64,000 nucleotides of DNA, taken from positions 1,302,001 through 1,366,000 of the forward strand of contig NZ_CP060697.1 of assembly GCF_014352855.1 (NCBI RefSeq). The letters are read 5' to 3'. The notes under the pieces are model-generated. The model was not told where the DNA came from. It was given only the letters and a program-made list of their open reading frames with translations, and did no database searches. The position numbers and the translations under genes were made by a program. Numbering within the stretch: position 1 is the first letter of the stretch; every line of letters begins with the position of its first letter. Shown in pieces: positions 1 to 64,000 of the stretch. Source of the DNA: Sphingomonas sabuli. GTDB lineage: Bacteria > Pseudomonadota > Alphaproteobacteria > Sphingomonadales > Sphingomonadaceae.

Positions 1-1
1 C

Positions 2-523
2 GGCGCGGTGATGGAAACGGCGCTCAATTCCGACCTTCCGGGTTATGCCCGGGCGATCGTCCAGCGTGACGTCTACAGTTTCGACGGGTCGGCCGTCCTG
101 ATCCCCGCCGGAAGCCGGCTGATCGGCCAGTATCAATCGGGCGTCGCGCAAGGGGCGTCGCGGCTTTTCCTGGTATGGACTCGCCTGATCCGTCCCGACG
201 GCGTTTCGATCGAACTCGGGTCGCCCGCGACCGACGACCTCGGCCGCGGCGGCATTGGCGGGAAGGTCAATCGTCATTTCCTGCAGCGGTTCGGGGGCGC
301 CATCCTCACTTCGGTTATCAGTGGCGGGCTCAGTGCCGCGGCGGCCGGCTTGTCGGGCGGATCGACGATCATCGTCGGCAGCGCCGGTCAGGCGACGGCC
401 CTCGCCAGCCAGGCGACGCAAAACCAGGATATCCCGCCGACGATCACGACCCGGCAGGGCGCGTCGGTACGGATCTTCGTCGCCCGGGATCTCGACTTCA
501 CGCAAGTGGGACCGGCCCGTTGA
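2..523 (+). CDS. virB10: VirB10/TrbI-like type IV secretion protein, C-terminal part (5' end outside window)
   Basis: The reading frame enters from the left edge and ends at a TGA at 521-523. The visible ~173 residues look like the C-terminal periplasmic barrel of VirB10: an N-terminal stretch with ETALNSDLPG, then LIPAGSRLIGQY, and a hydrophobic Gly/Ala-rich segment (roughly residues 90-125 of the visible part) that fits the antenna helices which cross the outer membrane. VirB10 links the inner-membrane ATPases to the outer-membrane core of a type IV secretion channel. The gene is followed with a 4-base overlap (TTGA) by virB11, as in VirB operons. The start lies outside the window. Family assignment is by eye. 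Confidence 0.85.
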   Translation, partial: GAVMETALNSDLPGYARAIVQRDVYSFDGSAVLIPAGSRLIGQYQSGVAQGASRLFLVWTRLIRPDGVSIELGSPATDDLGRGGIGGKVNRHFLQRFGGAILTSVISGGLSAAAAGLSGGSTIIVGSAGQATALASQATQNQDIPPTITTRQGASVRIFVARDLDFTQVGPAR

Positions 524-1524
524 GCGCTTCGCAACGGGTCTATCTCGACGCGTTCCTCGCACCGCTTGCGCCGTTCCTCGGGCGGGAGGAAGTCACCGAC
601 CTGTATATCAACCGGCCCGGCGAAGTGTGGCTGGAAACGCCCGGCGGGATTGAACGGCACGACGCGCCCGGTCTCGACGATGCCGCGCTGTGGCGGCTTG
701 CGCGGCAAATCGCCGCCGCGTCCGATCAGGGCATCAACCGCGAACATCCCCTGCTTGCCGCGACCCTGCCCGATGGCGCGCGCGTGCAAGTGTGCGCACC
801 GCCCGCGACTCGCGGCAACCTGATCTTCGCGGTTCGCCGGCACAGCATGCCCAACCTCATGCTGTCCGATTACGTGCAATCGGGGGCTTTCTCGCGCGTT
901 GGCCATGCAGCGCTGCAGCGAAAGGCCGTCGACGACGAACTCGCTGCTCTGCTCGACGGCGGCAAGACGTTCGATTTCCTCAAGCTCGCGGTGCAGAGCA
1001 ACCGGACCATCGTCATTTCCGGCGGCACCGGGACGGGCAAGACGACTTTCCTCAACGCCCTGCTCAAGGAAGCGCCGGAAAACGAACGGTTCGTGCTGAT
1101 CGAGGACACGCCCGAGATCCAGTTGCGCCACGAGAATGCGGTCGGCCTCGTTGCCGTTCGCGGTCGCCTTGGCGAAGCTTCGGTCACACCCGCCGACCTT
1201 GTCGAGGCGGCGCTTCGGCTGCGGCCGGACCGAATCATCATGGGCGAAGTGCGCGGCGCCGAGGCCATCTCCTGGCTGCGCGCGGTCGGCACCGGCCATC
1301 CCGGGTCGATTACCACTGTCCATGCCAATTCCCCCGACGGCGCGGTCGAGCAGCTGGCGATCATGTCGATGCTTGCCGGGACCGAGCTGGGGCGTGCCGA
1401 GCTGGTCGATTATGTCCGAGCGACGGTCGACATCATCATCCAGCTTGGACAGGTCGACGGCACCCGGCTGGTCACCGAAATCGGCTTCAAGCGGCCGCCT
1501 GCCGAGACCGCTTCCCCGGCCTAA
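520..1524 (+). CDS. virB11: VirB11-family type IV secretion ATPase
   Basis: A 334-residue hexameric traffic ATPase that would power pilus assembly or substrate transfer at the cytoplasmic face. The N-terminal domain covers about residues 1-140. Walker A is GGTGTGKT at 168-175, the Asp-box region is near LIEDTPEIQ, the Walker-B region is near IIMGEVRG (about 238) and the His-box is TTVHAN. The length fits VirB11 (about 330-345). I chose the TTG at 520 because it overlaps the virB10 stop and gives a normal VirB11 N terminus; much longer upstream frames are only shadow. It is the last gene of the secretion cluster, and the next gene is convergent. Confidence 0.9.
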   Translation: MSASQRVYLDAFLAPLAPFLGREEVTDLYINRPGEVWLETPGGIERHDAPGLDDAALWRLARQIAAASDQGINREHPLLAATLPDGARVQVCAPPATRGNLIFAVRRHSMPNLMLSDYVQSGAFSRVGHAALQRKAVDDELAALLDGGKTFDFLKLAVQSNRTIVISGGTGTGKTTFLNALLKEAPENERFVLIEDTPEIQLRHENAVGLVAVRGRLGEASVTPADLVEAALRLRPDRIIMGEVRGAEAISWLRAVGTGHPGSITTVHANSPDGAVEQLAIMSMLAGTELGRAELVDYVRATVDIIIQLGQVDGTRLVTEIGFKRPPAETASPA

Positions 1525-1545
1525 CCACCGGGCGGCGCCCCCCGA

Positions 1546-2037
1546 TTACTTGCGAAGTCCGCTCGCGCGCTGTTCGGCGCTGGTCAGTTGACCGTCCTTG
1601 TCGGTGTCGACCTGGTCGAAACCGGACAGCGTCGCGACCCGATATTCGATGACGGACAGGAACCCGTCGCGATCGGTGTCGATCCGCTTCATCATCGCGG
1701 AAACGTCGGTCGATGCGGCTGGCTTGACCGTGCCGCGGATGAATTCATCGACGCTGATCTGTCCGTTGCGATCGACGTCGATCGCGTTGAACAGCGCACG
1801 GGCCTGCTGGCTTGCGGCGGCTGCGCGGGCACCCTGCTGCTGCGCTGCGAGCTCCGCCTGTGTCACCTTGCCGTCGCGATTGGTGTCGAGCTTGGCGAAT
1901 TCGCCGTTCATGATGGCAAGATAGCCGGCGCGGGTAAGCGGCTGCGTGTCGCCGGCGGCGGTTTGTCCCGTCGCGGCTGCCGAAGCGAACACGGCCGTTG
2001 CCGCGGTCGCGATCAAGACAAGATTACGTGAATTCAC
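1546..2037 (-). CDS. Secreted EF-hand calcium-binding protein
   Basis: A 163-residue protein with an N-terminal signal peptide (hydrophobic to about residue 22, then TGQTAAGD) and four EF-hand loops: DTNRDGKVTQAE (51-62), DVDRNGQISVDE (87-98), DTDRDGFLSVIE (120-131) and DTDKDGQLTSAE (144-155). All four keep Asp at positions 1, 3 and 5, a Gly at 6 and Glu at 12, so each should bind calcium. Expected location is the periplasm or outside the cell. Its partner is unknown. It lies 45 bases downstream of a Crp-family regulator on the same strand and may share its transcript. It converges with virB11. Confidence 0.85.
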   Translation of the reverse strand: MNSRNLVLIATAATAVFASAAATGQTAAGDTQPLTRAGYLAIMNGEFAKLDTNRDGKVTQAELAAQQQGARAAAASQQARALFNAIDVDRNGQISVDEFIRGTVKPAASTDVSAMMKRIDTDRDGFLSVIEYRVATLSGFDQVDTDKDGQLTSAEQRASGLRK

Positions 2038-2082
2038 AATGATCCTCGATGCAATGGGGTTTCGGGTGGCCAGGCTGCGTCA

Positions 2083-2889
2083 TCAGCAGCCGTAAGCGTT
2101 GAGCCGGGGTTCGACCGGGCGTTCTTCAAGCGCGAGATAATTGCTGTTGAACCCACCGACCGCTGCCAGCAGCGCCCAGTCGAGAACCTTGAATCGCCGC
2201 CGGCTCCATTCCAGCACGCTGTCGTGGCGCAAGCGCTGGAGCGTGCGATTGACGTGCACCACGGTCAGGCCAAGCGTGTCGGCCAGTTCGTTCTGCGTGA
2301 TCGGAAGCGCGTAGGACCCGTCCGCCTCGACCGCGCCCGCAGCCTCCAGCCGCGTGATCATCTCGCAGAAAAAATGCGCCATCTTGTGCAAGGCATCGCG
2401 CTGGCCAAGGTTGAGCAGCCATTCGCGCATGATCGCTGCATCGCCCAGCGCCATCATCAACAACCCGCGCTCGATACGCGGATGATTGACCATCGTCGTC
2501 ATCAGTTCGGCCGGATTGATGACCGCCACTTCCGCATCGCACAGCAAGCCGACGTTATGATCGCACGCGTTCGAAATGACGAAGGCCGTATCGCAAAGCT
2601 CGCCCGGAAGAAGATAACCGAATATCTGCCGGCGCCCGTCGGGCAGAAAGCGGTAGCGGAAGCCGATTCCACCGGTCATCAGATAAACTCGGTCAGGCTT
2701 GCTGTCTTCCCGCACCAGCATCTCGTGCGCCTGCATGCGGCGGCGGTTGCGAAGCAGATGCTCGACCGCGGCAATGTCGGCGGCGTCGAGCGATACGAAC
2801 TTGCGGAACCGGCGCAGCAGGAGCGCGCACGCATCGAAACTGATCGGACGCGGCTCGATCTGTTCCGGCGCTTCGTAGAAAAAATTCAT
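2083..2889 (-). CDS. Crp/Fnr-family transcriptional regulator
   Basis: A 268-residue regulator with an N-terminal cyclic-nucleotide-like beta-roll (about 30-150; PDGRRQIFGYLLPGELCD) and a C-terminal winged helix-turn-helix (about 198-222; ITQNELADTLGLTVVHVNRT). There is no N-terminal cysteine cluster, so it is not an oxygen-sensing Fnr with an Fe-S cluster. The effector is unknown. About 35 residues after the HTH, ending GGFNSNYL and a Cys-containing tail, extend beyond the usual Crp end. This architecture is common for Crp-family proteins of sphingomonads. The EF-hand gene downstream on the same strand is a possible target. Confidence 0.85.
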   Translation of the reverse strand: MNFFYEAPEQIEPRPISFDACALLLRRFRKFVSLDAADIAAVEHLLRNRRRMQAHEMLVREDSKPDRVYLMTGGIGFRYRFLPDGRRQIFGYLLPGELCDTAFVISNACDHNVGLLCDAEVAVINPAELMTTMVNHPRIERGLLMMALGDAAIMREWLLNLGQRDALHKMAHFFCEMITRLEAAGAVEADGSYALPITQNELADTLGLTVVHVNRTLQRLRHDSVLEWSRRRFKVLDWALLAAVGGFNSNYLALEERPVEPRLNAYGC

Positions 2890-3013
2890 TCAGCTGCCCC
2901 TTGGTTGAAGGCGGCTGGATGCAAGTGCGACGAACGGTATGCCCCCGGTTCCCTCATATGGTCTCAGACCCGCTCGCTTTCCGCAGTGCGGGTCAAAATG
3001 GTTCGCGGCGCCA

Positions 3014-3697
3014 TCAGATCGACTGCTGCAGCCACGGGATCGTGAAAAATGGATTCTGCTGTTCAACTGCCGGTGGCGGCGGTTCGACCAACTGGCGCCA
3101 CGTCCAGTTGCCTGAACCGAAGGCGAGCATGGTCGTGCGCTCCCCGACGTGCACCGGAATCAATCGCGGTCCGGCAAGTGTTTCGTCGAGGCAGCCTTCC
3201 GCGACGGCGTTGAGTCGGGCCTCGATCACCATCCGGACAATCGAAAGCGGTCCGTCGGGTACCTGCGCAGGCGCGCTCCAGCCGGCATTCCAGACGACGA
3301 TTGCATCCGCAACGGAGCGCATGTCTTCAGGCACCGCCGCGACTTCGGCGACTGCGCCGGTGTCGGATTGCAGCGCCGCGGAGATGAGGTTGAGCGTTTC
3401 GCAGGTTCCGACGGTGCTTGCCGGCGCGGGCGCGGCAGCTTCCGCCATGGCCGCCGCAAGTTCCTGCGGCGGGATCGGCTTGGCCACCAGCTTGCTCGGC
3501 ATCACCGGCTTGGGCGGCTTCGGCGACGGCTGTTCGACGGCGGCGAGCGACACCATGTGGATCGCGGATGGCTTTGCCGCGCGTTGGCCCGGCGTATAGT
3601 AGGAAAGCACCACCAGCAGCGCGATTCCATGCGCCGCGATCACCCCGCCGAGCGTGCTGTATCTTTGAGCCGCCGACGGTTTGGCGCGTAGGACCAT
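3014..3697 (-). CDS. TonB-like single-pass periplasmic protein of unknown function
   Basis: A 227-residue protein with one membrane segment near the N terminus (about 16-34) and then a Pro/Lys/Ala-rich stretch (about 56-98), like the periplasmic linker of TonB or TolA. The C-terminal domain (from GTCETLNLISAAL) carries two Cys (in GTCET and EGCLDE) and ends in a hydrophobic, Pro-rich tail. It does not show the TonB C-terminal signature, so I do not name it TonB. An ATG 18 codons upstream (3751) is possible, but a promoter with its -10 at 3726-3731 would start transcription downstream of that codon, so I prefer 3697. The gene is monocistronic by position. Confidence 0.6.
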   Translation of the reverse strand: MVLRAKPSAAQRYSTLGGVIAAHGIALLVVLSYYTPGQRAAKPSAIHMVSLAAVEQPSPKPPKPVMPSKLVAKPIPPQELAAAMAEAAAPAPASTVGTCETLNLISAALQSDTGAVAEVAAVPEDMRSVADAIVVWNAGWSAPAQVPDGPLSIVRMVIEARLNAVAEGCLDETLAGPRLIPVHVGERTTMLAFGSGNWTWRQLVEPPPPAVEQQNPFFTIPWLQQSI

Positions 3698-3725
3698 GAA
3701 CAGGCACCTGTCAGGTAAGCGAAGG

Positions 3726-3753
3726 ACTATACCGGGATTCGAGGTTGCCACAA
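3726..3753 (-). promoter_or_regulatory. Sigma-70-like promoter of the TonB-like gene
   Basis: On the minus strand TTGTGG (3748-3753) is followed, after a 16-base spacer, by TATAGT (3726-3731), five of six matches to the -10 consensus. Transcription would start near 3719, about 20 bases before the ATG at 3697. The assignment is by eye only. Confidence 0.45.
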
Positions 3754-3914
3754 GAAGTCACGGTGAAAATTAACTTTTTTCTAGATTTTGCCGAAGTCGG
3801 ACCAAGTCTTCGCGGTCGAACATCGGTCCGATCGGGATGTAGATCGCCGAAGGTTTTGAGGCGGCGCGGCACGGTCGCACGCGACCATCGGTGCGCGTTG
3901 CGATGTCGATCCGC

Positions 3915-3990
3915 TGGTGACCCCTACGGGACTCGAACCCGTGTTTTCGCCGTGAGAGGGCGACGTCCTAGACCGCTAGACGAAGGGGCC
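3915..3990 (-). tRNA. tRNA-Glu (anticodon CTC)
   Basis: On the minus strand the sequence folds into a full cloverleaf of 76 bases. The acceptor stem is GGCCCCT (3984-3990) with AGGGGTC (3919-3925), the discriminator is A and the CCA end is encoded (3915-3917). The anticodon loop is CTCTCAC (3952-3958) on a TCGCC/GGCGA stem, giving anticodon CTC. The T arm contains GGTTCGAGTCC. This is a typical alphaproteobacterial tRNA-Glu. Confidence 0.97.
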
Positions 3991-4051
3991 GGAGGCGCCG
4001 GCGCGGGCGCCATATGTGGGCTGGGCCGCCCCTAGTCAATTGGCGCTCCGG

Positions 4052-4609
4052 CTAGCGGACGGCGGCCGCGATCTCGGCTTCCATGTCGCGCGTCAGCCGC
4101 GCCGGGCGCGGCGGCAGCGTGGTGGTGCCGCGCTCCCCGTTCCGGTCGATGTCGGCGATCAGCCGCTTCATCTCCTCGATCTCCATCACTTGTGCGGCAA
4201 TAATGTCGTCGGCCAGCCGACGCACGCGCGGATCGCTGAGATGCGCCTTGCGCGCATTGTTGATGGCGATCGAATGATGCGGGATCATGGCCTTCATGAA
4301 GGCCGTATCGCCGACCAGCAGCTGGCCGCGATTGACCGCCAGAAGGGCGATGCCAAGCAGGGCCGACACGGCGACAACGGCGATCTTCGTCCCCTGCCCG
4401 CGATACATCTTCCACATGAAGGCCAGCATGATGACGGTCATCACGCAGGCCATGACCAGCGAGGCGAGGAACCGGCTGATGCTGAAGAAGGCGTGGTCCC
4501 ACGCGTAGACCAGCTGGTACATCAGCACGAACATGATCGCGGTCGAAACCGCGACCATGCTCGCCAACCGGCTCCACGACATGTTCATCGCTTCAGGTTG
4601 CCGGTCCAT
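4052..4609 (-). CDS. DUF305-family membrane protein, putative metal-resistance factor
   Basis: A 185-residue protein with three predicted membrane helices (about 15-37, 44-67 and 75-93) followed by a DUF305 region (FMKAMIPHHSIAINNARKA, His pair at 111-112, and QVMEIEEM around 140-147). DUF305 proteins are ferritin-like helical bundles often found next to copper or silver resistance genes, where the Met/His-rich helices may bind metal. This gene follows the Met/His-repeat outer-membrane protein gene with a 15-base gap and likely shares its mRNA. Direct proof of metal binding is lacking. Confidence 0.8.
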   Translation of the reverse strand: MDRQPEAMNMSWSRLASMVAVSTAIMFVLMYQLVYAWDHAFFSISRFLASLVMACVMTVIMLAFMWKMYRGQGTKIAVVAVSALLGIALLAVNRGQLLVGDTAFMKAMIPHHSIAINNARKAHLSDPRVRRLADDIIAAQVMEIEEMKRLIADIDRNGERGTTTLPPRPARLTRDMEAEIAAAVR

Positions 4610-4624
4610 TCCTCGCCTCCTTGA

Positions 4625-6172
4625 TCAATCGAGTTTCAGCCGGACGAACCCCATTGCGCCGACCGGATTGCTCGATCCGTATAGCGGCTTGAGGTCGCCG
4701 GGCACGAAATTGACCGACACCAGCGCGCCCGCGCCGAACGAGACATTCTCGGCGATGCGGAAGTCTCGCACCGCGCCGATGCTTGCCTTGCCCACGCGAT
4801 ATGCCTCGCCGTGATGTTCGTCCTCGACCAGCTCGCGGTTCTCGGTGATCTCGCCGCGGCCGAAGAAGGTCCAGCCGCGATGCTTGAGCGACCCTTCGGC
4901 GACGAACGCGTCGTCGTACAGCCACTCGTCATGGTCCTGGATGCCCTTGCGGCCCCAGGCGAGCGTCGCCGCCGCCTTCCATTCCGGAGCGATCTGGTCG
5001 GCCCACAAGGCGCTGGCCGAAAAGCGCCGCTGGTCGCCTTCCTCAAGTTGCTCGGGCTCCTTGAAATAACCCCAGCTACCCTGCAGCGCGATCGACGGCG
5101 TCGGATTGTACGACAACCGCACGGCGGTCGAATCGAGCGGCGCGGTTTCGATGTTCCAGCGATACTGGTCCGGCTCCCGCCCGTTGAACCGGCTGATTTC
5201 GATCTTGGCCTTGTCGAGCACCAGCCCGGCCGTCAGCACGCCGAAGCTGATGTGCGTCGAATCCAGCCAGTGATGGCTGATCGGCGCTTCGGGCGAATCC
5301 ATGATCGCTTCGCGGTGCATGAAGGCGGGCGGGCCGAACGCCGGTTCGCCTGGCAGGCCGCCGTACAGGAACACGCTGCTGTTGGTGCCGATGTTCTGCG
5401 ACACCGACGCCGACAGCTCCATGAAGAAATCGTGCGGATGCTGGCGGTCGATCAGCAGGTCGACACCGTTGGCGGTCTCGCCGCTGGCCAGCAGCAGCGG
5501 ATAGCCGCTCTTGCCCATCAGCGGGTCGGGGCTGAGCATGCCCTTGAACTGGACCGTGCCGTTGCCGATCGGCCGCTGGGCCATGCCCATCAGCATGCCG
5601 CTGAGGAAGAGCTTGTCGTCGCCGCGGCGGCCCGACTGGTGATCGCCGACGACGTTAAGCACGCCATGGCCCATCAACATCCAGTCGCCGGCCTGGCGCA
5701 TCACGCCCATATGCTCCGACAGATCCGGCTGCCAGGCGGTGCCGGAAGCCTCGCGGTTCATTGGATAGGGGCCGAGCGCACCCTTGTGCCCGGCCATGTC
5801 GTGGCCGCCCGCCATCTGCGAATGATCCATCTGCCCATGGTCCATTTGCGAATGGTCCATCTGCCCGGCCTGCGGCTGTTCCGCCGCCGGCTGGCTGTGG
5901 TTCATCTGCGATTGATCCATCTGGCCATGGTCCATCGCCGGCTGCTCGGCGGCCGGGGCCGGTTCGGAAGGCGCCGGCGCCGGAGCCGGCTGCTCCGCCG
6001 CGGGCTGGCCGTGGTCCATCTGGCTGTGATCCATCTGGCCATGATCGGCCGCGGGCTCCGCCGCAGGCTGCTCGGCCGGCGGCGCACTGTGATTCTGGTG
6101 CTGCGCGGCCGCGGCGGCCGGCAGGCTGGCAAGCGCGATCGCGCTTACGGTCAGGAATATCTTGGTCTTCAC
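4625..6172 (-). CDS. Outer-membrane protein with Met/His-rich repeats, putative copper-handling protein
   Basis: A 515-residue protein. It has a signal peptide (KTKIFLTVSAIALASLPA, cut near AAAAQ) and then about 110 residues rich in Met, His, Pro, Ala and Gln with repeated MDHSQM/MDHGQM motifs. The remaining ~370 residues alternate polar and aromatic residues, like a beta-barrel, and end in FVRLKLD. The repeats resemble the copper-binding arms of CopA/CopB/PcoB-type proteins, but the barrel is not clearly CopB. The GTG at 6172 has a GGAGAG ribosome site five bases upstream, so I prefer it to the longer frame starting at 6196. It is followed by the DUF305 gene. Metal-related function is inferred from motif and context. 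Confidence 0.75.
   Translation of the reverse strand: MKTKIFLTVSAIALASLPAAAAAQHQNHSAPPAEQPAAEPAADHGQMDHSQMDHGQPAAEQPAPAPAPSEPAPAAEQPAMDHGQMDQSQMNHSQPAAEQPQAGQMDHSQMDHGQMDHSQMAGGHDMAGHKGALGPYPMNREASGTAWQPDLSEHMGVMRQAGDWMLMGHGVLNVVGDHQSGRRGDDKLFLSGMLMGMAQRPIGNGTVQFKGMLSPDPLMGKSGYPLLLASGETANGVDLLIDRQHPHDFFMELSASVSQNIGTNSSVFLYGGLPGEPAFGPPAFMHREAIMDSPEAPISHHWLDSTHISFGVLTAGLVLDKAKIEISRFNGREPDQYRWNIETAPLDSTAVRLSYNPTPSIALQGSWGYFKEPEQLEEGDQRRFSASALWADQIAPEWKAAATLAWGRKGIQDHDEWLYDDAFVAEGSLKHRGWTFFGRGEITENRELVEDEHHGEAYRVGKASIGAVRDFRIAENVSFGAGALVSVNFVPGDLKPLYGSSNPVGAMGFVRLKLD
5819..6050 (-). repeat. Degenerate tandem repeat coding for MDHSQM/MDHGQM units
   Basis: Three clusters of an ~18-base unit (plus-strand text such as CATCTGCCCATGGTCCAT) lie at about 5819-5868, 5901-5940 and 6006-6050. 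They stay in frame and code for Met-Asp-His-(Ser/Gly)-Gln repeats. Such units probably expand and shrink by slippage or recombination. Confidence 0.75.
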
Positions 6173-6243
6173 GAATTCTCTCCACGCCGTGCGCACGGGG
6201 GCGACGGCTTCAAATATTCAGGGACTGGAATCGGGTTGGGACG

Positions 6244-6561
6244 TCAGGCCAGCCGCGGCGGGGGCGTGGCGATTTCCAGTTCCATTCCCGCCAGCCGGGC
6301 AATGGCGGCCGATAGCAGGACCGGTGGCGCGACTGCGTCCGATGCGGTGCGCTCCGGCACGGCAGCGGGCAGCGCGGACGCGCAGGCCATGGTGCATTCG
6401 CCGACCATTCCGTCATGATGCGACGGCGCCTGCTGCCCATCGGGGCAATGCTCCGCCATTGCCGCGTGCGATGACGGCGGCGGCGATGCGGCCGTGGCCA
6501 TGCCGAACGGCATCAGCATCACGGCCAGAAGCGTGAGCAGGCGGATCGCGAGCTTGTGCAT
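6244..6561 (-). CDS. Small secreted His/Met/Cys-containing protein of unknown function
   Basis: A 105-residue protein beginning MHKLAIRLLTLLAVML, a clear signal peptide. The mature part contains SSHAAMAEHCPDG, PSHHDGM and ECTMAC, all potential metal ligands, then an Ala/Pro-rich tail. It lies about 70 bases upstream of the Met/His-repeat outer-membrane protein on the same strand, so a shared role in metal handling is likely. An upstream ATG (6600) would overlap the preceding gene's stop; the ATG at 6561 directly precedes the signal peptide and is preferred. I do not recognise a named family. Confidence 0.6.
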   Translation of the reverse strand: MHKLAIRLLTLLAVMLMPFGMATAASPPPSSHAAMAEHCPDGQQAPSHHDGMVGECTMACASALPAAVPERTASDAVAPPVLLSAAIARLAGMELEIATPPPRLA

Positions 6562-6592
6562 CAGACGACCATAGTCCCTCGAAGATGAACGC

Positions 6593-6895
6593 TCAATCAC
6601 GGCGCTCGCTGAGGAAACGCATCAACTCGGCCAAAGTCGATTCCATCTGGTCCTGCATCTGGGTGACCAGCTCATTCTCGCGCATGCCGCCATGGTCGAG
6701 CGGCTTCGAATAGCTGTCGGAAAAGGCCTTGAGGTCGTCGCGGTCGAACACGCCCTTGGCGACCAGCTTGGCCAGGATCACCAGCAGTCCGTTGGTGTTG
6801 GCGATGGTGCCGGCGACCAGCGCCTCGTCGACCATCGTCAGCCGCCGGTCCTCGTCGTCTTCGATCCCGTCGATATCGTCGTCGATGTCAGCCAT
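6593..6895 (-). CDS. Conserved hypothetical acidic protein
   Basis: A 100-residue soluble protein with an Asp/Glu-rich N terminus (MADIDDDIDGIEDDED) and a helical remainder (LVAGTIANTNGLLVILAKLVA, then a charged C-terminal helix with LAELMRFLSERRD). I recognise no motif or named family. It sits between the glycosylase gene and the putative copper locus on the same strand. Confidence 0.65.
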   Translation of the reverse strand: MADIDDDIDGIEDDEDRRLTMVDEALVAGTIANTNGLLVILAKLVAKGVFDRDDLKAFSDSYSKPLDHGGMRENELVTQMQDQMESTLAELMRFLSERRD

Positions 6896-6934
6896 GCCCC
6901 CTATTTCGGGGCGACCGCGCGCGAGGGCAAGGTT

Positions 6935-7432
6935 TTAGCGACCGCAATAGGGTTTGAGCGCGGCCCACGCTTCGGCTTTCGCGGCCAAGGCTTGCGTGTT
7001 GGCCGGGCTCGACGAGGGCAGGTCGATCAGCGTGAGTCCGTTTCCGCCCACCAGTCTGCGGCCGGCGGCGGCCGCGGTCGCGCCGTTGAACGCCACGGCT
7101 TCCAGCTGCGGGAAAGTCGCGAAATATTCGGCCAGCGCGTTGTGGCCGGCATCGCGGATCGCCTGGTCCAGGCTGCCGCGGCGGCTCGCGCGGGCAACGA
7201 CATCCCACAAGCCGATTCGATTCCGCTGCAGGCGTTGGATCCGGTCGGGATAGGCCAGGCCGGCCAGATCCTCGCCGATTACGCCGCCGACCAGCCGCCA
7301 GAAATGATTGCGCGGATGGGCGTAATAGGATTGCGCGGCGAGCGATGCGTCGCCCGGCAGGCTGCCGAGGATGAACAGGCGGGCATCGCCTGGCGCCACC
7401 GGCGGCAATCCGTGCTTCACCTCCGCCGCCAT
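6935..7432 (-). CDS. DNA-deoxyinosine (hypoxanthine) glycosylase, UDG superfamily family 6
   Basis: A 165-residue enzyme that should remove deaminated bases (hypoxanthine, perhaps uracil) from DNA in base-excision repair. The N-terminal motif FILGSLPGDASL and the following YYAHPRNHFW match the HDG branch of the uracil-DNA glycosylase superfamily, and the C-terminal motif is LPSSSPAN. The length fits the family (about 160-170). It is divergent from the glycosyltransferase gene, with only about 40 bases between starts, so their promoters must overlap coding sequence. Confidence 0.8.
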   Translation of the reverse strand: MAAEVKHGLPPVAPGDARLFILGSLPGDASLAAQSYYAHPRNHFWRLVGGVIGEDLAGLAYPDRIQRLQRNRIGLWDVVARASRRGSLDQAIRDAGHNALAEYFATFPQLEAVAFNGATAAAAGRRLVGGNGLTLIDLPSSSPANTQALAAKAEAWAALKPYCGR

Positions 7433-7473
7433 AAGCTTTGCCTTTGCCTCCAGCGCCGTTAAGTCCTTTCGCC

Positions 7474-8625
7474 GTGCAGCCCGGCGATATCCGACTTGCC
7501 CTGTTTTCAGGCAATTACAATTATGTACGGGACGGCGCCAACCAGGCGCTGAACCGGCTGGTCGACTATCTGTTGCGGCAGGGCGTCCACGTGCGGGTGT
7601 ATGCGCCCACCGTCGATAAGCCCGCGTTCAAGGCGACCGGCGACCTTGTGTCGATGCCGTCGATGGCGATCTTCTTCCGTCCCGAATATCGCGTGCCGCT
7701 GGGCCTGCCCGCGCGGGTCAAACGCGACCTCGAGGAATTCAAGCCCAACGTCGTCCAGATCTCCAGCCCCGACGTCGGCGCACACCGCGCCGTCACCTGG
7801 GCGCGCCGGCGCGGCATTCCGGTCATCGGCTCGGTCCACACGCGCTTCGAAACCTATCTCGAATATTATCATCTGCAGCTCTTCGAACCGATGGTCCGGG
7901 CCATCCTTCGCCGCCTGTACAGCCGCTGCGACGCCTTGCTCGTCCCCGCCAAGTCGACCGCTGCCGTGCTGCGGGCGCAGCGGATGAACCGCAACATCCA
8001 CATCTGGAGCCGCGGCGTCGACCGCGACCAGTTCAACCCCGGCCGCCGCGACATGGCCTGGCGCCGTGGGCTCGGCATCGCCGACGACGAACTCGCGGTC
8101 GCCTTCCTTGGCCGGCTGGTGCTGGAAAAAGGGCTCGACGTTTTTGCCGCGGTGATCGAGCAGTTGGCGGCGCGCAAGGTCCCGCACCGCCCGCTGGTGA
8201 TCGGCGAAGGTCCCGCCCGCGACTGGTTCGAAAAGGCGATGCCCGACGGCATTTTCCTCGGCCAGCAAGTGGGCGACGACCTTGGCCGGGCGCTCGCCAG
8301 CGGCGACGTCTTCCTCAATCCCTCGCTGACCGAAACCTTCGGCAATGTCACGCTGGAGGCGATGGCCTGCGCGCTGCCGGTCGTCGCCGCGTCGGCCACC
8401 GGCGCCACCAACCTGGTGCGTAACGGCAAGACCGGGACCCTGGTCGAACCGGGCGATGTCGAGGCTTTCGCCGACGCGCTAGAGGCCTACGCCCGCGACC
8501 CGGACCTGCGCCGCCGGCATGGCGAGGCCGGGCTGGACTTTGCCCGGACGCAGGACTGGGACGACATCAACGCCACCGTCCTCCACGTTTATGAAAGCGT
8601 GATCCGCCGCCGAGCCCGCGGCTGA
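7474..8625 (+). CDS. Glycosyltransferase family 4 (GT-B fold)
   Basis: A 383-residue GT-B enzyme. The N-terminal domain opens with IRLALFSGNYNYVRDG, as in the GT4 group that glycosylates lipids (MgtA, PimB, SQD2 relatives), and contains GSVHTRFETYLEYY. The C-terminal domain has FLGRLVLEKGLDVF and the E-x7-E nucleotide-sugar motif ETFGNVTLE near residues 290-300. There are no membrane helices; it would act at the cytoplasmic face of the inner membrane, perhaps on diacylglycerol or ceramide, since sphingomonads make glycosphingolipids. The substrate is inferred only. The GTG at 7474 fits family N termini better than the TTG at 7438. Confidence 0.8.
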   Translation: MQPGDIRLALFSGNYNYVRDGANQALNRLVDYLLRQGVHVRVYAPTVDKPAFKATGDLVSMPSMAIFFRPEYRVPLGLPARVKRDLEEFKPNVVQISSPDVGAHRAVTWARRRGIPVIGSVHTRFETYLEYYHLQLFEPMVRAILRRLYSRCDALLVPAKSTAAVLRAQRMNRNIHIWSRGVDRDQFNPGRRDMAWRRGLGIADDELAVAFLGRLVLEKGLDVFAAVIEQLAARKVPHRPLVIGEGPARDWFEKAMPDGIFLGQQVGDDLGRALASGDVFLNPSLTETFGNVTLEAMACALPVVAASATGATNLVRNGKTGTLVEPGDVEAFADALEAYARDPDLRRRHGEAGLDFARTQDWDDINATVLHVYESVIRRRARG

Positions 8626-8685
8626 ACCAGCGCCCCGGCGCAACGCACCGGTGCAACTTTTCATTGCGGCCCCTATTCAGCAGCC

Positions 8686-10029
8686 ATGGCCGACCTGTTT
8701 GCCGACGACGCCCCGCCCGCCCCGCCGCCGGAGCTCCCCGCCAACGCGCCGCTGGCCGACAAGCTGCGGCCGCAGGCGTTGGGCGACGTCGTCGGGCAGG
8801 AACATGTGACCGGCCCCGAAGGGGCGATCGGGCGGATGGTCGCGGCGGGCAAGCTCGGCTCGATGATCCTGTGGGGCCCGCCGGGCACCGGGAAGACCAG
8901 TATCGCCCGCCTGCTGGCCAATGCGGTCGGCCTGCGCTTCGTCGCCATCTCCGCCGTTTTCTCCGGCGTCGCCGATCTGAAGAAGGTCTTCGCCGAAGCC
9001 CGAACGGCGGCCAAGGCCGGCCAGCGCACGCTGCTGTTCGTGGACGAAATCCACCGCTTCAACCGCGCCCAGCAGGACGGCTTCCTGCCGTTCGTCGAGG
9101 ACGGCACGGTGACCCTCGTCGGCGCGACCACCGAGAACCCCAGCTTCGAGCTGAACGCCGCTCTGCTCTCGCGCTGCCAAGTTCTGATCCTCCATCGGCT
9201 TGACGACCGTGCGCTCGGCACGTTGATCGACCGCGCGGAGGCTGAGGTCGGCCGCCCGGTGCCGCTGACCCCGCCGGCCCGCGAAGCGCTGGTCGCAAGC
9301 GCCGACGGCGATGGCCGCTTTCTTCTCAACCAGGTCGAAACCCTGTTCGACGTCGAGCTTCAGGAACCGCTCGACCCGGCCGGCATGGCCGCTCTGCTCA
9401 ACCGCCGCGTGCCGGTCTACGACAAGGACCGCGAGGGCCACTACAACCTCATTTCCGCGCTGCACAAAAGCCTGCGCGGCTCCGATCCGCAGGCCTCGCT
9501 CTACTATCTGGCGCGGATGCTGGTGGCGGGCGAAGAGCCGCTCTACGTCATTCGCCGTCTGACCCGCTTCGCGTCCGAAGACATCGGCCTCGCCGACCCG
9601 CAGGCGCTGGTTCAATGCCTCGCCGCTAAGGACGCCTACGATTTCCTCGGCTCCCCGGAAGGCGAACTGGCGATCGTACAAGCCTGCCTCTATTGCGCGG
9701 TCGCACCCAAATCGAACGCCGCCTACGCCGCGCAAAAAGCAGCCTGGCGCGCCGCGCGGGACACCGGATCGCTGGCCCCGCCGGCCCACATCCTCAATGC
9801 CCCGACCAAGCTGATGAAGGACATCGGCCACGGCAAGGGCTACGCCTACGACCATGAAAGCGATGATGCCTTTTCTGGCGCCGATTACTGGCCGGAGGAG
9901 ATGGAGCGGCAAGAATTCTACCGGCCGACCGATCGCGGCTTCGAAGCGCGCGTGCGCGAACGGCTCGAATTTTGGGATGCGCGGCGCAACGCGCTACAGT
10001 CGTCCGGAACGACCAATCAGGGGAGCTGA
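8686..10029 (+). CDS. rarA: Replication-associated recombination protein A (AAA+ ATPase)
   Basis: A 447-residue AAA+ clamp-loader-like ATPase (RarA/MgsA) that acts at stalled replication forks. Walker A is GPPGTGKT (64-71), Walker B is VDEIHRF (about 119-125) and sensor 1 lies in LVGATTENPSFELN. The C-terminal tetramerisation domain contains HYNLISALHKSLRGSD and YYLARML. Length and domain order match the family. The mechanosensitive-channel gene begins five bases after the stop, so the two may be co-transcribed. Confidence 0.95.
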   Translation: MADLFADDAPPAPPPELPANAPLADKLRPQALGDVVGQEHVTGPEGAIGRMVAAGKLGSMILWGPPGTGKTSIARLLANAVGLRFVAISAVFSGVADLKKVFAEARTAAKAGQRTLLFVDEIHRFNRAQQDGFLPFVEDGTVTLVGATTENPSFELNAALLSRCQVLILHRLDDRALGTLIDRAEAEVGRPVPLTPPAREALVASADGDGRFLLNQVETLFDVELQEPLDPAGMAALLNRRVPVYDKDREGHYNLISALHKSLRGSDPQASLYYLARMLVAGEEPLYVIRRLTRFASEDIGLADPQALVQCLAAKDAYDFLGSPEGELAIVQACLYCAVAPKSNAAYAAQKAAWRAARDTGSLAPPAHILNAPTKLMKDIGHGKGYAYDHESDDAFSGADYWPEEMERQEFYRPTDRGFEARVRERLEFWDARRNALQSSGTTNQGS

Positions 10030-10034
10030 AACTC

Positions 10035-11381
10035 ATGTACGAGACAGATAGAGCCGGCGATTATTGGCAGGGCCAGCTGATATATTGGGGGCCCAAGGTC
10101 CTCATCGCGATCCTGATCCTGGTGGTCACGTGGATCGCCGCACGGGCGGTCAAATGGGCCTTCACCAAGCTGGTCGACCGCATTCCGGCGCTGCGCGAAC
10201 ACGTCACCGGCAAGCCGGACGAGACGGTCGGGCACCAGCTCGGCACCATCGCCAAGCTGATCGTGTGGCTTGTCGGTATCATGGCCGCGCTCAACTATCT
10301 TGGCGTCGGCCAGATCCTCGAGCCGGTGAACCGGCTGACGGTCGACATCTTCGAATTCATCCCCCGCCTGATCGGCGCCGGGCTGATCTTCTTCGTCGGC
10401 TACATCATCGCCCGCATCGTCCAGCGGCTGCTGGAAACCACGCTGACCGCGGTCAATGTCGACGGGCTGCTGGCCCGCATCGGCGTCGGCGAAACGGCCG
10501 GCAGCGTGCGCACGGACACGGACGCCGTCGCTTCCACGCCGGCGGACACCACGACCACGACCGCGCCGCTGACCACCCGCGCCGGCGTCGCCAAGGCGGT
10601 GGGCATCGTCGCCTTCGCCTTCGTCATCATCCCGGCCGCGATTGCCGCAATCAACGTGCTTGGCATCGAATCGATTACCGTGCCGGCGACCAACATGCTC
10701 AACCAGATGCTGGCCGCCATTCCGCACATCCTTACCGCGGCGCTGTGGCTCGGCATCGCCTATATCGCGGCACGATTCATCAAGACCGTGATCGAAGGCA
10801 TCCTGCCGCCGACGGGCTTCGACAATGCGGTGCGTTCGGTCGGCATCCTGCCGGCCACGGCAAGCCCGTCGCGGATCGTCGCCAACATCGCCTTCATCGC
10901 CATCATGCTCGCGGCCGCGATCGAAGCGGCCAAGACGGTCGGCGGCGGCACTGTCGCCATCTTCCTGGCGCAGATCACCGAACTTGGCGGCAAGGTCATC
11001 TTCGGCACTTTGATCATCGTCGCGGGCATCTTCCTGGCGCGGATCATTTCCAACCTCGTCGGCAGTTCGACCGGCGAGGGCGGTTGGGGCCAGACGGTCG
11101 TCCGCTACGGCATCATCGCCCTGTTCTCGGCGATCGGGCTGAGCTTCATGGGCCTCGCGGACCAGATCGTGATCCTCGCCTTCGGCCTGATCCTCGGCTC
11201 CGCGACGGTCGCGGCCGCCCTGGCCTTCGGGCTTGGCGGCCGCGATGCGGCGGCCCGGCTGCTGGAACGGCATGCCGAAGGCCTGACGCCTCCGCCTGCA
11301 CCGCGTGCGCCGCGCGCTCCGACCCCGCCGCCGGCAACTACGGCGCCGGACGAAGGCAACCGCCAGCCGCCGCTGGTGTGA
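10035..11381 (+). CDS. MscS-type mechanosensitive ion channel family protein
   Basis: A 448-residue inner-membrane protein. About ten hydrophobic segments are visible in two repeated blocks, each containing an IGxGLIFFVGYIIAR-type or GTLIIVAGIFLARI-type helix, as in the Pfam 'conserved TM helix' MscS relatives. A Thr-rich linker (about 165-185) separates the blocks, and the last helix is followed by SATVAAALAFGLGG and a Pro-rich tail. The classic MscS beta domain is not obvious. The ATG at 10035 has AGGGGAGCTG upstream and is preferred to frames starting inside rarA. Confidence 0.75.
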   Translation: MYETDRAGDYWQGQLIYWGPKVLIAILILVVTWIAARAVKWAFTKLVDRIPALREHVTGKPDETVGHQLGTIAKLIVWLVGIMAALNYLGVGQILEPVNRLTVDIFEFIPRLIGAGLIFFVGYIIARIVQRLLETTLTAVNVDGLLARIGVGETAGSVRTDTDAVASTPADTTTTTAPLTTRAGVAKAVGIVAFAFVIIPAAIAAINVLGIESITVPATNMLNQMLAAIPHILTAALWLGIAYIAARFIKTVIEGILPPTGFDNAVRSVGILPATASPSRIVANIAFIAIMLAAAIEAAKTVGGGTVAIFLAQITELGGKVIFGTLIIVAGIFLARIISNLVGSSTGEGGWGQTVVRYGIIALFSAIGLSFMGLADQIVILAFGLILGSATVAAALAFGLGGRDAAARLLERHAEGLTPPPAPRAPRAPTPPPATTAPDEGNRQPPLV

Positions 11382-11439
11382 CGGCAAGCGACGAAGCGGC
11401 CCGGCGGCACAAAGTCCGGGCTGCTTCGCTTCGCTGCCA

Positions 11440-12297
11440 ATGAGTGCGCATTTCGAAAGCTTCGTGGCGATCGACTGGTCGGGCGCGAAGGGCAACCGGC
11501 ACAAGGGCATCGCCATCGCCGAAGCGCGGGTGGGCCGTTCCCCGCCCCGCTTGGTTCGCCCGGGTCACGTCTGGTCGCGGACGGAAGGGCTCGACTGGCT
11601 GCTGCGCAAGGCAGCAACCGACGCCACCCTGTTCGGCTTCGATTTCAGCTTCGCGCCCCCGTTCATCGAACGCGGCGCCTACCTTCCCGGCGAAAGCGGC
11701 GTGCCTGAGACGGCACGGGAATTCTGGGCCTATGTCGACGACCGCAGTGCGGATCCCGACCTTGGCGCGGCGAGCTTCCTCGAGCAGGTGCACCGGCCGC
11801 ATTTCTATTTCGGGATCGCCGACGGGGTGAAGGCCGACTTCGTCCGCTTCCGCCAGTGCGATCAGCAGCTCAATCGCCAGGGCGGGCGCAAGTCCGCCAG
11901 CGCCTATGACGCGATCGGTGCGGCCCAGGTGGCCAAGGCCAGCTTCTCCGGTATGCGGCTGCTCCACGCCCTCGACGGCAAGGTGGCGATCTTCCCGATG
12001 GACCCGATGCCTGAACACGGCAGCGCGGTGTGCGAGATCTACACCCGCATCTACATCCGCCGTGCGGGCCTCACCGGCACCAAGATCCGCACGCGAAAGC
12101 AGCTCAATGCCGCGCTCGCCGGCCTCGACAGCAAGCCCGCGCGGCTCAGCTTCGAACCCGATGACCACCAGACCGATGCGCTGGTCACCGCGGCGGGGAT
12201 GCGCCAGCTGGCGCGAACCGAACCGCGCGCCTTCGCACCCGCCGGCCTGACGCCGCTCATCGCCCGCACCGAAGGCTGGACGTTCGGCATCCTGTGA
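11440..12297 (+). CDS. Putative RNase H-like protein of unknown function
   Basis: A 285-residue soluble protein opening with ESFVAIDWSGAKG, the first strand of an RNase H-like fold with an acidic residue. Later Asp residues (FGFDFSFAPPF, FEPDDHQTDALVTA) could complete an acidic active site. Such proteins (DUF429-like) are often annotated as predicted nucleases, but no activity can be assigned here. The ATG at 11440 gives this clean N terminus. It lies 58 bases after the channel gene and just upstream of tRNA-Thr. Confidence 0.7.
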   Translation: MSAHFESFVAIDWSGAKGNRHKGIAIAEARVGRSPPRLVRPGHVWSRTEGLDWLLRKAATDATLFGFDFSFAPPFIERGAYLPGESGVPETAREFWAYVDDRSADPDLGAASFLEQVHRPHFYFGIADGVKADFVRFRQCDQQLNRQGGRKSASAYDAIGAAQVAKASFSGMRLLHALDGKVAIFPMDPMPEHGSAVCEIYTRIYIRRAGLTGTKIRTRKQLNAALAGLDSKPARLSFEPDDHQTDALVTAAGMRQLARTEPRAFAPAGLTPLIARTEGWTFGIL

Positions 12298-12316
12298 TCC
12301 AAATGCGCGGCGGCGC

Positions 12317-12392
12317 GCCGGATTAGCTCAGTTGGTAGAGCAGCGGTTTTGTAAACCGAAGGTCGCGGGTTCGAATCCTGCATCCGGCACCA
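12317..12392 (+). tRNA. tRNA-Thr (anticodon TGT)
   Basis: A 76-base cloverleaf with acceptor stem GCCGGAT/ATCCGGC, D arm AGCTCAGTTGGTAGAGC, anticodon loop TTTGTAA (anticodon TGT at 12350-12352), T arm GCGGGTTCGAATCCTGC and encoded CCA (12390-12392). Confidence 0.97.
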
Positions 12393-12428
12393 TCCTCGCG
12401 CGGCGGGTGCCTTTAAGGGCCTTCCGAC

Positions 12429-12929
12429 CTAGTCGAGCCGGCGGATATAGCCTTCCGCGCTGGCCACTTTCAGCCCTAGTCGGCGGATCGAGACATCATT
12501 GTCTGCGGACGTCCAGCTGGCATTGGGCGCCATCCACTGGTCGACCGAAAGGTTGCCCTTCATCTTGAACTTGAAATGGTACCGGTTGCCGACCTTTTCG
12601 ATGTGCACCGGTCCCACCGCCTCGGTCATCGTCCCAGTATAGCGGCCGGGGCCGGTGGGCCGGATGGTCCAGCGCCGCACCTTGGTCGGCTCGCCGCTGC
12701 GTTCGACCCGCTGCACCAGTTCGAGCGTGCCGTCGCCGCGGATTTTGCCGGTGCCCATCGCGCGCGTCTTGTATGGCTTCTTGAGCATGATCTTGACGGT
12801 GCTGACGCTCTCCGTCCTGCCCTCGAAGAACTTGAGCGGGTCCTCGCTGGAACTGCTGGTCGCATGGACCGGCAAGGAGAAGACGGCGACGGCAGACGCA
12901 CCAAGCGCAATACAACGCGACAGGCTCAT
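12429..12929 (-). CDS. Periplasmic DUF3833-like protein
   Basis: A 166-residue protein with a signal peptide (hydrophobic to about residue 20, then VHATSSSSEDP) and a body starting PLKFFEGRTE, which resembles DUF3833 proteins (FFEGxT opening, beta-rich lipocalin-like body). No catalytic residues are visible. The start at 12929 is separated from the first small-RNA repeat by about 70 bases; the two are divergently oriented. Confidence 0.65.
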   Translation of the reverse strand: MSLSRCIALGASAVAVFSLPVHATSSSSEDPLKFFEGRTESVSTVKIMLKKPYKTRAMGTGKIRGDGTLELVQRVERSGEPTKVRRWTIRPTGPGRYTGTMTEAVGPVHIEKVGNRYHFKFKMKGNLSVDQWMAPNASWTSADNDVSIRRLGLKVASAEGYIRRLD

Positions 12930-13016
12930 GATTCGGACACTCCCCAGTATCGAACCGGGAAAACGTCCGTCGGTGCGAATCTATCCCCCGCGGACGCAAT
13001 CCGCGCGACCGGCCGC

Positions 13017-13025
13017 TTTTCCACA
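13017..13025 (+). promoter_or_regulatory. DnaA-box-like site upstream of small RNA copy 1
   Basis: TTTTCCACA fits the DnaA-box consensus TTWTNCACA. The same nine bases lie at the same distance from the promoter in copy 2 (52 versus 51 bases before the -35). A single nine-base match could be chance, but its conservation in both copies argues for function. Confidence 0.45.
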
Positions 13026-13068
13026 GGCTTTTGCACCGATCCGTCCCCGGATTTCGTGTTTCGGGGAC

Positions 13069-13096
13069 TCGACCTTCGGGCCGGCATTGCTATTTT
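13069..13096 (+). promoter_or_regulatory. Predicted promoter of small RNA copy 1
   Basis: TCGACC (13069-13074) and TATTTT (13091-13096) are separated by 16 bases. Copy 2 has TCGACT and TATTTT with the same spacing, while the spacers themselves differ. Conservation of the two hexamers but not of the spacer is the pattern expected of a sigma-factor promoter. Confidence 0.6.
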
Positions 13097-13101
13097 GAAA
13101 C

Positions 13102-13163
13102 TGTGCTTCAGACCTTCGGGTCCAAAGCATGGGAACCCCGCCGGGTCAAACCGGCGGGGTTTA
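13102..13163 (+). ncRNA. Predicted ~62-nt small RNA, copy 1
   Basis: The predicted transcript folds into two hairpins. Hairpin 1 has an outer stem TGTGCTT/AAGCATG, an internal loop CA/CA, and an inner stem GACC/GGTC closed by a UUCG tetraloop (extra-stable C-UUCG-G). Hairpin 2 is the terminator AACCCCGCCGG/CCGGCGGGGTT with loop GTCAAA. The 62-nt length follows from the promoter position and is approximate. Three base pairs in hairpin 1 change in a compensatory way in copy 2, which supports a conserved RNA structure. I do not recognise the family; a target is unknown. Confidence 0.7.
13134..13162 (+). terminator. Intrinsic terminator of small RNA copy 1
   Basis: An 11-bp stem AACCCCGCCGG/CCGGCGGGGTT with a six-base loop, ending in TTTA. 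The stem is perfect. The U tract is short (three), and the hairpin is nearly symmetrical, so weak action in the other direction is possible. Confidence 0.7.
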
Positions 13164-13189
13164 CCGCATCTGGGGTCCGAGAAAGGGCG

Positions 13190-13984
13190 TCAGACCTCGA
13201 CCTCCACCCACATCGGCGCATGATCGCTGGTCTTGTCCCAACCGCGCGGGGTCCGGTCCACGCCTGCGGCCTTGAGGCCCTTGGCCAGCGCCGGGCTGAG
13301 CAAGGCATGGTCGATGCGGATGCCGGCATCGCGCGCGAACGAATTCCGCCAGTAATGCCAGAAGGTGTAGATGCGCTCGTCCGGATGCAGCTTGCGGATG
13401 GCGTCGGTCCATCCCTGCGCGACCAGCTCGGCATAAGCCTGCTTTGCTTCAGGGGCGAACAGCGCGTCCTTCTTCCAATTCTCCGGCTTGTAGACGTCCT
13501 CGTCGGTGGGGATGACGTTATAGTCGCCGATCAGGATCGCGGGCGCCTTGCTGTCGAGCAGATCCTGCGCATGCGCCTGCAGCCTTTCGAGCCAGGCCAG
13601 CTTGTAATCGAACTTGGGCCCCGGCCACGGATTGCCGTTGGGCGCATACATGTTGCCGACCAGCACGCCGCAGACCGCTGCCTCGATATACCGGCTCTGG
13701 TTGCGATCGGGATCGCCGGGCAGGCCGCGGCGCGTCTCGACGGGTTCGCCGACGCGGCTGAGCAACGCCACCCCGTTCCAGCTTTTCTGCCCGTGCCAGA
13801 TGACGTCGTAGCCGGCGGCGCGGATCTCGCTTGCGGGAAACTTCTCGTCGGTGGTCTTCAATTCTTGCAGACCGACCACGTCGGGTTCGAATTCTTCCAG
13901 CCAGCGCAGCAGGATCGGCAGGCGGCTGGTCACCCCGTTGATATTGTAGCTGGCGATTCGCAGCCGCTTCTTGCCCTTGGCCAT
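13190..13984 (-). CDS. xthA: Exodeoxyribonuclease III (AP endonuclease)
   Basis: A 264-residue enzyme of the endonuclease/exonuclease/phosphatase superfamily that cuts at abasic sites and resects 3' ends. Motifs in order are RIASYNINGVTSRLP, GLQELKTTDEKFP (metal-binding Glu), GVLVGNMYAPNGNPW, IGDYNVIPTDEDV (active-site Asp and Asn) and the C-terminal SDHAPMWVEVEV (catalytic His). The ATG at 13984 gives the normal length; the frame continues open upstream through the small-RNA repeat. It is flanked on both sides by copies of the small-RNA unit, and its first 55 bases are overlapped by the 3' end of the upstream threonine synthase-like frame. Confidence 0.93.
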   Translation of the reverse strand: MAKGKKRLRIASYNINGVTSRLPILLRWLEEFEPDVVGLQELKTTDEKFPASEIRAAGYDVIWHGQKSWNGVALLSRVGEPVETRRGLPGDPDRNQSRYIEAAVCGVLVGNMYAPNGNPWPGPKFDYKLAWLERLQAHAQDLLDSKAPAILIGDYNVIPTDEDVYKPENWKKDALFAPEAKQAYAELVAQGWTDAIRKLHPDERIYTFWHYWRNSFARDAGIRIDHALLSPALAKGLKAAGVDRTPRGWDKTSDHAPMWVEVEV

Positions 13985-15429
13985 AAGCGGGAAACACGCG
14001 GCGCGCGGCTTTTGTTCGAGTCGCCGCCGAGTCGCGCGACAATCCACCGGCTTTTCCACAGGATCATCCCCGGAAATCGCGATTTCGTGCCTGCAATCGG
14101 ACTCGACTCCGGCGCCCATGGCGCTATTTTGAAACTGTACTTCAGGTCTTCGGACCAGAAGTATGGGAACCCCGCCGGGTCAAACCGGCGGGGTTTACCT
14201 TTTCCGGCTCCCGAAAATTCGCGACGCCACAGTTGGTCGGCCCGTGCGCTGGCCAACGTGAGCCGCCGCGACCGGTCCGGCAGCGGATATTTGTTGCCGT
14301 TGGCGCAATTGAACAGCAGCACCTGCTCGTCCTTTCCGACCAGCCCGCGGTCCAGCGCCTTGCGCCATCCCGCCACCACCGCTCCGCCTTCCGGGCACAA
14401 CAACATGCCGTCGTCGCGCGCGACGTCTTCCACGCCGGCGACGATCGCCTCTTCCTCGACCGCGATCGCCGCGCCTCCGCTCTCCCGCACCGCGCGCAGA
14501 ATCAGGAAGTCGCCGACCGCCGCCGGCACGCGGATGCCGGTGGCGACCGTCGCCGCGCCTTCCCAGCGTTCGGCGAATTCCTCGCCCGCCTCGAACGCGC
14601 GCACCATCGGCGCACAACCGGCGGCCTGGATCGCGTACATCCGCGGCCGCTCCGGCCCGATCAGGCCGGCCGCTTCCAGCTCGTCGAACGCCTTCCACAT
14701 GCCGATCAACCCGGTGCCGCCGCCGGTCGGATAGAAGATCGCATCGGGCAGGCGCCAGCCAAGCTGCTCCGCCAGCTCCAGCCCCATCACCTTCTTGCCC
14801 TCGATCCGGTACGGCTCCTTCAGCGTCGAACAATCGAACCAGCGACCTTCCGCGGCACCTTCGCGCACCAGCCGCCCGCACTCGTCGATCTGCCCGTCCG
14901 CGACCCACACCGTCGCGCCGTAGGCCGCGGTCTCGCGTACGTTGATCTCCGGCGTTTCTGCGGGACAGATGACCAGCGTTTCCATCCCCGCTCGCGCGCC
15001 ATAGGCCGCCAGCGCCGCCCCCGCATTGCCGTTGGTCGGCAACGCCATGCGCGTAATTCCGAAATGGCGCGCCATGCTCACCGCCATCGCCAGGCCGCGC
15101 GCCTTGAACGACCCGGTCGGCAAACGTCCTTCGTCCTTGACCAGCAGGCTGCGTGCGCCAGCCCTGCGCGCGGTTTCCCGCAAGTCCAGGATCGGCGTGA
15201 CCGGCTCGCCCAGCGACACCGGCTCCGCGCCCTCGGGAAGCGGCAGCAGCTCGCGCCATTTCCACATGTCGGCCGCCCGTCCGGCCAGCGTCTCGCGACT
15301 TATTTGCCGGGCGACCGCATCGAGGTCGTAGCGGACCAGCAAGGGCTTGCCTGCCGCGCTCAGATTGTGGGGCCGGCCGGCATTGTAGCGTTCGCCGGTC
15401 AGCGAGCATTCGAGATGGGTGACGTTCAT
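13930..15429 (-). CDS. Threonine synthase-like PLP-dependent enzyme with an anomalous C-terminal extension
   Basis: A 499-codon frame of the fold-type II PLP family (threonine synthase and relatives), expected to make a threonine-type product from a phospho-homoserine-like substrate. The N terminus has a small Cys motif region (HLECSLTGERYNAGRP), the PLP lysine sits in PTGSFKARG (K109), and GGGTGLIG binds the phosphate. The recognisable enzyme ends near residue 384 (NGNKYPLPD). The last ~100 residues run antisense through small-RNA copy 2 and on into exonuclease III, with no family resemblance. Either a stop codon was lost or there is a frameshift near 14.2 kb. The domain call is strong; the exact substrate and the 3' end are uncertain. 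Confidence 0.8.
   Translation of the reverse strand: MNVTHLECSLTGERYNAGRPHNLSAAGKPLLVRYDLDAVARQISRETLAGRAADMWKWRELLPLPEGAEPVSLGEPVTPILDLRETARRAGARSLLVKDEGRLPTGSFKARGLAMAVSMARHFGITRMALPTNGNAGAALAAYGARAGMETLVICPAETPEINVRETAAYGATVWVADGQIDECGRLVREGAAEGRWFDCSTLKEPYRIEGKKVMGLELAEQLGWRLPDAIFYPTGGGTGLIGMWKAFDELEAAGLIGPERPRMYAIQAAGCAPMVRAFEAGEEFAERWEGAATVATGIRVPAAVGDFLILRAVRESGGAAIAVEEEAIVAGVEDVARDDGMLLCPEGGAVVAGWRKALDRGLVGKDEQVLLFNCANGNKYPLPDRSRRLTLASARADQLWRREFSGAGKGKPRRFDPAGFPYFWSEDLKYSFKIAPWAPESSPIAGTKSRFPGMILWKSRWIVARLGGDSNKSRAPRVSRLWPRARSGCESPATISTG
14052..14060 (+). promoter_or_regulatory. DnaA-box-like site upstream of small RNA copy 2
   Basis: TTTTCCACA again matches TTWTNCACA, 51 bases before the -35 hexamer, like the site at 13017-13025. 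Confidence 0.45.
14103..14130 (+). promoter_or_regulatory. Predicted promoter of small RNA copy 2
   Basis: TCGACT (14103-14108) and TATTTT (14125-14130) with a 16-base spacer that differs from copy 1, so only the promoter hexamers are conserved. Confidence 0.6.
14136..14197 (+). ncRNA. Predicted ~62-nt small RNA, copy 2
   Basis: Same two-hairpin fold as copy 1. The outer stem is TGTACTT/AAGTATG (G-C to A-U change relative to copy 1). The inner stem is GGTC/GACC on a UUCG loop (A-U to G-C and C-G to U-A changes). The terminator hairpin is identical. It lies antisense to the odd 3' extension of the threonine synthase-like frame and points away from exonuclease III. Confidence 0.7.
14168..14196 (+). 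terminator. Intrinsic terminator of small RNA copy 2
   Basis: Same perfect 11-bp stem and loop as copy 1, followed by TTTACCTTTT. Confidence 0.7.
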
Positions 15430-15531
15430 CGCCCGGCCCTAGCGGTGCGCCCGCTTGCAGCCAAATCGCTGCTCGCCCATTTCCCCGTGGCGGATGGACA
15501 TTTCCCCTGCAGTAGGTGAACGAGACGCACG

Positions 15532-16488
15532 ATGGCGATGGACCTGTATCAGAAGCTCGGGCTGAGCCGCGGGGCAAGCGAGGCCGAGATCAAGAAGGCC
15601 TATCGCAGCCTCGCCAAGCAGCTTCATCCCGACCGCAACACCGACAACCCCAAGGCGGCGGAGCGGTTCGCCGACGTCACCCGCGCCTACGACCTGCTCA
15701 GCGACAAGGACAAGCGCGCCCGTTACGACCGCGGCGAGATCGACGAAGAGGGCAACCCCAAGATGCCGTTCGGGGGCGGCTTCGGCGGCGGCGGGGCAGG
15801 TCCACGCCCGGGCGGGCCCGGCGGGTTCGAAGGTTACCAGACCAATTTCGGCGGCGACACTGCCGACCTCAGCGACTTGTTCGAAGGCCTGTTCGGCGGC
15901 GCGGCCGCCGGCGGCCGGGGTGGACGCGGCGGCTTTGGCGGCTTTCGCCAGCGCGCCCAACCGCCGCAGAAGGGCGCGAACGTCGCCTATCGGCTGAAAG
16001 TGTCGTTCACCGACGCCGCGACCATGGCGCCGCAACGGATCACGCTTGGCGACGGCAAGACCATCGACCTGAAATTGCCCAAGGGGGTCGAGGATGGCAC
16101 CAAGATCCGCCTTGCCGGCAAGGGCGAACCCGGGCCGGCCGGCAACGGCGACGCCCTCGTCACCATCTCCATCGGCACCCACCCCTTCTACACCCGCGAA
16201 GGCAATGACATTCGCTTGCGGCTGCCGGTCACGCTCAAGGAAGCGGTGCTCGGCGCCAAGGTAAAGGTGCCGACGCCGGAAGGCCCGGTGATGATGACGG
16301 TGCCCAAGGGCAGCGCGTCGGGCCGTGTCCTGCGGCTGAAGAACCGCGGCTTCACCGGCAAGTCGGGAACGCGCGGCGATCAGCTGGTGACGGTCGAAAT
16401 CGACATTCCTGCCGGCGATGCCGAGCTCGAGGCCTTTGCCGAAAGCTGGGACGGCGGCGGCAATCCGCGCTCGAGCCTCGGCGTTTGA
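15532..16488 (+). CDS. DnaJ/CbpA-like co-chaperone without zinc finger
   Basis: A 318-residue Hsp40. The J domain covers about residues 3-68 with the HPD triad at 32-34. A Gly/Phe-rich region (about 78-150) follows, then the two beta-sandwich substrate-binding domains (from ANVAYRLKVSF) with KLPKGVEDGTKIRLAGKGEPG and HPFYTREGNDIRLRLPV. The four CxxCxGxG zinc motifs of DnaJ are absent, so this is a type II (CbpA-like) partner of DnaK. It is followed 32 bases later by the BrkB-family gene. Confidence 0.9.
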   Translation: MAMDLYQKLGLSRGASEAEIKKAYRSLAKQLHPDRNTDNPKAAERFADVTRAYDLLSDKDKRARYDRGEIDEEGNPKMPFGGGFGGGGAGPRPGGPGGFEGYQTNFGGDTADLSDLFEGLFGGAAAGGRGGRGGFGGFRQRAQPPQKGANVAYRLKVSFTDAATMAPQRITLGDGKTIDLKLPKGVEDGTKIRLAGKGEPGPAGNGDALVTISIGTHPFYTREGNDIRLRLPVTLKEAVLGAKVKVPTPEGPVMMTVPKGSASGRVLRLKNRGFTGKSGTRGDQLVTVEIDIPAGDAELEAFAESWDGGGNPRSSLGV

Positions 16489-16520
16489 AACTGTCGACGA
16501 GCGCGTAGAAGGGGAGCGCG

Positions 16521-17549
16521 ATGCGGGACATCTCCCCACTTTCCCCTGAACAACGGCGCAAGCGGCTGGCCCGGGCCAGCGCGGCCTTCGGCCCCGCCGT
16601 CGCCCGTCGCCTCAAACCGCGTCATTACATCTGGGAAGTGATCAAGCGGATCGCGGTCGGCGCCTATAACGACGGCTTCATCCACGCCGGCAACCTTGCC
16701 TACCTCTCGCTGCTGGCGCTGTTCCCGTTCATCATCCTTGCCGCGGCGATCACCCAGTTGTTCGGGCACGGCAACGACGCGCAACTGGCGGTCGCCAGCA
16801 TCCTGGCGCGCCTGCCGCAAAGCGTCGCTTCGACCCTGCGGGACCCGATCCAGGAAGTGCTCGACGCGCGCACCGGCGTGCTGCTGTGGCTGGGCGGACT
16901 GGTCGGGCTGTGGACCGCGACCAGCTTCACCGAGACCATCCGCGACATCCTGCGCCGGGCTTATGGCGTGCGCTATTCCGCGCCGTTCTGGGAATATCGG
17001 CTGATCTCGATCATCCTTATCCTCGGCTCGGTGATGCTGCTGATGATCGCCTTCGCGATGACCGTGGCGCTAAGCTCGATCCGGCACGCCATCTTCGCCT
17101 GGTTTCCCTGGGCGCAGGATGTCGCCTCGACCCTTGGCATCTACCGCATCGTGCCCGGGCTGACGCTGTTCTTCACTTTCTATTCGCTGTTCTGGGTGCT
17201 GACCCCGACTCGCTACCGCCGCCGCGGATGCCGGATCTGGCCGGGGGCGCTGACCGTGACCGCCTGGTGGCTGCTGACGGTCGAACTGCTGCCCGCAGCG
17301 CTCGGGCTGCTGGGTGGGTACAACCTGACCTACGGCAGCCTCGCCGGGGTGATGATCGCGCTGATCTTCTTCTTCGTCGTCGGGCTGGGCGTGGTGATCG
17401 GGGCCGAACTCAACGCCGCTCTGGCAGAAACCGGCGCGACTGCATTAAAGGGCGAAGTGTATCGCGGGCCGTTCAAGGACGAGCTCGAAGTCGAGGAACC
17501 GCAGCCGGGCGAGGACGTCGCGGTTGAGCTTAAGGGGGAAGAGCTTTGA
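16521..17549 (+). CDS. YihY/BrkB-family inner-membrane protein
   Basis: A 342-residue membrane protein with about six helices. It includes the family opening AYNDGFIHAGNLAYLSLLALFPFIIL, GLWTATSFTETIRDILRRAYG, and a late helix pair around GGYNLTYGSLAGVMIALIFFF. The old name ribonuclease BN is wrong for this family; the actual role is unknown. A GGGGAG ribosome site precedes the ATG. Its stop overlaps the TTG start of fabI (TTGA), so the two are translationally coupled. Confidence 0.85.
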   Translation: MRDISPLSPEQRRKRLARASAAFGPAVARRLKPRHYIWEVIKRIAVGAYNDGFIHAGNLAYLSLLALFPFIILAAAITQLFGHGNDAQLAVASILARLPQSVASTLRDPIQEVLDARTGVLLWLGGLVGLWTATSFTETIRDILRRAYGVRYSAPFWEYRLISIILILGSVMLLMIAFAMTVALSSIRHAIFAWFPWAQDVASTLGIYRIVPGLTLFFTFYSLFWVLTPTRYRRRGCRIWPGALTVTAWWLLTVELLPAALGLLGGYNLTYGSLAGVMIALIFFFVVGLGVVIGAELNAALAETGATALKGEVYRGPFKDELEVEEPQPGEDVAVELKGEEL

Positions 17550-18349
17550 GCGGATTGATGCAAGGCAAGCGCGGGCTGATCATGGGGCTTGCCAACGACC
17601 GGTCGCTGGCCTGGGGCATTGCCAAGGCGCTCGCCGATGCCGGCGCCGAACTGGCCTTTTCCTATCAGGGCGAGGCGCTGGAGAAGCGGGTTCGCCCGCT
17701 GGCCGAACAGCTTGGGTCCGATACGCTGATCGACTGCGACGTCAGTTCGACGGAAGCGCTGGATGCGGCGTTTGCCCAGCTCAAGGACAAGTGGGGAACG
17801 CTCGACTTCCTCGTTCACGCGATCGGATTTTCCGACAAGAACGAATTGCGCGGCAAGTTCGTCGACACCACGCTCGACAACTTCCTTCTGACGATGAACA
17901 TCTCGGTCTACAGCTTCGTCGCGGTGACCCAGCGCGCGAAGGCGATGATGAACCCGGGCGGATCGGTCCTGACGCTCAGCTATTACGGCGCGGAAAAGGT
18001 CATTCCCCATTACAACGTGATGGGCGTCGCCAAGGCGGGGCTGGAAGCCAGCGTCAAATATCTGGCGATGGACCTTGGGCCGGAAGGCTTTCGCGTCAAC
18101 GCCATCTCCGCCGGACCGATCAAGACGCTTGCCGCCAGCGGTATCGGCGACTTCCGCTACATCATGAAGTGGAACGAATATAACGCCCCGCTGCGCCGCA
18201 ACGTGACGATCGAGGATGTCGGCGGCGCGGCGCTCTACCTGCTGTCCGACCTGGCCAGCGGCGTGACCGGCGAGATTCACCACGTCGACGCCGGCTACAA
18301 CGTCGTCGGCATGAAGGCGGAAGACGCGCCGGACATCGCCACCGTCTAG
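17546..18349 (+). CDS. fabI: Enoyl-[acyl-carrier-protein] reductase (NADH), FabI type
   Basis: A 267-residue SDR enzyme that performs the last reduction of fatty-acid elongation in the cytoplasm. It opens with GLMQGKRGLIMGLANDRSLAWG (nucleotide binding). The catalytic pair is Y156/K163 in the FabI spacing Y-x6-K (YNVMGVAK), with the additional Y146 in LSYYGAEK. The C-terminal TGEIHHVDAGYNVVGM is typical. The start is the TTG at 17546, overlapping the previous stop; an ATG four codons later is possible. FabI is the target of triclosan in other bacteria. Confidence 0.95.
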   Translation: MSGLMQGKRGLIMGLANDRSLAWGIAKALADAGAELAFSYQGEALEKRVRPLAEQLGSDTLIDCDVSSTEALDAAFAQLKDKWGTLDFLVHAIGFSDKNELRGKFVDTTLDNFLLTMNISVYSFVAVTQRAKAMMNPGGSVLTLSYYGAEKVIPHYNVMGVAKAGLEASVKYLAMDLGPEGFRVNAISAGPIKTLAASGIGDFRYIMKWNEYNAPLRRNVTIEDVGGAALYLLSDLASGVTGEIHHVDAGYNVVGMKAEDAPDIATV

Positions 18350-19545
18350 GCGCTGGCGCGTCTCCACCAGCTGCGCTTGACCGGGCCGGACTTCAGCACC
18401 GTCTTGCGGAACAGCCGCGCGGAAATGACGATGACGATACCGATCCACAGGATCTGCCAGGCGATGGCCAGCGCGTGCGGCCACAACGCCGGTTCTTCCG
18501 CCGCATAAGCGACCATCACGAGCGGCGACGACAACGGGAAGATCGCGCCGGCAATGGCCAGCGTCGACCCGACCGAACCGACCGCCAGCGCGGCAAAACC
18601 GAACACCAGGATCTGCGCCACCGAAGCCGGCATCGACAAGGTCTGCACCTCGCGCGGGCTCGACGCTTGCGCGCCGATGCTGAGGAAGACCGAGCCGAGC
18701 AGCAAATAGTTCATCGAGAAGTAGATGGCGATGAACAGCAGGAACATGGCTGGTCCGACCGCTGGCGTCGGCAGCGACCCGGTCCCGCCGGGGGCGAGCA
18801 GCGACACCGCCGCCGCGCCCGCCGTCACCCACACGATCAGCCCGACGATGGACGCCGCGAGCATGGCGAACAGCTTGCCCAGGAAGATCGCCTCGATCGG
18901 TACGGCCGCAGCGACGACCTCGATGATCTTGTTTGATTTCTCCTCGATCAGCTGGGACAGCATCATCGTCGCCAGGATGAGCGTCAGGAAGAACAGGATG
19001 GTCTGGCCCATCTGCGCGGTGATCGCGCGCGACCGGCTTTCCGAACCGGTGGAGCTGGCGGTCGCGCGAACCGCGACGGGCGGCGCTGAAGGCGGCGGCG
19101 CTCGGGCGCTTTCGACCATCGCCCGCACCTGCCCGGCGATGGTCCCGTTGGGCTCCATGGTGCCGGTCAGCCGCGGTTGCGCCAGCCCGCCGGTCAGTAC
19201 CGCGACGACCGGCTGCGATTTGGACGCCAGCAAGTCGCGCTGCTGGGCATCCGGCGGCCCCGCCGGCTCGGCCCGGACCAGTTCGACCATCGGCCGTTCC
19301 CCGAATGCGGATTGCAGCCGGTCGCGCGCCCCGTCCAACCGCGCGAAGTCGGCGGCGGAAGCGACCACCGCGACGCGCGGCTGTGCCGCTTGGGTCGCGA
19401 CGCGGGCGCCGATCCCGCCGAACAGCACGCCGATCACTACCGGGAACAGCGGCGTCAGCAGGAAGAAGATGAACGTCTTGGAAAAGACCGTCGCGGTGAA
19501 ATCGCGGCGGCCGATCACCCAGGCGGCTTTGAGCAGGCGGGTCAT
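18346..19545 (-). CDS. ABC-2 type transporter permease (NatB-like)
   Basis: A 399-residue membrane protein with one helix near the N terminus (about 25-45), a long periplasmic region (about 50-170, Ala/Pro-rich near PPPSAPP) and five or six C-terminal helices from FFLTLILATMMLSQLIEEKSNKIIE. The EEKSNK(I/V)IE motif is typical of the NatB group of sodium/lipid or drug exporters. It overlaps by four bases the ATPase gene upstream, and together they form a two-gene exporter operon. Substrate unknown. Confidence 0.85.
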   Translation of the reverse strand: MTRLLKAAWVIGRRDFTATVFSKTFIFFLLTPLFPVVIGVLFGGIGARVATQAAQPRVAVVASAADFARLDGARDRLQSAFGERPMVELVRAEPAGPPDAQQRDLLASKSQPVVAVLTGGLAQPRLTGTMEPNGTIAGQVRAMVESARAPPPSAPPVAVRATASSTGSESRSRAITAQMGQTILFFLTLILATMMLSQLIEEKSNKIIEVVAAAVPIEAIFLGKLFAMLAASIVGLIVWVTAGAAAVSLLAPGGTGSLPTPAVGPAMFLLFIAIYFSMNYLLLGSVFLSIGAQASSPREVQTLSMPASVAQILVFGFAALAVGSVGSTLAIAGAIFPLSSPLVMVAYAAEEPALWPHALAIAWQILWIGIVIVISARLFRKTVLKSGPVKRSWWRRASA

Positions 19546-20510
19546 TGCGGCACCTCCTGCTTCATCGCGGCGGCCGCGGCATCGCCGGCAATGGCGACGA
19601 AGGCGTCGTGCAGGCCCGGCCGCTCGATTGCCAGCGTTTCAATTCCCGCGCCGCCGTCGATCAGCGCCCTCAACAGCGGCTCCGGCCCGCTTTCGGGCAG
19701 TTCGAATTCCCAGTCCCTGCCGCTCGTGCGGGTACCGGCGGGGATGGCGGACCGCCACGGCCCATCGGCGTTGCGGGTGCGCAGGCGGACGATCGGGCGC
19801 AATTTGGCCCGTGCATCGTCGACCGCTCCTTCGAACGCGACCTTGCCCTTGGCGATGATGGCGATGCGTTCGCACAGGCGCTCGGCATGGGCGATAACGT
19901 GGGTCGAAAAGATCACCGTCGCCCCTTCGCGCGCCTTGGTCCGGATCATCTCTTCAAGCCGCGCCTGGTTGATCGCGTCGAGCCCGGAAAAGGGTTCGTC
20001 CAGAACAATCAGCCGTGGCTGGTGGACGATGGTGCCAAGCAATTGCACGGTCTGCGCCATGCCTTTGGACAAGGTGCGGATCGGCTTGCGCGCCCATTCG
20101 CCAAGCCCATGTTCGGCAAGCAGCGCATCGGCACGGCGGCGGCCTTCGGGCAGCGACAGCCCGCGCAGGGCGCCCATGAAGGCAATCGCCTCCCGGCAGT
20201 GCATCGCGGGATACAGGCCGCGCTCCTCCGGCAGATAGCCGATTTGCGGCGCGGCATCGATCGGTCGGTCATGTCCAAGCACCACGCGCGACCCGCTGGA
20301 CGGATCGATGATCCCCAACAGCATGCGCAACGTCGTCGTCTTACCCGCGCCATTGGGCCCAAGCAGGCCGTAGATCGTGCCCCGCGGGACAGCCAGGCTG
20401 ACGCCGTCGACCGCCCGAGTGTCTCCGAAATCCTTGATCAGTCCGATGGCGCGAATCGCGGTGTCGGCCCTGTCGGCCGCCGCCGGACCCTGCCCGCTCA
20501 ACCCGTCCAT
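19542..20510 (-). CDS. ABC transporter ATP-binding protein (NatA-like)
   Basis: A 322-residue ATPase with Walker A GPNGAGKTT, Q-loop region near GYLPEERGLYP, signature LSKGMAQTVQLLG, Walker B LIVLDEPFSGLDAINQ and H-loop STHVIAHAE. The PEERGLYP segment and a C-terminal ~80-residue domain are typical of the NatA/YhaQ group. It pairs with the permease downstream (ATGA overlap). The start region faces the SDR-like gene, with a palindromic site between them. Confidence 0.9.
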   Translation of the reverse strand: MDGLSGQGPAAADRADTAIRAIGLIKDFGDTRAVDGVSLAVPRGTIYGLLGPNGAGKTTTLRMLLGIIDPSSGSRVVLGHDRPIDAAPQIGYLPEERGLYPAMHCREAIAFMGALRGLSLPEGRRRADALLAEHGLGEWARKPIRTLSKGMAQTVQLLGTIVHQPRLIVLDEPFSGLDAINQARLEEMIRTKAREGATVIFSTHVIAHAERLCERIAIIAKGKVAFEGAVDDARAKLRPIVRLRTRNADGPWRSAIPAGTRTSGRDWEFELPESGPEPLLRALIDGGAGIETLAIERPGLHDAFVAIAGDAAAAAMKQEVPQ

Positions 20511-20588
20511 CCGTTACCCCTGCGCCCCTATCCCGCCACTGTGCACATGCTCGTAATAGCGGTGCAAGCCCAAGCGACTCATAAAGAA

Positions 20589-20630
20589 TTGACATTCCTT
20601 ACAGTATGTCCATACCCGTGAGTATGTTTC
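20589..20630 (+). promoter_or_regulatory. Promoter with GTATG/CATAC operator upstream of the SDR-like gene
   Basis: A perfect -35 TTGACA lies at 20589-20594. The expected -10 position is covered by the inverted repeat GTATG-TC-CATAC (20604-20615), with another half-site GTATG at 20622-20626. The same half-sites form CATACTGTATG just before the TetR gene at 21.3 kb, so that TetR protein is the likely binder. Confidence 0.5.
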
Positions 20631-20685
20631 TGCCGGGGTGCGTTGCGTGACAGGTGCTGCTGCTTCTCTTCCATCGCTCAGGGCC

Positions 20686-21261
20686 ATGCACGCGCCGTTG
20701 CGGGCGTTGGTGACCGGTGCGGCCAGCGGCGCGGGCGCTGCCTGCGCCTATGCGCTCGCGGATCGCGGCGTCGACCTCGTGCTGGTCGATTGCGACGCGG
20801 AGCCGCTGCGGCTGGTCGCCGAGGCAACCGGTGCGCAGGCCCTTGTCGTCGATGTATCCGCGAAGCGCGCCGTGGCGGGGATGGCGATCGAGGTGCTGCG
20901 CCAGTCGCCGCCGCACCTGCTGATCAACGCGGCCGGTGCAGGCTATGTGCGCGTCCTTGGCATGCTGACGGTCAGTGACGCGTTCGTCGGCGACATGGTT
21001 GCCGCCGGCGACCGCCGCTTCATCGTCAACCTCACCGCCAAGCCGGCGCCTACCCGCTTTTCGCAGCCCTTCTCCTATGCGGCGTCGCCGGTTGCGTTCG
21101 CCCAGCTGTCGGCCGCGCTCAGCGCACGGACGGACGGCACTGAAGTGAATGTCATCTCGGTCAATTGCGAAACCAGTGATTCTGCTGCGAACGACCTGGT
21201 CGACGTTCTCTGCCGCGAAGCGGGCGCGTCGCGCGGGACAGACATGCGGCTCGCGGGCTGA
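20686..21261 (+). CDS. SDR-like protein lacking the catalytic lysine
   Basis: A 191-residue Rossmann-fold protein. It has the nucleotide motif VTGAASGAGAACAYAL (about 8-23) and LINAAGAGYVR (NAG-type motif). The expected YxxxK active site reads YAASP, with Pro in place of Lys, and the protein is about 60 residues shorter than standard SDRs. It is therefore either a pseudoenzyme or a divergent NAD(P)-binding protein. The ATG at 20686 fits the Rossmann start better than the one at 20638. It is followed 71 bases later by a TetR gene with related operator half-sites in front of both. Confidence 0.6.
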   Translation: MHAPLRALVTGAASGAGAACAYALADRGVDLVLVDCDAEPLRLVAEATGAQALVVDVSAKRAVAGMAIEVLRQSPPHLLINAAGAGYVRVLGMLTVSDAFVGDMVAAGDRRFIVNLTAKPAPTRFSQPFSYAASPVAFAQLSAALSARTDGTEVNVISVNCETSDSAANDLVDVLCREAGASRGTDMRLAG

Positions 21262-21297
21262 TTAATAAATCGGTTACCGGGACTGCGTAAACGGAAC

Positions 21298-21335
21298 TTG
21301 CATCCTTGGCCAAATCGAACATACTGTATGGTATG
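21298..21335 (+). promoter_or_regulatory. Promoter/operator of the TetR gene
   Basis: TTGCAT (21298-21303), an 18-base spacer and TACTGT (21322-21327) form a weak promoter. The perfect palindrome CATACTGTATG (21320-21330), followed by GTATG, covers the -10. Autoregulation by the TetR protein is inferred. The predicted start point is at or next to the ATG at 21333, so the mRNA may be leaderless. Confidence 0.5.
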
Positions 21336-21959
21336 GCAGATACTTCGGCGGAGGCGGTGGAGCCCCAGAGAAAAAGCCGCAAGCAGGTCAGCGAGGAGAC
21401 GCGCCTCGCCATCATCGACGCTGCCCACCGCGTGTTTCGCCGCGCCGGCTATAATGGCTCCAGTCTCGACGATATCGCTGCCGCCGCCGGCTTCACCAAG
21501 GGCGCGGTCTATTGGCACTTCGCCAACAAGCAGGCGCTGTTCCTTTCGCTGATTGCGGAGTCCGTCCGCAGCAACCTCGAATTCCTGTCCGGCATCGTCG
21601 CCTTGGAGGCCGAACCGGAACGGATGACGGCGGAACTGGCCAAATGGATCGACCGCATCGACGCGACCGAATCCCTGCCCTCGCTCGGGGTCGAAATGGA
21701 AATCGAGGCGCGCCGCAATCCGCGCCTGCGCGAACTTCATCAGCAACAGGTGCTCGCTCACGAACAGGCGATGGCCGCCATTCTCGAGCGCTATTTCCGC
21801 GGCATCGGCAAGCCCCCGCCTATGCCGATGGAAGAGCTGACCGGGACCATCATCACGGTCATCAAGGGCTTCGCGCTGGCTCGCCAGAACCGGCCCGGCA
21901 CGCCGATCACTTCGGCCCGGCTGCTGCGCATGCTGATGCTGATGGACGACAAGGCCTAG
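21333..21959 (+). CDS. TetR/AcrR-family transcriptional repressor
   Basis: A 208-residue regulator. The N-terminal HTH (about 25-70) includes IIDAAHRVFRRAGYNGSS, DDIAAAAGFTKGAVYWHFANK and LFLSLI. The helical C-terminal ligand domain is of the AcrR/TtgR type. A TTG at 21306 would extend the protein by nine residues, but the operator and promoter lie within that stretch, so the ATG at 21333 is preferred. Likely targets are itself and the SDR-like gene, which share CATAC/GTATG sites, and perhaps the divergent ABC exporter. Confidence 0.85.
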   Translation: MADTSAEAVEPQRKSRKQVSEETRLAIIDAAHRVFRRAGYNGSSLDDIAAAAGFTKGAVYWHFANKQALFLSLIAESVRSNLEFLSGIVALEAEPERMTAELAKWIDRIDATESLPSLGVEMEIEARRNPRLRELHQQQVLAHEQAMAAILERYFRGIGKPPPMPMEELTGTIITVIKGFALARQNRPGTPITSARLLRMLMLMDDKA

Positions 21960-21998
21960 GCCCAGCCGCGGCCGCGCTTGTGCTACAGGCGCCGCGTG

Positions 21999-23060
21999 AT
22001 GCCCTTGCTCAAGGACAGGATTCGGGAACAGGCGCGCGACCTCGGCTTCGTCGCGTGCGGCTTTGCGACCGCCGACGGCCATGACGCGCAAGGCGCCGAC
22101 CTGATGCGATTTCTTGGCGAGGGACGCCACGGCACGATGGATTGGCTCGAGGCGCGTGCGCACCAGCGCATCGCGCCGACCGCCTTATGGCCCGAGGCCC
22201 GCTCGGTCATCGCGCTGGGGATGAGCTACGCACCCGACAGCGATCCGCTTGCCCTCGCCGCCGCGCCGTCCGCCGGGCGCATCTCGGTCTATGCGCAGGG
22301 CGGCGACTATCACAAGACGGTCAAGAAAAGGCTCAAGGCGCTCGCCCGCTGGCTGGTCGAAACCGAAGGCGGCGAATTGAAGGTGTTCGTCGACACCGCG
22401 CCGGTGATGGAAAAGCCGCTGGCCGCGGCCGCGGGGATCGGCTGGCCGGGCAAGCACACCAACCTCGTCAGCCGTGACCATGGCAGCTGGCTGTTCCTCG
22501 GCATCATCCTGACCAGTCTCGACATTCCGCCCGACGATCCGGCGCGCGACACCTGCGGGACCTGCACCCGCTGCCTCGCCGCCTGCCCCACCGACGCGTT
22601 CGACGGCCCGCGGCGGATCGATGCGCGCAAGTGCATTTCGTACCTGACGATCGAACATGACGGCCCCATCCCGGAGCAATTTCGCCGCGCCATCGGCAAT
22701 CGCATTTACGGCTGCGACGATTGCCTGGCGGTGTGCCCGTGGAACCGCTTCGCCGACGCCGCCGCCGCCAACCGGGCCTTCCTCCCGCGCGAGGAATTGA
22801 AGGCGCCGCGCCTGACCGACCTGCTGGCGCTGGACGATGCCGCCTTTCGCGCCCGCTTTGCCGGGTCGCCGATCAAGCGCATCGGCGTGAAGCGGATGAT
22901 CCGCAACTGTCTGGTCGCGGCGGGCAACAGCGGCGATGCCACGCTGATTCCCGCGGTGCGCGCCCATCTCGGCGATGACGATCCGGTGGTCGGCGACGCC
23001 GCGCGCTGGGCGCTGGCCGAGCTTCAGGGCGCGTCGAGCGAGCCCACGCACAGCGCCTGA
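21999..23060 (+). CDS. queG: Epoxyqueuosine reductase
   Basis: A 353-residue cobalamin- and Fe-S-dependent reductase that makes queuosine from epoxyqueuosine in the wobble position of tRNA. Two 4Fe-4S clusters are bound by CGTCTRCLAACPT and CDDCLAVCPWN. The N terminus (KDRIREQARDLGFVACGFA) and the internal PVMEKPLAAAAGIGWPGKHTNLVSRDHGSWLFLG are diagnostic, and a short HEAT-like tail follows. The stop overlaps the convergent lipoprotein gene by 37 bases. Confidence 0.95.
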   Translation: MPLLKDRIREQARDLGFVACGFATADGHDAQGADLMRFLGEGRHGTMDWLEARAHQRIAPTALWPEARSVIALGMSYAPDSDPLALAAAPSAGRISVYAQGGDYHKTVKKRLKALARWLVETEGGELKVFVDTAPVMEKPLAAAAGIGWPGKHTNLVSRDHGSWLFLGIILTSLDIPPDDPARDTCGTCTRCLAACPTDAFDGPRRIDARKCISYLTIEHDGPIPEQFRRAIGNRIYGCDDCLAVCPWNRFADAAAANRAFLPREELKAPRLTDLLALDDAAFRARFAGSPIKRIGVKRMIRNCLVAAGNSGDATLIPAVRAHLGDDDPVVGDAARWALAELQGASSEPTHSA

Positions 23061-23371
23061 TCGATGTCGGCTAGCGCGCGCGTGCGCGTGTCGACATAGG
23101 TCACGCGCATCGGCGCATTGCCGACGCCGGGATAGAAATAGGCGTCGAGCACGCATAGCCGGCTGCGATATTGCAGCTTCAGGCTGGTGCCTTCGCGCAC
23201 CTGCAACGCCGGCGTGCCCCAGCGCCGCACCAGTTCCTCGATCGTCCGGCCGATGATCTCGCCGCGCGTATGTTCGGATTGCGGGACCGCCACGCTGGGC
23301 GTTTCCGGACGCGGCGCGCGGCCGCAGGCGGCCAGTGCAAGGACGAGCGAAGCAATCAGCAGGCGACGCAT
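23024..23371 (-). CDS. Small lipoprotein, SmpA/OmlA-like
   Basis: A 115-residue protein with a lipoprotein signal (RRLLIASLVLALAAC, Cys16). The remainder contains IIGRTIEELVRRWGTPALQVREG and LKLQYRSRLCVLDAYFYPG, the pattern of small SmpA/OmlA-fold lipoproteins (helix-helix-sheet) that bind at the outer membrane. The exact role is unknown. It is convergent and overlapping with queG, and divergent from the PfkB kinase with about 70 bases between. Confidence 0.7.
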   Translation of the reverse strand: MRRLLIASLVLALAACGRAPRPETPSVAVPQSEHTRGEIIGRTIEELVRRWGTPALQVREGTSLKLQYRSRLCVLDAYFYPGVGNAPMRVTYVDTRTRALADIDQALCVGSLDAP

Positions 23372-23443
23372 GCCGATGTGATGGCGGGGCTTTGGCGGCG
23401 GCGCAAGTTGCGGCGGCGGCGGCTCGCCGCTACGCGCCCCCAC

Positions 23444-24439
23444 ATGACCGAAAAAACCATTGATGTGCTGGCGATCGGAAACGCGATCGTCGACGTGATC
23501 GCCGACGGCGACGACGACTTCCTCGCCCGCCACGGCATGGCCAAGGGCGGCATGCAGCTGATCGACGCCGAAGCGGCGGAGCAGCTCTACGCCGCCATGG
23601 GCAGCGGCCGCGAAACCAGCGGCGGGTCCGCCGCCAACACCGTCGCCGGCCTCGCCGCGCTGGGCCTCAAGGCGGCCTTCGTCGGCCAGCTTGGCGACGA
23701 CGACCTGGGCAAGATCTTCACCCACGACATCCGCTCGCTGGGCGTGACCTTCGACACCCCGCCGCGCGGCGATACCGGGCCCACCGCGCGCTGCCTGATA
23801 CTGGTCACGCCGGATGCGCAGCGGACGATGAACACGTTCCTCGGCGCGGCGCAGCATCTCGATCGCGGCGCCATCGACGCCGACGCCATCGCGCGCGCCC
23901 GCATCCTCTATCTCGAAGGCTATCTGTGGGATCCCGAAGAGCCGCGCGCGGCGATGGAGGAAGCCATTCGCCACGCCCGGGCCGCGGGGACCAAGGTCGC
24001 CTTTACCTTGTCCGACGGCTTCGTCGTCGAACGCCATCGCGACGGTTTCCTCAAGCTGATCGACGAGGGCAAGATCGACATCCTGTTCGCCAACGAACAG
24101 GAATTCCTCCACCTCGCCGGCGCCAGCGACCTCGACGCGGCGCTCGAATCCTTTGCCGGCAAGGTGCCGACCCTGGTCGTCACGCGCAGCGAACAGGGCG
24201 CGGTCGCGATCAGCGGCGATGAACAGGCCAGCGTACCGGCCGAGCCGATCGAGCGGCTGGTGGACACTACCGGCGCCGGCGACCTGTTTGCCGCCGGCTT
24301 CCTTGCCGGGCAGGCCCGCGGCCGGTCCCTCGAAGATTCGCTCCGGCTCGGCGCGATCGCCGCGTCGGAAGTCATCCAGCATTACGGCGCGCGGCCCGAA
24401 CGCGATCTTGCCGAACTCGCCAGCGACCTGATTCAATAG
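23444..24439 (+). CDS. PfkB-family sugar/nucleoside kinase (adenosine kinase-like)
   Basis: A 331-residue ribokinase-fold enzyme. It has the N-terminal DVLAIGNAIVDVIA, the GGSAANTVAGLAALG motif (PfkB signature 1) and the C-terminal DTTGAGDLFAAGFLAG (signature 2, catalytic Asp and anion hole). The sequence resembles the bacterial adenosine kinase/inosine kinase group, but the substrate is not fixed by motif alone. It ends at a strong terminator shared with the convergent receptor gene. Confidence 0.85.
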   Translation: MTEKTIDVLAIGNAIVDVIADGDDDFLARHGMAKGGMQLIDAEAAEQLYAAMGSGRETSGGSAANTVAGLAALGLKAAFVGQLGDDDLGKIFTHDIRSLGVTFDTPPRGDTGPTARCLILVTPDAQRTMNTFLGAAQHLDRGAIDADAIARARILYLEGYLWDPEEPRAAMEEAIRHARAAGTKVAFTLSDGFVVERHRDGFLKLIDEGKIDILFANEQEFLHLAGASDLDAALESFAGKVPTLVVTRSEQGAVAISGDEQASVPAEPIERLVDTTGAGDLFAAGFLAGQARGRSLEDSLRLGAIAASEVIQHYGARPERDLAELASDLIQ

Positions 24440-24443
24440 AAAA

Positions 24444-24482
24444 GGGGCCCCGCCGTTTCCGGCGAGGCCCCCTCCCCCTTTT
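24444..24482. terminator. Bidirectional terminator between the PfkB kinase and the TonB-dependent receptor
   Basis: Stem GGGGCC-C-CGCCG with loop TTTC and CGGCG-A-GGCCCC (24444-24471), opposed C/A at the bulge. A T run (24478-24482) follows on the plus side, and AAAA precedes it on the left, so it can act for both convergent genes. Confidence 0.8.
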
Positions 24483-24491
24483 GTCCTGGGA

Positions 24492-27632
<3,141 letters not shown>

Positions 27633-27738
27633 GTCCTCCCAAGGCCCACAATTGGCAGGCCCTCCGCAGCGGAGGCTAATTCAGGTCGAAGGCGCGCGGA
27701 AGTTTAACCCACGAACGGCGTGCAAGAACGCAGAACGA

Positions 27739-27756
27739 TGCTGCAAAAATGCAACA
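27739..27756. promoter_or_regulatory. Imperfect palindrome upstream of the TonB-dependent receptor
   Basis: TGCTGCA-AAAA-TGCAACA is a near-perfect inverted repeat 107 bases upstream of the receptor start, inside the infC-receptor intergenic region (27633-27818). It could be an operator, but no promoter hexamers are clear around it. Confidence 0.3.
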
Positions 27757-27818
27757 GCCGTTGCTACCTTTCGATAGATTTCCGTAACGTCAGGGCCGGC
27801 GCAAGCGCCGTGCGCAAC

Positions 27819-28337
27819 CTATTTCGGCGCCAGTACCATCAGCATCTGGCGGCCTTCCATGCGCGGATGGGCCTCGATCTTGGCGACATCGGCGGTCTGT
27901 TCCTGGACCCGCCGAAGCACCGCCATGCCCAGTTCGCCGTGCGCCATCTCGCGGCCGCGGAAACGCATCGTGACCTTCACCTTGTCCCCGTCGTCCAGGA
28001 ACTCGAACACCTTCTTCATCTTGGTGTCGTAATCGTGGTCGTCGATGTTCGGACGCATCTTGATCTCCTTGATCTCCTGCGTCTTCTGCTTCTTGCGCGC
28101 CTCGTTGGCCTTTTTCTGCGCTTCGTATTTGAAGCGGCCGATATCGAGGAACTTGGCGACGGGCGGGTCAGCGTTGGGCGAAATCTCGACCAGGTCGAGC
28201 CCCACGTCCTGCGCCTGCTCGAAGGCTTCCCGGGTATACATAACGCCCAGATTTTCCCCGTTCTCGTCGATCACCCTGACCTTCTGGGACTGGATGAACT
28301 CATTGTAGCGGGGGCCGGTGAATTGCGGCGGCGCCAT
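27819..28337 (-). CDS. infC: Translation initiation factor IF-3
   Basis: A 172-residue protein. The N-terminal domain opens with RYNEFIQSQKVRVIDENGENLGV and contains ALDLVEISPNADPPV-like residues. The C-terminal domain contains IKEIKMRPNIDDHDYDTKMKKV and VTMRFRGREMAHGELG. It prevents subunit joining and checks start codons on the 30S subunit. IF-3 genes often start at AUU; here an ATG at 28337 gives a normal protein, so no unusual start is needed. It follows thrS on the same strand, 136 bases away. Confidence 0.95.
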   Translation of the reverse strand: MAPPQFTGPRYNEFIQSQKVRVIDENGENLGVMYTREAFEQAQDVGLDLVEISPNADPPVAKFLDIGRFKYEAQKKANEARKKQKTQEIKEIKMRPNIDDHDYDTKMKKVFEFLDDGDKVKVTMRFRGREMAHGELGMAVLRRVQEQTADVAKIEAHPRMEGRQMLMVLAPK

Positions 28338-28473
28338 CGAACGGCGCGGATAGGGCGGTGGTATAGCGGTGTCTCCGTGAGTCGTTTGTGCTGTCGGCGA
28401 CGTAAGCCTTCCGGCCGATCAATTAAAGGGCGGAGCGGCGTAAAGCGCCATTTTCCGGCGCTGCTGTGGCTTG

Positions 28474-30486
28474 CTAGGCGCGCAGGTCGGGCGGAACGAT
28501 CTCGGCGGCGATCAGCTCGACCGCTTCGTCGAGGCTCATCATCTTCTGGTGCTCGTCGCTGCCCAGCCGGCGGATCGCGACCGATCCTTCCTCCGCCTCG
28601 CGCTTGCCGACGACCAGCAGCAGCGGGACCTTGGCCAGCGAATGTTCGCGCACCTTGTAGTTGATCTTCTCGTTCCGGAGGTCCGTGTCGACGCGAATGC
28701 CGCGCGCTTCGAGCCGGGCCGCGACCTGCTGCGCATAATCGTCGGCATCGCTGACAATCGTCGCGACCACCGCCTGCACCGGCGCCAGCCAGAGCGGGAA
28801 CTTGCCAGCATAATGTTCGATCAGGATGCCGATGAACCGCTCGTAGGACCCGAAGATCGCGCGGTGGAGCATGACCGGCCGGTGCTTCTCGCCGTCCTCG
28901 CCGACGTAGGTCGCGTCAAGCCGTTCGGGCAGCACCCGGTCGCCCTGGATCGTGCCCACTTGCCAGGTGCGGCCGATGGCGTCGGTCAGATGCCATTCCA
29001 GCTTGGGCGCATAGAAAGCGCCTTCGCCCGGCAGTTCTTCCCAGCCGTAATCGTCGTTGGCCATGCCGGCCTCGGCGACGGCGTCGCGCAACTCCTGCTC
29101 GGCCTTGTCCCAGTCGCTGTCGTTGCCGAAGCGCTGGTCGGGGCGAAGCGCCAGCTTGACGTGATAGCTGAAGCCGAAGTCGCGATAGACCGCATCGGCC
29201 AGCTTGCAGAAGGCGCGCACCTCCTCGACCACCTGGGCTTCCGTGCAAAAGATGTGCGCGTCGTCCTGCGTGAACTGGCGCACGCGCATCAGCCCGTGCA
29301 GCGCCCCGTGCGGCTCGTTGCGGTGGCAACAGCCCATCTCGCCCAGCCGGATCGGCAGCTCGCGATAGCTGGTGATGCCCTGCTTGAAGACCAGCACATG
29401 AGCCGGGCAGTTCATCGGCTTGAGCGCCATCAGGTCGGCCGCGCCCGACAGAATCGGCGCCTCGTCGTCGACCGACGGGATTTCGTCGGGCACGACGAAC
29501 ATGTTCTCGCGATATTTGCCCCAGTGGCCGGACTGTTCCCACTGCCGGGCGTCCATCAGCTGCGGCGTCTTGATCTCCTGGTAGCCCGCGGCGTCCATCT
29601 TGCGCCGCATATAGGCTTCCAGCTCGCGCCAGATGCGATAGCCGTGCGGGTGCCAGAAGACGCTGCCGTGCGCTTCGGCCTGAAGGTGGAACAGGTCCAT
29701 CTCCTGCCCGATCTTGCGATGGTCGCGCTTGAGCGCTTCTTCCAGCCGGACAAGATGTTCGTCGAGCTGCTTCTTGTTGAGCCACGCCGTCCCGTAAATG
29801 CGGCTGAGCATCGGGTTCTTCGGGTCGCCGCGCCAATAGGCGCCGCTGACGCGGGTCAGCTTGAACGCACGCGGGTCGAGCTTGCCGGTCGAGGCCAGAT
29901 GGGGGCCGCGGCACAGGTCGATCCAGTCGGCCTCGCCCTTGCCCGTCTTGTACATGGTGATCGGCTCGTTCTCGGGCAGCTCCATCACCCACTCGGCCTT
30001 GAAGCTTTCGCCATGGTCGAGGAAGAACTGGCGCACCCGCTCGCGGTCCCACACTTCGCGGATCAACGGCTTGTCGGCCTCGATCACGCGGCGCATCTCG
30101 GCCTCGATTTCTGGCAGATCCTCTTCCGTGAACGGCCCGCGCTCCGCCGTCGGTGCGAAGTCGTAATAGAAGCCGTCGTCGGTCGACGGGCCGAAGGTGA
30201 TCTGCGTTCCCGGATACAAGTTCTGCACCGCCTCCGCGAGAACGTGGGCGAAGTCGTGACGCACCAGCTCCAGCGCAACCTTCTCGTCGCGGGACGTGAC
30301 CAGCGCGAGGTTCGCGTCCGCTTCGAACGGCCGCATGATATCCCGCAGCTCGCCATCGATGCGGGCAGCCAGCGCGGCCTTGGCCAGCCCCGGTCCGATC
30401 GCCGCGGCGATATCCGCGGGCGTCGAGCCTTCCGGCACTTCCCGGACCGATCCGTCCGGAAGCGAGATCTTGAACATCTGCGTCAT
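28474..30486 (-). CDS. thrS: Threonine-tRNA ligase
   Basis: A 670-residue class II synthetase. The N-terminal TGS domain is about 1-62 ([14 protein letters not shown]), followed by the second additional domain with [12 protein letters not shown] (editing site). The catalytic core has [11 protein letters not shown] (zinc Cys) and the class II motif region [15 protein letters not shown]. The C-terminal anticodon domain starts near [13 protein letters not shown]. All parts are full length. The thrS-infC order is common in bacteria. Confidence 0.97.
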
Positions 30487-30545
30487 TGCCAGCGCATGTA
30501 GCGACGGGCGGCCTCGCGCTCAACTGGCGGGCGACGTCACCTTAG

Positions 30546-30563
30546 TGTCAACTTTCCTTGACA
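30546..30563. promoter_or_regulatory. Inverted repeat TGTCAA-N6-TTGACA between thrS and the XRE operon
   Basis: A perfect inverted repeat with the spacer CTTTCC. Its right half doubles as a consensus -35 (TTGACA) for the small operon at 30.6 kb, and its left half gives TTGACA on the other strand facing thrS. It is likely to hold a regulator or divergent promoters. Confidence 0.5.
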
Positions 30564-30579
30564 TCGGCGTCCTGCGTTA

Positions 30580-30595
30580 GTAAAGCTACCTTTAC
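30580..30595. promoter_or_regulatory. Inverted repeat GTAAAG-CTAC-CTTTAC, putative XRE operator
   Basis: A perfect six-base inverted repeat with a four-base spacer, 22 bases before the ATG at 30617 and overlapping the place of the -10. The size and symmetry fit the operator of a small XRE/Cro-type dimer, such as the one encoded at the end of this operon. Confidence 0.5.
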
Positions 30596-30616
30596 ATTGT
30601 GGAAAGGAACATTGTC

Positions 30617-30784
30617 ATGCCCATTCGTCATTCGATCCTCTGGGCGGCGCTGATCATCGCGGTTGCCGCCATTTCCGAAGCCGCCGGCCTTGGCAATGCG
30701 GTCCAGTGGGCGATCGTCGCCGGCCTGTCCGGAGCGGCCTTTGCCAGCCTGCCGCGTCGTGGCCGCACCTGCGGACAAGGCTAA
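30617..30784 (+). CDS. Small membrane protein of unknown function (XRE operon)
   Basis: A 55-residue protein with two hydrophobic stretches (ILWAALIIAVAAISEAAGLG and VQWAIVAGLSGAAFA) and a basic C terminus (RRGRTCGQG). The ATG at 30617 has AAGGA eight bases upstream. Its stop overlaps the next start (TAATG). I do not recognise a family. Confidence 0.6.
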   Translation: MPIRHSILWAALIIAVAAISEAAGLGNAVQWAIVAGLSGAAFASLPRRGRTCGQG

Positions 30785-31221
30785 TGGCGGTGGCGACCGA
30801 TCCGGCCTGCGCACCGCGGGCCAGCGCCCGACGCCGCTATTTCGTCCGTCTGGCCGCGCTCATGGCCTTCTATCTCGCGACCCTGTTCCTCGCGGAACAT
30901 CTGATCGAGGATCGCGGCGTCACCGGGCCGGCTGCTTACGTCCTGGCATTCATGCCGGGGTTAGCGGTTGCTGGCGTCTTCTGGGTCGTGGCGGCGCTGA
31001 TCGTCGAGGAAAAGGACGAGTATCTGCGCCTGCTCTATGTGCGCCAGACGCTGGTCGCGACCGGCTTCTCCATGACACTCGCCGCGATCTGGGGGTTCCT
31101 CGAAAACTACGGCCTTGCGGCCCACGTCGCCGCTTATTGGTGGCCGGTACTGTGGTGTTTCGGGATCGGGATCGGCGCCGTGTTCAACAAGCTGACGCTG
31201 GGCGATTGGGGGGTCAGATGA
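30784..31221 (+). CDS. Four-helix membrane protein of unknown function (XRE operon)
   Basis: A 145-residue protein with predicted helices near 22-40, 50-70, 88-105 and 115-130 and a charged loop EEKDEYLRLLYVRQTL. Such membrane proteins are commonly paired with a small XRE regulator in Gram-negative genomes. It overlaps the upstream gene (TAATG) and the downstream regulator (ATGA). Function unknown. Confidence 0.7.
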   Translation: MAVATDPACAPRASARRRYFVRLAALMAFYLATLFLAEHLIEDRGVTGPAAYVLAFMPGLAVAGVFWVVAALIVEEKDEYLRLLYVRQTLVATGFSMTLAAIWGFLENYGLAAHVAAYWWPVLWCFGIGIGAVFNKLTLGDWGVR

Positions 31222-31433
31222 ACAACCGCCTGCGGCTGCTTCGCGCCGAGCGCCAGTGGAGCCAGCAGGAACTTGCCGACCGGCTGGACGTGTCCCGCCA
31301 GAGCATCAATGCGATCGAAACCGGCAAGTACGATCCGTCGCTGCCGCTCGCCTTCCGCATCGCCGAGCTGTTCCAACTGACCATCGAGGACGTGTTCGAA
31401 TCGCCGTCGAGCCGCAGGTCCGGAGCGATCTAG
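31218..31433 (+). CDS. Small XRE-family transcriptional regulator
   Basis: A 71-residue protein made almost entirely of one HTH: RLRLLRAERQWSQQELADRL, then VSRQSINAIETGKYDPS, then LAFRIAELFQLTIEDVF. This YozG-like type lacks any sensor domain, so its membrane partners may supply the signal. It ends a three-gene overlapping operon and probably represses it through the inverted repeats upstream. Confidence 0.9.
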   Translation: MNNRLRLLRAERQWSQQELADRLDVSRQSINAIETGKYDPSLPLAFRIAELFQLTIEDVFESPSSRRSGAI

Positions 31434-31505
31434 CGCCCTCCTGCGCCATCCTCGCCCCACGCGGATGGTGCCCCAATGCGCGGCAATCGGCTATCGGCCA
31501 GCGTC

Positions 31506-32246
31506 ATGACCGAACCGCACTATCTCGACTTCGCCGGCACGCGCCTGGCCTATCGGTACCGCGATGGCGCGTCCCCGACGCTCGTTTTCCTGCCCGGCTA
31601 CGCGTCCGACATGGACGGGACCAAGGCGCTCGCGGTCGACGCTTTCGCCGAGGCGCGCGGCAACGCCATGCTGCGGTTCGATTATTCGGGCACCGGCTTG
31701 TCCGGCGGCCGGTTCGAAGACAGGACGCTGGGCGGCTGGCTCGACCAGTCGCTGGCGGTCATCGATGCCCTTACCGACGGGCCGCTGATCCTGATCGGTT
31801 CGTCGATGGGCGGGTGGCTCGCGCTCCTCATCGCGCGCCAGAGCCCCGAACGGGTTGTCGGACTGGTCGGAATCGCCGCCGCGCCGGACTTCACCGCCTG
31901 GGGCTATAGCGCCGAGGAAAAGGCCGCGTTGCGCGCGGACGGGCGGCTGGAACAGCCCAACCCCTACGGCGACGCGCCGCAGCTGACCACGCTCGGCTTC
32001 TGGCGGTCGGGCGAATCGCTGCGGCTGCTCGATGCGCCAATCCCGGTCGACTGCCCGGTGCGGCTGGTCCACGGCGATGCCGACGCGGACGTGCCGGTCG
32101 ACATCGCCAACCGGACCGTCCGGCAGCTGCGTTCAGCCGATGTCCAGCTGACCATCATCAAGGGCGGGGAGCACCGCTTGTCGCAGGGCCACGAGATCGC
32201 GGCGATCCTGCGCGTGCTGGCCGAAATCGTGGAGACGACCGAATGA
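31506..32246 (+). CDS. Alpha/beta hydrolase (ABHD10-like)
   Basis: A 246-residue serine hydrolase. The oxyanion loop is FLPGYASDMDG, the nucleophile elbow is IGSSMGG, the acid is in VHGDADADVP and the catalytic His lies in KGGEHRLSQ. The closest overall pattern is the ABHD10 group (thioesterase or depalmitoylase-like). The substrate is unknown. The stop overlaps the start of the TPR gene (ATGA). Confidence 0.85.
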   Translation: MTEPHYLDFAGTRLAYRYRDGASPTLVFLPGYASDMDGTKALAVDAFAEARGNAMLRFDYSGTGLSGGRFEDRTLGGWLDQSLAVIDALTDGPLILIGSSMGGWLALLIARQSPERVVGLVGIAAAPDFTAWGYSAEEKAALRADGRLEQPNPYGDAPQLTTLGFWRSGESLRLLDAPIPVDCPVRLVHGDADADVPVDIANRTVRQLRSADVQLTIIKGGEHRLSQGHEIAAILRVLAEIVETTE

Positions 32247-32926
32247 TCCTTGCCATCGCCGCCGCATTGGCGACCGCCCAGGCCGCGCCTTGCCCCGACG
32301 TCGTCACCGCCGAGGCCTTCGTCTGCCGCGCCATCCGCGCCAGCGCCGACCAGCAGCCCGAGGCCGCCGCCGAGGCGTTCGAACAGGCCGCGCAACAGGT
32401 CGACAGCGCCGACCCGCAATTCGCCCGGCTGCATGCCGCAGCCGGCAACATGTGGATCGCGGCGGAAAAGCCGAACAAGGCTGCGGTCGCGCTCGACAAG
32501 GCGCTCGCCGGGACCGGGCTGCAAGGAACGCAGCGCGGCGAAGCCCTGCTCGACCGCGCCCGCGCCGCGGAGGCCCAGAACGACCTGAAGACCGCTCGCG
32601 CCAAGGCCGACGAGGCCGCCCAGACGATCGCCGGCGACCCCTTCCTGTGGTATTTTTCGGCCGCGCTGGCGATCCGCGAGGGCGATCCAACGCGGGCCCG
32701 CGCAAGCATCGAAAAGGCGTTGACGATCACGCCCGCCGATCCGCTTATCCTGTTCGAGGCCGGCCACGTCGCGCAGTTCGGCGGCGATACCGTTGGCGCC
32801 CGCCATTACTGGCAACGGACGGTCGAACTGGACCCCAGCGGCGACGCCGGCAAGGCCGCCCGCGACGCGCTTAAGCTGCTTCCGGCAACGGTCACCGTGC
32901 AAAGCGAGGCAAGCGCGCCTAAGTAA
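32243..32926 (+). CDS. Secreted TPR-repeat protein
   Basis: A 227-residue protein with a short signal peptide (ILAIAAALATAQAAP), a Cys pair (PCPDVVTAEAFVCRA) and then alpha-helical TPR-like repeats, for example ARARASIEKALTITPADPLI and ARHYWQRTVELDPSG. It is probably a periplasmic scaffold. It is co-transcribed with the hydrolase upstream, and the glyoxalase genes follow after six bases. Confidence 0.75.
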   Translation: MILAIAAALATAQAAPCPDVVTAEAFVCRAIRASADQQPEAAAEAFEQAAQQVDSADPQFARLHAAAGNMWIAAEKPNKAAVALDKALAGTGLQGTQRGEALLDRARAAEAQNDLKTARAKADEAAQTIAGDPFLWYFSAALAIREGDPTRARASIEKALTITPADPLILFEAGHVAQFGGDTVGARHYWQRTVELDPSGDAGKAARDALKLLPATVTVQSEASAPK

Positions 32927-32932
32927 GGGCGT

Positions 32933-33346
32933 ATGCGCTATCTCCACACGATGATCCGGGTTTCGGACCCGCAAGCCACCGTCGACTTCTTCAAGCTGAT
33001 CGGCCTCGAAGAGCGCCGGCGCATGGACAATGAAGCCGGCAAGTACACGCTCATCTTCATGGGCGTTCCCGGCGAGAAGGCCGAAGTCGAACTGACTCAC
33101 AATTGGGGCGAGGACGGCTATGCCGGCGGCCGTAATTTCGGGCACCTCGCCTATCGCGTCGACGATATTTACGAGACTTGCCAGCGGCTGATGGACGCCG
33201 GGGTGACGATCAACCGGCCGCCGCGCGACGGGCACATGGCGTTCGTCCGTACGCCGGACAACATCTCCATCGAACTGCTGCAGGAAGGAGAATCGAAGCC
33301 GCCGGCCGAACCCTGGTCGTCGATGCCCAACACCGGCGAGTGGTGA
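32933..33346 (+). CDS. gloA: Glyoxalase I (lactoylglutathione lyase)
   Basis: A 137-residue VOC-fold metalloenzyme that converts the methylglyoxal-glutathione hemithioacetal to S-lactoylglutathione. It has the typical opening MRYLHTMIRVSDPQATVDFF, and its metal ligands are expected at H5, E53 (VELTHNWG), H71 (FGHLAYRVDD) and E113 (ISIELLQEG). The next gene, gloB, completes the pathway and overlaps its stop (TGATG). Confidence 0.9.
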   Translation: MRYLHTMIRVSDPQATVDFFKLIGLEERRRMDNEAGKYTLIFMGVPGEKAEVELTHNWGEDGYAGGRNFGHLAYRVDDIYETCQRLMDAGVTINRPPRDGHMAFVRTPDNISIELLQEGESKPPAEPWSSMPNTGEW

Positions 33347-34068
33347 TGCTGGACATCGTCGCCGTCCCGGCCTTTGCCGACAATTACCTGTGGCTGGTCC
33401 GCGACGGCGTCAGCGGCGAGACCGCCGTAGTCGATCCCGGCGACGCCGCGCCCGTGCTGGCGGAGGCGCACAATCGCGGCTGGACCATCGGCCAGGTGTG
33501 GAACACGCACTGGCACCCCGACCACACCGGCGGCAATCTGGCGGTCAAGTACGCCACGGGGGCGACCGTTTCCGGGCCGGACGGCGGGAAGATTCCCGGC
33601 ATCGACGTGGTTCTGCGCGATGGCGACGAGGTGCGGCTGGGCGACCATGTCGGCCGGGTCGTCGAAGTGCCCGGCCACACGCTCGACCATATCGCCTTGG
33701 TATTCGAGCGCGAAAAGGTGGCGTTCGTCGGCGACACGATGTTCGCCATGGGCTGCGGCCGGCTGTTCGAAGGCACGCCCGAACATATGTTCGCATCGCT
33801 GGCCAGACTTGCCGCCCTGCCCGAAGACACGCGGCTGTACTGCGCGCACGAATATACGCTGTCCAACGCCCGCTTCGCGGCACACGCGGAGCCCGGCAAT
33901 GACGCGATCGCCGAGCGGCTGGCCAAGATTGAAGCCATGCGCGAACGCGGCGAGATTACGGTGCCGACCACGGTCGCGCTGGAACGGGCGACCAACCCTT
34001 TCGTTCGCTCGACGGACCCGCAGCATTTCGCGCGGCTGCGGGCAGACAAAGACAGCTTCCGTTCATGA
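33346..34068 (+). CDS. gloB: Glyoxalase II (hydroxyacylglutathione hydrolase)
   Basis: A 240-residue metallo-beta-lactamase-fold hydrolase that releases lactate and glutathione. The metal motif is THWHPDHTGG. Further ligands are in VPGHTLDH, FVGDTMFAMGCGRLFEG and YCAHEYTLSN, the last two typical of GloB rather than generic hydrolases. The ATG at 33346 overlaps the gloA stop. Confidence 0.93.
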   Translation: MLDIVAVPAFADNYLWLVRDGVSGETAVVDPGDAAPVLAEAHNRGWTIGQVWNTHWHPDHTGGNLAVKYATGATVSGPDGGKIPGIDVVLRDGDEVRLGDHVGRVVEVPGHTLDHIALVFEREKVAFVGDTMFAMGCGRLFEGTPEHMFASLARLAALPEDTRLYCAHEYTLSNARFAAHAEPGNDAIAERLAKIEAMRERGEITVPTTVALERATNPFVRSTDPQHFARLRADKDSFRS

Positions 34069-34114
34069 CGGGGGCGTCACGGTATTGGCGAGTGGGCGAG
34101 TGTTGGAGGTTGCG

Positions 34115-34525
34115 ATGAAAGCAGTGTTTCTGGCCGTTCCTGTCCTGGTTGCCGCGGGCATCGTCGCTTGCGCCCCGGTGCCCCCGCCCGGTCCCAAGAC
34201 CGCCCAGGCGCAGGCCAAGCTCGACCGCTATCTCGCCGGCAAGGTCGCCGGCCCGCCGCAGACCTGCATCCAGCCCTATCAGGCTGGCGAAACGATCACG
34301 ATCGACGACAACACCATCCTGTTCAAGCGCGGCAGCACCATCTACCGCAACGACCCGCCGGGTGGGTGCAACGGCATGGGCTCCGGCTTCTACACGTTGG
34401 TCACCCGGTCGACCGGTTCGGGCCTGTGCAGCGGCGAAATCGCGACCGTCGCCGACGTGCGCAGCGGCGTGACGATGGGCAGCTGTCCGCTGGGTCAGTT
34501 CGTACCTTACAAGCCGGCGCCCTAA
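34115..34525 (+). CDS. Small lipoprotein of unknown function
   Basis: A 136-residue protein with lipoprotein signal FLAVPVLVAAGIVAC (Cys19) and a Pro-rich start to the mature part. Four further Cys (in QTCIQP, GGCNGM, GLCSGE and GSCPLG) suggest two disulfides. GGAGG lies seven bases upstream of the ATG. Its stop overlaps the convergent ligase stop by two to four bases. I know no family. Confidence 0.65.
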   Translation: MKAVFLAVPVLVAAGIVACAPVPPPGPKTAQAQAKLDRYLAGKVAGPPQTCIQPYQAGETITIDDNTILFKRGSTIYRNDPPGGCNGMGSGFYTLVTRSTGSGLCSGEIATVADVRSGVTMGSCPLGQFVPYKPAP

Positions 34526-36270
34526 CGGCCGAACAGGCCGTCGAGCCGTTCGCCGTACACGCCGCCGATAACATGGCGGCGGATCTTCATCGACGGCGTC
34601 AGCTGTTCGTTCTCGACCGTGAAAGGTTCGTCGGCGATCATGAACCGGCGGACCTTCTCGATCACCGAAATGTCCCGGTTCACCCGGTCGACCGCGGCTG
34701 ACAATCGTTCGCGCACGTCGGGCTTGCCAGCGATTTCGGGGTCGGGGACCAACAGGCCGACAAGGTGCGGCCGCCGGTCGCCATAGACCATCGCCTGCGC
34801 GATTTCGGGTTGCAGCGTCAGCATTCCCTCGATCCGCTGAGGCGCGACATTGTCGCCCTTGTCGTTGACGATGATGTCCTTTTTCCGGTCGGTGATGACG
34901 ATCCGGCCCTTGTCGTCGAAATGGCCGATGTCGCCCGTCGCCAGCCAGCCGTCGTCGCTGAGCACCCGCCGGGTTTCTTCCTCGTTGCGCCAATAGCCGT
35001 GCATCACCAGTTCGCCGCGAACCATGATCTCGCCGTCCGCGGCAATGCGCACCTCGGTATCCTTGAGCGGCGGGCCGACCGTTTCCAGCTTGATCCCCGT
35101 GCGCGGCCGGTTGGCGCTGATCACCGGCGCCGCTTCCGTCTGGCCATAGCCCTGGAGGAAGGTAATGCCGAGCGATTCGAAGAACAGCCCGACTTCGGGA
35201 TTGAGCGGCGCGCCGCCCGACACCCACGCCTTGGTCCGGCCACCGACCTTGGCCCGCACCTTCTTGCGCACCGTATGTTCGAGGATCGCGTTCATCGGCA
35301 GGTTCCACGGCCGGATCCGCCCGCGCGACCGTTCGCCGCCGATCGCCATCGCCCGGCGGAACAGATATTTGCCGACGTTGCCGCTGCCTTCCAGCGACTT
35401 GAGGATGCGGGTGCGCAGCATTTCGAACAGGCGCGGTACGACGATCATGATCGTCGGGCGCGTCTCTTCGATGTTCGACGCCAGCTTCTCCAGGCTTTCG
35501 GCATAATAGATTTGCGCGCCGAGCCCGATCGGGAACAGCTGGCCGCCGGTATGTTCGAGCGCATGGCTGGCCGGCAGGAAGGACAGGAACACCTCGTCCC
35601 CCCAGCCGAAGTCGGTGGAGATGATGTCCGCCGCGCCGGCGACATTGTGGAGCAGCGCGCCGTGGTGCTGCATCACCCCGCGCGGCGCGCCGCCGGTGCC
35701 GCTGGTGTAGATGATGCAGGCAAGGTCGGCGCGCTTCATCTGCGCGACCCGATCCTCGACCGCAGACAGGTCGCCGTAGCCATCCGCCAGCTTGGTCCAG
35801 CTATGGCATTTGACCCAGTCGGGCGACTGACCCATGCGGATGTCGCTGATCCCGATGACGTGATGGCAATCGGCCGATGTCAGCACGGCGGGGACCAGCG
35901 TCGCGGCCAGTTTCTGGTTGGAAACGATCACCGCCCGGGCGCCCGAATTGCCCAGCACATGCGCGTGATCGCGCGTGGTGTTGGTGGTGTAGGTCGGCAC
36001 GGTGACGCAGCCAGCGGCCATGATGGCAAGGTCCGAAATCAGCCATTCGGGCCGGTTCTCGCTGACCAGGCAGACGCGGTCGCCCGGTTCGAGGCCCATT
36101 TCGCGAAGCGCGGTGGCCAGCGCGACGACCTTGCGCCGGGCATCGGTCCAGCTGGTCGATTGCCACTTCTTGTCGACCTTGGCCCACAGGAACGGCGTGT
36201 CGCCCCGTTCGTCGGCCCGCGCGAAAAACATCTGCACGAGATTGTCGAAATGCTCGAGTTGCCTGGCCAT
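34522..36270 (-). CDS. Long-chain acyl-CoA ligase (AMP-forming)
   Basis: A 582-residue enzyme of the ANL superfamily that activates fatty acids as acyl-AMP and then acyl-CoA. The P-loop is IIYTSGTGGAPRGVMQHHGA, the core A5-type motif is FLQGYGQTEAAPVI and the hinge is WLATGDIGHFDDKGRIVITDRKKD. The FadD15/plant-like subgroup is suggested by RLFEMLRTRI. The ATG at 36270 has GGGAGGAC upstream. The open frame further upstream is antisense to ggt and is not part of the gene. Confidence 0.93.
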   Translation of the reverse strand: MARQLEHFDNLVQMFFARADERGDTPFLWAKVDKKWQSTSWTDARRKVVALATALREMGLEPGDRVCLVSENRPEWLISDLAIMAAGCVTVPTYTTNTTRDHAHVLGNSGARAVIVSNQKLAATLVPAVLTSADCHHVIGISDIRMGQSPDWVKCHSWTKLADGYGDLSAVEDRVAQMKRADLACIIYTSGTGGAPRGVMQHHGALLHNVAGAADIISTDFGWGDEVFLSFLPASHALEHTGGQLFPIGLGAQIYYAESLEKLASNIEETRPTIMIVVPRLFEMLRTRILKSLEGSGNVGKYLFRRAMAIGGERSRGRIRPWNLPMNAILEHTVRKKVRAKVGGRTKAWVSGGAPLNPEVGLFFESLGITFLQGYGQTEAAPVISANRPRTGIKLETVGPPLKDTEVRIAADGEIMVRGELVMHGYWRNEEETRRVLSDDGWLATGDIGHFDDKGRIVITDRKKDIIVNDKGDNVAPQRIEGMLTLQPEIAQAMVYGDRRPHLVGLLVPDPEIAGKPDVRERLSAAVDRVNRDISVIEKVRRFMIADEPFTVENEQLTPSMKIRRHVIGGVYGERLDGLFGR

Positions 36271-36354
36271 CCGTCCTCCCGGCCGGGCTTTTAGCCGATG
36301 CTGCGGCAAGTGCCAGCGTGGACGCACTTCGAACCATCGGTTAGTCCGCGCCCC

Positions 36355-38073
36355 ATGCCCTTGACCAAGACCATCGCCGCGCTCGCCGCCCTCAGCCTGG
36401 CCGGTTGCACCGCTCTGCCGCCGCAGGCCGCGCTTCCGGCCGCCCCGGCACAAACCGCTGCCGCCCAGCCGTTCGCGATCGCCGCCAACCCGCTGGCGAC
36501 CCGGGCCGGCCATGACGTGCTGGCCCGCGGCGGCAGCGCGGTCGATGCCGCGGTGGCCGTGCAGGCGATGCTGTCGCTGGTCGAACCGCAAAGCTCCGGC
36601 GTCGGCGGCGGCGCCTTCATCACTTATTACGACGCGGCGACGCGGTCGGTCAGCGTCTACGACGGCCGCGAAGTCGCCCCGGCGCAGGCGACGACGACGA
36701 TGTTCCTCGGGGCCGACGGCAAGCCCCTGCCGTTCGGCGAAGCCGTCCTGTCCGGCCGCGCCACCGGTGTTCCGGGCGCCGTCGCGGCTCTGGCCATGGC
36801 GCACAAGGACCATGGCCGCTTGCCGTGGAACAGCCTGTTCGGCGATGCGCAGCGCACCGCGGCGCAGGGCTTTGCCGTCAGCCCGCGCCTCGCCCGGCTG
36901 ATGCGGGTCGATGCGCCGGAAAATTCCGCGCCCGACGTCAAAGCCTATTTCACCAAACCCGACGGCACGCTGCTCGACGCGGGCGACACGTTGCGCAACC
37001 CGGCCTACGCCGACTTCCTGGCGCGGCTTGCGGCGCAGGGCCCGGCGGCGCTGTACAGCGGGTCGACCGCGGCGCGGATCGTCGAACGCACCCACGTCGC
37101 CCCGCTGCCCGGCAGCATGACGATGGCGGACCTGGCCAATTACCGCCCGATCAAGCGCGAGGCGCTGTGCCGGCCGTGGCGTGCGCTGGTGATGTGCGTC
37201 CCGCCGCCGCCGTCCAGCGGGGTCGGGCTGATCCAGCTGATGAAGATGCTGGAGCAGACCGACATAGCCAGCCGCGGGCCGGCCGACCCGCAGGCCTGGT
37301 TCCTGTTCGCCGAAGCCAGCCGGCTGATGTATGCCGACCGCGACCGCTATGTCGGTGACAGCGCCTCGGTCCCCGTCGCCGGCCTGCTTGCCCCCGACTA
37401 TATCGCCGCCCGCGCCCGGCTGATCGGCCGCGCCGCGGCGCCGGCACCGGCGGCGGGCAACCCGGCCAGTGCCGTCGTCGCCGGTATCGATGCGACGATC
37501 GAACCGTCGGGCACGTCGCATTTCATCGTTCGCGATTCGATCGGCAACGTCGTGTCCATGACCACGACCGTCGAATCGCTGTTCGGCAGCGGGCGGATGG
37601 TCGATGGCTTCTTCCTCAACAACCAGCTGACCGACTTTTCCTTCGCTCCGGTCGATGCGCAGGGCCGGGCCGCGGTCAACGCCGTCGCGCCGGGCAAGCG
37701 CCCGCGGTCGTCGATGGTCCCGACGGTCCTGCTCAACCCCGACGGCAGCTTTGCCGGGGCGATCGGGTCGGCCGGCGGTAATGCCATTCTCGCTTATGTC
37801 GCCAAGTCGCTGGTCGCCGCGGTGGACTGGAAAATGTCGATGCCAGACGCGCTGGCCGCGCCTAACCTGGTTGCCCGCGGCACCGCTTTCGGCGGCGAAG
37901 TCGACAAGTTCCCGCCGCAAGTGCTGCAAGGCCTCGCCCAGCGCGGGATCGCGCTTAAACCGGGGCAGGGCGAGGACAGCGGGCTGACCGGCGTCCTCAT
38001 TCGCAACGGCCGCATCGACGGTGCCGCCGATCCGCGGCGCGAAGGCATCGTGCTGGTTGTCGAGCCGCGCTAG
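36355..38073 (+). CDS. ggt: Gamma-glutamyltransferase (lipoprotein form)
   Basis: A 572-residue Ntn hydrolase that cleaves gamma-glutamyl bonds, for example of glutathione. A lipoprotein signal ends at LSLAGC (Cys18), so it should be tethered in the periplasm, unlike soluble E. coli GGT. The self-cleavage and catalytic Thr is T387 in SGTSHFIVRD (usually TTH). Other motifs are GGSAVDAAVAVQAMLSLVEPQSSGVGGG and NNQLTDFSF. It ends four bases into the convergent pyrD. Confidence 0.93.
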   Translation: MPLTKTIAALAALSLAGCTALPPQAALPAAPAQTAAAQPFAIAANPLATRAGHDVLARGGSAVDAAVAVQAMLSLVEPQSSGVGGGAFITYYDAATRSVSVYDGREVAPAQATTTMFLGADGKPLPFGEAVLSGRATGVPGAVAALAMAHKDHGRLPWNSLFGDAQRTAAQGFAVSPRLARLMRVDAPENSAPDVKAYFTKPDGTLLDAGDTLRNPAYADFLARLAAQGPAALYSGSTAARIVERTHVAPLPGSMTMADLANYRPIKREALCRPWRALVMCVPPPPSSGVGLIQLMKMLEQTDIASRGPADPQAWFLFAEASRLMYADRDRYVGDSASVPVAGLLAPDYIAARARLIGRAAAPAPAAGNPASAVVAGIDATIEPSGTSHFIVRDSIGNVVSMTTTVESLFGSGRMVDGFFLNNQLTDFSFAPVDAQGRAAVNAVAPGKRPRSSMVPTVLLNPDGSFAGAIGSAGGNAILAYVAKSLVAAVDWKMSMPDALAAPNLVARGTAFGGEVDKFPPQVLQGLAQRGIALKPGQGEDSGLTGVLIRNGRIDGAADPRREGIVLVVEPR

Positions 38074-39104
38074 GCGGCGCTGCCGATCACGTCGGCGATA
38101 GACTCGATCCCTTCGCGTTCCAGCCGCTCGGCCAGTTCGCAGGCGATGCGCCGGGCGACGTGCGGCCCTTCATAGACCATCGCCGTATACAGCTGGACCA
38201 GCGACGCGCCGGCCGCGATCCGGTCCCACGCGTCGTCCGCGGTGGCGATGCCGCCGCACCCGATCAGCGGGATTTCCCCGCCGGCAGCGCTGCGGAACTG
38301 GCGCAACGCGTCGAGCGCCAGCGCCTTCAGCGGCGCCCCCGACAGGCCGCCCTGTTCCCGCCCGCGGTCGGAGCGCAGGCCCGGCCGCGCCACGGTAGTG
38401 TTGGAAACGATGATCGCATCGATGCCATTGTCGATCGCCGAGCGGACGATGCGCCCGGCATCGCCGGCCTCCAGGTCCGGCGCGACCTTCAGGAACACCG
38501 GCGGCCCGCCGCGTTCCCGCGCTTCGTCGATCGCCGACAGCAAGGTGTCGAGCGCCCCCTGATCCTGGAGCGCGCGCAGCCCCGGCGTGTTGGGGGAACT
38601 GATGTTGACGGTCAGATAGTCGGCGACGCTGCTCATCGCCCGTACCCCGGCGACATAATCGCCGACCCGGTCGGGGCTATCCTTGTTGGCGCCGATATTG
38701 ACTCCGATGGGCCCGCCGACGCGGCTGCATCCTTCCAGCCGCATGAAGGCGTCCGCCTGGCCGCAATTGTTGAAGCCCATGCGGTTGATCACCGCCTTGT
38801 CCTCCGCCAGCCGGAACAGCCGCGGCCGCGGATTGCCCTTCTGCGGCCGCGGGGTCAGCGTCCCCACCTCCACGAAACCGAAACCGAGCGAGAGGATTTC
38901 GGCCGGCACTTCAGCATTCTTGTCGAAGCCCGCCGCCAGCCCCACCGGCGAATGAAAGGTCAGTCCAGCGAGTTCGGTGCACAGCGACTTGGGCAAATGC
39001 GCCGAGTGAATCGGCAGCAGCCTGAGCGCGGCAATCGTCGCCCGATGCGCGGTTTCCGCGTCCATCGCGAAGACGAACGGCCTGATGATCGGATACAAAC
39101 GCAC
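38070..39104 (-). CDS. pyrD: Dihydroorotate dehydrogenase (quinone), class 2
   Basis: A 344-residue FMN enzyme of pyrimidine synthesis at the inner membrane. It has the N-terminal membrane-contact helices (LYPIIRPFVFAMDAETAHR), the core GLTFHSPVGLAAGFDKNAEV, VNISSPNTPGLRALQ (catalytic Ser in class 2) and IGCGGIATADDAWDRI. The GTG at 39104 matches the usual class 2 start; ATGs at 39161 and 39173 would add an untypical N terminus. The stop overlaps ggt by four bases. Confidence 0.92.
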   Translation of the reverse strand: MRLYPIIRPFVFAMDAETAHRATIAALRLLPIHSAHLPKSLCTELAGLTFHSPVGLAAGFDKNAEVPAEILSLGFGFVEVGTLTPRPQKGNPRPRLFRLAEDKAVINRMGFNNCGQADAFMRLEGCSRVGGPIGVNIGANKDSPDRVGDYVAGVRAMSSVADYLTVNISSPNTPGLRALQDQGALDTLLSAIDEARERGGPPVFLKVAPDLEAGDAGRIVRSAIDNGIDAIIVSNTTVARPGLRSDRGREQGGLSGAPLKALALDALRQFRSAAGGEIPLIGCGGIATADDAWDRIAAGASLVQLYTAMVYEGPHVARRIACELAERLEREGIESIADVIGSAA

Positions 39105-39150
39105 GTTAATTTCGCCTTTAGCTGCGGCCAACGCCGCCGTCACCGAAAGG

Positions 39151-39199
39151 TTGAGTTTCATCACGCAACGCACTAAATCGGACTGGAAAGCTCCGATTT
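39151..39199 (+). promoter_or_regulatory. suf operon promoter with an AAATCGGA/TCCGATTT operator
   Basis: TTGAGT (39151-39156), a 17-base spacer and TAAATC (39174-39179) form a candidate promoter. A perfect inverted repeat AAATCGGA-N9-TCCGATTT (39175-39199) overlaps the -10 and ends four bases before the regulator's ATG. Rrf2/IscR-type regulators bind palindromes of about 25 bp, so autoregulation is likely. Confidence 0.55.
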
Positions 39200-39203
39200 A
39201 CCC

Positions 39204-39628
39204 ATGCGCCTTAGCCACCTTGCCGATTATGCGGTCGTTTTGATGACCGCTGCCGCCCGCCGCGAGCCGGGCGGACGGCTGAGTGCGACCGAACTGGCGG
39301 CGGAGACCGGCGTCCCCCTGCCGACTGCGCAAAAGCTGATGAGCCAGTTGAGCGGCGCGGGCCTGATGACCAGCGTGCGCGGGGCCGGTGGCGGCTTTTC
39401 GCTGGCGCGCCCGGCGGCGGACATCAGCCTGGCCGACATCGTCGAGGCGGTGGAAGGGCCGATCGTCCTGACGCTCTGTTCGGACGGCAAGAACCAGGAT
39501 TGCGCGCTCGACGCCCATTGCCGGATCAAGCCGCACATGGGTGTGGTTGGCAACGCCGTGCGCGGCGCGCTCAACGCCGTCCCGCTGACGTCGCTTTGTA
39601 GTCCGGCATCCGCCGGGGGGCTCGCCCA

Positions 39629-39632
<4 letters not shown>
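39204..39632 (+). CDS. Rrf2-family SUF operon regulator
   Basis: A 142-residue winged-helix regulator (IscR/SufR-like) with the Rrf2 opening [20 protein letters not shown] and a cluster-binding loop with three cysteines ([18 protein letters not shown]) that should hold an Fe-S cluster as sensor. It is the first gene of the suf operon, and its stop overlaps sufB (ATGA). Confidence 0.92.
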
Positions 39633-41094
<1,462 letters not shown>

Positions 41095-41098
<4 letters not shown>

Positions 41099-41559
41099 GC
41101 TTCGATTATTTTGTCGCAGTGCCTGCAAAGGCTTGGCCTTCATCAATCGCTCTTCAACAGGCGATTGACCGCTTCGAATATCCGGTTCGTTTACGCGATC
41201 TCTCGGATGGCAATTTCGACGCTCCAACGCGCGAGCTTGCTGTCCAGTTCGAAGGTCGGCCCGTCATCATCGAAGCAGAAGTCGAAGAGGCTAAGGACGC
41301 GGACGATCCCCAGTCTTTGTTTGGCTACATCGCGCAAGCTGCGGTTGGCACATTTGCCATTCAAAATGGCGATCAGTTTCTTACACTCACGTTTCGCTCA
41401 GACGCGGACGAAATTAGGGCAGGCCTGTATATCGCGGCCGCGTTAATCAATGGCTTCGGCGGCTATGGGTTTGAAAATCAAACTGAGAGCCACGGGCGGG
41501 CTGACTTCGCAGCACAAATGGTTCGTGAGGCCTCCAATGAGAATCTTTGGATCGATTGA
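41095..41559 (+). CDS. Orphan gene A inserted between sufB and sufC
   Basis: A 154-residue soluble protein of unknown function ([17 protein letters not shown]..., ending SNENLWID). It has lower G+C than its neighbours, and rare codons such as TTA and TCA that the surrounding genes avoid, so it is probably foreign. It is not a known suf component. It keeps the operon's coupling on both sides: its ATG overlaps the sufB stop, and its TGA overlaps the ATG of the sufC-like scar. The acidic, compact pattern is reminiscent of immunity proteins, but that is only a guess. Confidence 0.7.
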
Positions 41560-41706
41560 TGTTGCTCCAAATCGATAACCTCCACGCGACCGTTGCGGAA
41601 AGGCCGATCCACAACGGCCTCGCGCGCGAGGTGCTCAAGCAGCTGCCGATGGAGTTCGCCGTCGAGATGCAGATGCCCGTCGGCATCAGTTTCAAGGAGA
41701 TCGTTG
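41559..41706 (+). pseudogene. Chimeric sufC-start/sufB-end remnant
   Basis: The first 20 codons ([21 protein letters not shown]) match the start of SufC (MLNITNLHATVADKPILKGL). They are joined in frame at the shared GL to codons matching the end of SufB ([18 protein letters not shown]). The DNA similarity is about 80 percent or higher in each half. It is too short to work as either protein and has drifted. It ends at the TTG start of gene B, exactly where the sufB stop overlaps gene A's start. Confidence 0.8.
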
Positions 41707-42126
41707 TTGAGCCTCTTTTTCGACACGATGGCGGTGTTGTTCGCGGCACAGATGGCGCTGGGACTGTTCCTCATGTTCGGGCACCCCGGCGTACCTTGGT
41801 ACAAGCGCGCGATCGCCGCATTCGGAAGTGTCGGAATGGCGCTGTGCGTGTTGGCGTTCTTTTACGCGACACGCGACGCGCCGACGTTCGAGGAACCGGA
41901 GGTCCGCTGGTCAACGATCGTCAGCCTGCTGGTTGCAAACGGCGTCCTGGCCGCTCGGCTGATCGGATACTTTCGGTCCAGCCATTTGGAAATGTCGTGC
42001 TTCGGCACGATTGGGCGGATGGTCGGCTGCCTGGCGGTGGCGTGGGGGGTTTTCGCCCTGCTTGCCGTCAGTCTTGCCGTGATCACCGGAATCAGCACGA
42101 GCGGCTTGGACTTCTTTTACCGATGA
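41707..42126 (+). CDS. Orphan gene B: membrane protein inserted before sufC
   Basis: A 139-residue protein with about four predicted helices (AVLFAAQMALGLFLMFG, AIAAFGSVGMALCVLAFFYA, TIVSLLVANGVLAARLI and VGCLAVAWGVFALLAVSLAVI). The TTG at 41707 (TTGAGC) lines up with gene A's ATGAGC after the sufB-like end, so it is the natural start; an ATG at 41728 is the alternative. Not a known suf gene. It ends 10 bases before sufC. Confidence 0.6.
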   Translation: MSLFFDTMAVLFAAQMALGLFLMFGHPGVPWYKRAIAAFGSVGMALCVLAFFYATRDAPTFEEPEVRWSTIVSLLVANGVLAARLIGYFRSSHLEMSCFGTIGRMVGCLAVAWGVFALLAVSLAVITGISTSGLDFFYR

Positions 42127-42136
42127 GCAATTTTTG

Positions 42137-42949
42137 ATGCTGAATATCACGAACCTCCACGCGACCGTAGCGGACAAGCCCATCCTCAAGGGTCTGACGC
42201 TCGACGTGCCTGCGGGCGAAGTGCACGCGATCATGGGGCCGAACGGGTCGGGCAAGTCGACGCTGGCCTACACGCTGGCTGGGCGACCGGGCTATGACGT
42301 GACCGATGGGTCGGCGACATTCTCTCCCCCTTCGTTCGTCCCGAGCGAAGTCGAGGGGCGCGTCTCGACTTCGCTCGGCACGAACGGTGGAGGCGGTCTC
42401 GACCTGCTTGAAATGGAACCGCACGAGCGCGCCGCCGCCGGCCTGTTCCTCGGGTTCCAGTATCCGGTCGAAATCCCCGGCGTCAGCTACCTGCAGTTCC
42501 TGCGCGAAAGCCTCAATGCGCAGCGCCGAGCGCGCGGCGAAGGGGAGCTGTCCGGCGCCGATTTCATCAAGCTTGCCCGCGCGCAGGCAGCCGCGCTCGA
42601 CATGGACGCGGAGATGCTCAAGCGGCCGGTTAACGTCGGCTTTTCCGGCGGCGAGAAGAAGCGCGCGGAAATGCTGCAGATGGGCATCATGGACCCCAAG
42701 TTCGCGATCCTCGACGAAACCGACAGCGGCCTCGACATCGACGCGCTGCGGATCGTCGGCGAAGGCATCAACCGCATCATGCGCAAGGCCGACAAGGGCG
42801 TGCTGCTGATCACGCACTACGAGCGCCTGCTCGAGCACGTCCGCCCCGACCGCGTGCACGTATTGCAGGCCGGCAGGATCACGCGCTCCGGCGATATCGA
42901 ACTGGCCCGCACGCTTGAGCGTGAAGGCTATGCCGAGGTCGCCGCGTAA
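42137..42949 (+). CDS. sufC: Fe-S assembly ATPase SufC with an in-frame palindromic insert
   Basis: A 270-residue ABC-type ATPase of the SufBCD complex. Walker A is GPNGSGKST, the Q-loop region is FLGFQYPVEIPG, the signature is VGFSGGEKKRAEMLQ, Walker B is AILDETDSGLDID and the H-loop is ITHYERL. It is about 22 residues longer than E. coli SufC (248). The extra residues (after DGSATF, up to LDLLEM) are encoded by a palindromic repeat element at 42333-42386. The insert sits in a surface region before the Q-loop and leaves all motifs intact. Confidence 0.95.
   Translation: MLNITNLHATVADKPILKGLTLDVPAGEVHAIMGPNGSGKSTLAYTLAGRPGYDVTDGSATFSPPSFVPSEVEGRVSTSLGTNGGGGLDLLEMEPHERAAAGLFLGFQYPVEIPGVSYLQFLRESLNAQRRARGEGELSGADFIKLARAQAAALDMDAEMLKRPVNVGFSGGEKKRAEMLQMGIMDPKFAILDETDSGLDIDALRIVGEGINRIMRKADKGVLLITHYERLLEHVRPDRVHVLQAGRITRSGDIELARTLEREGYAEVAA
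42333..42386. repeat. Palindromic repeat element inserted in sufC
   Basis: Two 23-base arms (42333-42355 and 42364-42386) are inverted copies that match at 22 of 23 positions around an 8-base loop. The left arm begins CGTTCGTCCCGAGCGAAG. A related element lies at 45373-45449. The in-frame insertion codes for a Ser/Val/Glu/Gly-rich stretch inside SufC. Confidence 0.85.
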
Positions 42950-43684
42950 ATGACCGCGCCTTTCCCCACTCGCGCGCAGGAGGCCTGGCGCTACGCCGAC
43001 CTCGATGCATTGCAGCCAATCTGGGAGCAGCTGTCCGAACCGGAAGCGATTGCGATTGCTGCGCAGCAGGAGGTGCAGCAAATCTGGTTGCCGAGCGACG
43101 AGGCGGTGCAGGTGCGGCGCGCGAAAATCACGCTTGGCGCGGGCGCGACGCTGCGCCTGTTCGCGCTCAATTGCGCAGCGCAATTTGGCCGCATCGAGAT
43201 CGAGATCGACGCCGCCGAGGGCGCGCGGTTCGAGCTTCACGCCGCCAACATCGGCAGCGGCAAGTCGACCAACGAAATCGTCACCGTGATGCGCCACGCC
43301 GAGCCCGACGGAAGCTCGCGCCAGATCATTCGCTCGGTGCTCGGCAATACCGCCACCGGCACCTACATGGGCCGCATCGAAGTCGCGCGCGGCGCGCAGA
43401 AAACGGACGCGGTGCAATCGGTAAAGGCCGTGCTGCTGAACCGCGGCGCGACCGCCAACGCCAAGCCCGAACTCGAAATCTTCGCCGACGACGTCCAGTG
43501 TGCGCACGGGGCAACGGTCGGCGAACTGGACGCGCAGCAATTATTCTACCTGCAGTCGCGCGGCCTGCCGCCGGCGGAGGCGCGCGCCTTGCTGGTCGAA
43601 GGCTTCGTCATGGGCCTGTTCGACGAGGCCGACGACGCCATCCGCGACGCCGCCCGCGCCGCGCTGCGCAAGGTCGCCGCATGA
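42950..43684 (+). CDS. sufD: Fe-S cluster assembly protein SufD
   Basis: A 244-residue SufD, shorter than E. coli SufD (423) but typical of sphingomonads. It has the C-terminal stretch GATVGELDAQQLFYLQSRGLPPAEARALLVEGF, which matches the SufB/SufD family end. It pairs with SufB in the scaffold. The ATG directly follows the sufC stop, and its stop overlaps sufS (ATGA). Confidence 0.93.
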   Translation: MTAPFPTRAQEAWRYADLDALQPIWEQLSEPEAIAIAAQQEVQQIWLPSDEAVQVRRAKITLGAGATLRLFALNCAAQFGRIEIEIDAAEGARFELHAANIGSGKSTNEIVTVMRHAEPDGSSRQIIRSVLGNTATGTYMGRIEVARGAQKTDAVQSVKAVLLNRGATANAKPELEIFADDVQCAHGATVGELDAQQLFYLQSRGLPPAEARALLVEGFVMGLFDEADDAIRDAARAALRKVAA

Positions 43685-44874
43685 ACGCCCCCACCCGCAT
43701 CAAATCCATGCTCGACGTGCGCGGCCAGTTTCCCGGCGTCGGCGACTGGCATTATCTCGACAGCGCCGCGACCGCGCAGAAGCCGCAGGCGGTGATCGAC
43801 GCCATCGCCCAGGCCTACGGGCCGGAATACGCCACCGTCCATCGCGGCATCTATCAGCGGTCGAGCACGATGACCGCCCGTTACGAGGCCGCGCGCGGGG
43901 CCGCCGCATCGCTGATCGGCGGCCAGGCGGAAGAGACCGTTTTCACCCGCGGCGCGACCGAGGCGATCAACCTCGTCGCCCGCGCCTTGCCGCGCGCAGG
44001 CCGCACCCGCGTCCTGCTGTCCGCGCTGGAACACCACAGCAATATCGTCCCGTGGCAGCTGGCCGGTTACGCGGTCGATGTCGTGCCGTTGACCGGCGAC
44101 GGCCGGATCGATCTCGACGCTGCGGCGGAAATAATCTCCGACGATCACCGCGTCGTCGCCTTCGCCCACGTGTCGAACGTGCTCGGCGCCGTGCTCGATG
44201 CCAGGCGCGCCGCCGATATCGCCCATTCGAAGGGCGCATTGTTGCTGCTCGACGGATGCCAGGCGGTGCCGCGCCTGCCGGTCGATGTCGCCGCGCTGGG
44301 TTGCGACTTCTACGCTTTTTCCGGCCACAAGCTGTACGGGCCGACCGGCATCGGCTGCCTGTGGGGCCGCGCCGAGCTGCTCGACACGCTGCCGCCATGG
44401 CAGGGTGGCGGGTCGATGATCGACCGGGTGACGTTCGAGGAGACAACCTATCTCGACGCGCCGCAGCGGTTCGAGGCGGGCACGCCGCACATCGTCGGCG
44501 CGATCGGCCTGCACGCGGCAATCGATTGGGCGCAGGACCTATCGATGGACGCCATCCACGCGCACGAATGCGCCCTGGTGGCCGAGACCCGCGAAGCCCT
44601 GCGCGGCCTTGGCGGCGTAACCCTCTACGGACCCGACGACAGCGCCGGAATCGTCAGTTTCAATGTCGACGGGGTGCATCCGCACGACACCGCCACCATA
44701 TTGGATGACGCGGGCGTCGCCGTCCGTGCCGGCCACCATTGCGCGCAGCCGCTGATGGACCGGCTCGGCGTCGCGGCGACCGCCCGCGCCAGCTTTGCCG
44801 CGCATAGCGACAGCAGCGATGTCGCGGCGCTGGTCCGCGGGGTCGAGCAAGTGAAACGGATTTTTGCCAGGTGA
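43681..44874 (+). CDS. sufS: Cysteine desulfurase SufS
   Basis: A 397-residue PLP enzyme that takes sulfur from cysteine for cluster assembly. The PLP lysine is K217 (FSGHKLYGPTG) and the active-site cysteine is C354 (RAGHHCAQPL). It also has HYLDSAATAQKPQAVIDA and ALEHHSNIVPWQ. No SufE gene is visible nearby. The frame continues open upstream, but the ATG overlapping the sufD stop gives the normal length. Confidence 0.96.
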   Translation: MNAPTRIKSMLDVRGQFPGVGDWHYLDSAATAQKPQAVIDAIAQAYGPEYATVHRGIYQRSSTMTARYEAARGAAASLIGGQAEETVFTRGATEAINLVARALPRAGRTRVLLSALEHHSNIVPWQLAGYAVDVVPLTGDGRIDLDAAAEIISDDHRVVAFAHVSNVLGAVLDARRAADIAHSKGALLLLDGCQAVPRLPVDVAALGCDFYAFSGHKLYGPTGIGCLWGRAELLDTLPPWQGGGSMIDRVTFEETTYLDAPQRFEAGTPHIVGAIGLHAAIDWAQDLSMDAIHAHECALVAETREALRGLGGVTLYGPDDSAGIVSFNVDGVHPHDTATILDDAGVAVRAGHHCAQPLMDRLGVAATARASFAAHSDSSDVAALVRGVEQVKRIFAR

Positions 44875-44884
44875 GCGAACAGGC

Positions 44885-45355
44885 ATGAACGAGGAACGCA
44901 AGATCGAGGTCGAGGAAGTGGAGGCGGTGACGCCGCCGCCCCGCGGCCGCGTGCCCGAGAGCGCCGGCGAAAAGCTGGATCGCAAGCGCGACTATCTGGC
45001 CGGCTTCCTTGCCGGGGAGACCGAAACCGCGCCCGCCGGCGATAGCGGCAATGCCGAGGTCAAGGAACGGATCGTCGAGGCGCTGAAGTCGATCTACGAC
45101 CCCGAGATCCCGGTCGATATCTATGAGCTCGGCCTGATCTACGACGTCGCGGTCGACGCGGACGGGGACGCGCTGGTCACCATGACGCTGACCACGCCGC
45201 ACTGTCCGGTTGCGGAATCCATGCCGGGCGAGGTCGAATTGCGCGTCCTGTCGGTGCCGGGCGTGCGCGACGCCAAGGTCGACCTGGTCTGGGACCCGCC
45301 CTGGGACCCGTCCAAGATGAGCGACGAAGCCCGCCTCGAACTGGGAATGCTGTGA
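44885..45355 (+). CDS. sufT: SUF-associated MIP18/DUF59 protein
   Basis: A 156-residue protein. About 60 charged residues precede the DUF59 domain (KERIVEALKSIYDPEIPVDIYELGLIYDV, then TTPHCPVAESMPGEV, which holds the conserved Cys). This group helps mature Fe-S proteins. It follows sufS after ten bases. Downstream lies the second palindromic element and sufA. Confidence 0.88.
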   Translation: MNEERKIEVEEVEAVTPPPRGRVPESAGEKLDRKRDYLAGFLAGETETAPAGDSGNAEVKERIVEALKSIYDPEIPVDIYELGLIYDVAVDADGDALVTMTLTTPHCPVAESMPGEVELRVLSVPGVRDAKVDLVWDPPWDPSKMSDEARLELGML

Positions 45356-45372
45356 AACTCAATCCCACACGC

Positions 45373-45449
45373 CGTTCGTCCCCAGCGAAGTCGAGGGGCG
45401 CGCCGTGGACGGTCGCGCCGGCGCACCTCGACTGCGCTCGGCACGAACG
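45373..45449. repeat. Palindromic repeat element between sufT and sufA
   Basis: Outer arms of 24 bases (45373-45396 and 45426-45449) are inverted copies with three mismatches, and the interior holds GGCGCG/CGCGCC. The arms are closely related to those of the element in sufC, so both are members of one family. It ends eight bases before the sufA ribosome site and could affect mRNA stability or readthrough to sufA. Confidence 0.8.
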
Positions 45450-45467
45450 AATGTCTGGAGTTCGAAT

Positions 45468-45827
45468 GTGAACAAGGAAACGAAAATCCGGCAGCGCCCG
45501 GCAGCAATCACGCTGACCGATTCGGCCAATGCGAGGGTTGCCGACCTGATGGCGCGCGCGCCCGACGGCGCCATCGGCGTCAAGCTGTCGACCCCGCGCC
45601 GAGGCTGTTCGGGCCTCGCTTATTCGGTTGACTACGTCAGCGAGGAAAATCCGGCGGACGAGAAGATCGCAACGCCCGGCGGCATCTTTTACGTCGACCG
45701 CGCGTCGGTCCTGTACCTGATCGGATCGGTGATGGATTGGCGCGAAGACGACTTCGCCGCCGGCTTCGTGTTCGAAAATCCCAACGCCACCGGGTCGTGC
45801 GGGTGCGGGGAAAGCTTCACCGTCTGA
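45468..45827 (+). CDS. sufA: A-type Fe-S carrier protein
   Basis: A 119-residue HesB/IscA-type carrier with the conserved cysteines C47 (RRGCSGL), C111 and C113 (GSCGCGES). It would pass clusters from SufBCD to target proteins. The start is the GTG at 45468 with GGAG seven bases upstream; the in-frame ATG at 45405 lies inside the palindromic repeat and is unlikely. It ends the suf operon. Confidence 0.92.
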   Translation: MNKETKIRQRPAAITLTDSANARVADLMARAPDGAIGVKLSTPRRGCSGLAYSVDYVSEENPADEKIATPGGIFYVDRASVLYLIGSVMDWREDDFAAGFVFENPNATGSCGCGESFTV

Positions 45828-45864
45828 CCCCCCGATGCTATGCTGCCCGGCGATGGAGGCAGTC

Positions 45865-46176
45865 ATGCGTTACGTGATTCCCGCCGCTTTCGCGGTCCTC
45901 ATTCCGCAAGCCTCGCTGGCCGGCCCGCCGCCGCAGGCGCCCACGGTCACGGAGCCCGCCGCAATCGCCAGCGCCTGGTCGGCAACCGGCCAGGAATGCC
46001 GCAAGGCGGAAGCGGCCAAGGCCGAGTCCGGCCCGGCCTGGCGCGACACGCCGGTGACGCCGAAGAAATTGACCGACCTGCCGGACGCCAACAGCTACAT
46101 GGCGGTGTTTCGCACCGTGGACGGCTGCGAAGTCCCGATGAGCGTGGTCGAGTATCGCTCCGGCCAGACGCGCTAG
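45865..46176 (+). CDS. Small secreted protein of unknown function
   Basis: A 103-residue protein with signal peptide MRYVIPAAFAVLIPQASLAG and a short soluble body with two Cys (GQECRKAE and DGCEVP) that could pair. An ATG 10 codons upstream is in frame but precedes the signal awkwardly. I know no family. It is convergent with the AraC-hydrolase gene. Confidence 0.55.
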   Translation: MRYVIPAAFAVLIPQASLAGPPPQAPTVTEPAAIASAWSATGQECRKAEAAKAESGPAWRDTPVTPKKLTDLPDANSYMAVFRTVDGCEVPMSVVEYRSGQTR

Positions 46177-46187
46177 CGCGTCGCCGT

Positions 46188-47432
46188 TCAGTCTTCGCCA
46201 GCGTAGAATTCGCGGATCAGCCGCAGGAAATGCGGCCACGCCGGCTCATGTTCCAGCAACACGTGGTTGCGGCTGTCGAGTTCGACGAAGCGTGCGCCCG
46301 GGATGCCATCCGCAAGCACTCGTCCGGCGGAAATCGGCACGACATTGTCGTTGGTAGCGTGCAGCACCAGGGTCGGGACCGACACTCGCGCCAGCATCGG
46401 GCGCACGTCGATGGTCGCCAGCACGTGCTGCAGTCTCACGGCATTTTCCGGAGAAGCGGACACCCGCTGCAGTTCGTTGAACCATTGCGCCTGCTCGGCC
46501 GAGCCGTCCGGGATATACAGGCTGGTGAACATCTGCCGGAAAGCAGGGTTGTCGCTGCCCCAGCCGGTCTTCGTCAGGGTGACCATGGCTTCGCGGCGAG
46601 CAAGGTCGTCGCCAGATAGCCGATGCCGCCACCCGCACGAATAACCGCCGAGCAGGACCATTCGGCGGATCCGTCCGGGATGGCGCAGCGAATAAGCGAC
46701 GGCGACCGGCGCACCCTGCGAGATTGCGAAAAGGTCGAAACGTTCGACCCCGGCCGCATCCACCACCGTTTCAAGATCGTCGACCAGCTTTTCGAACGAC
46801 AAGTCCGACGCGTCCCAGTCGGACATGCCGTTGCCGCGCTCGTCATAGCGGATCAGCTGGTTGGTCGAGGTCAATTCTTCCAGCCACGGCCGCCACAGCG
46901 GGCTTTCCCAGTCGAATTCGAGATGGTTGAGCCAGTTGGCGGTCTTGACCAGCGGCGGCCCGCGGCCGGCGGCCGACCAGGCCAGGCGGGTGCCGTCGCG
47001 CGCCCGGCAATAGAGGACGGCCTGTCCGGCGCGCCCCGGCTTGGATGACGGGCGATGGCGGTCGGCCCAGCGCCCGGGCGGCTGGCCGTACGCTCGCTTG
47101 AAGGCGCGGTTGAAGGCGGCCTCGCTGGTGAAGCCGACCGCGAAGGCGACCTCCGCGATGCTCTGCTTCTCCGTCGCCAGCATCCCGGCCGCCACATGCA
47201 GCCGCCAGCGGCCGCAATAGCGCATCGGCGGTTCGCCGACGGCACGCACGAACCGTTCGGCAAGGATCGTGCGCGATACGCCGGCCGCCCGCGCCAGTCG
47301 TTCGACCTGCAACGGCTCGGCATAATGCCGGTGGATCACATCAAGCGCGCGGCGCACCGCGGCGTCTTCGACCGGGCGGGACCCGGAAGCGTCCAGGGGG
47401 TGCGAACCGGCGGTTATGACGTTGGCGGACAT
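46188..47432 (-). CDS. AraC-type HTH fused to an alpha/beta hydrolase
   Basis: A 414-residue fusion. The N-terminal ~125 residues hold an AraC-type double HTH (PLQVERLARAAGVSRTILAERF and IAEVAFAVGFTSEAAFNRAFKR). From about 135 the protein is an alpha/beta hydrolase: TRLAWSAAGRGPPLV, the elbow AISQGAPVA (nucleophile Ser), LHATNDNVVP (acid) and SRNHVLLEHEP (His). The order is the reverse of usual AraC proteins, whose sensor precedes the HTH. A hydrolase that acts as ligand sensor is a fair guess. The gene is divergent from mddA. Confidence 0.85.
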   Translation of the reverse strand: MSANVITAGSHPLDASGSRPVEDAAVRRALDVIHRHYAEPLQVERLARAAGVSRTILAERFVRAVGEPPMRYCGRWRLHVAAGMLATEKQSIAEVAFAVGFTSEAAFNRAFKRAYGQPPGRWADRHRPSSKPGRAGQAVLYCRARDGTRLAWSAAGRGPPLVKTANWLNHLEFDWESPLWRPWLEELTSTNQLIRYDERGNGMSDWDASDLSFEKLVDDLETVVDAAGVERFDLFAISQGAPVAVAYSLRHPGRIRRMVLLGGYSCGWRHRLSGDDLARREAMVTLTKTGWGSDNPAFRQMFTSLYIPDGSAEQAQWFNELQRVSASPENAVRLQHVLATIDVRPMLARVSVPTLVLHATNDNVVPISAGRVLADGIPGARFVELDSRNHVLLEHEPAWPHFLRLIREFYAGED

Positions 47433-47571
47433 GGGTCTCCGGCACGCGCGATCGAGATGGAAAACTAGCTGCGTCCGGCGTTTCGATCAATAAATTCGGC
47501 GACGCGGTCATTGGCCTTGGCGGACTCTGCGCTACGCTCCTTCCCGCCCGATACAGGTAAGGAAAGTGGCA

Positions 47572-48321
47572 ATGTCCCGTGCGCTGACCCTGGTTTTCGC
47601 CATCTTCGCCTACGCCGTCTTTTTCGCGACCTTTCTCTACCTGATCCTGTTCGTCGGGGACTTCAGCCTTGGGTCGGTGACGCTGCGCACGGTCAACGCG
47701 CCGCCGACGACCCTGCCGGTCGCCGGCGCGCTGGCCATCGATGTCGCCCTCATCGCGCTGTTCGGCATCCAGCACAGCGTGATGGCGCGCCAGGGGTTCA
47801 AGAAGGCCTGGACGCGCGTCGTTCCGCCTTATGCGGAACGCAGCGTCTACGTGCTGATCGCCAGCCTGATCCTCGTCATCCTGTTCCGCTTCTGGGAAGC
47901 GGTGCCGATCGTCATCTGGGACCTGTCGCGCACGCTCCTGTCCGGTCCGATTTGGCTGGTGTTCTGGGCCGGCTGGCTGACGGTCCTGACCAGCACCTTT
48001 TTGATCAACCATTTCGAACTGTTCGGCCTGCAACAGGCTTGGTTCCGGCTGCGCAACCGCAAGTTCGAGGAGCCGCAGTTCCGCACACCCTTCCTCTATC
48101 GTTTCGTCCGCCACCCGCTGTACCTGGGCTTCATGCTCGCCTTTTGGGCGGTGCCGACGATGACCGTCAGCCACCTCGTGCTGGCGATCGGCATGTCCGC
48201 CTACATGATCATCGCCATCGGCTACGAGGAACGCGACCTGGTCGGCTTCCACGGCGACAAATATGAGGAGTATCGCGGCCGGGTCGGCATGCTGCTGCCC
48301 CGTTTCGGCCGGCGCGCCTGA
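47572..48321 (+). CDS. mddA: Methanethiol S-methyltransferase-like membrane enzyme
   Basis: A 249-residue membrane protein with about six helices. It resembles MddA, which methylates methanethiol with S-adenosylmethionine to make dimethylsulfide. Shared stretches include FGIQHSVMARQGFKKAWTRVVPPYAERSVYVL, LINHFELFGLQQAW, RHPLYLGFMLAFWAVP and EERDLV near the C terminus, the last matching the SAM-binding end of isoprenylcysteine-type methyltransferases. AGGAAAG lies seven bases before the ATG. The chemical activity is inferred from the family. Confidence 0.75.
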   Translation: MSRALTLVFAIFAYAVFFATFLYLILFVGDFSLGSVTLRTVNAPPTTLPVAGALAIDVALIALFGIQHSVMARQGFKKAWTRVVPPYAERSVYVLIASLILVILFRFWEAVPIVIWDLSRTLLSGPIWLVFWAGWLTVLTSTFLINHFELFGLQQAWFRLRNRKFEEPQFRTPFLYRFVRHPLYLGFMLAFWAVPTMTVSHLVLAIGMSAYMIIAIGYEERDLVGFHGDKYEEYRGRVGMLLPRFGRRA

Positions 48322-48368
48322 CGCGCTGCATTTGCGGGAGCAAGCATAGCCGCTAAGGCGCGCGGCAG

Positions 48369-49037
48369 ATGAAGCCGCCATACGACCGCGTCGACGACTG
48401 GATCTTCGACCTCGACAATTGCCTGTACCCGGCGTCGACCGGCCTGTTCACGCTGATCGACGAGCGCATGAACGCTTATATCCGCCGCCTGCTCGACTGC
48501 GATGCGATCGAGGCGCACCGGGTGCAGAAGGCGCATTTCCATGCGCACGGAACGACGCTTGCGGGGCTCATGGCCGAACATGACGTCGACCCGACCGACT
48601 TCCTCACCGACGTCCATGCCATTCCGATGGACCGGATCGAGCGCAACGACCGGCTTGCCGCCAGCCTCGATCGTCTGCCCGGCCGCAAGTTCATCTTCAC
48701 CAACGGCGACGCCAATTACGCCGGGCGGGTGCTCGACAGCATCGGGATCGCCGACCGTTTCGACGACATGCACGACATCCACGCCAGCAGTTACAAGCCC
48801 AAGCCCGACCCGCACGGCTATGCCTTGCTGTGCGAACGGTTCGGTATCGACCCGGCGCGGGCCCTGTTCGCCGACGACATCGCCTGCAACCTGGCCCCGG
48901 CGAAAGCGCTGGGCATGACCACGGTGTGGGTCGACAACGGGTCCGAACGCGGTACGCACGGACACGGCGATTTCATCGACCATCGTATCGAAGACGTCAG
49001 CGACTGGCTGGAAGACATTCTCGGGGAGGCATCATGA
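48369..49037 (+). CDS. HAD-family pyrimidine 5'-nucleotidase
   Basis: A 222-residue HAD hydrolase of the SDT1/YjjG-like group, with motif [13 protein letters not shown] (nucleophile Asp), motif [10 protein letters not shown], and motifs [17 protein letters not shown] and [11 protein letters not shown]. It should remove phosphate from nucleoside monophosphates. Its stop overlaps the dapD start (ATGA). Confidence 0.85.
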
Positions 49038-49858
49038 ATTCCGACATCCAGCAGGTGATCGACAACGCCTGGGAACAGCGTGACACGATCGGCGGCGAAA
49101 CACGGGGCGAGGTTCGCGACGCGGTGGAGGCGGCGATCGCCGCGCTCGACAGCGGCGAGGCCCGCATCGCCGAACAGCAAGACGGCGACTGGGTCGTTCA
49201 CCAGTGGCTGAAGAAAGCGGTTCTGCTGTCCTTCCGGCTCAACCCGATGGAGCTGATCGGCGGCGGGCCGGGCGGTGCAAGCTGGTGGGACAAGGTGCCG
49301 TCCAAGTTCGCCGGCTGGGGCGAGGCCGAATTCAGGGCCGCCGCCTTTCGCGCAGTGCCCGGGGCAATCGTCCGCCGCGGCGCCTTCGTTGCGCCCAATG
49401 CCGTGCTGATGCCCAGCTTCGTCAATATCGGCGCCCGCGTCGGCGAAGGGGCGATGATCGACACCTGGGCGACGGTCGGCAGCTGCGCCCAGATCGGCCG
49501 CAACGTCCATATCTCCGGCGGCGCCGGCATCGGCGGCGTGCTCGAGCCGTTGCAGGCGGGGCCGGTGATCATCGAGGATGACTGCTTCATCGGTGCCCGT
49601 TCTGAAGTCGCCGAAGGCGTCGTCGTCGAACAGGGGTCGGTGCTGTCGATGGGCGTGTTCCTGGGCGCGTCGACCAAGATAGTCGACCGGTCGACCGGCG
49701 CCGTCAGCTACGGCCGCGTCCCCGCTTATTCGGTCGTCGTGCCCGGCGCGCTGCCGTCGGACAAGGGCGGGCCAAGCCTGGCCTGCGCGGTGATCGTCAA
49801 GCGCGTCGACGAACGCACCCGGTCGAAGACCAGCATCAACGAATTGCTGCGGGACTGA
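49034..49858 (+). CDS. dapD: Tetrahydrodipicolinate N-succinyltransferase
   Basis: A 274-residue trimeric enzyme of lysine/diaminopimelate synthesis. An N-terminal helical domain (about 1-95) is followed by hexapeptide repeats forming a left-handed beta-helix ([27 protein letters not shown], then [13 protein letters not shown]). The succinyl-CoA site is near [12 protein letters not shown]. Length and ends match DapD. The ATG overlaps the previous stop. Confidence 0.95.
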
Positions 49859-49928
49859 TAAGCTCGCCTTATCGGTTGCCGCGCCGCTTTGATTGGGCGG
49901 GACGGGCTGCGCCGTCTAGGCACGGCTT

Positions 49929-50918
49929 ATGTCTCCCCGCGATGGCGCCATGACTGATATTCGTCCCGCCGCACCGCCGGCGGCAACCGCCGCGGCGGCG
50001 CCGATGGGCCGTACCGAATGGGCGATGCTCGGCCTGCTGGCGCTGATCTGGGGCTCGGCCTTCCTGTTCATCAAGGTCGCGGTGCAGGACTTCGTGCCGG
50101 TCACCTACGTGTGGTTCCGGCTGGTCATCGCCGCCGCCGCCCTGGCCGGCGGGCTTGCCCTGCTCGGCCGTCCGTTGCGCCTGCCGTGGCGCGTGTGGGG
50201 CGCGATCGCCATCCTCGCCATCCTCAACAACATCGTCCCCTTCATGCTGTTCGGCTGGGGCCAGCAGCATATCGCCAGCGGCCTTGCCGCCATTCTCCAG
50301 GCGACGACTCCGATCTTCGCCGTGCTGGCGGCGCATTTCCTGACCGTCGACGAAAAACTGGTCGTGCGCCGCCTGGTCGGCGTGCTGGTCGGTTTTGCCG
50401 GGGTCGCGGTGATGATCGGCCCGCAGATCGTCGGCGACAGCGGCAATCACCTGGTGGCGCAGCTCGCCTGCCTCGTCGGCTCCCTGCTCTACGCGCTGGC
50501 CGGCATTTTTGCCCGCCGTTTCCAGGCCATGGGCGTCGCCCCGCTCCAGCTGGCGGCGGGCCAATTCGTCGCCGGGGCGATCATGCTCGCCCCCGTCGCC
50601 CTGCTGTTCGGACAGCCGTTCGATTCCCTGCCCACCTCGTGGCAGGCCTGGGGCGCGGTCGCGGTGCTGGCGCTCGTCTGCTCGGCCTTCGCCTACATCG
50701 TCTTCTTCCGGCTGCTGGAGCGCGCCGGGGCGACCAATTCGATGCTCGTCACGCTGCTTGTCCCGCCGATCGCAATCCTGGTCGGCGCGGCGGTGCTGGG
50801 CGAACGGCTGAGCATCAACCAGTTCGCCGGCCTCGGGCTGATCGCGCTCGGTCTCGCCGCGATCGACGGGCGGCTGCTCAGCTGGCTGCGGGGCGGCCGG
50901 CCTCGGCGAGCAGCTTAG
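49929..50918 (+). CDS. EamA/DMT-family transporter
   Basis: A 329-residue membrane protein with ten predicted helices in two EamA repeats (LALIWGSAFLFIKVAV and LVGSLLYALAGIFARRF, each opening a repeat). It probably exports small metabolites. An ATG seven codons downstream (49950) is an alternative start. Its 3' end overlaps the convergent thioredoxin gene by 41 bases. Confidence 0.85.
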   Translation: MSPRDGAMTDIRPAAPPAATAAAAPMGRTEWAMLGLLALIWGSAFLFIKVAVQDFVPVTYVWFRLVIAAAALAGGLALLGRPLRLPWRVWGAIAILAILNNIVPFMLFGWGQQHIASGLAAILQATTPIFAVLAAHFLTVDEKLVVRRLVGVLVGFAGVAVMIGPQIVGDSGNHLVAQLACLVGSLLYALAGIFARRFQAMGVAPLQLAAGQFVAGAIMLAPVALLFGQPFDSLPTSWQAWGAVAVLALVCSAFAYIVFFRLLERAGATNSMLVTLLVPPIAILVGAAVLGERLSINQFAGLGLIALGLAAIDGRLLSWLRGGRPRRAA

Positions 50919-51447
50919 CCGCTTCGGCGCCGGCCCAGTCGAGGTCGCCGACATACCGCCATATCTCGCGGCCCGACGCATCGTAGAGCACGGTCGTCGG
51001 CATCACCTGCACGCCAAGCGCGCTGGTCAGCGCCATCTTGGGATCCTGGTAAGCGCCCAGGTCCGCGGCCCCGAGTTCGGCGAGCGCGGCTTCGATCGAC
51101 GTTTGCGGGCCGACGTCCTGGCTGACCGCGATCACCGCCAGCGCCCCGTCCCCGTCATGCTTGCGCGCCAAGGCGTTGAGTGTCGGCAGCTCCTTCTTGC
51201 ACGGTGCGCACCAGGTCGCCCACAGGTTGAGCAGGATGGGCACCCGCTCGGCATCCGCCAGGCTTTCGGTACTGCCGTCCGGGGCCAGGATTTCGACGTC
51301 GGGCATCGGCGTGCCCGCATGGCTTCGGTCGAGGCCCTTGGCCGGCACGCCCGCCACCTGTTCCACCGGCTCGTCCGCCGCATTCTCCCCGCACGCGCCA
51401 AGCAGGGCGAGCGGCACCGCGGCCGCCAGAATCGTCCATCGGTTCAT
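50878..51447 (-). CDS. TlpA-like thioredoxin lipoprotein
   Basis: A 189-residue protein with lipoprotein signal (PLALLGAC, Cys19) and a thioredoxin domain with active site WCAPC (C80, C83) and cis-Pro in VQVMPTTVLYD. It would reduce disulfides in the periplasm, for example of cytochrome c precursors. It converges with the DMT gene. Confidence 0.9.
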   Translation of the reverse strand: MNRWTILAAAVPLALLGACGENAADEPVEQVAGVPAKGLDRSHAGTPMPDVEILAPDGSTESLADAERVPILLNLWATWCAPCKKELPTLNALARKHDGDGALAVIAVSQDVGPQTSIEAALAELGAADLGAYQDPKMALTSALGVQVMPTTVLYDASGREIWRYVGDLDWAGAEAAKLLAEAGRPAAS

Positions 51448-51525
51448 GGTTCAGGCGGATAGGGAGCGGCGGCCGGGCGCACAAGCGGCTGGCACATGCC
51501 CGAGCTTGGCGCTAGTCCGCAGGGC

Positions 51526-51849
51526 GTGACCCGGCCGCTGATCTTGCTTGCCCTTGCCGCCCTGCCGCTGGCCGGTTGCGGCAGCCGCGGCGAGCTTCGC
51601 CCGGCGGAAGGCAGCGCCCTGCCGGTCAAGCCGCTGATGGCGCGCGCGGTGCCGACGCCCGAAGACCTGCTCACGCCGCCGGCCTACGCCAACCCGGATC
51701 GCGTCGACGAACTGATGAAACGGTCCGCGCCGCGCCGGTCCGACCGCTTCGACCTGCCGCCGCCGAGCGGACAGGCGCCCGCCGCGACCGTCGAGACCAC
51801 CGACGACGACAATCCCGGCGCCGACGACAACCCGACCATTCCCGAGTAG
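51526..51849 (+). CDS. Small lipoprotein (LptM-like)
   Basis: A 107-residue protein with lipobox LALAALPLAGC (Cys17) directly followed by GSRGELRPAEGSALPVKP. It resembles the small lipoprotein usually found upstream of lysA, although lysA is not present here. The acidic, Pro-rich C terminus is low complexity. The GTG at 51526 starts just before the signal, so I prefer it to the upstream ATG at 51496. Confidence 0.7.
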   Translation: MTRPLILLALAALPLAGCGSRGELRPAEGSALPVKPLMARAVPTPEDLLTPPAYANPDRVDELMKRSAPRRSDRFDLPPPSGQAPAATVETTDDDNPGADDNPTIPE

Positions 51850-51859
51850 CATTGCCCGC

Positions 51860-52720
51860 ATGACCAAGCCGATCCGCAAAGCCGTTTTCCCGGTCGCCGG
51901 GCTGGGCACCCGCCTGCTCCCCGCGACCAAGACCACGCCCAAGGAGATGCTGACGATCGTCGATCGCCCGCTCATCCAATATGCCGTCGACGAGGCGCGC
52001 GAAGCGGGGATTGAGCAGCTGATCTTCGTCACCGGCCGCGGCAAGTCGGCGCTGGTCGATTATTTCGACATCGCGTTCGAACTGGAATCGACGATGCGCG
52101 CCAAGGGCAAGGACCTTGGCGTGCTCGAACCCTCGCAGGCCGGGTTCGGCGAACTGGTGTCCGTCCGCCAGCAGCAGCCGCTGGGCCTTGGCCACGCGGT
52201 GTGGTGCGCGCGTGAGATCGTCGGCGACGAACCCTTTGCGGTGCTGCTGCCCGACGAACTGATGCTCGGTGAACCGGGCTGCCTCAAGCAGCTGATCCAG
52301 GCCTATGAAAAGGTCGGCGGCAACGTCGTCGCGGCGTTCGAAGTGCCGGCCGACGAAACCCATCAATATGGCGTCGTCGACCCGGGCACGAGCGACGGCC
52401 GCCTGACCGAGATCCGCGGCCTGGTCGAAAAGCCCGCGCCGGGGACCGCGCCGTCCAACCTGATGCTTCCCGGCCGTTATATCCTGCAGCCCGAAGTGAT
52501 GCAGGAACTGGACAGCCAGGAACGCGGCGCCGGCGGCGAAATCCAGCTGACCGACGCGATGGCCAAGCTGATCGGGCGGCAGCCGTTCCATGCCTGGACT
52601 TTCGCCGGGGAACGCCATGATTGCGGCAGTGCGACCGGCTTCGTCCTTGCCAATGTCGCGGTGGCGCTGGGCCGGGCCGATACCGGCGCGGCGGTGCGGG
52701 ACTTCCTCGACCGCCGCTAG
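51860..52720 (+). CDS. galU: UTP-glucose-1-phosphate uridylyltransferase
   Basis: A 286-residue nucleotidyltransferase that makes UDP-glucose for envelope polysaccharides. It has the nucleotide motif VAGLGTRLLPATKTTPKEML and the segment VLLPDELM, where the metal-binding Asp is expected, followed by IRGLVEKPAPG. Full length. The stop overlaps the convergent response-regulator gene by four bases. Confidence 0.95.
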   Translation: MTKPIRKAVFPVAGLGTRLLPATKTTPKEMLTIVDRPLIQYAVDEAREAGIEQLIFVTGRGKSALVDYFDIAFELESTMRAKGKDLGVLEPSQAGFGELVSVRQQQPLGLGHAVWCAREIVGDEPFAVLLPDELMLGEPGCLKQLIQAYEKVGGNVVAAFEVPADETHQYGVVDPGTSDGRLTEIRGLVEKPAPGTAPSNLMLPGRYILQPEVMQELDSQERGAGGEIQLTDAMAKLIGRQPFHAWTFAGERHDCGSATGFVLANVAVALGRADTGAAVRDFLDRR

Positions 52721-53271
52721 GCGGCCTTGCCCTCGACGATCGCGGCCAGCCGCCGGCGCTCGGCCTCGCTGTGGCGCAACTCCTCCTGCGCCTCGCGCAG
52801 TTCGATCACGCGGCTGATGATCTTGGCATCCAGCGCGGCCTTGTCCCCGGCCAGCCGCTTGACCGCGTCGGCCCGCTCAATCTGGCGGGCGATGGTCGCG
52901 CCCAGGACGTCGAAATGACACGGCTTGCGAACCACGCCGTCGGCGCCGGCGCGAAGCGCATCGACCGCCGCGCTTGATTCCGACCGGCCGACCACCAGCA
53001 GCACCGGCATCGGCGCATGGACCGGGTCATGGCGGATCATCCGCACCAGTTCGATCCCGCTGGTCCCGGGCAGGTTGGCGTCGGCCAGCACCAGGTCGAC
53101 CGGAATGCGATACATCTCGGCCAGCGCGGCCTGCGCATTGTCGGCGGTTGCGACGCGATAGCCGAACTCAGCCAGCCGCCGCGCGAGCACGCCAAGATAA
53201 GTCCGGTTGCGTTCCACCACCAGCACGCGGGGCTGGTCGCTGACGCTGCGCATCTGCAAGGCGAATTCCAT
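52717..53271 (-). CDS. Response regulator with a C-terminal helix
   Basis: A 184-residue protein. A receiver domain (about 13-130) has the acceptor D64 in DLVLADANLPG and the conserved Lys in VRKPCHFD. A C-terminal charged helix (about 145-180, coiled-coil-like) takes the place of an output domain, so it likely acts by protein contact. No sensor kinase lies nearby. Confidence 0.85.
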   Translation of the reverse strand: MEFALQMRSVSDQPRVLVVERNRTYLGVLARRLAEFGYRVATADNAQAALAEMYRIPVDLVLADANLPGTSGIELVRMIRHDPVHAPMPVLLVVGRSESSAAVDALRAGADGVVRKPCHFDVLGATIARQIERADAVKRLAGDKAALDAKIISRVIELREAQEELRHSEAERRRLAAIVEGKAA

Positions 53272-53313
53272 GACCGCTTGCGCTAAACGGAAATGGTTAA
53301 CGCGCGGCTAAAC

Positions 53314-53880
53314 CTACGGATCGAGCTCGACGTCCCAGTACAGGTAATCGCGCCACGTATCGTGGAGGTAATTGGGCGGAAAGCTGCGGCCATGGTCCTG
53401 CAATTGCCAGCTGGTCGGCCGAATGGGCTCGCGTTCGATGTGCAGCCCGGCCTGGCGCGGGGTGCGGCCGCCCTTGCGCAGGTTGCACGGCGCGCAAGCG
53501 GTGGCGACATTCTCCCACGTTGTCCGGCCGCCCTGCGCGCGCGGCACGACATGGTCGAAGGTCAATTCCTTGTGCGACCCGCAATAGACGCAGCGGAAAC
53601 GGTCGCGAAGGAACAGGTTGAACCGGGTGAAGGCGGGATATTCGTTGGGCCGGACGAACTGGCGCAGCGCAATCACCGACGGCAGCTTCAAGGCCATCGT
53701 CGCGCTGTGCACTTCGCGGTCGTAATGGGCGACCACGTCCACCCGCTCCAGGAACATCGCCTTCACCGCCGTCTGCCACGGCCACAGGCTCAGCGGGAAA
53801 TAGGACAATGGCGTGTAATCGGCGTTGAGGACCAGGGCTGGGCAGCCATCCGGATGGCGTATCGGCTCGGGATGATACAT
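53314..53880 (-). CDS. HNH endonuclease
   Basis: A 188-residue protein with a DUF-like N-terminal part (ALVLNADYTPLSYFPLSLWPWQTAVKA) and a C-terminal HNH domain: CVYCG, then LTFDHVVPRAQGG (His), then ENVATACAPCNLRKG (Asn, second Cys pair for zinc). This type is common as a housekeeping gene in alphaproteobacteria, role unknown. No toxin or phage genes are adjacent. Confidence 0.85.
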   Translation of the reverse strand: MYHPEPIRHPDGCPALVLNADYTPLSYFPLSLWPWQTAVKAMFLERVDVVAHYDREVHSATMALKLPSVIALRQFVRPNEYPAFTRFNLFLRDRFRCVYCGSHKELTFDHVVPRAQGGRTTWENVATACAPCNLRKGGRTPRQAGLHIEREPIRPTSWQLQDHGRSFPPNYLHDTWRDYLYWDVELDP

Positions 53881-54052
53881 GCGCGGGCAATGACCTCCTC
53901 GTCTGCCCCAACGAGATCACCCCGGCCCCTGTCGCACGCAAGGAGAGGATGGGTCGCTCGGGCCCGTCTTCCCTTGTGCCCTGCCGGATGCCATCCCGGC
54001 GTGACAGGACCATGACAACACTTCTCCAGACTCGCGGTCAATAGCGCTTGCG

Positions 54053-54895
54053 ATGTTGACCACCCGCTTTGCCCCGTCGCCGACCGGTCCGTTGCATCTT
54101 GGCCACGCCTACAGCGCGGTTCAGGCGCATCGCGTGGCGCGGGAAAATGACGGCCGCTTCCTGCTGCGCATCGAGGACCTCGACCAGACCCGCAGCCGTG
54201 CCGAATTCGTCGACGGCATCGTCGAAGACCTGCGCTGGCTCGGCCTCGACTGGGATGGCGATCCGGTCGTCCAGTCGACACGGACCGACGCCTATCGCGC
54301 CGCGCTCGACCGGTTGCGCGACATGGGACTGGTCTACGCCTGCTTCTGCAGCCGGGGCGACATCGCCGCCGCCTTGTCCGCACCGCATGCCCGGCCCGAC
54401 CATTATCCCGGGACGTGCCGCGCCTTGCCCGACAATCCGGAACGGCGGGCGCGCGATCCGCACAGCTGGCGGCTGAACGCGGGCAAGGCCCTGGCCCGGG
54501 TGCCGCCGCCGGCATGGACCGACAACGACCGCACGCTGCACGCGTCGGCCGATGATTTCGACGACGAGATCCTGGCCCGCAAGGACGCGCCGGCCGCCTA
54601 TCACCTCGCCTGCGTGGTCGACGACGCGGCAAGCGGCGTGAACCTGGTGGTGCGCGGCATGGACCTGCGCGCCTCGACCCCGGTTCAGCGGCTGCTGCAA
54701 ATCCTGCTCGGTCTGCCCGAACCGGCCTATTTCCACCACCGGCTGGTGCTGACCGACGATGGCCGCCGCCTGGCCAAGCGCGACCGCGCGCCGACGCTGG
54801 CCGCCCTGCGCGACACCGGCGTCGACGGGCCCGCGCTGGCCGAGGACCTGCGTACCGGACTAGTCCCGTCTGGTTTTCGGCTGGCGGTGGCCTAA
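54053..54895 (+). CDS. gluQ: Glutamyl-Q tRNA(Asp) synthetase
   Basis: A 280-residue paralogue of the GluRS catalytic domain, without the anticodon domain, that glutamylates queuosine in tRNA-Asp. It has the HIGH-type motif RFAPSPTGPLHLGHAYSA, zinc-type cysteines (YACFCSR, GTCR) and the KMSKS-type RRLAKRD. It complements queG at 22 kb, which makes queuosine. Confidence 0.92.
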   Translation: MLTTRFAPSPTGPLHLGHAYSAVQAHRVARENDGRFLLRIEDLDQTRSRAEFVDGIVEDLRWLGLDWDGDPVVQSTRTDAYRAALDRLRDMGLVYACFCSRGDIAAALSAPHARPDHYPGTCRALPDNPERRARDPHSWRLNAGKALARVPPPAWTDNDRTLHASADDFDDEILARKDAPAAYHLACVVDDAASGVNLVVRGMDLRASTPVQRLLQILLGLPEPAYFHHRLVLTDDGRRLAKRDRAPTLAALRDTGVDGPALAEDLRTGLVPSGFRLAVA

Positions 54896-54905
54896 ATAGG
54901 CCTGC

Positions 54906-55112
54906 ATGAACGTCCTTCTCATCATCCTGCTGGTGCTCGCCATGGCCGCGACCGCCTATGTCCTCGTCCGCGGCGTCGTCACCATGGCGCAGGGCAATGT
55001 CGGATCCAGCGAAAAGCAGCAGATGTGGATGCGCAAGCGCGTCATGTTCCAGGCGATCGCCATCATCCTCGTCGTCCTGATCCTGCTCGCTGCCGGCGCG
55101 TCCGGGAGCTGA
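54906..55112 (+). CDS. Twin-helix HIG1-domain membrane protein
   Basis: A 68-residue protein with two helices (LLIILLVLAMAATAYVLVRGV and AIAIILVVLILLAAG) joined by a loop with SSEKQQMWMRKRVMFQ, the HIG1 signature. Mitochondrial relatives bind cytochrome oxidase. The stop overlaps the next start (TGATG). Confidence 0.8.
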   Translation: MNVLLIILLVLAMAATAYVLVRGVVTMAQGNVGSSEKQQMWMRKRVMFQAIAIILVVLILLAAGASGS

Positions 55113-55669
55113 TGGTCAAGCTCAACAAGATTTACACCCGCACCGGCGATACCGGCAGCGCCGGGCTGGTCGATGGATCGCGGGTCAGCAAGTCGAGCCT
55201 GCGCATGACCGCGATCGGCGAGGTCGACGAGGCCAATGCCGCCGTCGGGCTGGCCATCGCGTCGCTTGGCGACCAGCCGCTCGCCGCGCAGCTGCGCACC
55301 GTTCAGAACGAACTGTTCGACCTTGGCGCCGACATCGCCACCCCGGGCGAGATCGACGGCGCGCTGCGCATCGTCCCGGCGCAGGTTGCGCGGCTGGAAC
55401 GCGATATCGACGCGATGAACGCCGACCTCGATCCGCTGACCAGTTTCATCCTGCCCGGCGGGTCGGTCGAAGTCGCCGCCTTGCACCTCGCCCGGACGGT
55501 CGTCCGCCGCGCCGAACGGGCCGCCGTGGCACTGAACGCGGACGATCCGATCAACCCCGACGCGCTCGCATATTTGAACCGATTGTCCGACCATCTGTTC
55601 GTTGCAGCGCGGTTCGTTGCCGCAACACAGGGCGGAGACATTCTTTGGCGACCCGGCGAAACCCGCTAG
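55112..55669 (+). CDS. Cob(I)yrinic acid a,c-diamide/cob(I)alamin adenosyltransferase (PduO type)
   Basis: A 185-residue trimeric enzyme that makes adenosylcobalamin. It has the N-terminal ATP-binding IYTRTGDTGSAGLVDGSRV and the C-terminal LNRLSDHLFVAARFV. It overlaps the HIG1 gene by one base upstream and egtB by 25 bases downstream. QueG in this window also uses cobalamin. Confidence 0.92.
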   Translation: MVKLNKIYTRTGDTGSAGLVDGSRVSKSSLRMTAIGEVDEANAAVGLAIASLGDQPLAAQLRTVQNELFDLGADIATPGEIDGALRIVPAQVARLERDIDAMNADLDPLTSFILPGGSVEVAALHLARTVVRRAERAAVALNADDPINPDALAYLNRLSDHLFVAARFVAATQGGDILWRPGETR

Positions 55670-56886
55670 ACGAGCCCGCGACCGCGCTTGCGGAGCGTTT
55701 CGCCGCGACTCGCGCGCTGACCCGCGAGCTTGCCGCGCCCTTGTCCGACGCCGATGCGACGATCCAGCCGTTTCCCGACGCGTCCCCCGCCAAATGGCAC
55801 ATGGCGCACACCAGCTGGTTCTTCGAAACCTTCGTCCTGCGCGATCATGTCGCGGGCTATCGCGCGTTCGACGACCGCTTCGCTTACCTGTTCAACAGCT
55901 ATTACGACGGGGAAGGCGCGCGCCACGACCGGCCCAAGCGCGGGATGATCAGCCGCCCTACCCTCGACGAGGTTCGCGCCTATCGCGCCCATGTCGACGC
56001 GGCGGTCATCGACGCCTTCGGCTCGCTTGGACCGGCGGCGCTCGAACTGGTTGAAATCGGCATCAATCACGAACAGCAGCACCAGGAACTGTTCCTTACC
56101 GACATCCTTGCCACGCTGGCGGAAAACCCGACCAATCCCGTCTATGCCAAGGCGGATGCTGCGCCCTGCCACGCGCCGGAACCGCTCAGCTTCCTGCCCG
56201 GCCGCACCGGCATCGTCGAGATCGGGGCAAACGGCGGCGGCTTCGCGTTCGACAGCGAAACGCCGCGTCACCGCACCATCCTGCACCCCCATGCCATTGC
56301 CAGCCGCCCGGTCACCAACGGCGAATGGCGCGATTTCATCAACGACGGCGGCTATGAAAAGCCGTCATTGTGGCTGTCGGAAGGCTGGGACTGGGTGAAC
56401 CGCGAAGCCGTTCACGCCCCGCTCTACTGGCGCGGCGAAGGGCTGGCCTTCACCCTTGCCGGGGTGGTCGACCTCGATCCCGCGGCGCCGGTCGCCCACG
56501 TGTCCTATTACGAAGCCGACGCCTTCGCCCGCTGGGCCGGGGCGCGCTTGCCGACCGAGGCCGAATGGGAAGATTTCGCCGCTTCCGCCGATCCCAATAT
56601 CGGCAACCAGCTCGACCGCGCCGAGGCGGTGATGCCGAAGGCGCCGGGCGACATCTTCGGCGACGTCTGGGAATGGACGCAAAGCGCCTTTGCCGCTTAT
56701 CCCGGCTTCGTCCCGGCCGAAGGCACGGTCGGCGAATATAACGGCAAGTTCATGTGCGGGCAGTTCGTGCTCAAGGGCGCCAGCTGCGCGACGCCGCGCG
56801 GCCATTCGCGCGCCACCTACCGCAATTTCTTCCCCCCGCATGCGCGGTGGCAGTTCACGGGGCTTAGGCTTGCCCGCGACTCCTGA
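55645..56886 (+). CDS. egtB: Ergothioneine biosynthesis protein EgtB
   Basis: A 413-residue iron enzyme that joins sulfur to trimethylhistidine. The N-terminal DinB-like domain holds the iron ligands (KWHMAHTSWFFE, INHEQQHQELFLTDI), and the C-terminal part is an FGE-sulfatase domain (GGFAFDSETPRH, ARLPTEAEWE, DVWEWTQSAF). The start TTG at 55645 lies in the previous gene's end; an upstream ribosome site is poor, suggesting coupling. egtD follows with a 17-base overlap. Confidence 0.92.
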   Translation: MATRRNPLDEPATALAERFAATRALTRELAAPLSDADATIQPFPDASPAKWHMAHTSWFFETFVLRDHVAGYRAFDDRFAYLFNSYYDGEGARHDRPKRGMISRPTLDEVRAYRAHVDAAVIDAFGSLGPAALELVEIGINHEQQHQELFLTDILATLAENPTNPVYAKADAAPCHAPEPLSFLPGRTGIVEIGANGGGFAFDSETPRHRTILHPHAIASRPVTNGEWRDFINDGGYEKPSLWLSEGWDWVNREAVHAPLYWRGEGLAFTLAGVVDLDPAAPVAHVSYYEADAFARWAGARLPTEAEWEDFAASADPNIGNQLDRAEAVMPKAPGDIFGDVWEWTQSAFAAYPGFVPAEGTVGEYNGKFMCGQFVLKGASCATPRGHSRATYRNFFPPHARWQFTGLRLARDS

Positions 56887-57820
56887 TCCGCAGTTCAAGG
56901 CCGACGCGCTCGCCGGGCTCGCCTCGTCGATCCCGGCGATTCCCGCGCGCTGGCTGTATGACCATCGCGGGTCCGAACTGTTCGAACAGATCACCGAACT
57001 GCCCAGCTATTACCCGACCAAGACGGAAGGCGCGCTGCTGGCCGAAATCCTGCCGGAACTTGCAACCGTCATCCCGGACGGGCTGGCGGTGGTCGAATTC
57101 GGCGCGGGATCGTCGACCAAGACCCCGCCGCTGCTCCGTGCGATCGACCCGGCGGCCTATGTCCCCGTCGATATCAGCGGCGATTTCCTCGAACAGAGTG
57201 CGGCCGACCTGCGCAAGGTCGTGCCCGGCCTTGCGGTCCTGCCCGTCGCCGCTGATTTCGCCCGCCCGTTCGACCTGCCCGCCACGGTCGACGGCATGGC
57301 CAAGCTCGGCTTCTTCCCCGGCTCGACCATCGGCAACTTCGTCCCTCGTAGCGCGACCGACCTGCTGCGCCATTTCCGCGACCTGCTCGGCACCGGTGCG
57401 CTGCTGCTGATCGGCATGGACCGGGTCAAGCCGGTCGAACGGCTGGTCGCGGCCTATGACGAGCCCGAAGGCGTCACCGCCGCCTTCAACCTCAACCTGC
57501 TCGACCGCATCAACCGCGAGCTCGACGGCACCATCCCGGTCGACGCCTTCGCCCACGAGGCGCGCTGGAACGACATCTTGTCGCGCATCGAAATGCACCT
57601 CGTCGCCACGCGCGACGTCGACTTCACCGTCGACGGACAGGCGTTCGCCTTCACGGCCGGCCAGTCGATCCACACCGAAAACAGCCACAAATACGGCCAG
57701 CGCGGCGCGCGCGTGCTGCTGCTCGCCGGCGGCTGGACCCCGCTGCGCGAATGGGAAGCGCCCGGCGGCGATTTTTCGCTCATCCTCGCCGAGGCGCAGC
57801 CCAACCGCTTCGCCCCCTGA
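56870..57820 (+). CDS. egtD: Histidine N-alpha-methyltransferase EgtD
   Basis: A 316-residue SAM enzyme that trimethylates histidine, the first step of ergothioneine synthesis. It has [19 protein letters not shown] (SAM site), [10 protein letters not shown] and the C-terminal [10 protein letters not shown] segment of EgtD. The TTG at 56870 is the best start, as no ATG or GTG precedes [10 protein letters not shown]; weak starts here and in egtB suggest tight coupling. Confidence 0.92.
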
Positions 57821-57855
57821 TTGCGGCCATCGGGCACTGCGGCTAAGCGTCCGCC

Positions 57856-58154
57856 ATGCTCCACGCTCTCTTCAATATCGCCCACCTGCTGCTGTCGGTG
57901 CTGACCTGGATCGTCATCATCCAGGTCATCCTCAGCTGGCTGGTCGCCTTCAACGTGGTCAACACCAGCAGCGGCGTGGTCCGCTCGATCGCGCTCGCGC
58001 TCGAAAAAATCACTGCGCCCTTGTACCGGCCGATCCGTGCCGTCCTGCCGGATTTCGGCGGCATCGACTTCTCGCCGCTGGTGCTGCTGCTGCTGATCCG
58101 CATCGTCGACATGCTGCTCGCGGGTGCCGAGGCCAGCCTCTACACCGGGACCCT

Positions 58155-58158
<4 letters not shown>
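57856..58158 (+). CDS. YggT-family membrane protein
   Basis: A 100-residue protein with two helices and the loop [22 protein letters not shown], the YggT family signature. Relatives are linked to cell-division and osmotic stress. Its stop overlaps folD (ATGA). Confidence 0.88.
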
Positions 58159-59041
<883 letters not shown>

Positions 59042-59045
<4 letters not shown>

Positions 59046-59707
59046 TCACCGCCTTGTTTCTGCTTGCCGCCGCCGCCGCGCCCGTAACCGCGGTCGACGC
59101 CGAACGCGCGTTCGAAGCCGAAGCGCACCAGATCGGCCAGTGGGCCGCCTTCCGCAAATGGTCGACCGCCGACAGCGTGATGTTCAATCCCAATGCGGTC
59201 TGGACCCATGAACTGCTCAAGGACGCCAAGGAGCCGAAGGAGGTGCTGCACTGGGCGCCCGCCGACAGCTGGGTGTCCTGCGACAAGCGTACCGCGGTCA
59301 ACCGCGGCCCGTGGTACCTGAGCGACGGCAAGGCGACCGGCTTCTTCACCACCGTATGGATGCAGCAAAAGGAAGGCTGGCGCTGGATCTACGACGGCGG
59401 CGATTCGCTGGACACGCCGATAGCGCTGCCCAAGTCGCCGCGCATCCACGCGGCAAGCTGCACCGGCAAGGCGAAAATCCCCGCCGCCTATCGCGCGGAG
59501 GTCAAGCCGACCGAACGCATCGCCGGGCAGGCACCGGCCGATGCCGGACAGGGCCGGTCCGCCGACGGCACCTTGCTGTACGAATGGAAGGTCGAAGCCG
59601 GCGGCCGCCGCCGCATGACCGCCAAGCTGTGGAACGGCGCCGATTATGCGACGGTGCTTGACGAGGTCATCCAGGCGCCGCCAGCGACTCCGCCCAAGCC
59701 GCAATGA
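59042..59707 (+). CDS. Secreted NTF2-like protein of unknown function
   Basis: A 221-residue protein with a short signal peptide ([16 protein letters not shown]) and a body that begins [23 protein letters not shown], like SnoaL/DUF4440-type NTF2 folds. Two Cys (in WVSCDKR and AASCTGK) may pair. Not assignable to a pathway. It is coupled to folD and marC. Confidence 0.7.
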
Positions 59708-60336
59708 TCGAGCTGTTCACCACCGCGTTCATCACGCTCGCGGTGATCATCGATCCGCCCGGCTGCGCGCCGATCTTCGCATCGCTGACCAGCGGCACGT
59801 CGGCCGCGCATCGCCGCGCCATGGCGATCCGCTCGGCGATGGTGGCCTGGTGCATCCTCGTCTTCTTCGCTTTGCTCGGCGAACCCCTGCTCGAAATCCT
59901 CGGCATCTCGCTCAGCGCCTTCCGGCTGGCGGGCGGGATCATGCTGTTCATCATCGCGCTGGAAATGGTGTTCGAAAAGCGCACCGAACGGCGCGAGCAG
60001 CGGGCGCAGGAGATCGAGGGCACGCCCGAGGCGGACGACGTGTCGGTGTTCCCGATGGCCATCCCGATGATCGCCGGTCCCGGCTCGATCGCGTCGATCA
60101 TGCTGCTGACCGCGCGCGCTAACGGGACGATCGAACTGGCCGTGGTGATGGGCGCGATGACCGCGGTGATCGTCCTGACTTTGATCGCCCTGCTTGCCGC
60201 CGGCCCGCTGATGCGGCTGATCGGGCACAAGCTGGAAGCGATGATCACCCGCCTGCTCGGCGTCATCCTTGCCGCCCTCGCCGCCCAGTTCGTGCTCGAC
60301 GGGCTGGAACGCAGTCTGCCCGGCCTCGCCGCCTAG
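59704..60336 (+). CDS. MarC-family membrane protein
   Basis: A 210-residue membrane protein with six helices, including the MarC motifs VIIDPPGCAPIFASLT, LRLAGGIMLF-like AFRLAGGIMLFIIALEM, and AIPMIAGPGSIASIMLL. Function unknown in the family. It is coupled with the upstream gene (ATGA) and convergent with the GT-C gene. Confidence 0.88.
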   Translation: MIELFTTAFITLAVIIDPPGCAPIFASLTSGTSAAHRRAMAIRSAMVAWCILVFFALLGEPLLEILGISLSAFRLAGGIMLFIIALEMVFEKRTERREQRAQEIEGTPEADDVSVFPMAIPMIAGPGSIASIMLLTARANGTIELAVVMGAMTAVIVLTLIALLAAGPLMRLIGHKLEAMITRLLGVILAALAAQFVLDGLERSLPGLAA

Positions 60337-62132
60337 CGGGCGATCCGCCACATCCGGAACGGCGACTTGTCCGCCAGCGGGACCGGCGTCAGCCAGCCCG
60401 GCGCCTCGCCCTTGCTCAGCTGGGCATAAAAGCCCTTCGGCGCTTCCGAACGGAAGATAGTCGTGGTCGAACTGTCCGGGCAGGTCAGCAGATAGTCGGC
60501 CTTATACTTCGCGAAGATCGCGCGCGCCTCGTCCGGCGTGCCGCGGAACGCGCGCATCACGTCGACGATCTGCTGCCCGTTGCGATGATACGGGCCAATG
60601 ATCGAATCGTGGTGGGTGACCGTGATCAGCCGCGGCGCCAGGTCAACGAAGGTGAACACCACGCCCTTCGGCTGCCGCCCGACGTCGCGGTAGGAGCCGA
60701 TGAAGTTGCACAGCCGGTTGGCCCGGTTGATCTGCACTTCCCGCTTGGTCGTGGTCTTCGCCGGCGCCATCTGCAGCGCCAGCGGGACCACGGCGCCAAA
60801 GCCGATCAGTGCCACCGCCGCCACGCCCAGCGTCCGGATCAGCGGCTGGCTGCTGCGGTCGAAGATCGGCGCCAGCACCCACACGATCGCGACCGCTCCG
60901 GTCACCGCCAGCACCTGCGCGGCCGGCCCTGTCCGGGTTTGCCAGAACAACAGGCCGAAGGCGGTGATGGCGGGCAGCGCCGCGGCGATGGTGCGGCGGA
61001 ACAGGTCGGCGTCGATCCGGTTGCGCCAGGCCAGCAGGGTCCAGCCGATCAGCCCCGTCACCGGCAACGCCAGGATGACGCTCGCCGTCTGCCAGCCGTG
61101 GCGATAGATCGGCCGCGCCTCGCGCACCTTGCTCAGCCACAGGTCGTAGACTTCCGGCGACACGCCCTCCAGCCGGGTCAGGCAATGCGGCCAGGCCAGA
61201 GCGTGGAAAGCCGCAAGGACGACCGCCGCGCCAGCGCCCAGCGCCAGCCGCTTTTTCCAGTCCGCGGGCGACAGCCAGGCCAGCACCAGCAGCAGCGCGC
61301 TGGCCAGCAACAGATCGGACAGCCACACCGGCGACAGCGCGTCGCACACGGCTTGCCGGTTGGCGTCGGAGGCGAAGACCAGGAAGGAAAAGGCGACTCC
61401 GCCGCCAAGACTGGCCGCGTAAGCGATGGCGCGCCGCCGCTCGCCCGCGTCGACCACCCAGAACAGGGCCACCGCCGCGCCCGCGATGGCGAGGTAGATG
61501 ATCATTTCCAGCCCGATCGCGAACGACAGCGCCGTGGTCACGCCCAGCGTCAGCCCGCCGCGCACGCGCTTCGGGTCGGCCAGTCCGGCGATGCTGATCG
61601 ACAGCAGTGCCAGCTGCCAGCCGTGGTGGTCGACGCGGTCGGGCATGAACATCGAATTGGCCAGTCCGGCGACGACCATTGCGATCAGCGGCAGGAGGAA
61701 GGCGCGTGGATCGACCAGCCGCCGGGCGGTCAGCGCGATGCCGAACAACAGTACCAGGTACGGCAGGATCGGAGCAATGGCCGCGGCCGTGCGCTCTGCA
61801 TCCGCTCCGCCGATGAACGGGCGGGTCAGCAGGATGATCGCTGCAAGCGGCAGGTCGACCAGCCGGCTCCAGTGGATGTCGGCCCCGAACGGCGGGTTCA
61901 GCCGATATTGCCGCAGGTCGAACCAGCCCTGCCCCGCGAGCAGCGCGCGCGCCTGCGACATGCGCATGTTGTCGTCGGTGTCGCCCAGCCCGAAGGCCAA
62001 AGCGGTCGACCAGCCCTTGGCCAGGAACCAGGCGGCGAACAGCATCCACGCGGCCAGCACCAGCACCATCCAGTGCCGTTCCAGGAACGCGAGGACGCGG
62101 CCGATCACGATGTCATCCTTGCGCTCGGACAT
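60333..62132 (-). CDS. Multi-pass membrane protein resembling GT-C glycosyltransferases
   Basis: A ~599-residue protein with about 12 helices. The first large loop contains GDTDDNMRMSQARALLAGQGWFDLRQYRLNPPFGADIHWSRLVDLPLA, with acidic residues where GT-C enzymes have catalytic Asp. A soluble C-terminal domain (about 450 onward) has LLTCPDSSTTTIF. A role in glycosylating a polyprenyl-linked acceptor is plausible, but the substrate is unknown. ATG at 62132 preferred; a longer frame to 62171 is possible. Divergent from the GtrA gene. Confidence 0.7.
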   Translation of the reverse strand: MSERKDDIVIGRVLAFLERHWMVLVLAAWMLFAAWFLAKGWSTALAFGLGDTDDNMRMSQARALLAGQGWFDLRQYRLNPPFGADIHWSRLVDLPLAAIILLTRPFIGGADAERTAAAIAPILPYLVLLFGIALTARRLVDPRAFLLPLIAMVVAGLANSMFMPDRVDHHGWQLALLSISIAGLADPKRVRGGLTLGVTTALSFAIGLEMIIYLAIAGAAVALFWVVDAGERRRAIAYAASLGGGVAFSFLVFASDANRQAVCDALSPVWLSDLLLASALLLVLAWLSPADWKKRLALGAGAAVVLAAFHALAWPHCLTRLEGVSPEVYDLWLSKVREARPIYRHGWQTASVILALPVTGLIGWTLLAWRNRIDADLFRRTIAAALPAITAFGLLFWQTRTGPAAQVLAVTGAVAIVWVLAPIFDRSSQPLIRTLGVAAVALIGFGAVVPLALQMAPAKTTTKREVQINRANRLCNFIGSYRDVGRQPKGVVFTFVDLAPRLITVTHHDSIIGPYHRNGQQIVDVMRAFRGTPDEARAIFAKYKADYLLTCPDSSTTTIFRSEAPKGFYAQLSKGEAPGWLTPVPLADKSPFRMWRIAR

Positions 62133-62191
62133 GTTTCGCGGTGTAGCTGTCCGAAGAGACAAAACAAGCAAGCGCCCGCCGGAAAATTCCC

Positions 62192-62599
62192 TTGATCACT
62201 TCGCTCCACCCCGACCGCCGGGCCATGCTCGCGCAGCTCGTCCGCTTCGGCGTGACCGGCGCGTTCGTCACCGCGCTGGGCATCGGCGTCTACGTGCTCG
62301 TGGTCCGGCTGCTCGACTGGCACCCGCAGGTCGGCAACGTGCTCGCTTACGTCACCGCCATGGCCACCGGCTATCTGATGCACAGCAAGTGGAGCTTTCG
62401 CGATCACGGCGGCGAGCGGACCCACGCGACCAAGGGCAAGTTCCTGCTCGTGTCGCTGATCAGCTATGCGCTCAACGCCTTTTGGGTCTGGCTGTTCTTC
62501 ACCCGGCTGCAGATGGGCGACCTGGCGCCGATCGTGCCGATGCTGTTCGTCACGCCGCTGGTCACGTTCGTGCTCAACCGCCAATGGGTTTTCCGCTGA
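62192..62599 (+). CDS. GtrA-family membrane protein
   Basis: A 135-residue protein with four helices (LVRFGVTGAFVTALGIGVYVLV, VGNVLAYVTAMATGYLMHSKWSF and two more) ending NRQWVFR, the GtrA signature. GtrA-type proteins flip polyprenyl-linked sugars. The TTG at 62192 is used. The stop overlaps the methyltransferase start (TGATG). Confidence 0.85.
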   Translation: MITSLHPDRRAMLAQLVRFGVTGAFVTALGIGVYVLVVRLLDWHPQVGNVLAYVTAMATGYLMHSKWSFRDHGGERTHATKGKFLLVSLISYALNAFWVWLFFTRLQMGDLAPIVPMLFVTPLVTFVLNRQWVFR

Positions 62600-63327
62600 T
62601 GGAACGCGTCGTCTACGACCGCATGGCGGAACTCGATGAGCGGCACTGGTGGTACGTCGCCCGCCGCGAGGTGCTGGCCGCGCTCATCGCCCGCACGGTC
62701 CGGCCGCCACGGGATGCCGCGATCCTGGAGGTCGGCTGCGGCACCGGGCACAACCTTGCCATGCTGGCGCGTTTCGGCACCGTCGACGGGATCGAGATTG
62801 ACGCCGTCGCCCGCGCCCATGCCGAACGGCGGCTGGGCCGCGCGGTCGGTGCCGCGCCGCTGCCCGGCCTGCCCGGCATCGCCCGCGCCCACTACGACCT
62901 GGTCGCGGCGCTCGACGTGATCGAACATATCGACGACGACGCCGGCGCGCTGGCTGGCATTGCCGCCTGCCTGAAGCCGGGCGGAAAATTGCTGATGACG
63001 GTGCCCGCGCACCAGTGGATGTGGTCGGCGCACGACGATCTCAACCACCACAAAAGGCGCTATTCGAAGGCTGCGCTGCGCCGGCTGGTCGAAGCGTCGC
63101 CGCTACGGCTGGACGCGATCGGCTATTTCAACAGCATCCTGTTCCCACTGGCCGTCGCGGCGCGGCTTGCGGCCAAGGCGACCGGTCGCGGCGGCAAGGA
63201 CGACGCCATGCCCCCGGCGCCGGTGAATTACGTCTTCGAACGCGTCTTCGCCGCCGAACGCCGGCTGGTCGGCGCGCTGCCGATGCCGCCCGGATTATCG
63301 CTGTTCGCGGTCGCCGCCGCGACCTGA
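62599..63327 (+). CDS. Class I SAM-dependent methyltransferase
   Basis: A 242-residue enzyme with motif I AILEVGCGTGHNLAML, the acidic GIEID, and LVAALDVIEHIDDD. The following C-terminal part is a hydrophobic helix (ILFPLAVAARLAAKA) that suggests membrane contact. It sits in a glycosylation-type cluster and probably modifies a glycolipid or sugar. It overlaps the convergent GT2 gene by 100 bases. Confidence 0.85.
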   Translation: MERVVYDRMAELDERHWWYVARREVLAALIARTVRPPRDAAILEVGCGTGHNLAMLARFGTVDGIEIDAVARAHAERRLGRAVGAAPLPGLPGIARAHYDLVAALDVIEHIDDDAGALAGIAACLKPGGKLLMTVPAHQWMWSAHDDLNHHKRRYSKAALRRLVEASPLRLDAIGYFNSILFPLAVAARLAAKATGRGGKDDAMPPAPVNYVFERVFAAERRLVGALPMPPGLSLFAVAAAT

Positions 63328-64000
63328 CCAAGCCCGCTGGAGCGGCGTTCCGCCCCGGCGATTTCCTGCACGATATATAGCGGCCGGCCCTTCGCCTCGT
63401 TGTACAGCCGGCCGATATATTCGCCCATCAGCGCCAGCACGAACATCTGCACCGCGCCCAGCACGACCACCACCAGCATCAGCGACGTCCAGCCCGGGAT
63501 GCTGTGCCCGGCGATCCACGCATAAAGGATGTAAAGGACGATCAGCAGCGACCCGATCGACAGCGCCAGCCCGGCATGGCTGGCCAGCTTCAGCGGGGCG
63601 GAGGAAAAACCGGTCAGCGCGTCGAGCGCGAAGCGCAGCATCTTGCTCAGCGGATATTTGGTTTCCCCCGCCAGCCGCTCGTCGCGGTCATAGAGGAACG
63701 GCACCTGCCTGAACCCGATCCATGCGACCATCCCACGGATGAAGCGCGCCTGTTCCGGCATCGCCAGCAACACGTCCAGCGCGCGGCGGCTCATCAGGCG
63801 GAAGTCCCCGGCGTCGAGCGGGATGTCGACGTCGGTGGCGCGCGACAGCAAGCGGTAGAAACCGTGCGCGGTCGCCCGCTTGAACGCGGTCTCGCCCTTG
63901 CGGCTCTGGCGCACGCCATAGACCACGTCGGCCTCCTCGCGCTGCATCGCCTCCAGCATCGGGCCGAGCAATTCGGGCGGGTCCTGCAGGTCTGCGTCGA
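63228..64000 (-). CDS. Glycosyltransferase family 2, C-terminal part (5' end outside window)
   Basis: The frame enters from the right edge with DADLQDPPELL, the nucleotide-sugar and metal motif of the DPM1/ArnC group, and then RQSRKGETAFKRATAHGFYRLLS, DAGDFRLMSRRAL and two C-terminal helices (LALSIGSLLIVLYILYAWIAG and MLVVVVLGAVQMFVLALMGEYIGRLYNEAKGRPLYIV). It should make polyprenyl-phosphate sugar at the inner membrane, feeding the GtrA flippase and GT-C enzyme. After the typical end (YIVQEI) there are about 35 further residues antisense to the methyltransferase gene. Confidence 0.88.
   Translation of the reverse strand, partial: DADLQDPPELLGPMLEAMQREEADVVYGVRQSRKGETAFKRATAHGFYRLLSRATDVDIPLDAGDFRLMSRRALDVLLAMPEQARFIRGMVAWIGFRQVPFLYDRDERLAGETKYPLSKMLRFALDALTGFSSAPLKLASHAGLALSIGSLLIVLYILYAWIAGHSIPGWTSLMLVVVVLGAVQMFVLALMGEYIGRLYNEAKGRPLYIVQEIAGAERRSSGLGQVAAATANSDNPGGIGSAPTSRRSAAKTRSKT

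Follow-up and report, generated by a model that had tools for sequence, protein, structure and literature searches.

The closest described systems are the small RNAs GsrN and CcnA of Caulobacter, EcpR1 of Sinorhizobium and SuhB of Sphingopyxis granuli; Rfam includes a suhB family. The DnaA-box consensus is TTATCCACA, GANTC is the CcrM site, and GcrA is dependent on GANTC; Erythrobacter litoralis is a relative within the sphingomonad order. According to the accessible part of the GsrN report, the key element of that RNA is an exposed C-rich 5′ loop, its homologues usually lie near the stress-sigma locus, its BLASTn hits are confined to Caulobacteraceae, and Erythrobacter litoralis is named as a species without an apparent gsrN-like gene (PMC5869019). 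CcnA is described, in the text available, as a 182-nt RNA in the replication origin with CtrA boxes (PMC8959179). EcpR1, in the available excerpt of its report, has a plain sigma70-type promoter, belongs to the stringent response and targets dnaA and gcrA (PMC4414408). The available portions of two sphingomonad EcfG-regulon papers name no EcfG-driven small RNA, and no earlier report of the RNA family described below was found in the literature searched, whose coverage leaves most subscription papers outside.

The window analysed here is a 64,000-nucleotide stretch of the Sphingomonas sabuli genome (contig NZ_CP060697.1). Its elements at 13101-13162 and 14135-14196 are probably paralogous genes encoding, on the plus strand, an undescribed and roughly 60-nt small non-coding RNA under the control of either stress or the replication/cell cycle (Table 1). 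Sequence comparison establishes, in favour of this candidate, that the structure is conserved and covaries, that its polarity is that of the plus strand, that part of the genus has multiple copies per genome, and that the upstream region comes in two alternative layouts at a fixed distance. The predicted RNA would open with a hairpin made up of an outer stem, in many cases an internal loop rich in purines, and a stable tetraloop; the second hairpin would be terminator-like.

Table 1. Predicted RNA copies, upstream motifs and neighbouring genes in the window.
Feature	Position	Strand	Basis or remark
tRNA-Thr (TGT); in relatives, frequently next to the RNA on its upstream side	12317..12392	+	neighbour survey of relatives
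DnaA-box-like site TTTTCCACA, 81 nt upstream of the copy 1 model match	13017..13025	+	motif scan
GACTC (GANTC) across the -35 region of copy 1	13066..13070	.	sequence; class enrichment
Predicted core promoter, copy 1: TCGACC 13069-13074, 16-nt spacer, TATTTT 13091-13096	13069..13096	+	sequence
RNA copy 1, hairpin 1 (UUCG loop)	13101..13132	+	fold, covariation
RNA copy 1, hairpin 2 (terminator-like; then TTTACC)	13133..13162	+	fold, covariation
Exodeoxyribonuclease III gene, between copies 1 and 2	13190..13984	-	TIGR00195, 243.7 bits
GAGTC (GANTC) upstream of copy 2; further GANTC at 14018-14022	14029..14033	.	sequence; class enrichment
Box array upstream of copy 2: CAATCCACC 14040-14048, TTTTCCACA 14052-14060, TCATCCCCG 14064-14072	14040..14072	+	12 bp apart
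Two adjoining GACTC sites, -35 region of copy 2	14100..14109	.	sequence; class enrichment
Predicted core promoter, copy 2: TCGACT, 16-nt spacer, TATTTT 14125-14130	14103..14130	+	sequence
RNA copy 2, hairpin 1 (UUCG loop)	14135..14166	+	fold, covariation
RNA copy 2, hairpin 2 (terminator-like)	14167..14196	+	fold, covariation
Threonine synthase gene, convergent with copy 2	14218..15429	-	frame open down to 13930

The two window copies form a gap-free 95-nt repeat of 83% identity. The original prediction described shared hexamers, 16-nt spacers and a UUCG hairpin, which are present in both copies at the re-derived coordinates, and three compensatory stem pairs between them, found as claimed. 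The terminator that it called identical is a terminator-like hairpin, and the 32-nt segment GGGAACCCC...GGGGTTT has the same letters in both copies; 100 shuffles of the window gave no such repeat at ≤3 mismatches. Folding is far stronger than in shuffled sequence (z = -7.53 for copy 1 and -7.88 for copy 2; 0/200 shuffles as good for each). The T run after hairpin 2 is just three long (TTTACC), weak for an intrinsic terminator, and counts against the main reading. Both predicted copies are present, but a count of two was too low, as an additional copy lies at genome position 191065. The absence of a recognised family was borne out: the window has no match at the gathering score in Rfam 15, and all matches at 17 relative loci, searched with E up to 1, fell below threshold, none of them credible.

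Beyond this genome, a model search found 51 RNA copies across 36 of 71 genus genomes; it gave no copy in the other 35, about half, and this counts against the main reading. Applied order-wide to 196 genomes, model R1 matched just within the genus, plus one terminator-only match. Model R2, run on 36 genomes of the genus in which no copy had been convincing, added one convincing new copy (G067); the remaining R2 matches examined there were rejected as terminator-like or unrelated. Genus counts leave out the weak hits G080 and G061 contig 291, matches to hairpin 2 on the minus strand, and G000:584630, where hairpin 2 alone matched.

Across 28 distinct copies, in an alignment fitted to the model and so favouring pairing, standard pairs fill 96.0% of cells against 81.2% in shuffles, both sides have changed at 13/21 pairs, and the covariation score is reached by 0/500 shuffles. 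Over 50 copies, 13 of 20 predicted pairs have both sides changed. Hairpin 1 begins at the inferred 5′ end, and apical loops are UUCG or GAAA in most copies. The basal pair is G.U in 50/50 copies, which a minus-strand reading would turn into C.A. Because the cells are so largely paired, covariation is strong and the basal G.U is invariant, the element is read as a structured plus-strand RNA. Uncompensated stem changes in homologues had been named beforehand as the outcome that would overturn the prediction; the stem pairs of homologues change with compensation, and a new plus-strand small-RNA gene is supported as the best reading. Judged from the alignment, the conserved structure is backed by compensatory changes, as is expected of a structured bacterial small RNA.

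The frame of the linker ATG shifts between copies (GG versus GGG after ATG). A small protein starting from the ATGG at the hairpin junction is extremely unlikely: the 15-codon stretch that is alike in many copies is accounted for by the conserved hairpin, and the open frames end at anything from 4 to 706 codons. As a candidate, a conserved small protein from this ATG was rejected for its inconsistent frame. The occurrence of several copies at separate loci, some in tandem, would suit a mobile repeat (REP or MITE-like) with its own promoter, but genomes carry three counted copies at most, the promoters are distinct and constrained, and the stems vary with compensation, making this origin highly improbable.

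The genomic setting is variable. The copies do bracket exonuclease III in the window, as predicted, but this is one setting among several: exonuclease III, threonine synthase and tRNA-Thr are all absent from the stretch read at 15/50 copies. In 5/7 relatives compared, a distance of 2-13 nt separates the end of the threonine synthase frame from that of the RNA, as would be expected if the hairpins were 3′ elements (terminators or 3′ UTR) of the minus-strand threonine synthase and exonuclease III genes. That role is very unlikely given the strand-specific basal pair, promoter motifs oriented along the plus strand, and the copies where both genes are missing.

The first upstream layout combines a phased DnaA-box-like array, GANTC sites and a sigma70-like core, and it is the layout of each of this genome's three copies. 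A DnaA-box-like site (≤1 mismatch) occurs in 29/33 non-EcfG copies (one untestable) and in 0/206 control windows; its position is -75 to -81 in 25 of the 31 box-bearing copies, with a 12-bp register. The boxes of the window are one mismatch off TTATCCACA, a point against the main reading, and in the copy 2 array the middle box TTTTCCACA alone passes the one-mismatch test. GANTC is strongly enriched: 32 non-EcfG promoters hold 90 sites (22.5 per kb versus 2.4 per kb in flanks; shuffle mean 14.3, largest 29), and 17 EcfG-class promoters hold one. GcrA is encoded in 8/8 genomes tested. The sigma70-like core is loose (TANNNT in 24/32 copies), which also counts against the main reading. The promoter of the window copies is other than a plain housekeeping one. 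The array is not the exonuclease III gene's own, since that gene is absent from the stretch read at 12/29 box-only copies.

DnaA titration and reactivation have their background in the datA and DARS sites, and the functional element here could be DNA of that kind, with the hairpins a bystander or terminator. Consistent with this, the box array is more precisely placed than any core promoter element, and mraZ-like genes that lack the RNA are preceded by the same array; 7/22 matches to the three-box pattern lie away from the RNA. This explanation is nevertheless unlikely, because the RNA is kept with an EcfG motif in 17 copies, 15 of them boxless, the distance from array to RNA start is constant, and the stems covary as RNA.

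The second layout, GGAAC-N16-CGTT, is the motif of the general-stress sigma factor EcfG and belongs to sister copies and to relatives in other genera. In the genus, the EcfG signature GGAAC-N16-[CTG]GTT, spacer 16, occurs in 17/50 copies, a class defined by its own motif; the background in genus flanks is 13 per 249,782 strand-bases. GGAAC-N16/17-CGTT occurs in 0/3 copies of this genome, the window copies included. Eight copies carry GGAAC-N16-TANNNT, an EcfG-like -35 with a sigma70-like -10, so the two promoter classes are not cleanly separate. In the 45 nt preceding each of the 50 copies, GGAAC can be matched with [CTG]GTT at other spacers too, 19 (6 copies), 21 (2), 22 (4) and 23 (1), which are taken for T-rich stretches read out of register. 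NepR is encoded in 10/10 genomes examined; at the nepR loci used for calibration, the conserved motif lies ~1.25 kb from nepR on the opposite strand, its spacer being 17 in six of the genomes and 16 in four others. The motif found here is the EcfG promoter motif given for Sphingopyxis in the accessible part of its report (PMC7083833).

Outside the genus, the search model was RNA-only and excluded the promoter. It matched in 59 genomes there; among the 24 hits read, 15, from ten genera, have an EcfG-type promoter, two of which had helped build the model, and an exact DnaA box occurs in 0/24. Membership was not assigned to the nine hits that lack the EcfG motif. One of these, L177, has the 5′ hairpin in common by eye. 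It is a substantial though minority possibility that the EcfG-driven RNAs outside the genus are stress RNAs of separate origin whose terminators are alike, and that only the genus-level family is real: most of them have an additional hairpin at the 5′ end and a hairpin 1 that varies, most match scores are modest, and the two loci checked (L171 and L173) revealed no common locus. Against this stand the frequency of an EcfG promoter that lies outside the model, compared with its background, a shared AGGGAGCCCCG...CGGGGCTTAC block, and the same two-hairpin layout in L188.

If the two layouts function as their motifs suggest, EcfG would make the RNA under stress, and DnaA, with control by GANTC methylation (GcrA/CcrM), would time the window copies to the replication cycle. 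The RNA would act in trans, either on mRNAs or through a protein that binds it. Almost every base is paired and most apical loops are UUCG or GAAA, so we lean towards a protein partner or a structure-based action; with gcrA start regions of eight genomes the RNA paired no better than with random windows (fraction of random windows as strong 0.14-0.92). More tentatively, the general stress response and the DnaA/GcrA replication cycle may be two master programmes that share one RNA family as an exchangeable output, with promoters swapped between copies in evolution, some genomes keeping a copy of each, and RNA dose coupling stress to chromosome replication in sphingomonads. The differing promoter class among sister copies makes the idea testable by species comparison. 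The family is a direct candidate for an EcfG-driven small RNA in sphingomonads, and a DnaA-box array at a set distance from a tiny RNA gene, if true, would be an unusual link between replication initiation and RNA control.

Among known systems, SuhB of Sphingopyxis granuli, judged by its title, is also a sphingomonad small RNA; the present RNA has no credible match in Rfam, which includes the suhB family. As far as the available texts describe the other systems, EcpR1 resembles this RNA in its links to stress and the cell cycle and in its two stem-loop domains, but it has a plain sigma70-type promoter under the stringent response and targets dnaA and gcrA; here, pairing with gcrA start regions was no better than with random windows. 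GsrN, like the EcfG-class sister copies, is a small RNA from a consensus EcfG-type sigma promoter, whereas the present RNA has no C-rich loop, lies at other loci and, in its window copies, carries no EcfG motif. CcnA is likewise non-coding and linked to replication and the cell cycle, and its gene has weak DnaA boxes; in contrast, the present RNA is predicted to be about 60 nt long, is multi-copy and has a phased array upstream of its start.

The window carries a pair of copies of a candidate small RNA of about 60 nt, as originally predicted, but these are not the total: a search of this genome (GCF_014352855.1) located a third copy at genome position 191065, 1.1 Mb from the window copies. The 16-nt promoter spacers and UUCG-capped hairpin (hairpin 1) had been described accurately for both window copies, their 32-nt terminator-like hairpin (hairpin 2) is identical, and the three compensatory stem pairs between them are present as reported. 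Each copy folds far better than 200 shuffles. The view that the RNA belongs to no known family agrees with an Rfam 15 scan of the window, where nothing except two tRNAs reached the gathering score, and with a scan of loci from relatives, which gave sub-threshold matches only (E up to 1).

Positions of the RNA units and the enclosed gene in the window
Feature	Position	Strand	Basis
RNA unit, copy 1	13069-13162	+	sequence
RNA unit, copy 2	14103-14196	+	sequence
Exodeoxyribonuclease III gene	between copies 1 and 2	-	sequence and profile match

The T run after hairpin 2 is short. Past this hairpin (13160-13175, 14194-14209) lies TTTAC, then conserved T and G positions over ~10 nt; this conservation is also seen in copies distant from threonine synthase. 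The threonine synthase frame (minus strand, 13930-15429) has no stop before 13930 and hence runs antisense through copy 2, unlike five of seven relatives compared, where it stops within 2-13 nt of the end of the RNA.

Covariance model matches were found in 36 of 71 genus genomes (E up to 0.01), and removal of two weak matches left a counted set of 50 copies in 35 genomes. A later model, R2, was applied to 36 genus genomes that had yielded no convincing copy; one more (G067) emerged, giving 51 copies in 36/71 genomes. Around the exonuclease gene in other genus genomes, the same two-hairpin unit occurs with altered stems and a GAAA loop in place of UUCG. The original prediction had proposed such a search of sphingomonad genomes, and the homologues' stems do change with compensation: in an alignment of 28 distinct copies, fitted to a model and so biased in favour of structure, 96.0% of cells form pairs, both sides changed in 13 of 21 pairs, and the covariation score is 0.388 versus 0.122 for shuffles (0/500 as high). 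Slid controls lowered the paired fraction to 30-50%. The basal pair is G.U in 50/50 copies, which identifies the plus strand as the RNA strand. Hairpin 1 is shorter and lacks the inner stem in two copies. Named records from a pattern search numbered seven, all Sphingomonas or Sphingomicrobium.

Among the 33 copies without a motif for EcfG (the general-stress sigma factor), one of which has just 5 nt of upstream sequence, 29 carry a DnaA-box-like site (at most one mismatch to TTATCCACA) at -160 to -40 relative to the RNA model match, always in plus orientation. With two hybrids bearing both elements, 31 copies have the box, at -75 to -81 in 25 and at -91/-92 or -68 in the remaining six, positions that keep a 12-bp register. 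None occurs in control windows taken at seven other offsets (0/206), and the whole 64-kb window holds three such sites on both strands together. GANTC, the CcrM site, occurs 90 times in 32 non-EcfG promoters (22.5 per kb versus 2.4 in flanks; 200 shuffles, mean 14.3, largest 29) and once in 17 EcfG-class promoters. The exonuclease gene is absent from the stretch read in 12 of 29 box-only copies, which argues that the array belongs with the RNA.

With at most 2 mismatches allowed, a three-box pattern occurs 22 times across the 71 genomes, against three times for the reversed-pattern control; 15 of the 22 lie upstream of the RNA, five ahead of mraZ-like genes in one shared setting and two elsewhere. 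The mraZ-like genes behind arrays (array ~1501-1527) occur in five genus genomes (L112, L116, L121, L126, L130), called as MraZ by Pfam in L112 and L126 only and by eye in the other three. Exact TTATCCAC[AC] sites number 8 in this genome (reversed pattern, 29), including one at -79 of copy 3. A single exact box precedes an mraZ-like frame in this genome (L207, ~535). GcrA is encoded in 8/8 genomes tested.

The pattern GGAAC-N16-[CTG]GTT, which itself defines the EcfG class, stands directly upstream of 17/50 copies, against a background of 13 per 249,782 strand-bases. It is missing from the other 33, including all three of this genome. Spacers of 15, 17, 18 or 20 occur in no copy among the 50; spacers of 19 and 21-23 give a few matches. 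The general-stress motif is given as GGAAC-N16-CGTT in Sphingopyxis granuli (PMC7083833) and GGAAC-N17-20-GTT in Sphingomonas melonis (PMC6599016). GGAAC-N16/17-CGTT was found at one conserved place ~1.25 kb from nepR in 10/10 genus genomes; it lies on the strand opposite to nepR (L160-L169). By eye, an A/T-rich stretch resembling an UP element, e.g. AAAAAATTTT, precedes the GGAAC -35 in most EcfG-class copies (L054, L059, L065). EcfG-bearing and box-only copies occur together in five genomes. Tandem copies 157-173 nt apart were seen in L073, L076 and L067, one of each pair with the EcfG motif; the partner copy carries a DnaA box in L073 and L076, and in L067 the contig ends where such a box would lie.

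Outside the genus, R2 matched 3 genomes among 298 of the family. R3, an RNA-only model trained also on L171 and L173, matched 66/397 genomes (E up to 0.1); 59 lie outside the genus, and most of those matches are weak. In loci read from 24 of these 59, the EcfG motif lies within 150 nt in 15, from ten genera (L171, L173-L176, L178-L183, L185, L187, L188, L190), or 13/22 independently of R3 once its two training loci are set aside. The spacer is 16 in 14 and 17 in one, and exact TTATCCAC occurs in none of the 15. In most of these 15 RNAs hairpin 1 is preceded by an additional 5' hairpin, whose loop is of one of two types (GATCGAAAGAAA or CGATGTAAAAATC), while the RNA of L188 consists of the two hairpins. 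Homology of the RNA across genera is likely. By inference, the older form is the EcfG-driven one, and the genus form is a shortened one, partly rewired to a DnaA-array promoter.

The bracketing of exonuclease III, true here and in two other genomes (G021, G070), proved to be one setting among several: the gene is within the stretch read for 21/50 copies. A convergent threonine synthase gene, or tRNA-Thr upstream of the RNA, is a frequent neighbour (many of 50 copies), and 15/50 copies have none of the three in the stretch read.

Sequence comparison establishes the structure, strand, copies and upstream layouts of the RNA. EcfG, or DnaA with GcrA/CcrM, would control its predicted transcription, and it would act in trans. 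Since unpaired bases are scarce in the RNA, it more probably works with a protein partner or through its structure than by antisense pairing; gcrA start regions from 8 genomes paired with it no better than random windows did. The terms "sRNA", "small RNA" and "non-coding" do not occur in the main text of the S. melonis EcfG paper (PMC6599016). The EcfG-driven copies may be likened to a general-stress small RNA of the GsrN kind, but the RNA lacks the exposed C-rich 5' loop of GsrN, the feature compared (PMC5869019). In their predicted wiring the window copies resemble the cell-cycle RNAs CcnA (PMC8959179) and EcpR1 (PMC4414408).
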